Source of the DNA: an uncultured bacterium
GTDB lineage: Bacteria; Verrucomicrobiota; Kiritimatiellia; RFP12; UBA1067
Reading direction: 5' to 3'
Length of the DNA stretch: 37,457 nt
NCBI GenBank assembly: GCA_903935195.1
Contig: CAIZQW010000173.1
Span: forward strand, 1-37,457
Under the pieces are notes generated by a model. That model was not told the DNA's origin, made no database searches, and saw nothing but the letters and a program-made list of their open reading frames with translations. Every line of letters begins with the position of its first letter. The first letter of the stretch is position 1. Made by a program: the position numbers and the translations under genes. Shown piece by piece: positions 1 to 37,457 of this stretch.

Positions 1-1
1 A

Positions 2-2059
2 CGTTTCTGCAAGGATTGCGACAAGGATCTGATTCGCCGTCTGAAGCAGGAAGGCAAGTTGGTTCATCAGACAACGATTGTTCATAGTTATCCCTTCTGT
101 GACCGGACGGATACGCCGTTGATCTACCGCGCAATCGAGGCCTGGTATGTGCGTGTCGAGGATCTGCATGATCGGCTCTCTGCAAACAACGACAGTGTCC
201 ACTGGATGCCGGCATACGTGGGCGACAAGCGTTTTGGTAATTGGCTGAAGGAGGCGCGCGACTGGAATATCAGCCGTAACCGCTTCTGGGGGTCATGCAT
301 CCCAGTCTGGGTGAACGAAAAGGATTCAGAGGATACAATCTGTGTCGGCTCCGTCGCCGAACTCGAGACGCTGAGTGGCGAAAAGGTTACGGACCTGCAT
401 AAACATTTCGTGGATAAGATTGTCATTCACAAGGATGGCAAAACCTATCGCCGCACGCCCGAAGTGCTTGATTGCTGGTTCGAGTCCGGCTCCATGCCGT
501 ATGCCCAGCAGCACTATCCCTTCAGGACAGAGGTCGGAGGACAGAGGTCGGAGGTCAGCAATTTCTTCCCGGCGGACTTTATTGCTGAGGGACTTGACCA
601 GACGCGCGGTTGGTTCTATACGTTGATGGTGCTTGGGACCTGCCTCTTTGACAAGTCGCCCTTTAAAAATGTCGTTGTGAACGGACTGGTCTTGGCCGAG
701 GACGGCAAGAAGATGTCCAAGCGGCTGAAGAACTATCCAGACCCGAACCACCTGCTGAATGACTACGGTGCAGATGCATTGCGTCTCTATATGATTTATT
801 CGCCTGTGGTGCGTGCAGAGAATCTGCGCTTCTCAGAAGCTGGCGTGAAACAAATTCTGCGCGACTTGCTGATTCCATGGTGGAACGCCTATAGCTTCTT
901 TGTAACCTACGCGAACGTGGATGGTTTCAATGAGACGGAAGTGGCGACGCCCACGAGTACGAATGTGTTGGATCGTTGGATCGTCTCTTCCCTTGAGACG
1001 CTTGTCAGCGAGGTTACCGAAGCTATGGACGACTACGATTTGCAACGCTCTGTGCGTCCCTTCGTGAATTTCGTCGAAGATTTGACCAACTGGTACATCC
1101 GTCGTTCGCGCCGCCGTTTTTGGAAGTCGCAGAATGATGACGACAAGATGCATGCCTATCGTACCCTGCGCTATGTGATGGTGCAACTCAGCAAGGTCGC
1201 TGCGCCCTTCACGCCCTTTATCAGTGAGGCAATCTATCGTAACCTCAAGGGCGCCTCCATGCCAGAATCCGTCCATTTGTGTGACTTCCCGACGGCCAAT
1301 GTGGCTGCGCGTGACCAGAAATTGGAACGCTGTATGGCACTCGTGCAGACCGTGGTCAAGATGGGACGCCAACTCCGGACAGAGAATGATTTGAAGGTTC
1401 GCCAGCCACTCTCGGTGATCCATATTGTCTCCAACAATCCTGACGTGCGCAAGTTGCTCACAGGTTTTGAAGATTTGATTACGGATGAACTGAACATTAA
1501 AACTGTTGTCTATGGCAGCGATGAAACCGTCATGGCAGATGTCTCGGTGAAGGCTGACTTTAAAAAGTTAGGCCCGCGCTTTGGTGCTCAGATGAAGACC
1601 GTCGCTGCAGCGATTGCCAAGCTTTCGTCCGCCCAGTCTGCTCTGCTTGTAGCAGGTAAGGATGTGATCCTTGAAGCAGAGGCAGGAGGTGGCTTTACCT
1701 TAACCTCTGAAGATGTGGTGGTTCAGCGGACGCCCAAGGCGGGGATGGTCGTTGCTGCCGAAGGCGATGTGCTGGTCGGTATTGAGACCGCGTTGACCCC
1801 TGCGTTGATGCAGGAGGGACTGGCGCGCGAGTTTGTCAGTCGCATCCAAAACATGCGCAAAGAGGCTGATTTTGAGGTAATCCAACGTATTGCGCTGACG
1901 GTTGCAGGAGATGCAGACCTTGTTGCCGCTGTTACAAAGTATGCGGACTACATCAAGACCGAGACATTGTGCGAAGCATTATCCTTTGCAGAAACGGTAG
2001 AGGTCGAGCCTTGTGACCTGAATGGACATCAGGTTTGGATCCGCATCGCTAAGCAGTAG
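2..2059 (+). CDS. ileS: Isoleucyl-tRNA synthetase, C-terminal part (5' end outside window)
   Basis: Frame is open to the window edge (RFCKDCDKDLIRRLKQEGKLVHQ precedes the listed ORF). Contains DCWFESGSMPYAQ, FPADFIAEGLDQTRGWFYTL and KMSKRLKNYPDP (KMSKS-type motif), then an anticodon-binding domain. Confidence 0.96.
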   Translation, partial: RFCKDCDKDLIRRLKQEGKLVHQTTIVHSYPFCDRTDTPLIYRAIEAWYVRVEDLHDRLSANNDSVHWMPAYVGDKRFGNWLKEARDWNISRNRFWGSCIPVWVNEKDSEDTICVGSVAELETLSGEKVTDLHKHFVDKIVIHKDGKTYRRTPEVLDCWFESGSMPYAQQHYPFRTEVGGQRSEVSNFFPADFIAEGLDQTRGWFYTLMVLGTCLFDKSPFKNVVVNGLVLAEDGKKMSKRLKNYPDPNHLLNDYGADALRLYMIYSPVVRAENLRFSEAGVKQILRDLLIPWWNAYSFFVTYANVDGFNETEVATPTSTNVLDRWIVSSLETLVSEVTEAMDDYDLQRSVRPFVNFVEDLTNWYIRRSRRRFWKSQNDDDKMHAYRTLRYVMVQLSKVAAPFTPFISEAIYRNLKGASMPESVHLCDFPTANVAARDQKLERCMALVQTVVKMGRQLRTENDLKVRQPLSVIHIVSNNPDVRKLLTGFEDLITDELNIKTVVYGSDETVMADVSVKADFKKLGPRFGAQMKTVAAAIAKLSSAQSALLVAGKDVILEAEAGGGFTLTSEDVVVQRTPKAGMVVAAEGDVLVGIETALTPALMQEGLAREFVSRIQNMRKEADFEVIQRIALTVAGDADLVAAVTKYADYIKTETLCEALSFAETVEVEPCDLNGHQVWIRIAKQ
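524..558 (+). repeat. Copy of the GGACAGAGGTCGGAGGTCAG repeat inside ileS
   Basis: AGGACAGAGGTCGGAGGACAGAGGTCGGAGGTCAG, two tandem units. The same motif is intergenic at 33037-33077 and, inverted, at 34974-35038. Encodes RTEVGGQRSEVS. Confidence 0.85.
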
Positions 2060-2106
2060 TAGGGAATGCAACCGCCCGCAGAGAAGGAATTAACGGGGAG
2101 TATTAA

Positions 2107-2260
2107 GGAATAAGGGAATGTTGGAATACTGGAATATTGGAATATGGCTCTCTCGGGAGGGACGAGCGTCTGCTCGTCTAAGGCACGCAGACGCGTGCCC
2201 CTCCCATAGTCGCGATTTGTCTTTCCCCATCATTCCAACATTCCTCTATTCCATTATTCC
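2107..2260. repeat. Nested inverted-repeat element between ileS and the next gene
   Basis: Outer arms GGAATAAGGGAATGTTGGAATACTGG / CCATCATTCCAACATTCCTCTATTCCATTATTCC. Inner arms GGGAGGGACGAGCGTCTGC (2155-) / GCAGACGCGTGCCCCTCCC (-2205). Confidence 0.75.
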
Positions 2261-2275
2261 TGTGATGTTTAAGAC

Positions 2276-4624
2276 ATGATGAAATACGAAAAACAGATCG
2301 GGGTAGCCCAAGGGATCGTCGCGGCGGTCTTAGGCGGCGTTGTGCTGTCCTTAGGCACTCGGATGCTGCTGACATTGGCGGGACAGACGGTCTACACCTC
2401 TGTAACAGTATGGGTTGCTCTAGGGGTGGGGCTACTTCTTGGGAGCGGGCTCTCTTGGTTGGCGCGGCGGAAGATGGGCTGGAATGCTTTCCTGCTCGTC
2501 CTGCTCTGTCTGCTCATGGCGCTCTATCTCGTTCTCCTCTTAGTGCTCGAGCGCTGGCTCAAGAATGGGTGGACGCACTTTCTTCTGAGTGCGAATCGCT
2601 CCCTCGGCATCTATCTCCTGCAACTGGTTAAAACTGGTTTGCTCACGATAACCCTCCCACTGGTTCTCGTGCTCGTTATGTTTTTAGGGCGAGGCAGATC
2701 GTTGCGGACTTCGGCAGTTAATGCGAGTACGCAGGTGCTCCTCTGCCTAATCGGTGCTATTTCGACAGGGATGTTATTTGACGTGACAGGACAGTCGCCA
2801 GAAGCCCTTTTGCGCCTCTGCGTTGTTGCGTTCGCAATCTTGTCGGGCGTGAATGTCATGCGAAAGAGTAAGAGCTTCTCCTTTGCCTGGATCTTCTCTG
2901 CAACGCTACCGCTTGTTCTGGTTGCAACCCTTGCGATCTTGGTGTTGCCGCGTACGTGGGATAATCCGCTCTCCACGAATGGTTTTTTTGGACGACTTGC
3001 TTGTCGGGATAGTGGCTTTGCGCAAGGGGTGCCCTTGAGGGTGGACTATACGCGGCAACATACGGTCGCTCAGTATCAAGATCCGGATTATGGCTGGGTG
3101 GGAGCCTTGGATGGTCGGCCGCTTATTTTTGAACACCGTTTTGTAGCCTCCCGGACCATGACGGCGTTGGCCCCTTTGATGCTTCATCCGGAGGCAAAGA
3201 AGGTGTTGCTCGCCGGAGAAGAGGCCGGGGTTTATCTCGCCACGTTTGTTCGACTGGGCGGCCTTGAGCTTCTGGTGGCCCCAGAGGCCCGCGCGAGCAC
3301 CGCGCTTGTGAAGGGGAATCCGCTTTTCACGCCAGAGGAGCAGTCCCGTTTTAAGTCAAGCGATGTGGGAAGCTTGCGCGGAACATGTGACATCGTCTTT
3401 GTGGCCCCTCCTCCCTGTTGGGTCATGGGCAGTGGCCAGTGGTTCTCAGCCCGTGCGCTTCAAAGGTATCGTAGTGCGTTGACGGAAGAGGGGGTTGTGG
3501 CGATTCGTATTGATGGTCGCGGCCTCTCCGAGGCAAACTTTGCCGAAATAGCCCGCACATTCCTTTCTGTCTTTCCTGGCGTGCAACTGTGGAACACGGG
3601 TGCAGCGGACTGGGTCTTGTTGGGTGGCGGAAGCGAACTGAAGGTTCCTCTTGATGTGCTGACCTCCTTTGTTGAACGTAAAGATACCTTCCGCGAATGG
3701 GTCCGGGCAGGGAATATCACCTTGCCTGCAGCCCTCGCCTGTATGGTTTACGATACAAAAGGGCTCAAGACGTGGGTTCAGGAACGGGCAGGACAAACTC
3801 CTGATTACTCGTGGAAAGTGCCCCTTCGTATCATCCGGGGAGAAAACATGGTCTCAACGGCCTGCAAGAAGGGGCGTGACTCGAAAGCGACCTGGGTGTT
3901 AAGTGGGCAGATGGATGTAGACTTATATGTGGACATCTGGAAGCTCATCAATCAGGCACGAGATGCGCGCGGCCTGGCAATCCATTCTCTTGCCGAAGGT
4001 CTGCAAGGCAAGCGAGACGCCTCCCTCGCGGCCATACGTGCTGCGATGAGTGTCTGTAAACAAGATCTGCTCGTCTTTCAAACCATGGACCACTTGGATA
4101 TGGAGGCCCGCCGTCGTATTGCCATCGGGAACTACAAAGGCTCTCTGCTGTGCTATGAAAGCTTGATCTCCTTCTCGCCTTCGAAAGCTCGATATCATCA
4201 TGGAGCTGGTTACTGTCTGCGTGCGCTGGGTGAAGCAGAAAACGCCTACCTTGCGTTTGCGCGTGCGGCAGGCTATGCGCCCGAGCAGGAACAGTATCGC
4301 TTCGATCTGGCGCAGGCGGCGCTCACGGCTGGCCATTACGAGGTGGCGGATCACCAGTATCAGTATCTACTCACTAAAAAACCAACGGATGCGCATGTCC
4401 TGTTTCTCTTTGCCAAAGGACTCGCGCTGAATGGTCGCCCCAAACGTGATTTTACGCAGGCGATTAAGCTGGCGGAACGGGCTTGTCTGTTGACCAAGTG
4501 GAAAAACAGAGAGTATGCTTATGGTCTTGCAGATATTTATCTTGAAGCGGGACGGATCCCGGAGGGCATGGGGCTCAAGCGACGCCTGAAAGAGGGGTTG
4601 TTTGAGGTGAAGGAGACATTATGA
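2276..4624 (+). CDS. Multi-pass membrane protein with spermidine-synthase-like (degenerate methyltransferase-fold) middle domain and C-terminal TPR region
   Basis: Repeated N-terminal hydrophobic segments, then KVLLAGEEAGVYLATFVRLGGLELLVAPEA...CDIVFVAPPP...RYRSALTEEGVVAIRID. C-terminus is TPR-like (HHGAGYCLRALGEAENAYLAFARAAGYAPEQ). Confidence 0.6.
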   Translation: MMKYEKQIGVAQGIVAAVLGGVVLSLGTRMLLTLAGQTVYTSVTVWVALGVGLLLGSGLSWLARRKMGWNAFLLVLLCLLMALYLVLLLVLERWLKNGWTHFLLSANRSLGIYLLQLVKTGLLTITLPLVLVLVMFLGRGRSLRTSAVNASTQVLLCLIGAISTGMLFDVTGQSPEALLRLCVVAFAILSGVNVMRKSKSFSFAWIFSATLPLVLVATLAILVLPRTWDNPLSTNGFFGRLACRDSGFAQGVPLRVDYTRQHTVAQYQDPDYGWVGALDGRPLIFEHRFVASRTMTALAPLMLHPEAKKVLLAGEEAGVYLATFVRLGGLELLVAPEARASTALVKGNPLFTPEEQSRFKSSDVGSLRGTCDIVFVAPPPCWVMGSGQWFSARALQRYRSALTEEGVVAIRIDGRGLSEANFAEIARTFLSVFPGVQLWNTGAADWVLLGGGSELKVPLDVLTSFVERKDTFREWVRAGNITLPAALACMVYDTKGLKTWVQERAGQTPDYSWKVPLRIIRGENMVSTACKKGRDSKATWVLSGQMDVDLYVDIWKLINQARDARGLAIHSLAEGLQGKRDASLAAIRAAMSVCKQDLLVFQTMDHLDMEARRRIAIGNYKGSLLCYESLISFSPSKARYHHGAGYCLRALGEAENAYLAFARAAGYAPEQEQYRFDLAQAALTAGHYEVADHQYQYLLTKKPTDAHVLFLFAKGLALNGRPKRDFTQAIKLAERACLLTKWKNREYAYGLADIYLEAGRIPEGMGLKRRLKEGLFEVKETL

Positions 4625-5157
4625 TCTATCCGATTGTGACATTTGGTGTTGAGGTGTTGCGGCAAAAGGCGGTTACTGTCGCAGAGGTGACTGCTGACGT
4701 GCGCAAGCTTGCAACGGATATGCTGGAGACGATGTATGCCGCGCGGGGACTCGGCCTTGCCACTGAACAAGTTGGCCGCACAGAAGCGCTCTGTGTGATC
4801 GATGTGCCCCTGGAGGTCGAGAAGGAAGAGTGTCGCGTTGATAATGCTTCCGTCGGCATGCCGCTTGTCATGATTAATCCCGAGATATTGGCGAGTGAAG
4901 GAAAGCAACGGAATGACGAGGGGTGCCTGAGCTTCCCTGATATCGGTGCGCCGATCACGCGCGCAAACCAGGTCACGGTCACTTATCTGGATGGTGAAGG
5001 CCGCCGTCAGACTGTGACCGCCAAAGGCTTACTGGCCCGTGCGATCCAGCATGAGGTGGATCATCTCAATGGCATCCTGCTCGTGGACAAGATGAGCCCG
5101 ATGCAAAAGCTCTCGGTTTCGGGACAGTTGCGCCGCTTACAAGCCAAAGCTAAATAA
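4621..5157 (+). CDS. def: Peptide deformylase
   Basis: Motifs GLGLATEQVG, EGCLSFP and QHEVDHLNG. Start overlaps the upstream stop (ATTATGA). Confidence 0.96.
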   Translation: MIYPIVTFGVEVLRQKAVTVAEVTADVRKLATDMLETMYAARGLGLATEQVGRTEALCVIDVPLEVEKEECRVDNASVGMPLVMINPEILASEGKQRNDEGCLSFPDIGAPITRANQVTVTYLDGEGRRQTVTAKGLLARAIQHEVDHLNGILLVDKMSPMQKLSVSGQLRRLQAKAK

Positions 5158-5253
5158 GGCTTGATCCTTAAGAAAAAGTGAGCAGTCATCGTTAATCAGT
5201 TGGATGAAAAACGACAACTGCTTATATATCGGCATCACCTGGTGGGGTAGGGC

Positions 5254-6645
5254 TTACCAAACCTTCCATTTGCTACGATGCGGGCGCGTGAGCATCTTCG
5301 CCGCATCCGCGTCCCCGACAATTTCTTCCTTCTCGGGGTTCCAATTGATCACCCGTCCCGTCCTGGCCGCGACATTGGCGAGATGACAGATCGTATCGCA
5401 GCGGATACCCATTTCCACGGGACAGATTGTCTGCTTACGAGACTTGACGCAATCGATGAAGTTGCGGTTGTGCTCCGGCGAAATCTCCAATTGCTCATCG
5501 CTGTCTTTGAACTCCTGCTTCCAGAGCTTTTGATTGCTGGCGCAGAAACCCAGGGCATCGCTGATCCAGCCCTCGCTGCCATGGAATATGATACCGTCGC
5601 CATCCGACCACGGCAAGGGAAGCGAAGAGGCTATTGAAGCCTTGGCCGTCCGACAATCCATCACGCGCATCTTCACCCCGTTAGCATAGTCGCACTTCAC
5701 ATCCCATTGCGCCAATGTGCGGAAGATACCCTCTGTGGGGACAAAGCCTGTTCCCTCATAACGGACCGGACTGGTATGGTCTGCCTTGTTCCCCCACTGC
5801 GCGAGCCCAAGCTCGTGAATACCACAGCCGGCCAGGAAGCCAAGCGAGGTCTCCGGGCAATGAAAGCCGCCCCACTGGGTCGCACGATCCGACGTGTAGG
5901 GCACCATCTCCGAGGGCCCCATCCACGCGTCAAAATCCAACCCTTCGGGCACGGGAATCTCAGTGGTCGAACCGTAGGGTTTCACATTGTATTTATCAAC
6001 ATTATACGACACGTCACGACACCAGAGATCGATCCGCTGAAGTTTGCCGATGTACCCGTTACGGACCAACTGGACCATCTGGCGGTATCTGCCTTTTGCC
6101 CCGCATGACCGGTACTGGGTCCCGAACTGGAAAATTCGCTGCTTGTCATTAATTGCCTTGCGAAGAGGTCCGACGAGATTGAAATCCACTGCCAGCGGTT
6201 TCTGGCAATACACATCCTTCCCGGCCATGGCTGCTGCGATGGACATGGGCACATGCCAATGATCATGCGCCGCAATGACCACGGCGTCAACATCGGGACG
6301 TGCAAGGATTTCGCGGAAGTCGTTGTGCGCTTTGGCGACCTTGCCGTCGTACAGTTTGTTATATCGTTCCGCCATCTTTTCCCTGCGACTCTGATACGCG
6401 TCCGAGGTTGCCACAACCCGTACGTCACTCATTTTCGAAATGTTACTGAAGTGATAGTAGCCCGAGATACTGCCGCAACCGATCATCCCGACGCTGATCT
6501 TATTGCTCGGCGCCTCGGCGCCAAACAGCGGGCGGGTGAAGATGTTTGGCACTGCGAAAACCGTGCTCACCGCAGCCGTGCGTGTAAGAAAACTGCGCCG
6601 CGACAGTCCGTCTGGCGCTGAAGTAACTTTGTTATTCTTGTTCAT
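5254..6645 (-). CDS. Gfo/Idh/MocA family oxidoreductase with Tat-type signal
   Basis: SRRSFLTRTAAVSTVFAVPNIF signal, KISVGMIGCGSISGYYHFSNI Rossmann start, DVYCQKPLAVD motif. Confidence 0.93.
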   Translation of the reverse strand: MNKNNKVTSAPDGLSRRSFLTRTAAVSTVFAVPNIFTRPLFGAEAPSNKISVGMIGCGSISGYYHFSNISKMSDVRVVATSDAYQSRREKMAERYNKLYDGKVAKAHNDFREILARPDVDAVVIAAHDHWHVPMSIAAAMAGKDVYCQKPLAVDFNLVGPLRKAINDKQRIFQFGTQYRSCGAKGRYRQMVQLVRNGYIGKLQRIDLWCRDVSYNVDKYNVKPYGSTTEIPVPEGLDFDAWMGPSEMVPYTSDRATQWGGFHCPETSLGFLAGCGIHELGLAQWGNKADHTSPVRYEGTGFVPTEGIFRTLAQWDVKCDYANGVKMRVMDCRTAKASIASSLPLPWSDGDGIIFHGSEGWISDALGFCASNQKLWKQEFKDSDEQLEISPEHNRNFIDCVKSRKQTICPVEMGIRCDTICHLANVAARTGRVINWNPEKEEIVGDADAAKMLTRPHRSKWKVW

Positions 6646-6670
6646 GATATTTTTTCTCCTGTCCTCAGTA

Positions 6671-7549
6671 TTAGTTCATCAGTTTTTTTAAGTAATCCCC
6701 TGCCTTCGTCAAGCCTGCAATCATCTTCTCGGTCTCTGGATGTCCATGCATGAACGGGTTGACATACCGCTCATAGCGGATCTCCTCCAACGCTGCGAGC
6801 CATGGCTTGAAATCAGCGGGGCCCTCCCCGGGGAACTGTCCAAAGCCTTTGGCATTCTGCCAAGCATAGAAGAAGAAGAGTTGCTTGCCGCACGTGCGGA
6901 TCACATCCGGCACCGAAGCTTTGATGGCTTGCAGATGGTATGGCGCAAGGGCGATGCCGACACGGGGCGAGGTATTCAGGTCAACAAACGCCTTAAACGA
7001 ATCCGGCGTATTCAACAGCGCGGAGGCATGGTTCTCGATGGCAAGATAACTGTTATGCTTCTCCGCCAGCTCGATTAGCGGCTTCAGCTTCTCGATAAAG
7101 GACTTCATTCGCTCTTGCGTGAATTCGTTGTAATCGCTGCCTCGCACAGCGACACCTCCGCCAACACTGCCGAGCAGTTCAGCGTAACGTTCGTAACCGT
7201 CCTTGTAGACGGTAAACGCTGAGAGCTTCAAATTATGCTTGGCCAACAATGCTTTCAGTCCTGCCCCGCCGAGTTTCTCGGCCTGTTCAAGATGAAGGCA
7301 GCCCGTAAAGCCGTCCCAGATATCAATCGCCTCAAAACCGAGCTTGCTAATCTGCTGACAGGTCTCCTCCAGCGTCAGGTTTTTGAACTGGATGGAGGAG
7401 GTGGCAAGCCGCATCTTCCACTTTGTTTCAGCTGTAAAGCCTGGCAGGGCCAAACTTGCCGCCGCGCCCATGCCGACAACCTTTAGAAAACTGCGTCTGG
7501 ATTGATGTTCGTGAAGCGTCATATCTCTTTCTCCTATACTTTTATTCAC
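6671..7549 (-). CDS. Sugar phosphate isomerase/epimerase (xylose isomerase-like TIM barrel), Tat-type signal
   Basis: SRRSFLKVVGMGAAASLALPGF signal; LEETCQQISKLGFEAIDIWDG and SYLAIENHASALLNTPDSFKAFVD are AP-endonuclease-2 superfamily-like. Confidence 0.85.
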   Translation of the reverse strand: MNKSIGERDMTLHEHQSRRSFLKVVGMGAAASLALPGFTAETKWKMRLATSSIQFKNLTLEETCQQISKLGFEAIDIWDGFTGCLHLEQAEKLGGAGLKALLAKHNLKLSAFTVYKDGYERYAELLGSVGGGVAVRGSDYNEFTQERMKSFIEKLKPLIELAEKHNSYLAIENHASALLNTPDSFKAFVDLNTSPRVGIALAPYHLQAIKASVPDVIRTCGKQLFFFYAWQNAKGFGQFPGEGPADFKPWLAALEEIRYERYVNPFMHGHPETEKMIAGLTKAGDYLKKLMN

Positions 7550-7569
7550 GGGTTCCTCCGCTCATAAAT

Positions 7570-8469
7570 TTACTCGACCAAAGAAGAGCCCATCTCCTTG
7601 CGCAGAAAGGCGAGGCTGCGTGCGGCCTGGTCGATGGTGCCGCACTCGACACTGAAAAAGATTTCGCGGTCAAGTGGGGCGAGAATTCTAAAAACCCGCT
7701 GCCAGTCCACCACGCCGTCCCCGCAGGCGCACCCCACAGGTGTGCCAGTGACTTTGCCGCGCTCAGACGCGCTGTGTTGCATCGAGATATCTTTGGCGTG
7801 GACATGGTAAACGGAATTGCGTACCTTCATCAGCCCTTTGTACGGATCCTCCACGCCCGCGAGATAGGCGTTGCCGGTATCCCAGTTCACCTTCAACCAG
7901 GGCGATTTCACAAGCTTCACAATACGCATCAAGCCGGCGGCTGTGCACGTATAGGTGCCGTGTGGCTCGATGCAGATATAGACTTTATGGCGCTTGGCGC
8001 ACTGCGCGGCGCGTTCCAGCGTATAACGCATCACCTCGTGGGCAAAGGTGTCATCCATCCACTCAGGCTTGATCATCTCATCGGTATTGACAAAGCGCGC
8101 ACCGCAGGCATCTGCCAGTTCGATGGCGCGCGTCAGGCGCGGTACCGCGGCTTCAGGCCGCATGAGCGGACTATGTCCGCTGATGCTGGCGACTTTCACG
8201 CCGTATTTGTCGCAGATCTCCTTCATCAGCAGGTTGTCCTGCTCCATCGAGTAAGAATGGAAATAATTCACCTCGCTCAGCAGTTCCCAGCCGGTGTGTA
8301 CCATGGGCTCGATATAACGATAGCCCAAGTCTGCAGCGATCTTGACGCCCGCCTCGAAACTCTTGTCCGCGCTACGCACAAACTCCATGTTGACGGCAAT
8401 TTTAAACTTGGCCTTGCTTTGTGATGAACTCGACATGATAAACTCCTTTTGTTTCACTCTTTTTAGCAT
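7570..8469 (-). CDS. Sugar phosphate isomerase/epimerase (TIM barrel)
   Basis: AADLGYRYIEPMVHTG, YICIEPHGTYTCTAAGLMRIVKLV, KVNWDTGNAYLAG, VYHVHAKDI. Start may be internal at MSSSSQSK. Confidence 0.88.
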   Translation of the reverse strand: MLKRVKQKEFIMSSSSQSKAKFKIAVNMEFVRSADKSFEAGVKIAADLGYRYIEPMVHTGWELLSEVNYFHSYSMEQDNLLMKEICDKYGVKVASISGHSPLMRPEAAVPRLTRAIELADACGARFVNTDEMIKPEWMDDTFAHEVMRYTLERAAQCAKRHKVYICIEPHGTYTCTAAGLMRIVKLVKSPWLKVNWDTGNAYLAGVEDPYKGLMKVRNSVYHVHAKDISMQHSASERGKVTGTPVGCACGDGVVDWQRVFRILAPLDREIFFSVECGTIDQAARSLAFLRKEMGSSLVE

Positions 8470-8508
8470 ACATCACAACGCCCCTCGTGACTAGGATACT
8501 TTTTATCA

Positions 8509-9597
8509 GTGATGAAAATTATCCGTTTTGACGTTGCCCCGTTCCTGCTTTTATGTCAAAATATGGGAATGAACAACGCGAAAGATGTTCTTTTTAAGGC
8601 CATAAAGAAGACGCTGCGTGCAGATGACTGTATGCCGCTGATTCAGGCGGTTCAAGAAGGGAGTATCGTCTTGCATGCCTTGGCACGTGGTCATTATCCA
8701 GGCGACCGGCTGAAGAAAAATGAGGCCCCTGGCGTTTGCTCAGTGGGTTTCTGGAAGGCGACGGGGGAACAGCGGCATGGGCTCTTGCCGCATTACAATG
8801 AAGGCATCGAACTGACGGTATCCCTGCAGGGCGAGTCACCGGTTATGGTCGACGGCAAGACTTATATGTTGCGCCCTGGCGCTGTCATGATCACACGGCC
8901 TTGGCAGCTGCATGCGATAGGTGATCCTGTTTTTACGAAGGGGAAAATCGGCTGGCTCATCCTCGATGTCGGCGTACGGCATCCTCATCAGGTCTGGCAG
9001 TGGCCAGAGTGGATTTGTCTCACAAAAGGCGACCTCGCGACGCTGACACGTTCCTTGCGGCAGAATGAGGATGCGATCCGCGTAACGCCACCTGATTTGT
9101 ATGCTGCGTTGACACGGCTTGTGATGATTCCGCAGGGGCGGACAGACCAGTTCACGGGATCACTTATCCCGGTGGCGGTCAGTGATGTGCTGGTACAACT
9201 GTTACACCTGTTTCACACAAATCCGCCGAGGCTACTCCCTGAACTGTTGGAGTCGTCTCGGTCCGTAAGGTTCTATGTTCAGAAATTAAAGCAAGAGGAT
9301 ACCCTTCCGCAGAGCGTGGAAGCGATGGCGGATGCTTGTGGACTTGGCGGAACACGTTTTTCTGCGCTTTTCAAAGAAATCACAGGAAGCACACCCGGCG
9401 ATTACCTTTTAAAACGGCGGCTGGACGTGGCACGCCAAAAGTTGCGGACACATCCAGAACTCTCGGTTGAGGAGGTTGGCCGAAGCGTCGGGTTTTCGCA
9501 CGGGAACTACTTTGCGCGGATGTTCCGCAAGTCGTTCGGTAGCACACCCCGCGCCTGGCGTCAAAGGCGGAATGAGAACCTTGAAGGCCGATCTTGA
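8509..9597 (+). CDS. AraC-family transcriptional regulator with N-terminal cupin-like sensor domain
   Basis: Cupin-like LTVSLQGESPVMVDGKTYMLRPGAVMITRPWQLH. C-terminal HTH LSVEEVGRSVGFSHGNYFARMFRKSFGSTPRAWRQRR. Alternative start at 8572. Confidence 0.92.
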   Translation: MMKIIRFDVAPFLLLCQNMGMNNAKDVLFKAIKKTLRADDCMPLIQAVQEGSIVLHALARGHYPGDRLKKNEAPGVCSVGFWKATGEQRHGLLPHYNEGIELTVSLQGESPVMVDGKTYMLRPGAVMITRPWQLHAIGDPVFTKGKIGWLILDVGVRHPHQVWQWPEWICLTKGDLATLTRSLRQNEDAIRVTPPDLYAALTRLVMIPQGRTDQFTGSLIPVAVSDVLVQLLHLFHTNPPRLLPELLESSRSVRFYVQKLKQEDTLPQSVEAMADACGLGGTRFSALFKEITGSTPGDYLLKRRLDVARQKLRTHPELSVEEVGRSVGFSHGNYFARMFRKSFGSTPRAWRQRRNENLEGRS

Positions 9598-9958
9598 TTT
9601 CTCGGTGGGCAAAGCATTCCGGACAGTCCGTGACAAGAAGTTGGTTGTTCTGCCCAATTCCTTTGGCGGAGATGGTTTAATCACGAAGCCGTATGAGTTC
9701 GGTTCGCCTGTCAGCCGTTTGACAAAAGCCATCCGTAACGAAGCGCATCAAAAAGAGGTGAAGCTGACGTCAGCGGAGTGGTTGTCGTTGGTGACGTGGG
9801 TCGATGCCAACATGCCCTACACCGGCAAGATGTTCCATAAGCGCATGCTGTATGGCCGCAAGAACGTCTGGGATGAATTCGACTGGGGTGATCCCTGGGC
9901 CTATCCGACGGAAGAGCCAGCCTTGGGTGTGCGGATCCCGAAGGGGTTGCTCGAGTAG
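9572..9958 (+). pseudogene. Probable C-terminal remnant of a larger secreted enzyme (HzsA-related / planctomycete-type cytochrome-domain protein)
   Basis: Listed ORF 9467..9958 overlaps the AraC 3' end. The coherent part (MRTLKADLDFSVGK...LTSAEWLSLVTWVDANMPYTGKMFHKRMLYGRKNVWDEFDWGDPW) reads like a protein C-terminus without an N-terminus. Confidence 0.5.
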
Positions 9959-9982
9959 TCACTCAGTCAGCTAGGCACTCAG

Positions 9983-10237
9983 TCACATCTTATTGTTCTT
10001 GTCGATCTCTTGCATGAGGGTATCGAAATCGGACATTTTATCTTCAATCTTGCGAAACATCAGAATCAGGGCGATGAGCGAGGCTGCGGCGACGAGGAGC
10101 CAGACCGGTATGAGCCATGTCATGTTTGGCCATTTAGTCACCACATAAAAGACAAGCCCTGCGGATAATACCTGCCTGACTCCCCAGATAATCAGTTTCC
10201 GTTTCTTGATGGAACGTGTTTTTTCGCTTAAGTCATT
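9983..10237 (-). CDS. Small membrane protein of unknown function
   Basis: MNDLSEKTRSIKKRKLIIWGVRQVLSAGLVFYVVTKWPNMTWLIPVWLLVAAASLIALILMFRKIEDK: two TM segments and a polar tail. The 10237 start is preferred over 10270. Confidence 0.6.
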   Translation of the reverse strand, partial: NDLSEKTRSIKKRKLIIWGVRQVLSAGLVFYVVTKWPNMTWLIPVWLLVAAASLIALILMFRKIEDKMSDFDTLMQEIDKNNKM

Positions 10238-10474
10238 CATAGGTCTGTCATGTCTTTCTGTGGAAACCACATGTAGATAGTACCATGATTCATGGGGATA
10301 AGAAACTTGAAATTTGAAATTGGATTTTTAGTCTCCTTCTTCAATTCTGTTCACAATCTGATCAGCCTTTTTCAATAGCGCCAATTCCGGGTAGTCGTAG
10401 CGGGAAGGCGAGTGGTGATTCCCGATGATGTTCTTTATGATTTCAATCTTTTTGACCAAAAGCGTGGTTTCAGC

Positions 10475-10503
10475 TTGACCCTTTCACTGAAATAGGACAA
10501 AAT
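10475..10503 (+). promoter_or_regulatory. Candidate sigma70-type promoter for the mreB operon
   Basis: TTGACC (10475-10480), 17 nt spacer, CAAAAT (10498-10503). The -10 is weak. Confidence 0.4.
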
Positions 10504-10550
10504 ACTAAACATTCTGCACTAGTTTAGTGTGGTTTTAGGCGTTATCTTAA

Positions 10551-11588
<1,038 letters not shown>

Positions 11589-11654
11589 AAGATTGATATT
11601 TCTGCGGAAAAAGCTCCGGTCGTAAACCGTTCATGAACGGTGGAGCGTGCCCGG

Positions 11655-12509
11655 GTGAAGTCTAAAGTTTGGATTTTTTTGTTGGTCATCTCGCTGGGAG
11701 TCTTTCTCTTCCTACGTCACGGTGTAACCGCGTTTGCGAGCGAGACGATTTACCCCTTCTCTAATGCCACTCGCTGGTTTGATCAAACCATCGGTCTCTC
11801 TTTCCGCGCAGCCCTTACGCGCGTCGATTATGCCGCTCGCTGTGCAAAACAGGAGCGCGAGTTGGCTCGTCTCCAAGTGATGTTCACGGAGGCTGAAACG
11901 CGTGAAACCTTAATTAAGCACCAGCGCGCACTTCTTGAGTATACCCCCCCTGTATCGTGCCGCTGGCAGGCGGCCCCTGTCATTTCACGGGGTGGGACGG
12001 TTGCTATTTGGCAGACGCTCCGGCTTGGAAAAGGGTCGGCGCATGGTATTCGAAAAGGGGACCTCGTCATGGTGCCTGAGGGTGTTGTCGGCCGTATCGC
12101 TGACGTTACACTCCACACGAGTGATGTGATGTTGATTACGGACCCGAATAGTCGCGTAGCCTGTGAGCTCGATTTGTCCTCAGAGGAGGGGACGGGGGTG
12201 ATTAGAGGGATTCTGTATGGCGGCGGTGTCCGGCCAGGGGGTGACCCGAAATTAACCTTGCTCTATGTTATTGAACCCCTCCGCCTCAGGTATATGGCGC
12301 GCGAATTTGAGCCTGCACCGCGTACGCGTGTGGTGACATCGGGGCTTGGCAATACCTTTCCAAAGGGCCTTACGGTGGGTTATGTGCTCTCGAGCATGAT
12401 GGAACCGCAACGCCTTTCGCGTGAAGCGGAGATTATGCCGGCGGTTGATATGGCGTCGCTCTACGATGTCTTTGTTCTCTCGATCAGGGAGGATAAACAT
12501 GCGCCTTAA
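11655..12509 (+). CDS. mreC: Rod shape-determining protein MreC
   Basis: Single N-terminal TM, then coiled coil; VISRGGTVAIWQTLRLGKGSAHGIRKGDLVMVPEGVVGRIADVTLHTSDVMLITDPNSRVAC. ORF extends to 11640; GTG at 11655 is preferred because of GGTGGAG upstream. Confidence 0.93.
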   Translation: MKSKVWIFLLVISLGVFLFLRHGVTAFASETIYPFSNATRWFDQTIGLSFRAALTRVDYAARCAKQERELARLQVMFTEAETRETLIKHQRALLEYTPPVSCRWQAAPVISRGGTVAIWQTLRLGKGSAHGIRKGDLVMVPEGVVGRIADVTLHTSDVMLITDPNSRVACELDLSSEEGTGVIRGILYGGGVRPGGDPKLTLLYVIEPLRLRYMAREFEPAPRTRVVTSGLGNTFPKGLTVGYVLSSMMEPQRLSREAEIMPAVDMASLYDVFVLSIREDKHAP

Positions 12510-13035
12510 TATGTCCCTCATTCTCAGCTGTGTAGCGTTGCTACTCGCTGCAGTTCTTCAGGAGATGATCCCTGTCACGGCGCGGTTGCCCGTTAAGGGA
12601 TTCTTTTTGACGGGGGTGGCGATCTATTATGTTCTGGAAAAGCCGAAACTCATGAGTTTTGTACTTCTTCTGTGGGCTGGCATGCTGACCGATGCGTTGG
12701 GACGACTCCCCCATGGCTGTATCGTCATTTTTCTTTTACTGGTTTATCCACTCTTGCTCTTAATGAAACGAATCTTTACAGAGACCACGGTTCTTCATGG
12801 CATCTTCTGCGTTTCTGTTATTAGTGTGTTTCAGCAGATCTGGCTTTGTGCTTGGCTTCATAAGGCAGGCATTGCTGTTTTCTCGTGGGATATGCTTCAG
12901 TTGGCCGCCGCCGCCGCAGTCATGGGTATGGTCGTCGGGGTTTCGATGTTTTTGCTGTGTGGCTGGCTCGAACGTTTTAAAGGTGTTGATGATCGTCGGA
13001 CGACAGAGGTCGAAGGGTTGAATGGAATCGTATGA
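12499..13035 (+). CDS. mreD: Rod shape-determining protein MreD-like membrane protein
   Basis: Hydrophobic ~178 aa protein (MRLNMSLILSCVALLLAAVLQEMIPV...) between mreC and mrdA. ATG at 12499 overlaps the mreC end. Confidence 0.85.
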   Translation: MRLNMSLILSCVALLLAAVLQEMIPVTARLPVKGFFLTGVAIYYVLEKPKLMSFVLLLWAGMLTDALGRLPHGCIVIFLLLVYPLLLLMKRIFTETTVLHGIFCVSVISVFQQIWLCAWLHKAGIAVFSWDMLQLAAAAAVMGMVVGVSMFLLCGWLERFKGVDDRRTTEVEGLNGIV

Positions 13036-14845
13036 TGGACAGAAGCTGACGGATAGCTGGCGTATTGCGCTTATTGCGCTCTTATTCGGCCTAGCTCTCC
13101 TCTATTTGGCACATGCACTCTTCACAGTGCAGGTGGTGCAATCTTTTGCCTTTTCAAGCGATCAAGCCCGCCAGAGCATCCGTCGTGTTCAAGTGCCTGG
13201 GGCCCGCGGTCGGATTCTAGACCGCAAGGGTGTCTGCCTTGCTGAAAATCGTGCCAGTTATTGTATTGCCTTCTATGTTGAAGAGTTGCGCAAGCGTGGA
13301 AAATGGCTGAATACGATTAATGCGGTGAATGCGAATGTTGACAAGCTCGCCTCAGTGCTGGGCATTCCGCGCGAACTCTCCTATAACGCCATCTCCAATC
13401 ATGTGATCAAGAGCCTTCCTATGCCATTGATCGCCTGGAAAGATGTCGATGCCGTGACGCTGGCGCGCTGGGCCGAGCGCGCGGAACAGTTTCCAGGCGT
13501 TGATGTTTATGTACAACCGGAACGCTATTACCCAGAAAAATCGCTGGCGTTTCATTTGCTAGGGTATGTGCGCCGAGACCGCCCACCCCAATCTCGCCCC
13601 GGGGAGAAGTCCCACTTCTATCTCCCCGAGATGTATGGTCGTGAAGGACTGGAAGGAAAGTATAACGAGTGGTTGACAGGCCAGCTTGGCGAACAGTTAA
13701 TCCGCGTGGATGCTCGGGGCTATAAGTACAATGTCTGGGACGGGGAACCCGCCATTCCTGGCCGTGATTTACAGTTGACGTTAGACGCCTCCCTTCAGCG
13801 TGTTCTTGAAAATGCGCTGAGTGACAAGCGTGGGGCAGGGGTTGTTATCGATCCGCGGAATGGCGAAATCTTGGCCATGGCCAGTGCTCCAACCTTTAAC
13901 CCAAATGAATTTATTCCGATGATTCGTGATGGGCTTTGGAAACGCTTGACAGAGGATGATGCGCATCCGTTGCTGAATCGGGCGATCCAAGGACGGTATG
14001 CGCCCGGAAGTATCTTTAAACCAGTGACAGCCTTTGCGGCGTTCAGTCAGACAAACTTTAATCCTAACACGCTTCATCGCTGCACGGGCACGTTTGAGTT
14101 GGGGACCATGCGTCTGCGCTGTTGGGACACCTACGGCCATCAAGACATCGCCATGAGAAGGGCCATTGAGCAATCGTGTAACAGTTACTTTTGTACGCTA
14201 GGTTATCAAACGGGCCCTGCGGCTCTGATTGCACAGGCAAAGACTCTGGGTTTTGGAATGAAGACAGGGATTGATCTTCCAGGAGAAAGCTCCGGCTTGC
14301 TTCCAGATTCAGAATGGAAACTTGAACGGCTGGGTGAGAAGTGGCGCCCAGGCGATACCTGTCAGATGGCAATCGGGCAGGGGTTGCTGTTGGCGACGCC
14401 TTTGCAGATGGCGGTTCTTGCTGCAACAATCGCCAATGGCGGGAAGATTTATAAGCCTCATCTGATTAAGACGGATGTTCAGCCAGAGCCTCTGCGCACC
14501 ATGGATTGGTCTCCGGAAGCCTTGGCAGTCGTGCGGGGGGGGATGAGGGATGTTGTGCAGCAGGGGACAGGTCGCCGTGTTCAGATTTGTGGTACGCAGG
14601 TGAGTGGAAAGACAGGCACGGCCGAAATCGATATTAGGGGTGTTCGCCATAAGAACACGTGGTTTCTCGCGTTTGCCCCCTCTGAGGCTCCGACCGTTGC
14701 ACTGGTCATCCTCGTTGAAGATGGCGAGTCGGGAGGCAAGACCGTTGCTCCCTTGGCGCGGCAAGTCCTAGTCTCCATTTTTGGTGAAAGCACAAACGAG
14801 TCGCCGACACGGGTTGAAGCTCCCATCGTGACAGGAGGCGACTAA
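13022..14845 (+). CDS. mrdA: Penicillin-binding protein 2
   Basis: PGARGRILDRKGVCLAEN; GRYAPGSIFKPVTAFAA (SxxK); SCNSYF (SxN); VSGKTGTAEI (KTGT). Confidence 0.97.
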   Translation: MESYDGQKLTDSWRIALIALLFGLALLYLAHALFTVQVVQSFAFSSDQARQSIRRVQVPGARGRILDRKGVCLAENRASYCIAFYVEELRKRGKWLNTINAVNANVDKLASVLGIPRELSYNAISNHVIKSLPMPLIAWKDVDAVTLARWAERAEQFPGVDVYVQPERYYPEKSLAFHLLGYVRRDRPPQSRPGEKSHFYLPEMYGREGLEGKYNEWLTGQLGEQLIRVDARGYKYNVWDGEPAIPGRDLQLTLDASLQRVLENALSDKRGAGVVIDPRNGEILAMASAPTFNPNEFIPMIRDGLWKRLTEDDAHPLLNRAIQGRYAPGSIFKPVTAFAAFSQTNFNPNTLHRCTGTFELGTMRLRCWDTYGHQDIAMRRAIEQSCNSYFCTLGYQTGPAALIAQAKTLGFGMKTGIDLPGESSGLLPDSEWKLERLGEKWRPGDTCQMAIGQGLLLATPLQMAVLAATIANGGKIYKPHLIKTDVQPEPLRTMDWSPEALAVVRGGMRDVVQQGTGRRVQICGTQVSGKTGTAEIDIRGVRHKNTWFLAFAPSEAPTVALVILVEDGESGGKTVAPLARQVLVSIFGESTNESPTRVEAPIVTGGD

Positions 14846-14846
14846 C

Positions 14847-16028
14847 ATGTTTAAGAAAAATGACCTGTTTGCGCGTTTCCGCCTCTTTAATCCCCTCATG
14901 CTGATGAGCATGGTGTGCCTTATTTTTATTGGCATTCTTTATATCTACAGCTCGTGTTCGGTGCGCGAAGATGTAGATCTTCAGCAATTATACCTCCGGC
15001 ATGCATGGGCGGCGGGGTTGGGGCTGATCGTTTACTTCGTGGTGGCGCTTATAAACTATAAACGCATCCTGAAGTGGAGTTGGTTTATCTACGCTGTGGT
15101 ACTGATTTTGTTAATTCTGGTTCCCATCATTGGCGATTCCCAGATGGGCGCAAAGCGTTGGCTTTTTGGTATTCAACCCTCGGAACCCGCCAAGCTCGGG
15201 GTCGTTATGATTTTAGCTTGGGTTTTCAGCCAGAGAAACGTGCAGCGTGGCGCGGGGCTCTTTTTCCTGACAGCACTGCTGGTCGCCGTACCAGGATTTT
15301 TAATCCTGTTACAACCTGACTTAGGTACGGCAATGGTCTTAGTTCCAACAGTCTTTATGATGATGTTTGCCGCAAATGTCGCACCTAAACTCTTGTGGGG
15401 GTCGACACTTGCCGGGTTGACAATGGCTGGCTTAATTATGGGAACGGTTTATTATACAGAGACAGTTCCCATGACCCACGAACGCAAAGAGTCTTTGATC
15501 AGCAAGACCTGTTTGCGCGATCATCAGATCAAGCGCTTGCAAGTGTTTATGTTCCCGGACAAAGATTTGCATGGCAGCGGGTATAATCGGCGGCAGTCAC
15601 AGATTGCCGTGGGCTCCGGAGGCGCCTGGGGCAAGGGGTATTTAAAAGGCGAGCACTATATGCTCGGATACTTGCCCCCCTCGGTCTCCTCCAATGATTT
15701 TATTTTTGCAGTGCTGGCTGAAGAGGCTGGCTTTGCTGGAACAGTGATTGTGCTACTCCTATTCCTTTTCATGACATGGACAGGACTCTGGGTGGCTTTT
15801 CGATGTCGGGATGATGGGGGGCGGATTCTCTGTGTGGGCGTGGTGACCGTGATGTTTAGTCATATATTCATCAATATCGCCATGACAATCGGACTGATGC
15901 CGATCACGGGGCTCCCCTTGCCATTTATCAGTTATGGCCGAACGTTTATGCTGACCATGATGGTTGGATTAGGCCTGGTGCAAAGTGTTTCTATGTACGG
16001 ACGAGAAGAGGAGACACGTTTTTCGTAG
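14847..16028 (+). CDS. rodA: Rod shape-determining protein RodA (SEDS glycosyltransferase)
   Basis: GAKRWLFGIQPSEPAKLGVVMILAW; LLQPDLGTAMVLVPTVFMMMF; SQIAVGSGGAWGKGY; TGLPLPFISYGRTFMLTMMVGLGLVQSV. Confidence 0.96.
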   Translation: MFKKNDLFARFRLFNPLMLMSMVCLIFIGILYIYSSCSVREDVDLQQLYLRHAWAAGLGLIVYFVVALINYKRILKWSWFIYAVVLILLILVPIIGDSQMGAKRWLFGIQPSEPAKLGVVMILAWVFSQRNVQRGAGLFFLTALLVAVPGFLILLQPDLGTAMVLVPTVFMMMFAANVAPKLLWGSTLAGLTMAGLIMGTVYYTETVPMTHERKESLISKTCLRDHQIKRLQVFMFPDKDLHGSGYNRRQSQIAVGSGGAWGKGYLKGEHYMLGYLPPSVSSNDFIFAVLAEEAGFAGTVIVLLLFLFMTWTGLWVAFRCRDDGGRILCVGVVTVMFSHIFINIAMTIGLMPITGLPLPFISYGRTFMLTMMVGLGLVQSVSMYGREEETRFS

Positions 16029-16065
16029 AGGCTTGAGTCTTCAAGCCGAAAAAAAGGAGAGAAGA

Positions 16066-17685
16066 ATGAACATGCTAAAACCCTTGACAGATGGGATCAA
16101 AAAGATGATTGGATGGATCAAGCGTACTGGACCGAAGCGCGAGATCATTGTCAATGCTGAGAAACTGGAGACGCGCGTAGCTGTCGTTGAAAACGGCCGC
16201 GTCGAAGAGTTCTTGGTGGAACATCCAGCGGAAGATCGTTTAGTCGGGAGTATTTTTAAAGGTCGTATCCAGAATCTGGAACATGATCTACAGGCCGCCT
16301 TTGTGGATATTGGCTTGAAAAAGAATGCGTTTCTGCATTATTGGGATATGATTCCAGATGATGACAGCCGTTTGGATGAGGATGATGAAAATGCACGTCC
16401 CTCCCGCCGGAAACGCGTCTCTAACGAAGAGATCAACAAGCGATTCCCTCCGGGAACCGAAATTGTGGTTCAGGTGACCAAGGGGCCGATTAGCACCAAG
16501 GGACCCCGTGTGACAGCCAATCTCAGTCTGCCAGGTCGTTACTTGGTCATGATGCCAGGCACCCATTTGAGGGGCGTCTCCCGTAAAATTGGCGATGCGA
16601 AAGAGCGTCAGCGCTTGAAAAAGATTCTCGATCGGATGCCGCTTCCAGACGATGCGGGATTGATTGTGCGTACCGTGGGTTCGAATGCGAATCAGCGCTC
16701 GTTTGTTCGTGACTTGCGAAACCTGATGGAGTCTTGGAATGAACTGCAAGAGAATATCAAGAAGTTGCCTTCACCGGCGTGCGTCTACCAAGAGCCCGAC
16801 CTTGTTGAGCGCGTCGTTCGTGATTGGTTAACCGAAGAAATTGATTGTGTAACCATTGATGATTTGGATTCTTACAATCGCATTCGAAATGTAGCAGGGC
16901 GTATCTCACGCCGTGCCAAGGGCATGATTCGTCACTATGACGGACACTTGGCGATCTTTGAGCATTATGGCGTGGAACGTCAGATCGAGGAGACCTATCG
17001 CCGTAAAGTCAACCTGAAGTCAGGTGCCTATCTGGTCATTGAAGAGACAGAAGCCCTGATCTCGATTGACGTCAATACCGGACGTCACCGTGGAAAGGGT
17101 TCGCAGGAGGATGCCATCCTTGAGGTGAATTTGGAGGCTGTCGAAGAGGTCGCTCGTCAATTGAGATTGCGAAATATTGGTGGTTTGGTCGTCCTTGACT
17201 TGATTGATATGAAGTCACGGAAACATCAGAACACGGTTTACAAAGCCATGAAGCAGGCGTTGCGGCGTGATCGTGCACGTACAAACGTCTTGCAGATCTC
17301 CGAGCTTGGGTTGATGGAGATGACGCGCCAGCGCCAAGAGGAGAGCCTCTTGTCGAAGATGTACTCGGACTGCCCTTACTGTAAGGGACATGGTAGCGTG
17401 AAGTCCCCTCTGGCGTTGAGTGCGGATATTCAACGGCAAATTGGTGCAGTGATGCGGAAGGGTTCGCAAGAAGGCCGCGACGTGAATCTTCAGGTCATTG
17501 TCGCTCCCAGTGTTCTGGATCGTCTGCGTAAAGAAGATGAGGCCTTTTTGGTGGAGCTTCAACGTCGTTACACAGGTCGGTTGACCTTCAAGTCTGAGCT
17601 GCACCGGCATCCGGAGTCCTTCTGTATTGTGGATGGCGATACAGCAAAAGTTTTGTATTCCGTTGGCGACTCAAAATCAGTATAA
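16066..17685 (+). CDS. rng: Ribonuclease E/G family protein
   Basis: KREIIVNAEKLETRVAVVENGRVEEFLVE; S1-like GSIFKGRIQNLEHDLQAAFVDIGLKKNAFLH; SIDVNTGRHRGKG; VVLDLIDMKSRKHQ; CPYCKGHG. ATG at 16066 preferred over the listed 15985. Confidence 0.95.
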   Translation: MNMLKPLTDGIKKMIGWIKRTGPKREIIVNAEKLETRVAVVENGRVEEFLVEHPAEDRLVGSIFKGRIQNLEHDLQAAFVDIGLKKNAFLHYWDMIPDDDSRLDEDDENARPSRRKRVSNEEINKRFPPGTEIVVQVTKGPISTKGPRVTANLSLPGRYLVMMPGTHLRGVSRKIGDAKERQRLKKILDRMPLPDDAGLIVRTVGSNANQRSFVRDLRNLMESWNELQENIKKLPSPACVYQEPDLVERVVRDWLTEEIDCVTIDDLDSYNRIRNVAGRISRRAKGMIRHYDGHLAIFEHYGVERQIEETYRRKVNLKSGAYLVIEETEALISIDVNTGRHRGKGSQEDAILEVNLEAVEEVARQLRLRNIGGLVVLDLIDMKSRKHQNTVYKAMKQALRRDRARTNVLQISELGLMEMTRQRQEESLLSKMYSDCPYCKGHGSVKSPLALSADIQRQIGAVMRKGSQEGRDVNLQVIVAPSVLDRLRKEDEAFLVELQRRYTGRLTFKSELHRHPESFCIVDGDTAKVLYSVGDSKSV

Positions 17686-17696
17686 TAAAAAGCCAA

Positions 17697-19976
17697 ATGA
17701 GAAAAGCTCTACTTTTTGCGTGGTTGGGTGTCCTGTCATGGAGTTGCTTTGGGCAAGTCGCGTCCAAGGTAGAGAAATTCCTCGACATGAAGTCGGGTAT
17801 CGAAAAATTCGAGAGCACGGCTGATAAATTCGAGGTCAATCAACAGACGGGCTGGATTATTTTGACAGGGCATGTCAAGGTCGTCACCGATAAACAAGAG
17901 CTGGCCGCTGATGAAGCAAGGATTCACCGGGAGAGCGGTGCGATCAAGGCCACGGGTCATGTCGTCATTCGCCAGCCAGGCATGGGGGAGTGGCGGGGCG
18001 ACGACATTGAGTACAACTATAAAACAGGCAAAGGCATTGCGCTGAACGGTTATTTGAGGTCGAAATGTTTTAGCGTCTATGCCAAAGAGATGTCCCGTCA
18101 GGAAGATGGGCTCTATGAAGGGCATGATGTCACCGTCACGACCTGTACAAATGATCTTGAGCATTTGCACTGGTGTGTGACAGGTGATGCAAGTCTCAAA
18201 GACGGGGAATATGTGACACTGCGCAATGGTGTTCCCTATCTTTTTGGAGTTCCGTTCTTCTACTTCCCGTATATGTACCGTTCGATGGAGGTTGACTATG
18301 GGGTGCGCGTCTATCCAGGTTATACCTCGCGATGGGGCGCCTATGTTCTCTTTGCTTACACGCTGAACCTCTATCGTTCAAAGGAGCCAGGCGGGGCGCT
18401 TGTGGATGCGACATCCCATCTCGAGTTCCGCTCAAAGAGGGGGGTCGGCATTGGAGAGACGTTGGAGTGGGATCTGAAACGGTGGGGTGAAGGCGGATTG
18501 AGCGGCTTCTATTTTGATGACACGAATGCTCAGAATGATAACGGCGATCCTAATTGGGCTTCGAAAATACCATCGAACCGATATAAGTTTGACCTCAAAC
18601 ATGCTGTGGATCTTACCCCGCGTGACCTGTTAGTGTTGCAAGGAAGATACGAGAGCGACTCAGAAGTGATGAATGATTATTTTGACCGTCTGAATCGTGC
18701 GGAGAGCATCCCGATTAATCTGATCGGTTATGAACATCGGGAACACGCATTGGCAACAGGTGTGACCGTGAGTGGTCCGCTAAACGATTTTTATGGAGGT
18801 GTCGCACGGTTGCCAGAAGCGTGGCTTGACATCATGCCGACCTCGGTGTTCAATACGGGGTTGAATTACGAAAGTCAGACGCGGGCGGGCTACTTGTCTC
18901 GGGAGGCAGCCTACTATGAAGATGTAGCGGATCCAAATTATGCCTATTACCCGGGTGATTGGGCAGACTATGATACGACACGGGTGAACACCGCGCATCG
19001 CCTGACCTATCCGATTCGTTTGTTTGACGCCGTGAGCGTTGTTCCGCGCGCGGGCTACCAAGGCACCTATTATCAAGACTCCGCGTCAGGGGACTCCCTC
19101 TATCGTCACTCGGGGGAACTGGGGGTTGAGACCTCGATGCGTTTTGTCTCCGGCTGGGACAATGGGTGGCGTCACACGGTTGAGCCCTACCTCGATTACA
19201 GCTGGCAGCCGACCTATTGGAGTGAAGAGGGAGACCCCGGCGTCTACACCTTTGACCGAATCGATCGTTCCTTTGAGTGGCTTGATCAGTTCGGGACAGA
19301 TGGGGTTTGGCTGCCTTATAATTGGCATGGGGTACGTCCAGGTGTGCGTAACCTCTGGCAGACAAAAAGTGAGAAGACAGGGGCACCGCGTACGATGTTG
19401 GATGTGGATCTGTATGCGGCTGTTCAAATGCCCTCCCCGAATACAAGCGATGTGAATCCCAATATTGACCAAAATGGTGTGCGAATGCTGGGCATGAAGA
19501 CCATCTTTAGTCCGATCGAGTCGTTTCAGATGCGTACCGTTGGTGAATGGGATACTGAACAAGAGAAGATGGCTTATGTTGATCTATCCGCGCACTATCG
19601 CGTCTCAAAATCCTTTAATATCGGCAGTGGTTATATGGCCCGAAACCACGAGCTGTATGATTACGATGCCTCCCCCATTCCTCAATGGAATCGTGTCGAA
19701 CACAGCGTGCTGTATACGGGTTTCTATCATGAAATCACAGATGCTTGGGCGTGGAGTCTCTTTGTTCGTTATGATTCCGATGAGGGCGAGTTAGAAGAAG
19801 TGGGGGGTTATCTCCAGTACGGTCTTGACTGCCTTATCTTCCAGCTGCGTACCTCTTATCGTACAGCCTACACCCGTATTGATGGTTCGGAAAAAGAGAG
19901 TGACTTCCGTATTTCTTTCGTCATGTGGCTGAGGGCGATGGACAAGAAAAAACGTGAACAGTGGGATCGCTGGTAG
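17697..19976 (+). CDS. lptD: LPS-assembly protein LptD / OstA-like outer-membrane protein
   Basis: N-terminal OstA-like region (GWIILTGHVKVVTDKQELAADEARIHRESGAIKATGHVVI), CVTGDASLKDGEYVTLRNGVPYLFGVPFFYFPYMY, beta-barrel C-terminal part. Confidence 0.9.
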   Translation: MRKALLFAWLGVLSWSCFGQVASKVEKFLDMKSGIEKFESTADKFEVNQQTGWIILTGHVKVVTDKQELAADEARIHRESGAIKATGHVVIRQPGMGEWRGDDIEYNYKTGKGIALNGYLRSKCFSVYAKEMSRQEDGLYEGHDVTVTTCTNDLEHLHWCVTGDASLKDGEYVTLRNGVPYLFGVPFFYFPYMYRSMEVDYGVRVYPGYTSRWGAYVLFAYTLNLYRSKEPGGALVDATSHLEFRSKRGVGIGETLEWDLKRWGEGGLSGFYFDDTNAQNDNGDPNWASKIPSNRYKFDLKHAVDLTPRDLLVLQGRYESDSEVMNDYFDRLNRAESIPINLIGYEHREHALATGVTVSGPLNDFYGGVARLPEAWLDIMPTSVFNTGLNYESQTRAGYLSREAAYYEDVADPNYAYYPGDWADYDTTRVNTAHRLTYPIRLFDAVSVVPRAGYQGTYYQDSASGDSLYRHSGELGVETSMRFVSGWDNGWRHTVEPYLDYSWQPTYWSEEGDPGVYTFDRIDRSFEWLDQFGTDGVWLPYNWHGVRPGVRNLWQTKSEKTGAPRTMLDVDLYAAVQMPSPNTSDVNPNIDQNGVRMLGMKTIFSPIESFQMRTVGEWDTEQEKMAYVDLSAHYRVSKSFNIGSGYMARNHELYDYDASPIPQWNRVEHSVLYTGFYHEITDAWAWSLFVRYDSDEGELEEVGGYLQYGLDCLIFQLRTSYRTAYTRIDGSEKESDFRISFVMWLRAMDKKKREQWDRW

Positions 19977-20003
19977 GTTTCGTTGTGAAAAGGAGACAAC
20001 ACC

Positions 20004-20546
20004 ATGGCAGTCTTGAAAAAGAGTAAGCGAAGTCAAAAACGTGTAACCCCGCCAGTGAAGAAGAAGGTTGCTGCAAAAGCGAAGACGGGTGTTGCAAAGT
20101 CGAAAAAAACGGTTGCGCGGCCGAAGAAGGCTGTAGTCGTTTCGAAAAAGGCTGTCGCAAGGCCGAAGCCCGTCCCCACCCTTTCTGCTCAGAAGAAAAA
20201 CAAAGTCGTTTCACAACAGCCCCTTGCAGACGTTGTTGTGGTGCAAACAACTCGGGTGACGCTTCGACAGGATGTGATTCCGGTATTATCGAAGCCGACG
20301 GCACAGACCTGTCCTCTTGTGTTGGACAGTATTGTTCTCGCAGAGGATTTTTCACCCAAAGATTGTTTTTCGTGTGATGAGTTCGACTGTCGCTTTTATG
20401 CGGCGGAAGAGCGTTCAGGCTCGCTGGGGGGGCGTTTAATTGCTGCTGAAACGGGCGACGAAGAGGATGACGATTGGGAGCTTTTTGGAGGCGAGGGCGA
20501 GGAGCCAGAGGGTGGTGATGATTGGGGTGGCGAGGACGACCAATAA
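20004..20546 (+). CDS. Bipolar protein: histone H1-like Lys/Ala-rich N-terminus, Cys motif and acidic C-terminal tail
   Basis: MAVLKKSKRSQKRVTPPVKKKVAAKAKTGVAKSKKTVARPKKAVVVSKKAVARPKP, DCFSCDEFDCRFYAAEERSGSLGGRL, DEEDDDWELFGGEGEEPEGGDDWGGEDDQ. RBS-like AAAGGAG upstream. Confidence 0.8.
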   Translation: MAVLKKSKRSQKRVTPPVKKKVAAKAKTGVAKSKKTVARPKKAVVVSKKAVARPKPVPTLSAQKKNKVVSQQPLADVVVVQTTRVTLRQDVIPVLSKPTAQTCPLVLDSIVLAEDFSPKDCFSCDEFDCRFYAAEERSGSLGGRLIAAETGDEEDDDWELFGGEGEEPEGGDDWGGEDDQ

Positions 20547-20556
20547 GGAGGATGGT

Positions 20557-21561
20557 GTGAACGTTTTAAAATATGCTTTGATGGGATTCTTGCTGGTTTC
20601 TGCATGCTATTCGGAAGAGAAGCCATCCGCATCCGTCTCCTCTACTGCAAAGAGTAAGAAGCCACAGGTGCTTGAGCTGATAAAGCCTGCAACCGATTTG
20701 ATGTCAAAGGCTCAAGAGGCATATATAGCATCTGACTCCAAGAAGGCGATAGCCTTGTTTCGTGAAGCACTTGCCGTGCTGGTCAAGTTGGAACAGAATT
20801 ATCCAGTCTGGGCTCCTACAGCAACATTCTCACCTGTGCGTTTTCGTAAGGCCATTTGCGAAACGGAAATTGAACGCATTTTGCTGGAGGAGGCGCAAGC
20901 TTCTTCGCGGACCATTGCTGTGACCGACACCCGTGAGCTGGAAAAAATGCGGTCGGAGCGTACACGCATGGCGCAGACGAATCGGGTCATGGAAGTGACG
21001 CGTAAGCTGAATAGCAAAGCGAGTGGCGAAGAGGCGGATGAAGTCGCAGTAAAGGCTGACACGGTTACGGTTCCTTCGAAGGTGGCCGAGACCAATGCCC
21101 CTGTCCGAATTCGTGAAGAATTGGAATGGGCAAAGGATATGATTTTGGTTGAGCGTTTTGCTGAGGCTGAAACCGCCCTTATTCGGGTGCTGAAGAAGGA
21201 TAGCGAAAACAAAGAGGCGCGTTTTCTCTTGGCGCTCGCTAAAGTGCAACAGGGAAAAGCCTCTGATGCATTGATTATGTTGAGTGATCTGCTGGAGGAT
21301 TCTCCTGCCAATGAAGCGCTGCTGCTCTTAGCCTCGGGCGCCCATCTCGCAGCGGGTGCGCACACAAAAGCAATGGCGCTATTAGATACCGCGATGAAAG
21401 CTAATCCGCAACGGCCAGATGCCTATTTGAATATGGCGTGGCTTTTATTGGATATGCGGCCAGATGCGAACGCGGATGCGGAGCTGTATTATCGTCAGGC
21501 AGTCAAACTGGGGCTTGCCCGAAATCGTGATATAGAGCGCCGCCTCGGCATCAAACAGTAA
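20557..21561 (+). CDS. TPR-containing lipoprotein
   Basis: GTG start after AAGGAGGATG. MNVLKYALMGFLLVSACYSEEK has a lipobox (LVSAC). TPR-like repeats (AEAETALIRVLKKDSENKEARFLLALAKVQQGKASDAL). Confidence 0.8.
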   Translation: MNVLKYALMGFLLVSACYSEEKPSASVSSTAKSKKPQVLELIKPATDLMSKAQEAYIASDSKKAIALFREALAVLVKLEQNYPVWAPTATFSPVRFRKAICETEIERILLEEAQASSRTIAVTDTRELEKMRSERTRMAQTNRVMEVTRKLNSKASGEEADEVAVKADTVTVPSKVAETNAPVRIREELEWAKDMILVERFAEAETALIRVLKKDSENKEARFLLALAKVQQGKASDALIMLSDLLEDSPANEALLLLASGAHLAAGAHTKAMALLDTAMKANPQRPDAYLNMAWLLLDMRPDANADAELYYRQAVKLGLARNRDIERRLGIKQ

Positions 21562-21591
21562 TATTTCTCCGGTTTAACTAAAAGGCGGATC

Positions 21592-22557
21592 ATGAAGCTG
21601 ATAGACAATGCTCACTATTTAGAGGTGCTCGCCACGACGCGTCAGTCGTTCCACGAACGTTATTACGCCATGTACTCCAGCATCCTTGATGGCGTGGTCC
21701 TCGATCCTTTACTGATGCAGGTGCCCGTTGACGATCACTTGGTTCATCGAGGCGACGGTGTCTTTGATACGTTTAAATGCGTTGCCCGCGGCGCCTACAA
21801 CCTCGAGCCGCATTTGAAGCGTTTGGTGCGGTCGGCAGGCGAAATCGGATTGGTGTGGCCTGGGGGCTTGGAGGATCTGCGGTCCAAGACGGTGGAGACG
21901 TTGAAATGTGCGGATAAGGACGCCTGCTCGGTTCGGGTTATTTTGGCTCGTGGTCCCGGTGGGTTGGGGGTGAGTCCATATGAGTCGCCGCGTCCCTCGC
22001 TATACATTGTCGTCTATGCCGCTGGGACGCCGTTCATGAAAATGCACCCAGAGGGGGCGCGCGTGAAGCGAAGCGCGATTCCCGTGAAAGCGGGCAATTT
22101 TGCAACCTTTAAACATTGCAACTACCTTTCAAATGTCTTGATGAAGCGCGAAGCGGTGGATGCAGATGTGGATTTTGTCGTCAGTTATGATTCGCAAGGC
22201 TTTCTCGCTGAGGGAGCCACAGAAAACGTCGGGATCGTTACACAAGAGCGTGAATTGCTCTTGCCCACGATGGAGCACGTGCTGGAGGGTACGACCATGG
22301 TGCGGGTGATGGAGCTGGCACGGGGTTTGGTCGCGGAGGGGCTCTTGAAACGAGTCGCCTTCGCGGATATCACGGAAGCAATGGTCGTCTCTGCAACGGA
22401 AATGCTGGTGATCGGAACGACATTAAACGTGGCCTCGACCGCCAGCTATGAGGGACATCGTGTGGGTGTTGAGTGCCCGGGGCCCATCGGAAAAAGGTTG
22501 GATGCACTCTTGGAGCAGGATATTCTTGGGAATCAAGCCATGCGGACGGGGTATTAA
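21592..22557 (+). CDS. Class IV aminotransferase (branched-chain aminotransferase / aminodeoxychorismate lyase type)
   Basis: DDHLVHRGDGVFDTFKCV; HLKRLVRSAGEIGL; KHCNYLSNVLMKREA; DSQGFLAEGATENVGIV (PLP fold-type IV pattern). Confidence 0.9.
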   Translation: MKLIDNAHYLEVLATTRQSFHERYYAMYSSILDGVVLDPLLMQVPVDDHLVHRGDGVFDTFKCVARGAYNLEPHLKRLVRSAGEIGLVWPGGLEDLRSKTVETLKCADKDACSVRVILARGPGGLGVSPYESPRPSLYIVVYAAGTPFMKMHPEGARVKRSAIPVKAGNFATFKHCNYLSNVLMKREAVDADVDFVVSYDSQGFLAEGATENVGIVTQERELLLPTMEHVLEGTTMVRVMELARGLVAEGLLKRVAFADITEAMVVSATEMLVIGTTLNVASTASYEGHRVGVECPGPIGKRLDALLEQDILGNQAMRTGY

Positions 22558-22563
22558 GCGCCG

Positions 22564-23016
22564 ATGAAAGCATTTCAAGAGATTATCCAAGAGAGTATCG
22601 TCTGTCTCAACATGACAGAAAAAGATGGCCTCGATGTGATTGAACAGTTGGTTCGTCAGGCTGTTCAGCAAGGTGTCCTGAAACCTGAGGATGAAGAGGA
22701 CGTGATGCGTGCGATTATCAATCGGGAGCAGAGCGCGCCAACCGCACAGCCAGACGGAATTGCGATTCCACATGGCAGAGTCTCGTGTCTCACCGAAGTT
22801 GTCTTTTTATTAGGGCTTCATTCTGAGGGGGTCGACTTTGGCGCGCCCGACGGACAGCCGACACGTATCTTTGCCCTGATGCTCGCACCCCAATCTTCCG
22901 GTGCCGGCTATATCCAATTTTTAGCCAAACTGTGCCAGCGGTTGTTAAATGTGTCTATTCGCGAGCGGTTGCTCAGTGCAACATCCAAGCAATCCGTGTG
23001 CGACGCTTTGTTATAG
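22564..23016 (+). CDS. PTS EIIA (fructose/Ntr-type) domain protein
   Basis: GIAIPHGRVSCLTEVVFLLGLHSEGVDFGAPDGQPTRIFALMLAPQSSGAGYIQFLAKLCQRL: conserved His in IPHGR and ptsN-like layout. Confidence 0.88.
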   Translation: MKAFQEIIQESIVCLNMTEKDGLDVIEQLVRQAVQQGVLKPEDEEDVMRAIINREQSAPTAQPDGIAIPHGRVSCLTEVVFLLGLHSEGVDFGAPDGQPTRIFALMLAPQSSGAGYIQFLAKLCQRLLNVSIRERLLSATSKQSVCDALL

Positions 23017-23075
23017 GCAAGCCTGCCGCCCGGGGCGGCACAGTGGCAGTTGGCAGTAGCAGTTGGCAGTGAACA
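23017..23075. repeat. Intergenic repeat with (GCAGTTGGCAGTA)n and GCCGCCCGGGGCGGC palindrome
   Basis: AGGCAAGCCTGCCGCCCGGGGCGGCACAGTGGCAGTTGGCAGTAGCAGTTGGCAGTGAAC. A near-identical inverted copy lies at 36848-36902. Confidence 0.85.
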
Positions 23076-23134
23076 GCCCAGGAAACAAAGAAGAATAAGG
23101 CAATAAGGCAATTCAACGAAGTTATAGGTGTTTT

Positions 23135-24466
23135 ATGAAAAAAGAATACAAAAGTGGAGCGTCTTCGACGCATGTTGAGATCGTGTCTTGGTCTGTCCAG
23201 AAACCCACGAAGCGAGTGGACTCCTTTTTAACCAGACCTGCTTTTTCTGCCACAGCAGAAACCGTTGCGAGTGAGGTCTTGGCCGCGGTTCGGGAGCAGG
23301 GCGATGCGGCTGTCTTGGCTGCAGCAAAGAAGTTTGATGGTGCGGTCTTAACGAAGGGACAGCTTCGCGTCAAAGAGAGTGAACTTCGAGTCGCCGTTGC
23401 GAAGGTTCCGACCAGGACAAAGCAGGCGGTTCAAGAGGCTCATCGACGTGTGTTGACCTTTGCACGTGCTGGCTTGCGTGAGCCGTGGTACCTGCAGACG
23501 CCTCAGGGCGGCTACACAGGCGAGTTCTATTCGCCGATGGATCGCGTGGGGGTGTATGTGCCAGGGGGAACAGCCCCTCTGGCGTCAACGGCAATCATGA
23601 CAGTGACCCTTGCCAAGGCCGCAGGTGTCAAGGAAATCGTTGCCTGCACGCCGTGTGGTAAAGATGGTTGTGTCAATCCGGTTCTGCTCTATGCTTTAAA
23701 GGTGGCGGGGGCAACGGAGATTTACCGTGTGGGCGGTATTCAGTCTATTGGACTGATGGCCTATGGGACAAAGACCGTCAAGCCCGTGCAGAAGATTGCG
23801 GGTCCAGGGAATGCGTATGTGACGGCGGCCAAGCGCCAGGTCTTTGGAACTGTGGCGATTGATCAGGTCGCGGGTCCGAGCGAGATTGCTATTCTGGCAG
23901 ACAAAACGGCCAAGCCCGCGTGGGTTGCCGCGGACTTGCTGTCGCAGGCTGAACATGGAAGCGGACATGAGAAGGCGCTCTTGGTCACCGATTCCGCGGG
24001 TCTGGCGCAAGCCGTTTGTGATGAGCTCTCCTGGCAGGCGGCTAAGTTGCCGCGTGCTGCCATGGTTGAACGCGTGATGGAGGCCGGCGGCATTCTGTTG
24101 GTCGTGGTCCCTGATCTGAAACAAGGCATGGAACTCGTCAACCGTTTTGCCCCTGAGCATTTTGAGATTATCACGAAGAATGCCCGTTCCCTTGTGAATG
24201 ATGTGCGAGCTGCTGGAGCTGTTTTTGTTGGGGAGTGGACGCCCGAGTCCGTGGGGGACTTTATTGCTGGCCCCAGCCATGTGTTGCCAACTGGTGGCGC
24301 TGCGCGTATGTTTAATGGCTTGACAGCGGATGAATTTCGTCGCCGTCATAGCTTTGTCGAGTTCACCCGTGAAGACCTGCTCGAAACCTGTCAGGCGATC
24401 GAAATCTTTGCAGAGGTCGAGGGGCTGGCGGCACATGGTCGGTCGGCCTCCATTCGGCTGAAGTAA
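23135..24466 (+). CDS. hisD: Histidinol dehydrogenase
   Basis: DRVGVYVPGGTAPLASTAIMTVTLAKAAGV; GPGNAYVTAAKRQVFGTVAIDQVAGPSEIAILAD; QAEHGSGHEKALLVT; GPSHVLPTGGAARMFNGLT. Confidence 0.97.
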   Translation: MKKEYKSGASSTHVEIVSWSVQKPTKRVDSFLTRPAFSATAETVASEVLAAVREQGDAAVLAAAKKFDGAVLTKGQLRVKESELRVAVAKVPTRTKQAVQEAHRRVLTFARAGLREPWYLQTPQGGYTGEFYSPMDRVGVYVPGGTAPLASTAIMTVTLAKAAGVKEIVACTPCGKDGCVNPVLLYALKVAGATEIYRVGGIQSIGLMAYGTKTVKPVQKIAGPGNAYVTAAKRQVFGTVAIDQVAGPSEIAILADKTAKPAWVAADLLSQAEHGSGHEKALLVTDSAGLAQAVCDELSWQAAKLPRAAMVERVMEAGGILLVVVPDLKQGMELVNRFAPEHFEIITKNARSLVNDVRAAGAVFVGEWTPESVGDFIAGPSHVLPTGGAARMFNGLTADEFRRRHSFVEFTREDLLETCQAIEIFAEVEGLAAHGRSASIRLK

Positions 24467-24504
24467 CAGAAAAGCATCCTTCGTGTTTTAAACACAGTCT
24501 CAAA

Positions 24505-24533
24505 TTGACCCTGTCTTAAATCTGTGTTATAGT
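24505..24533 (+). promoter_or_regulatory. Sigma70-type promoter for the putative 6S RNA transcript
   Basis: TTGACC (24505-24510), exactly 17 nt spacer, TATAGT (24528-24533), with an extended -10 TGt. Confidence 0.7.
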
Positions 24534-24589
24534 ATCGTCTTCTTTTTTTGGGATCCGGGAAGGGACTTTTTCCCGGTGAGAGTACCGAA

Positions 24590-24770
24590 GTGGACCCTGC
24601 CTTGTTCGCGGATAAGCAGAATTTCTCTGACCTTCATTTTATTTTGGGAGTTTGAACGCGGCGTAAGACGGACACCTGTTTTTGACAGGGACCTGAAGCC
24701 ACCGACTAGAGCGCCCACCTCAAGTACGAGGTTTCAGGGATCCTGTCATACGGCAAGGTGGGGTTTTTTT
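24590..24770 (+). ncRNA. ssrS: 6S RNA (ssrS-type)
   Basis: ~180 nt non-coding. Terminal 12 bp stem GACCCTGCCTTG (24593-24604) with CAAGGTGGGGTT (24754-24765), including G-U pairs; inner pairing TCTGA/TCAGG; conserved-looking GAAGCC...GCGCCCACCTcaagtacgAGGTTTCAGGGATCC matching the 6S 3' half pattern (AAGCC...CACCT...AGGGTTCAAGG); T7 run at the end. Confidence 0.75.
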
Positions 24771-24791
24771 GCATGTGTTTAAGGGTTAGTC

Positions 24792-25652
24792 ATGTGTAGA
24801 AAGCATATAATTGTAGTCTGTGTCGGTTTTTTTTCAATTTTAGTTTCTGTGAGCCGTGCCCAATTGCCGGAGGTACCAGGTGAAGCGATTGACGCGTTGG
24901 GAATGACGCTTGGGACGCCGAAGCGCACGGGCTTTGTTTTTATTGAAGGGCGTTATATTTCCCTGCCATATACGGTGTCCCGAAAAGGTAATGGCATTTT
25001 TATCAATCGGATACAGGTGGAACAGCCCTTTGCCTGGACTCCTGAAGCACTGACCCCATCCACAATTCCTCCGCCAAAGACAGACGTCGATGCCCCCGTA
25101 AAGACGGAAGAGGTCAAACCGAGTTCTTTGGACACCCCCCTTGAGACAGCAGCTCCTGTGTCTGTAATAGACACGGGTGTGGTAGCCAGCCAGCCCCCAA
25201 CGGAAGGTACGGCGGGAAAAACATTGGATTCACTTTTTGGCGAACCTGCGACTAATTCTGTTGGGGTTGACGGGAAAAACCCTCCAGAGCTGGAGAAGAA
25301 AACGCCTTCCGTGGTGCTGACGCAAACCCAGAAAGATGAACTTCGCAAGAAACTCGATATGATCAGGGCTCGATACGAACTGGGTTTAGCACGCGGCGAA
25401 ATATATTTCTTCAGTGTTAAGCATGGACGTGTAAATGGCACGTATGGCACGGCCAGACCCCTCTTTGCCGTTCTTCCAGAGGCCTTGCGTTACTCACAGT
25501 CGCCCCAGGATTTGATGAATCATCTTCGCCAAAAGGGTGTCGATTTTGTCGACCTAGCGACCTGCACAGACCTTTATCAAAACAGGCTGAATTTTATGGC
25601 GATCAATGATCGCCGAAGAATGATCGAACTTGACGAGGCAGCAAAGCATTAA
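24792..25652 (+). CDS. Secreted protein of unknown function
   Basis: Signal peptide MCRKHIIVVCVGFFSILVSVSRA; RTGFVFIEGRYISLPYTVSRKGNGIFINRIQVEQPFAW block; Pro-rich linker; C-terminal domain. Confidence 0.75.
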   Translation: MCRKHIIVVCVGFFSILVSVSRAQLPEVPGEAIDALGMTLGTPKRTGFVFIEGRYISLPYTVSRKGNGIFINRIQVEQPFAWTPEALTPSTIPPPKTDVDAPVKTEEVKPSSLDTPLETAAPVSVIDTGVVASQPPTEGTAGKTLDSLFGEPATNSVGVDGKNPPELEKKTPSVVLTQTQKDELRKKLDMIRARYELGLARGEIYFFSVKHGRVNGTYGTARPLFAVLPEALRYSQSPQDLMNHLRQKGVDFVDLATCTDLYQNRLNFMAINDRRRMIELDEAAKH

Positions 25653-25682
25653 AGACACTAATGAGTCAAAAGGTACAACGTT

Positions 25683-25988
25683 ATGAAGCGCGCAATCCAT
25701 CAATGTCAACCTTCAGCCCGTCAAGCCCTTGCACAGGCCCTTGTTTCCCTGTCTGATCGCCAGGAGATGGAGCTTTTTTTAGAGGAGTTATTAACGCGTG
25801 CTGAACTGTGCGATGTGACCTTGCGTTGGCGATTGCTCGAGTTGTTGGTACAGGGGGTCTCCCAGCGGAAGATTGCTGAGGAGCTTCAGATCAGTCTTTG
25901 TAAAATTACCCGGGGGTCCCGCATTCTGAAAAACAAAAAATCAGTTTCGCGTAAAATCCTCTTTAAGGAGCCTCTCGGGAGAAAATGA
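25683..25988 (+). CDS. TrpR-family (Trp repressor/YerC-like) DNA-binding protein
   Basis: LFLEELLTRAELCDVTLRWRLLELLVQGVSQRKIAEELQISLCKITRGSRILKNKK resembles the TrpR helix-turn-helix with the ITRGS signature. Confidence 0.88.
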   Translation: MKRAIHQCQPSARQALAQALVSLSDRQEMELFLEELLTRAELCDVTLRWRLLELLVQGVSQRKIAEELQISLCKITRGSRILKNKKSVSRKILFKEPLGRK

Positions 25989-26046
25989 TCTCCTCCAGGT
26001 CATTCAAAACGCGCATAAAATATATGCCCCGAAAATGTTTTTACTC

Positions 26047-26076
26047 TTGAAGAAAGACCCTTTAGCGTGCTAATCT
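26047..26076 (+). promoter_or_regulatory. Candidate promoter of the EPS export operon
   Basis: TTGAAG (26047-26052), 18 nt, TAATCT (26071-26076). Preceded by inverted repeat GCATA-N5-TATGC at 26013-26027. Confidence 0.4.
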
Positions 26077-26136
26077 ATATTCATGATTTTTCTCGAGGCA
26101 GTGTTTTTTTTTAAGAGCAGATGCAATTGGGGTTTG

Positions 26137-26811
26137 ATGCGTGGATTTTCTCTCAGCTTCCTCCTTCTTTTTTTGTTCAGTACTCAAATGCTCACAGGGT
26201 GTTCGACGCTGATTGATTCAATTTTGTGGTCAGGTGATGAGCCCACGGAAGGAGAACAAGCTGAATTTCAGGAGGAGGGCGACCCCAAAATCCGACAGGG
26301 TTTGTTTTTGCGTATTGGTGTGACAGCCTCTGGCGCGGTAACGGTTGAGGAAGTGATGAAAGAGGTTGACTTGAAGGGCGAGATCGTCATGCCCATGATT
26401 GGGACAGTCAAGTGCGGTGGTTTGACGGTGGTTGCTTTGCAGGAGCAGATTAAAGAGGCTTACAAAAAGTATTTTATTGATCCGCAAGTATCAGTCACTT
26501 TTGCGTATGATGAACGGTCTGGAATGAAGTCGCCGTGGGGTTCGGTTTTGGTTCTTGGCTCTGTGCAACGCCCTGGCCCAGTCAACATGCCAGCGACACG
26601 CGATCTGTCGGTAACGCAGGTTCTTTTGGCAGCAGGAAACCCGACGCCTTTGGCTGATAAAGCACGGGTTCGCGTGACGCGACGTGATAAAGAGGGTAAG
26701 TTGAAGCGTTATATTATTGATGTTGTTGCGATCGGTCAAAAAGGACGAGCAGAACTGGATATGAAATTGAAGGCTGGCGACGTTGTTTATGTCCCAGAGT
26801 CTTGGTATTAA
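26137..26811 (+). CDS. Polysaccharide biosynthesis/export lipoprotein (Wza-like)
   Basis: MRGFSLSFLLLFLFSTQMLTGCSTLI lipobox; GEIVMPMIGTVKCGGLTVVALQEQIKEAYKKYFIDPQVSVTF; VLVLGSVQRPGPVNMPATRDLSVTQVLLAAGNPTPLADKARVRVTRR. Listed ORF starts at 26083, which lies about at the predicted TSS. Confidence 0.9.
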   Translation: MRGFSLSFLLLFLFSTQMLTGCSTLIDSILWSGDEPTEGEQAEFQEEGDPKIRQGLFLRIGVTASGAVTVEEVMKEVDLKGEIVMPMIGTVKCGGLTVVALQEQIKEAYKKYFIDPQVSVTFAYDERSGMKSPWGSVLVLGSVQRPGPVNMPATRDLSVTQVLLAAGNPTPLADKARVRVTRRDKEGKLKRYIIDVVAIGQKGRAELDMKLKAGDVVYVPESWY

Positions 26812-26832
26812 AAAAGAATAAGAGAAGGAGTC

Positions 26833-27759
26833 ATGATGAATAGCAAGAGAGCACAATGGTGTGTTGTCGTTTCAGTTGTTCTCGTGTGTGCCCAGATGGC
26901 AGCCGGGCAAACGCCCGCAAAGCCGTCAGCACCTAGGGCTACGCAGTCAGACCCAGCTACCATGATGTTGACACGGTCGCAGTGGCTGAAACAGGTTGGC
27001 GATGCCGCAAAGAATCCTGGTGCAATTCGTGGGGTGATGACTCAGATCTCTGATGGCGAGAAAACAGAATTCACTCAACGTGTGCTCAAGGCGATCACGC
27101 GGTTGCCCTTAAGTCCAGAAGAGAAGCAGGCGCTTCTGATTAAAGCTTCCATCGAATGTATTCGGAGTACGCCTTTGAAGAATGACGAGCGCTATAAAAC
27201 CATCGCTGAAATTATTGCAACGGTTCCAGTTGAATTTCTTCCTGGCGTTGTCGGCGAGTTGTCCAAGCGCTTTGATCCTAAAGTGAACAAGTTAAGCGAA
27301 GAACAGTTCAGTCAGATGGCTGATAAGACGATTAAACTGGCTGTCGAACGAAACAAGTCAACAGATGATCCTGCTGTGCGTAACACCTTTGCGATGTTAC
27401 TCTTTTTGAATCCAACCACGCAGCCCCAGACGGAAAAGCTCCAAGCGCTGTTGATGACGAGACTGCCAAATGATACGGGTCGTGAATTGGCAAAGGGCTA
27501 TATTGCTGAGGCGCAAAAGGGCAACTATGAACCACTCTTGAACGCAACGGATACAACCGTTCGTGTCACGCCTCCGCCACCCGCAGTTGCACGCGTGGGT
27601 GTCTCTCAACTGGAACAGTTGTTGGTGGATGTCGGCGGACTGACAGGTTCTTTTGAAAATCGTACCCGGTCAAGTCTCGAGCTGAGTCCCTTTGGCGCGA
27701 GCGATATCGGTATACAGACTGTGCCGAGAGGGTATCCCAATCAGGGAACTCTTCTGTAA
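26833..27759 (+). CDS. Secreted protein of unknown function in the EPS locus
   Basis: Signal peptide (CVVVSVVLVCAQMAAGQTP) and coherent coding sequence between Wza-like and beta-barrel genes. No recognised domain. Confidence 0.7.
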   Translation: MMNSKRAQWCVVVSVVLVCAQMAAGQTPAKPSAPRATQSDPATMMLTRSQWLKQVGDAAKNPGAIRGVMTQISDGEKTEFTQRVLKAITRLPLSPEEKQALLIKASIECIRSTPLKNDERYKTIAEIIATVPVEFLPGVVGELSKRFDPKVNKLSEEQFSQMADKTIKLAVERNKSTDDPAVRNTFAMLLFLNPTTQPQTEKLQALLMTRLPNDTGRELAKGYIAEAQKGNYEPLLNATDTTVRVTPPPPAVARVGVSQLEQLLVDVGGLTGSFENRTRSSLELSPFGASDIGIQTVPRGYPNQGTLL

Positions 27760-27827
27760 AAAACGATCACAAAAACCCTCCGGTCTAACCCGAACCGAAA
27801 ACAGCAATTTTTTAAGGGAGTCACCTT

Positions 27828-29012
27828 ATGAGAATAGCACACACAACGAAAACGTTGCTTCTGATTGCAGGCCTCTTGCCGCTAGGCGTTTTTGCCCAAC
27901 GCTCTGATGGCCTGCGCTTCGGAAACTTTAAGGTATCGCCCTATGTAAGTCTCGATGCCTCTTATGATTCGAATATCCGACTCCAAGTGGATGATGAAGA
28001 TGACGTTATTTATCGTCTAAGTCCGGGCGTAGATGCGCAATATCGTGGTACAGACTGGGGCCTGACCGGTAATGCTTGGTATTCGTACGATCTCTACCAG
28101 AAGCACACCGAGCTGAACGCCCATCGCTATGGCGAAGAGCTTGAGCTTTACGTGGAGTCCCTGAAGGGTTGGAAGTTTTTACTCGGAGAGCGGTACAACT
28201 TTAGTAACCAGAACGACTCGTTGTTGACGGACGGTGGAAGTGGTGTCTGGCGTAACCGCCATCAGTTCGATTTAAATGCGATGATATCCTATGCTTTCAG
28301 CGAAAAACTCTCTGCGGGCTTGACGGGGATGTATACCGATAACTGGTTTGATAGCAATGCAACAAAGTACCAAGAGTTGTATGGTTGGAGTTCAGCCCAA
28401 GTCGGTGCCGAGATTGATTATGCACTGACTCCTCAAACAGGCCTCTTGTTGGATGGTTCCTATCAATATTACAAGTCTGATGCAGAGGTGGCAGGAGAAA
28501 GCAATACCAGTGATGGTTTTTCGCTCATGGCTGGTTTCGGCTCGCGCTTAACCGAGCGTATTAAATACCGTATTCTGGGTGGTATTAATGTGTATTCGTA
28601 TGCAGATGAGACCTTGGTCAGCCCCGCACTGAATGCGACGGTCAGTTGGATGATGAGCCAGCGGTGGGCGCTCACAGTCGCCTCGGCTACTTACTTCCAG
28701 CCTAGTGAAACAGATCAAGGACAATCTAAAAATGTCTGGTCACTTTCGGGTGGCGTGAGTTATAAGCCAACCGACCGCATTGATATGACAACCGACCTTG
28801 TTTACCGTCGTGAAGAAAACGAAACCATGGCCGATGCAATAGCAACGGAAGACTATGTGACGGATCAATATTCAGTCCGTTATCGCGCCTCCTATTGGTT
28901 TATCCAATATGCAAGCGTTTATGCAGCGGCAGAATACACCTTCCAGTCAAATGAGATCCAGGATGATTGGGATCGCATTCGTATCTCTTTAGGCTGTATG
29001 CTCCGTTACTAA
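27828..29012 (+). CDS. Outer-membrane beta-barrel protein, EPS-associated
   Basis: Signal sequence; FKVSPYVSLDASYDSNIRLQ...; alternating aromatic beta-strands; C-terminal RIRISLGCMLRY ending in an aromatic residue. Confidence 0.82.
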   Translation: MRIAHTTKTLLLIAGLLPLGVFAQRSDGLRFGNFKVSPYVSLDASYDSNIRLQVDDEDDVIYRLSPGVDAQYRGTDWGLTGNAWYSYDLYQKHTELNAHRYGEELELYVESLKGWKFLLGERYNFSNQNDSLLTDGGSGVWRNRHQFDLNAMISYAFSEKLSAGLTGMYTDNWFDSNATKYQELYGWSSAQVGAEIDYALTPQTGLLLDGSYQYYKSDAEVAGESNTSDGFSLMAGFGSRLTERIKYRILGGINVYSYADETLVSPALNATVSWMMSQRWALTVASATYFQPSETDQGQSKNVWSLSGGVSYKPTDRIDMTTDLVYRREENETMADAIATEDYVTDQYSVRYRASYWFIQYASVYAAAEYTFQSNEIQDDWDRIRISLGCMLRY

Positions 29013-29049
29013 TAAGCGGAAGGCCTCTCGGAAAGTGAACCGGCTTCTT

Positions 29050-29087
29050 GCCCACGCGAACGAGACATTGGCGTGGGCTTTTTTTTT
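29050..29087 (+). terminator. Rho-independent terminator
   Basis: GCCCACGC-gaacgagacattg-GCGTGGGC followed by a run of nine T. Confidence 0.9.
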
Positions 29088-29092
29088 AAAGA

Positions 29093-30559
29093 ATGGATTC
29101 CAGCATGATTCAGAAGTTCTTGACGAAATATTGGTTAGCCTTCCATGTGCTCGCTCTCTTTTTCGTCATGAGTATTGGGTTCTTGAGTGGCGAGCCTCAG
29201 GGAATCGCGATTAGCTTTTGGTTTTCACTCTTCGCGATTGAAGCGCTGCTACTCTTGCCAACGGTCTTTAAGGCAGAATCGCTCGTGGAGGCAAGAAGCC
29301 GTGTCCTGCGCTCCATTGAAGATGATGCGTTTGTCTATGTTGGACTCCTCCTCGTCGGGCTCGTCTGTATTCAGTGGTTGAATAGTGGCTGTGTCTTGAT
29401 CTATTTTCCAGATGCTGACGTTTGGAAGTATGGTATGCCTCACTTCGAATGGTTGCCGTATAGCATTGAGCCCAAACCTGCCTTAATCCATCTCTCCGTA
29501 GTGGTGGCTCTTTTCGCCGGGGTTCTCGTTATCCGAAATGGCCTCGGAAAAGGTGGACGCCGATTCTTTCTTGAGGCAGCCTCTCTCGTCAGCGGAGGCA
29601 TCGCAATCTACACTGTTGTTAAGAGCCATACAGGTGTTTTGCCGTATTCTGAATGGGCCTTACAGCCTGGGGTTTGTAATCTGGGAACCTTCTTCGCGTT
29701 TTGGTTTCTGATCTCATTAGGATGGACCATCTCGGGCTCACGTTCCTCTCCATCGGATGGCTTCGTGAGGACCGCGCTCTGGTGGTGTTTTGCTTTCGTG
29801 GGTAACCTCGCGGGACTGCTCCAGTTTTCAACAGGAATAGGCGTGTGTATATTTTGTGGTGTGGGGGTCTTGCTGCTACTCTCTCGAGTGATGATACTAA
29901 GATTGCAGCGTGCCGGTGCTGAGATAATGCTTCGTTTCGTAATGGGGATCTTTCTTTCGGTATCACTCGTTGCCGGAATTGTAGTGTTTTACCCGCCTGC
30001 GTCGTCAGTCAAATCAATGGTACTCAAGGTGGCCGAGGACTCTTATTGGAGTGAGAGTACCGCAAGTCGGCAGTTACGGGCAACCGCCGCATTAAAAATA
30101 TGGGAAGAGGCCCCTTGGACAGGTGTCGGGCCTCATGGGTTCTCGCAGTATCTGGGATCGGTTATTAAAGATGTTGAGTGGAAGCATGTTAAAGCGGACC
30201 GGCGCTTCGTTTGTAATGATGCGCTTCAATTTCTGTGCGAGTGGGGGGTTATTGGTTCCGGCATCTTGCTCGCCCTTGTGATTATTCAGCTCATACCGCT
30301 CTTTATAAGGCTGAGAAATCTTTTTGCCAGTCCTGCGGGCAGTGAAAATTCGGCTTGGGATGACTTTCTCTCGTTAGATGGTTATAGTGTGCCAAGCTTA
30401 GTTGCCCTTGTTACCGTGTTGGTGTATGGGTGGTTCTCCAGTCCTTTTCAATACCCTGTCACCTTTTTGAGCTGGTTTTTTGTGTTAGCCCTCTTGCCTG
30501 GCTTGCTTCCAAGCCGTCAGCCAAGAAGAAATGTAGTGAGAGGTGAATCCGATGAATGA
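29093..30559 (+). CDS. O-antigen ligase/polymerase-like membrane protein
   Basis: Many TM segments, large loop with ASRQLRATAALKIWEEAPWTGVGPHGFSQYL (Wzy/WaaL-type). Alternative start at 29105. Confidence 0.82.
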   Translation: MDSSMIQKFLTKYWLAFHVLALFFVMSIGFLSGEPQGIAISFWFSLFAIEALLLLPTVFKAESLVEARSRVLRSIEDDAFVYVGLLLVGLVCIQWLNSGCVLIYFPDADVWKYGMPHFEWLPYSIEPKPALIHLSVVVALFAGVLVIRNGLGKGGRRFFLEAASLVSGGIAIYTVVKSHTGVLPYSEWALQPGVCNLGTFFAFWFLISLGWTISGSRSSPSDGFVRTALWWCFAFVGNLAGLLQFSTGIGVCIFCGVGVLLLLSRVMILRLQRAGAEIMLRFVMGIFLSVSLVAGIVVFYPPASSVKSMVLKVAEDSYWSESTASRQLRATAALKIWEEAPWTGVGPHGFSQYLGSVIKDVEWKHVKADRRFVCNDALQFLCEWGVIGSGILLALVIIQLIPLFIRLRNLFASPAGSENSAWDDFLSLDGYSVPSLVALVTVLVYGWFSSPFQYPVTFLSWFFVLALLPGLLPSRQPRRNVVRGESDE

Positions 30560-33035
30560 GGAACGCGAAGGGACTCAAAAGCCAAAAGCTGTCGAACGTA
30601 AGCGTCCGATGTATTATGGCGGAGCGGCCCAGCCGATGTATTATGGCGGAGCGGCCCAGCCGATGTATTATGGCGGCTCAGCCCCGGTCTATGGATCTAG
30701 AGGGGCTTATGGAGGTAGTCCGTATTATTATGGGGGTGGCGTTGGAGCCGAAAATCCGGATGAGATTAGTTCGCTTGTCGGTGCTCTGACGATCGGACGT
30801 ATTCTCCGCGTCTGCCTGCAGAGCTGGATCACGATTTTGGTCTTTTTGATTGCCGGTGTTCTTGTTGCCTTTGCAGTCTATAAGGTGTCCCCCATTATTT
30901 ATGAGGCGACCAGTAAGTTTGTCATGAGTATCCGTAGGCCAACCATTACGGGAAAACCGCAAGCCATCATGGACGCGGAGGTTAGCGGAACGACGCTGGA
31001 TGAAGTGTTTAATACGCGCTTGGCGAGCTTGAGAAGCCGAGACGTTTTTATTCAGATCATCGCGCAGTATCGAAGCGAGCATCCGAGTGAGACGGTGACA
31101 GACGCGGAGCTGGCTTCAACATTGGGTGAGTCAAAAATGACCTTGCAGCGGCGGTCGCGATTAATTTATGTGACGGTTCGCTCAACAGATGCCCAGCTCG
31201 CAGCTGATTTGGCAAACGCTTATTCGAAGGTCGCTGAACACTTTACGACCGACCAGAACCGTAACAAGTCCGACGGTGCCATCGCTTGGCTCTCTTCCAT
31301 GACAGAGCAACAACGTCGTACCCTTGAACTCGCTGATAAAGAGATGGTCACGTATCGTACAGCGAACCCTATTGATATGATGGCCTCTCAGGTCAGAATC
31401 GCTGAAGCAACGTTGAGTAAGGCCACGGCTGACGTGCTCGATATCGAGAGTAAAGCATCTACGGCGACGGAGCTTCGTAAAACACTTGAGATTATTCAAG
31501 GGGATCCTGAAAAATTTGGTAATTTGCCAGAATCTATTCCACGCTCACAGGAGATCGGACTTGCCTATAAGACGTTCCAGACCGCGTTAGCAGAGAAGAA
31601 CTCTCTCTTAGCTCGCTTTACAGCTAACCACCCTGACGTGAAGGTGAAGGAACGTGAAGCCGAAATATTCAGGCAGCAATTTGCTGATGCAGTTGCACGC
31701 GCGCTGGAGACGGCCAAGGCGAATCTTGATTTGTTGCAACGGCAGCTGGCACAACTAAATCCTCGAAAAGAAGAGTTGATGAAGACGATCACGGACCTGG
31801 AATTAAAGATCGTTACCGCAAAAATGCGCTTGGATCAGCTGGAACGTGATCGTAAGGTGGCAGAGGAGCAATATCAGTATTTGCGGCAACGTATGCAAGA
31901 TGCGCAGGTCGCTTCAGATGAAACAACAGCACTGATTGAGCAGGTAGAGCCTGCCTATAAGCCGAGTGTGCCTGTGTTGCCTAATCCCCTGATCATCTTT
32001 TCTGCGGGTCCCTTCCTTGGCCTGCTTCTAGGTATTCTCTTTGTTCTCATTGTGGATCAGCTGGAAGATAAGATTGTGGGGATCGCTGATATTGAGCAGC
32101 GCCTGCGTCTGAAGACACTGGTGGTGTTGCCCCATGTTCGGCGCAAGAAGCGTGAACAGATTGCACGCCTTGTGGTGAATGATAAGTTCTCGCAATTTGC
32201 GGAAGCAGTGGCAAGTCTTCGAAATCTGCTGGATTCCCCGCGTTTCATTGAACTGTCCAAGGTAATGTTGTGTGTCAGTACGCAGCCTGGAGAGGGCAAG
32301 ACCATCACGTCGTGTTCGATCGCAGAGTCTTGTGCACTGAGCGGACGTAAAACCTTGCTCATTGACTTCGATATGCGGCGCCCTCGTATTGCACGTATCT
32401 TCGAAAAGACCCCCGCTGAGTTCAAGAGTCTTCCGCATGCGCTCGCGAAAGGCGATAAATCGCTCTTTGATGGGCTGCCGGTTGCCTCTGGCGTTGAAAA
32501 CTTAGATCTGATCTGTTCGAAAGCCTCTACGGAAATCAGCCCTGCAGCATTGATGGGCAGTGGAACCATCATTGAACTCTTCCAGTGGGCCCGCGAACAC
32601 TATGATCGTGTGATTGTGGACTCGCCACCCTTCGGTATCGTCGGCGATGTCATGACCCTTGCGACCCTTGTGGATTCTGTCATGATTATGTGTTGCGCTG
32701 AGCGGACCCGTTTCAACTTGCTTAAATATGCACACCGCCATCTCACGGAGTCGGGCGCGCGCGTGCTGGGTGTCGTTGTGAATGACGTGGACCTTGGTCG
32801 TCATCAGCATTTCGGCAAGTATGACTATCATTACAAGTATAGTTCAAGGTATGGGTATGCGTCGTATGGGTCTGGACAAAAGATGTCAACAGCACTCGCT
32901 GTTGCGGTCGGGTCAACGTCTGTACGCCATATCACCGAGGAAGGGGACAGCAAGATAGACCCGATCACTAAATCCGAGCAAGTTGCCGCGCAACGCAAGG
33001 ATGTCTTTGATTACACGTTGTCGGATGACGAATAG
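30552..33035 (+). CDS. Wzc-like polysaccharide co-polymerase with BY-kinase (tyrosine autokinase) domain
   Basis: Wzz-type TM regions and coiled coil; Walker A STQPGEGKT, A' LLIDFDMRRPRI, Walker B VIVDSPPFGIVGD; C-terminal Tyr cluster YDYHYKYSSRYGYASYG. Confidence 0.92.
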   Translation: MNEEREGTQKPKAVERKRPMYYGGAAQPMYYGGAAQPMYYGGSAPVYGSRGAYGGSPYYYGGGVGAENPDEISSLVGALTIGRILRVCLQSWITILVFLIAGVLVAFAVYKVSPIIYEATSKFVMSIRRPTITGKPQAIMDAEVSGTTLDEVFNTRLASLRSRDVFIQIIAQYRSEHPSETVTDAELASTLGESKMTLQRRSRLIYVTVRSTDAQLAADLANAYSKVAEHFTTDQNRNKSDGAIAWLSSMTEQQRRTLELADKEMVTYRTANPIDMMASQVRIAEATLSKATADVLDIESKASTATELRKTLEIIQGDPEKFGNLPESIPRSQEIGLAYKTFQTALAEKNSLLARFTANHPDVKVKEREAEIFRQQFADAVARALETAKANLDLLQRQLAQLNPRKEELMKTITDLELKIVTAKMRLDQLERDRKVAEEQYQYLRQRMQDAQVASDETTALIEQVEPAYKPSVPVLPNPLIIFSAGPFLGLLLGILFVLIVDQLEDKIVGIADIEQRLRLKTLVVLPHVRRKKREQIARLVVNDKFSQFAEAVASLRNLLDSPRFIELSKVMLCVSTQPGEGKTITSCSIAESCALSGRKTLLIDFDMRRPRIARIFEKTPAEFKSLPHALAKGDKSLFDGLPVASGVENLDLICSKASTEISPAALMGSGTIIELFQWAREHYDRVIVDSPPFGIVGDVMTLATLVDSVMIMCCAERTRFNLLKYAHRHLTESGARVLGVVVNDVDLGRHQHFGKYDYHYKYSSRYGYASYGSGQKMSTALAVAVGSTSVRHITEEGDSKIDPITKSEQVAAQRKDVFDYTLSDDE
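30606..30686 (+). repeat. 27-bp in-frame tandem repeat (3 units) at the BY-kinase N-terminus
   Basis: CCGATGTATTATGGCGGAGCGGCCCAG: two identical units (30606-30632, 30633-30659) and a third diverged at its 3' end. Encodes PMYYGGAAQ. Confidence 0.95.
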
Positions 33036-33036
33036 G

Positions 33037-33077
33037 TCAGAGGACAGAGGTCCGAGGTCAGAGGACAGAGGTCGGTG
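33037..33077 (+). repeat. Degenerate (GGTCAGAGGACAGA) intergenic repeat
   Basis: GGTCAGAGGACAGAGGTCCGAGGTCAGAGGACAGAGGTCGG; same family as 524-558 and 34974-35038. Confidence 0.85.
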
Positions 33078-33137
33078 TCCCGTCCTATGATAGGTTGTCA
33101 CTTCTAAGTGGGGAAACCCCGAAGAAAAGGAGTGACA

Positions 33138-33509
33138 ATGAATCTGAGAATGGTATATACAGATGACTTTCGCAGGATGATAGTTCAAGAAGTCGTAGAT
33201 GGGAAGTGGACTGGGTACTGTCATGCGCAGCGCGTTTACGGGATAAAGGGCGCGCTGACCGTGAAGAACTGGATGGTGCGATATGGCTACGGACATTTGC
33301 TGGAAAGGATCGTGGTTATGAAGAGTAACGAGGAAGTGAATGAGGTCAAGAAGCTGACAGCGGAGGTTAAGCGGTTGAAGGAATCCTTGGCGGACGTGTA
33401 CCTGGATCTCCAGATCGAGAAGCAAGTCTCGTTGATCCTGTTGAAAGAGACAGGCAGGACGCGGGAAGATGTAAAAAAAAACATGCATGGCAAATTACCC
33501 ATGGCGTAA
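33138..33509 (+). CDS. IS3-family transposase OrfA (HTH protein)
   Basis: MNLRMVYTDDFRRMIVQEVVDGKWTGYCHAQRVYGIKGALTVKNWMVRYG followed by a coiled-coil region. Confidence 0.85.
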   Translation: MNLRMVYTDDFRRMIVQEVVDGKWTGYCHAQRVYGIKGALTVKNWMVRYGYGHLLERIVVMKSNEEVNEVKKLTAEVKRLKESLADVYLDLQIEKQVSLILLKETGRTREDVKKNMHGKLPMA

Positions 33510-33529
33510 TCGAGTGCGGTGAAACAACG

Positions 33530-34342
33530 GTGACTAAAGTCTGCAGGAAGACCGGGATGACAAGACAGAACTATTACAAGCAGCGCACGGAACGCGAAGA
33601 CCGATCCCTTGGGGACGAGATGTTGTGCAAGCATGTGATCGATATACGTGCCGACCATCCCCGGATGGGTGGGCGCAAGCTGTTGGTGCTGATCAGCAAG
33701 GATCTGGCCAAGCATGGGCTGAAGATCGGCAGGGACAAGCTCTTTAACATCCTGCGTGACAACGGGATGCTCGTCGTGCCCTACAAGGCAAGATACCCGA
33801 GGACCACCCGTTACGATAAGAGCCTGCCTTGCTTCGGCAATGCCATAAAGGACATCGAAGTCATCAGGCCCAATCAGGTGTGGGTCGCCGACATAACCTA
33901 TCTGATGGTCGCCAACGGATTCTGTTACCTGTCTCTGATCATGGATCTTTTTTCGAGGAAGATCGTAGGCTTCCAAGTCAGCGAATCGCTGTCGTCCGAG
34001 GGATGTATGCTGGCGCTGAAGGAATCGATCCGGACGACTGGCGCGCAAAATGTCATCCACCACTCGGACAGGGGCTGCCAGTATGCATCACACGGCTATG
34101 TGAACATGCTGAGGGTCGCCGGGTATTCGATCAGCATGACAGAGGAGATGCACTGTTATGAGAACAGCGCGGCGGAACGGCTCAATGGCATTCTGAAACA
34201 GGAGTACGGATTGGATGCCCGGTTCTCATGTATCAAGGAAGTCATCCAGCATGTGCGCAAGGTGATTGCACTTTACAACCACCAGAGGCCGCACACGAGC
34301 CTCGGGATGAAGACGCCGGCGGAGGTGCATCAGGCGGCATAA
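33530..34342 (+). CDS. IS3-family transposase OrfB (rve integrase, DDE)
   Basis: NQVWVADITYLMVANGFCYLSLIMDLFSRKIVGF; HSDRGCQYAS; ENSAAERLNGILKQEYG; YNHQRPHTSLGMKTPAEV. The frame is open upstream to the A9 run at 33473-33481. Confidence 0.95.
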   Translation: MTKVCRKTGMTRQNYYKQRTEREDRSLGDEMLCKHVIDIRADHPRMGGRKLLVLISKDLAKHGLKIGRDKLFNILRDNGMLVVPYKARYPRTTRYDKSLPCFGNAIKDIEVIRPNQVWVADITYLMVANGFCYLSLIMDLFSRKIVGFQVSESLSSEGCMLALKESIRTTGAQNVIHHSDRGCQYASHGYVNMLRVAGYSISMTEEMHCYENSAAERLNGILKQEYGLDARFSCIKEVIQHVRKVIALYNHQRPHTSLGMKTPAEVHQAA

Positions 34343-34461
34343 ACTTGCGGCGCGACCCCCCTAGGGGGGTAAGAGGGAGACCCAGAATTCGCTACGCTCA
34401 TCCTGGGGCCCGGACAACAAAGTTAGAACAAGGTAATGAAGAAAAAAGTGACAACTTTAAA

Positions 34462-34956
34462 TCAGGACTGGACAAGGTCAGAGGGCAGTGATTGCAAGAG
34501 CTCTGTGACAGTCTGTTGCTGGCCAGGGAGGCGGTAGTCGGGCAGAAGCTCCGCAAGAGGTGCCAGGACAAAGACGCGCTGATGCGCACGCGGGTGGGGC
34601 AACGTCAACGTGGGCGTCGTGACGATCAGCTCCCCAAGGGCGATAATATCAATATCAATCGTCCGTGCAGAGCCATACTGGGCTGAACGCTTTCTTCCCA
34701 GCGTTGCTTCAATCGCGTGTATGGTCTCAGAGAGTGCCTCTGGAGACAAGCTGGTGTCACAGATAGCCACTGCATTTAAAAAGAGTTTGTGCTGTTCCCC
34801 CTCGGGCACATCAACAGGCTCTGTTTCATGCAGGGAAGAAACTCTTACATTGTATATTCCTGAAAGCTGGCGTATAGCTTGCAAAGCCTCTTCGATATAA
34901 CTCGTTCGGGGTTCAATATTACTCCCGAGCGCTAAAATAGCTTGTGCGGTCTGCAT
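34462..34956 (-). CDS. folK: 2-amino-4-hydroxy-6-hydroxymethyldihydropteridine pyrophosphokinase
   Basis: AILALGSNIEPRTSYIEEAL; SSLHETEPVDVPEGEQHKLFLNAV; RTIDIDIIALGELIV; LPHPRAHQRVFVLAPLAEL. Confidence 0.95.
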   Translation of the reverse strand: MQTAQAILALGSNIEPRTSYIEEALQAIRQLSGIYNVRVSSLHETEPVDVPEGEQHKLFLNAVAICDTSLSPEALSETIHAIEATLGRKRSAQYGSARTIDIDIIALGELIVTTPTLTLPHPRAHQRVFVLAPLAELLPDYRLPGQQQTVTELLQSLPSDLVQS

Positions 34957-34973
34957 AGTTAAAAGCTGATCCC

Positions 34974-35038
34974 TGACCTCTGATCTCCGACCTCTGCCTT
35001 CTGTCCTCCGCCCTCTGTCCTCCGCCCTCAGATCTCAG
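34974..35038 (-). repeat. Degenerate GGACAGAGGGCGGA-type intergenic repeat (inverted copy)
   Basis: CTGATCCCTGACCTCTGATCTCCGACCTCTGCCTTCTGTCCTCCGCCCTCTGTCCTCCGCCCTCAGATCTCAG region; reverse complement matches the 33037 family. Confidence 0.8.
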
Positions 35039-35046
35039 AACACTGA

Positions 35047-35832
35047 TCACTGATCAGTGAAGCCCAGAACATCCCGCATGGTGTAGAGCCCGGGCTTGCG
35101 CTGGGTGAGCCAGAGCGCAGCACGTAAAGCACCTGTTGCAAAGGCTTCGCGGCTGTTGGCTTTGTGCGAGATCTCGACGCACTCCTCATCAGCGATGAGG
35201 GCGACGGTATGCTCGCCGATAATCGCGCCACCGCGTACGGCGTGAATGCCGATTTCACCCCTGGGGCGCTCGCCGACAATGCCTTCACGTCCATAACAGG
35301 CCACATCCTTCAGCGCGACCTTGCGTCCTGCTGCCGCGGCCTCCGCCAGCATCAAGGCTGTTCCGCTGGGGGCGTCCTTCTTCAGTCGATGGTGGGCTTC
35401 GACAATTTCAATGTCATAACTATCGTCGAGAACCTCTGAGGCACGCTTAACCAGCTCCAAGAGCAAGTTCACACCTAAGCTCATGTTGGCAGCCCAGACA
35501 ATGGGGATCTGCTGAGTGGCGCCCTTGACAATTGCTTGCGCATCCTCGCTCAGCCCGGTCGTTCCAAGGACCACAGCTTGCTTGTTGGCAATAGCGTTCT
35601 TGATATTGCCGGCTACGCAGGTGTGAAACGTGAAATCAATGACAGCCTCAGCTTCTGTAGGCCATGCGGAGGTGTAGGTCAGTTTTGCAGGGAAGTCCTT
35701 AACCTGTGTCCCCAGCCCGGGAAAATCCGGACGCTCCACGGCAGCGACAATTTCGCAACCATTGATTTTTTGTGCACAACGCAACAGGTTCTGACCCATG
35801 CGTCCAGCGGCTCCAAGAATAGCTATTTTCAT
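35047..35832 (-). CDS. dapB: 4-hydroxy-tetrahydrodipicolinate reductase
   Basis: MKIAILGAAGRMGQNLL; VVLGTTGLSEDAQ; IEIVEAHHRLKKDAPSGTALMLAE. Start at 35832 preferred over the listed 35898. Confidence 0.97.
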   Translation of the reverse strand: MKIAILGAAGRMGQNLLRCAQKINGCEIVAAVERPDFPGLGTQVKDFPAKLTYTSAWPTEAEAVIDFTFHTCVAGNIKNAIANKQAVVLGTTGLSEDAQAIVKGATQQIPIVWAANMSLGVNLLLELVKRASEVLDDSYDIEIVEAHHRLKKDAPSGTALMLAEAAAAGRKVALKDVACYGREGIVGERPRGEIGIHAVRGGAIIGEHTVALIADEECVEISHKANSREAFATGALRAALWLTQRKPGLYTMRDVLGFTDQ

Positions 35833-35833
35833 G

Positions 35834-36703
35834 TTAGAGAATATCGAGGGATATAAGGGTGTGGTGGAGTTGTTCGCGGATTTTTTCCGTCGGCTCACAG
35901 AGGGGGAGCCGGTACGTGGATTTAATACGTCCCATCATGGCCAGCGCAGCCTTGACCGGAATCGGATTCGTGTCCAGGAAAAGATCACGGAAGAGCGGAT
36001 AATAGATGCGGTGCAATTCACGTGCTTCGGAGAACTTCTCATGCAGGGCCAGGCGAACCATGTTTGACATCTCGGCAGGGATGACATTCGAGGCGACGCT
36101 AATAACCCCTGAAGCCCCCACGCTGATCATGGGGAGGGCTAGGCTATCATCACCAGAGAGGATGGTAAGCTCACAGGCGTTACGGATGGCGCTGACACGG
36201 TCGACACTACCAGCAGCCTCCTTGATGGCAACTACCATGGGATTGCTGGCGAGTCGCACAACCGTTTCAAGGGGGATCTCCTTGCCGGCACGTCCGGGCA
36301 CATTGTAGAGCACGACGGGCAGTCCAAGATCTGCGACAGCGGAGAAATGACGGAATAAGCCCTCTGCGTTTGGCTTGTTATAGTAGGGGGTCACCTGCAA
36401 GGTCGCATCAGCGCCGAGCTTCTTTGCTTCCGCTGTCAGCTCCAGCGCTTCCGCCGTGGAGTTAGCCCCTGTCCCGGCAATGATGATCGCCCGGTTGGCA
36501 GCGGTTTCAATGGTAGCTTCAATGACCTTCAGATGTTCGGTCATTTCCAGAGTAGGGGATTCGCCCGTCGTCCCGACCGGAACGAGGCCTTCCACACCAC
36601 TAGCAATCTGCCAGTTGATCAAATCTTTTAACGCGCCATAGTCGATACTGCCATCCGTATTGAATGGCGTGACTATCGCAGTGAATGTTCCTTGTAACGT
36701 CAT
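35834..36703 (-). CDS. dapA: 4-hydroxy-tetrahydrodipicolinate synthase
   Basis: GTFTAIVTPFNTDGSIDY; GLVPVGTTGESPTL; LQVTPYYNKPNAEGLFRHF; LYNVPGRAGKEI; AIKEAAGSVDRV. Confidence 0.97.
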   Translation of the reverse strand: MTLQGTFTAIVTPFNTDGSIDYGALKDLINWQIASGVEGLVPVGTTGESPTLEMTEHLKVIEATIETAANRAIIIAGTGANSTAEALELTAEAKKLGADATLQVTPYYNKPNAEGLFRHFSAVADLGLPVVLYNVPGRAGKEIPLETVVRLASNPMVVAIKEAAGSVDRVSAIRNACELTILSGDDSLALPMISVGASGVISVASNVIPAEMSNMVRLALHEKFSEARELHRIYYPLFRDLFLDTNPIPVKAALAMMGRIKSTYRLPLCEPTEKIREQLHHTLISLDIL

Positions 36704-36744
36704 ATTGCTCCTTGGGACTACTCCCTCTTCTCTGTAACTTCAAA

Positions 36745-36830
36745 AGTTCGGAACCACAAAATCCACAAAAAACACAAAAATCAATTCCTCAGTGTTCTCC
36801 GTGCCTCCGTGTTAAAAAAGTTATTCCTTT
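36745..36830. repeat. Degenerate intergenic repeat (CACAAAATCCACAAAAAACAC / CTCAGTGTTCTCCGTGCCTCCGTGTTAAAAAA)
   Basis: Low-complexity intergenic module upstream of dapA, in a style often seen in intergenic DNA of PVC-type genomes (from memory, not searched). Confidence 0.45.
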
Positions 36831-36847
36831 GTTTACTCCCGGGTATT

Positions 36848-36902
36848 AACTGCCAACTGCTACTGCCAACTGCTACTGTGCCGCCCCCGGGCGGCGGGCT
36901 TA
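36848..36902. repeat. Inverted copy of the (GCAGTTGGCAGTA)n / GCCGCCCGGGGGCGGC repeat
   Basis: AACTGCCAACTGCTACTGCCAACTGCTACTGTGCCGCCCCCGGGCGGCGGGCTTACC is nearly the reverse complement of 23017-23075. Confidence 0.88.
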
Positions 36903-37457
36903 CCTCTGCACCCGCGCATTGCCCTTCCAAATACTCCAAACTTGCTCTTCGTCCGCAGGCAACGCATAGTCAACCATCATGGTCGTAGCGAGTGCGCCGC
37001 TGGCCCAGCCGAACTGGATCCACTTTTCGGGCTCCCAGCCCTTGAGAATGGCATAGAGCATGCCGCCCACAAAGCCGTCCCCGCCACCGATGCGATCCAT
37101 CACCGTGATGTGCCGCGGTTCAACCGTGAACCATTCTGTGCCGACTGCCATCAGCGCACCCCAGAGATGGTTGTTGGAGTCTTCCACTTCGCGTAGGGTT
37201 GTTCCATAGACCTGCGCATTCGGGAAAGCCTTCTTCACGCGTTCAATCATGCCCTTAAAGCCATCGATCTTCGCCTTGATGTCCTTGCCACCGGCCTCGG
37301 GTCCTTGAATGCCCAAGCAAAGCTGAAAATCTTCTTCATTACCGACCAGAATGTCAGAGACACTGGCGATCTCGGCAAAGATTGCAGAGAGTTCAGCTTC
37401 GCGACCCTTCCAGAACGAGGCGCGGTAGTTGAGGTCAAACGAGATCTTTGTGCCATA
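36900..37457 (-). CDS. PfkB-family sugar kinase, probably 2-keto-3-deoxygluconate kinase (N-terminus outside window)
   Basis: Reverse frame open to the window edge: YGTKISFDLNYRASFWKGREAELSAIFAEIASVSDILVGNEEDF; then DRIGGGDGFVGGMLYAILKG (PfkB anion-hole motif). Confidence 0.9.
   Translation of the reverse strand, partial: YGTKISFDLNYRASFWKGREAELSAIFAEIASVSDILVGNEEDFQLCLGIQGPEAGGKDIKAKIDGFKGMIERVKKAFPNAQVYGTTLREVEDSNNHLWGALMAVGTEWFTVEPRHITVMDRIGGGDGFVGGMLYAILKGWEPEKWIQFGWASGALATTMMVDYALPADEEQVWSIWKGNARVQR

Follow-up and report, generated by a model that had tools for sequence, protein, structure and literature searches.

We identify a 6S RNA gene in the window, by which we mean the whole 37,457-nt stretch of DNA analysed here from an uncultured bacterium of the Kiritimatiellae, and with it a promoter that in related genomes appears to be written in the codons of pheT. 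6S RNA is a widespread molecule that switches off RNA polymerase. The segment at 24591-24768 is almost certainly the ssrS (6S RNA) gene, transcribed from a promoter at 24505-24533 and relocated from pheT in the window's genus. We further consider it very probable that transcription of 6S in this order starts from an extended -10 sigma70 promoter held in the codons of the essential pheT gene, at a fixed distance from the stop codon and under selection on synonymous codons, and that this promoter was lost from pheT upon uncoupling, with the relocated 6S gene having a promoter of the same type. The 6S RNA of the window is an ordinary molecule of a known family, and the codon-encoded promoter in the pheT genes of its relatives the apparently novel part. 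In the literature searched, with most subscription journals lying outside the search, we found neither a paper on 6S in Kiritimatiellae nor a report of a promoter in pheT codons. The features of the locus are as follows.

23135-24466, + strand: hisD; the upstream neighbour of 6S in the window's genome only, outside the conserved unit
24505-24533, + strand: sigma70-type extended -10 promoter, TTGACC-N14-TGT-TATAGT, 17-nt spacer (scan, shuffles, counterpart in genome G001)
24539-24590, + strand: predicted 5' leader of the precursor (from the promoter position)
24555-24576, + strand: leader hairpin, CCGGGAAGG/TTTTCCCGG (positional stem statistics in relatives)
24591-24768, + strand: 6S (SsrS) RNA, 178 nt (RF00013 score, covariation, fold z -4.0)
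24592-24609, + strand: 5' strand of the closing stem, pairing with 24750-24766 (helix 1, 7 pairs with two-sided changes)
24633-24645, + strand: 5' side of the central bubble (Rfam alignment position)
24717-24729, + strand: 3' side of the central bubble, which can form a small CCUC/GAGG hairpin
24750-24766, + strand: 3' strand of the closing stem (Rfam alignment)
24764-24770, + strand: T run (sequence)
24792-25652, + strand: gene for a secreted protein of 286 aa without a Pfam match, starting 21 nt past the T run
25683-25988, + strand: TrpR-family regulator gene; in the window's family it is retained behind the gene for the secreted protein

Identity, structure and distribution of the 6S RNA

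When the window was searched with cmscan for each of the 4227 Rfam families, a single match exceeded the gathering score: RF00013 (6S RNA) at 24591-24768 on the forward strand, with 60.6 bits where the cut-off is 46.4 (E 9.3e-10). This match spans the full length of the model (positions 1-187 of 187). No other Rfam family appeared in the 6S region up to E 10, and this copy is the only match in the 3.6-Mb MAG. The earlier note, made from the sequence alone, had placed a 6S gene between hisD and the secreted protein gene and had proposed a cmscan search of 24500-24780 for RF00013, in which the lack of a hit would have counted against it; the hit lies above the cut-off. The predicted folding energy of the segment is -67.8 kcal/mol (z -4.0), and 0 of 200 shuffles reached this stability. 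The terminal pairing that had been read by eye (24593-24604 with 24754-24765) falls inside the Rfam-aligned pairing of 24592-24605 with 24753-24766, and the T run described with it is present at 24764-24770. Together, closing stem and T run plausibly form an intrinsic terminator, and a T-rich 3' end is found in nearly all 6S homologues; a terminator scan left the 6S end unscored, as the rod does not have the form of a short hairpin. Both C24632 and C24635 are invariant in the 32-sequence alignment, and the pRNA, with the predicted sequence 5'-GAAGGUCAGAGAAA (start 5'-GAAGGUCAGAG...), is expected to begin opposite C24635.

The structure covaries across related genomes, as the earlier note had proposed to check. 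We aligned 32 homologues by sequence only with MAFFT and counted pairs on the Rfam-derived structure. Two-sided change was seen in 131 cells, compared with 47 after shuffling and no more than 63 when the partners were slid. Paired cells amounted to 79.1% (72.7% after shuffling, 51% at most when slid), and 31 pairs had changes on both sides against 19.7 in shuffles. A structure obtained independently of Rfam with RNAalifold agrees (94.6% paired, 19 pairs with two-sided change). A model score over the cut-off, a rod structure with compensatory change and wide conservation thus place the molecule in the 6S family, and a promoter at 24505-24533 with a T run at 24764-24770, both read from the sequence, mark it as a stand-alone gene. 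The same homologues bear on the two frames at 24527-24718 (reverse strand) and 24576-24782 (forward strand), which the earlier note had called spurious; both exist and are open, as real small protein genes would be, but neither matches a Pfam family, and the small indels and compensatory changes of the homologues track RNA pairing and not codons, which leaves coding with a negligible probability and the 6S RNA gene as our reading of the segment.

The suggestion that 6S RNA is poorly catalogued in this lineage proved partly right. RF00013 exceeds its cut-off in 29 of 60 close relatives (42 of 60 at E up to 1) and finds nothing in the genus g21. R1, a model built from the 32-homologue alignment, detects the gene in the three g21 genomes to which it was applied, with E about 1e-22; across the class it detects 6S in 36 of 38 genomes that are at least 90% complete, these three among them. 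6S RNA, a global regulator of transcription, therefore occurs in nearly all of a class that has been little studied and where RF00013 often fails to detect it, and R1 provides a model able to find it there. Some matches are shortened to 125-157 nt (L078-L081, L083, L084, L086-L089), with the end of pheT mostly 6-16 nt upstream, and the pheT promoter is absent in five of the genomes that carry them. One assembly holds two distinct pheT-6S loci (G053:C198, locus L008, and G053:C563, locus L075) at a contamination of 5%, and could represent a mixed bin or a true duplication. By hisD, the nearest named relatives of the window are for the most part MAGs of the Kiritimatiellae or ones filed under Verrucomicrobia or Lentisphaerae, and the genome belongs to the Kiritimatiellae. 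The record of locus L031 (CAMBQV010000082.1) is titled Akkermansia muciniphila; its hisD is 94% identical to that of the window and its other close relatives are Kiritimatiellae MAGs, so this record is probably mislabelled.

Promoter, leader and neighbouring genes in the window

The promoter that the earlier note described as TTGACC-N17-TATAGT is present at 24505-24533, with the second hexamer at 24528-24533 and a TG one base before it. It scores 10 of 12, a value matched by no shuffle of the 120 upstream bases, and a scan of 24300-24900 yielded 2 promoter-like sites against 0.5 expected. Genome G001, of the same genus, carries TTGACC-N17-TAAAGT at the same distance from 6S. Judged from the promoter position, transcription would start at about 24540 and produce a precursor some 50 nt longer at its 5' end than the 178-nt RNA. 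The segment of about 180 nt in the earlier note is thereby corrected slightly, to the 178 nt of 24591-24768 that the model matches; the hairpin in the precursor's leader is not mentioned in the note. Of the 21 pheT-linked loci with room for one, 17 have a strong stem whose end lies 11-16 nt ahead of 6S, against 0.8 expected from shuffles. The stem lies outside the Rfam model, and its position is conserved while its sequences differ among loci; we compared leaders by positional statistics because MAFFT, given only the leader sequences, put the stems out of register. Transcripts begun at the pheT promoter would reach far upstream of the 5' end of 6S, and for this reason the leader hairpin is a probable signal for 5' maturation. 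A role as an intrinsic terminator was ruled out, as no T run follows the hairpin.

The genes on either side of 6S differ in how far their association extends. A conserved link between hisD and 6S was rejected, since the two are adjacent in the window's genome only; in G001 two other genes lie between them, and none of 20 hisD loci scanned in relatives has 6S. Near hisD in relatives we observed an FMN riboswitch (L032:4724-4871) and an Acido-Lenti-1 RNA (L043:6566-6610). Downstream, the order of 6S, secreted protein gene and TrpR-family regulator gene is retained in many genera of the window's family, and the secreted protein gene starts 18-48 nt past 6S in many relatives; this proximity, 21 nt in the window, makes its expression through read-through of the 6S gene probable. 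The same closeness, and the company that the three genes keep in many genera, would also suit a cis-regulatory leader or attenuator of the secreted protein and trpR genes that resembles 6S by chance. We consider this highly improbable, given that the match spans the full 6S model, that 6S is retained elsewhere in the order and class where the secreted protein and trpR genes are missing, and that four linked genomes in which the secreted protein gene is absent (G040, G046, G053, G056) keep the pheT promoter alongside 6S. It is from these four genomes that we conclude that the pheT promoter follows 6S, and we proceed with the locus as a 6S RNA gene.

Within the order, pheT precedes 6S at 33 of 43 loci; elsewhere in the class it does so at 30 of 35 (Pfam-checked), and in other classes of the phylum at 3 of 6. 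The pheT-6S loci to which the observation of a codon-encoded promoter refers are L002-L030, L075, L078-L089, L097, L098 and L111. In most relatives 6S lies directly 3' of pheT, with a gap too small for a promoter. In gammaproteobacteria the gene order is zapA-ssrS. A ZapA gene between pheT and 6S was considered and not seen on inspection, the open reading frames in these gaps resembling a short membrane peptide instead. Such frames, of about 65-107 aa, occur in other families of the class (L100, L104, L107, L121, L127, L129, L130, L132), and their common start, M..P...W.E.L.L.., suggests a small membrane protein.

Codon use in the pheT genes of relatives

Within 120 nt upstream of pheT-linked 6S genes, promoters were no more frequent than chance (1 of 64 loci at p<0.05 against shuffles), whereas the same scan gave a promoter-like site at p<0.05 in 10 of the 18 loci that lack pheT. 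The shortage of sites near linked 6S genes first suggested that 6S is simply co-transcribed with pheT, a view superseded by a wider scan and a codon test. When 400 nt were scanned, the pattern TTGAC-N17-TA(T)NTT emerged inside the pheT frame at a constant distance from the stop codon in the window's order, and the linked loci are empty in the narrower scan because the site sits farther up, inside pheT. The pattern is spelled by codons for Leu-Thr ... Phe-Asp-Ile-Phe, and an extended -10 TG accompanies it in 30 of 30 pheT promoters. Measured against each gene's own codon use, linked pheT genes show a marked excess of the codons that spell the promoter (Leu TTG 31 observed against 5.4 expected, Phe TTT 32 against 8.7, Asp GAT 31 against 12.1, Ile ATA 10 against 1.8), whereas the 14 unlinked pheT genes show no significant codon excess (TTG 4 against 2.2, GAT 3 against 6.7). 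The pattern itself occurs in 30 of the 36 linked genes and in none of the 14 unlinked ones (Fisher 4e-8). Among the 86 codon columns scanned, the -35 leucine shows the strongest bias (z 12.6, mean 2.3), and the -10 codons rank in the top five; because the genomes are related these z-scores overstate significance, and it is thus the contrast between linked and unlinked genes that carries the argument.

Conservation of Leu-Thr...Phe-Asp-Ile-Phe in PheT could in principle account for these codons through constraint on the protein or on codon use, with 6S simply co-transcribed with pheT, and the 6 of 36 linked genes of the order that lack the pattern would fit such an account; 5 of these 6 have a shortened 6S match (125-157 nt) at most 14 nt from the stop codon. 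We judge this explanation unlikely, as the unlinked pheT genes keep the amino acids and not the codons, and the bias peaks exactly on the codons of the -35 and extended -10 elements. The pheT gene of the window's own genome (G000:C457, locus L135) encodes the same amino acids as CTG ACC ... TTC GAC ATC, and the promoter is absent. A promoter within the codons of pheT that lasts only while the RNA gene lies downstream is the reading we favor, and it makes the order a natural experiment on a promoter concealed within the coding sequence of an essential gene. It would link growth-dependent control of RNA polymerase to a gene for a tRNA synthetase, and it serves as a warning that codon bias near gene ends can encode promoters. 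In other families of the class the promoter may lie elsewhere in pheT. Candidate sites about 86 nt before the stop codon (L119, L120, L127-L131) have the form TTGAC[AG]-N18-TATCAT over Leu-Thr...Tyr-His codons, and sites about 116 nt before it (L104, L107, L124) the form TTGACC-N17-TACGAT.

Proposed mechanism and comparison with known 6S RNAs

We propose that the extended -10 promoter at 24505-24533 drives a precursor of about 230 nt, whose 5' end would be trimmed near the leader hairpin and whose 3' end would form at the closing stem and T run. The 178-nt product would be rod-shaped, built of a closing stem, a U-rich central bubble and an apical arm. By homology with the 6S RNAs studied in other bacteria (PMC8876501, PMC4227106, PMC3847290), the rod would mimic an open promoter and in this way bind the housekeeping RNA polymerase holoenzyme. 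It would be set free once the enzyme has used the 5' side of the bubble as template for a short pRNA, whose synthesis probably begins opposite C24635. In the presumed ancestral arrangement, 6S lay just 3' of pheT with its promoter built into the pheT codons; in the window's genus 6S would then have been uncoupled from pheT and gained a promoter of its own, while the promoter bases in pheT decayed.

Compared with 6S/SsrS RNAs as represented by RF00013, the RNA of the window has in common the full-length match, the rod with its closing stem, central bubble and apical arm, the conserved CUGACCU motif at the likely pRNA template, and the T-rich 3' end. It differs in that its lineage has a 5' leader hairpin of its own and a context of pheT, secreted protein and trpR genes, and in that many of its relatives score under the Rfam cut-off. 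The Ms1 RNA of Actinobacteria is structurally 6S-like and binds the core enzyme of RNA polymerase (PMC9130861); it is a core-enzyme binder from another lineage, whereas the region in the window matches 6S and no other Rfam family up to E 10. In Campylobacter and Helicobacter, a 6S RNA of about 185 nt lies directly upstream of purD, has a sigma70 promoter, and its pRNA has been seen (PMC3847290). As in the window, 6S there stands immediately 5' of a protein gene, although the neighbours are others and the promoter is not reported as lying within the upstream reading frame (PMC3847290). A parallel in gene order comes from a distant phylum, in Aquifex aeolicus, whose 6S locus is annotated pheT in Table 3 of PMC4227106. 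The available part of that paper describes no promoter inside pheT, and the shared listing of 6S at pheT suggests that the association between the two genes may be old.
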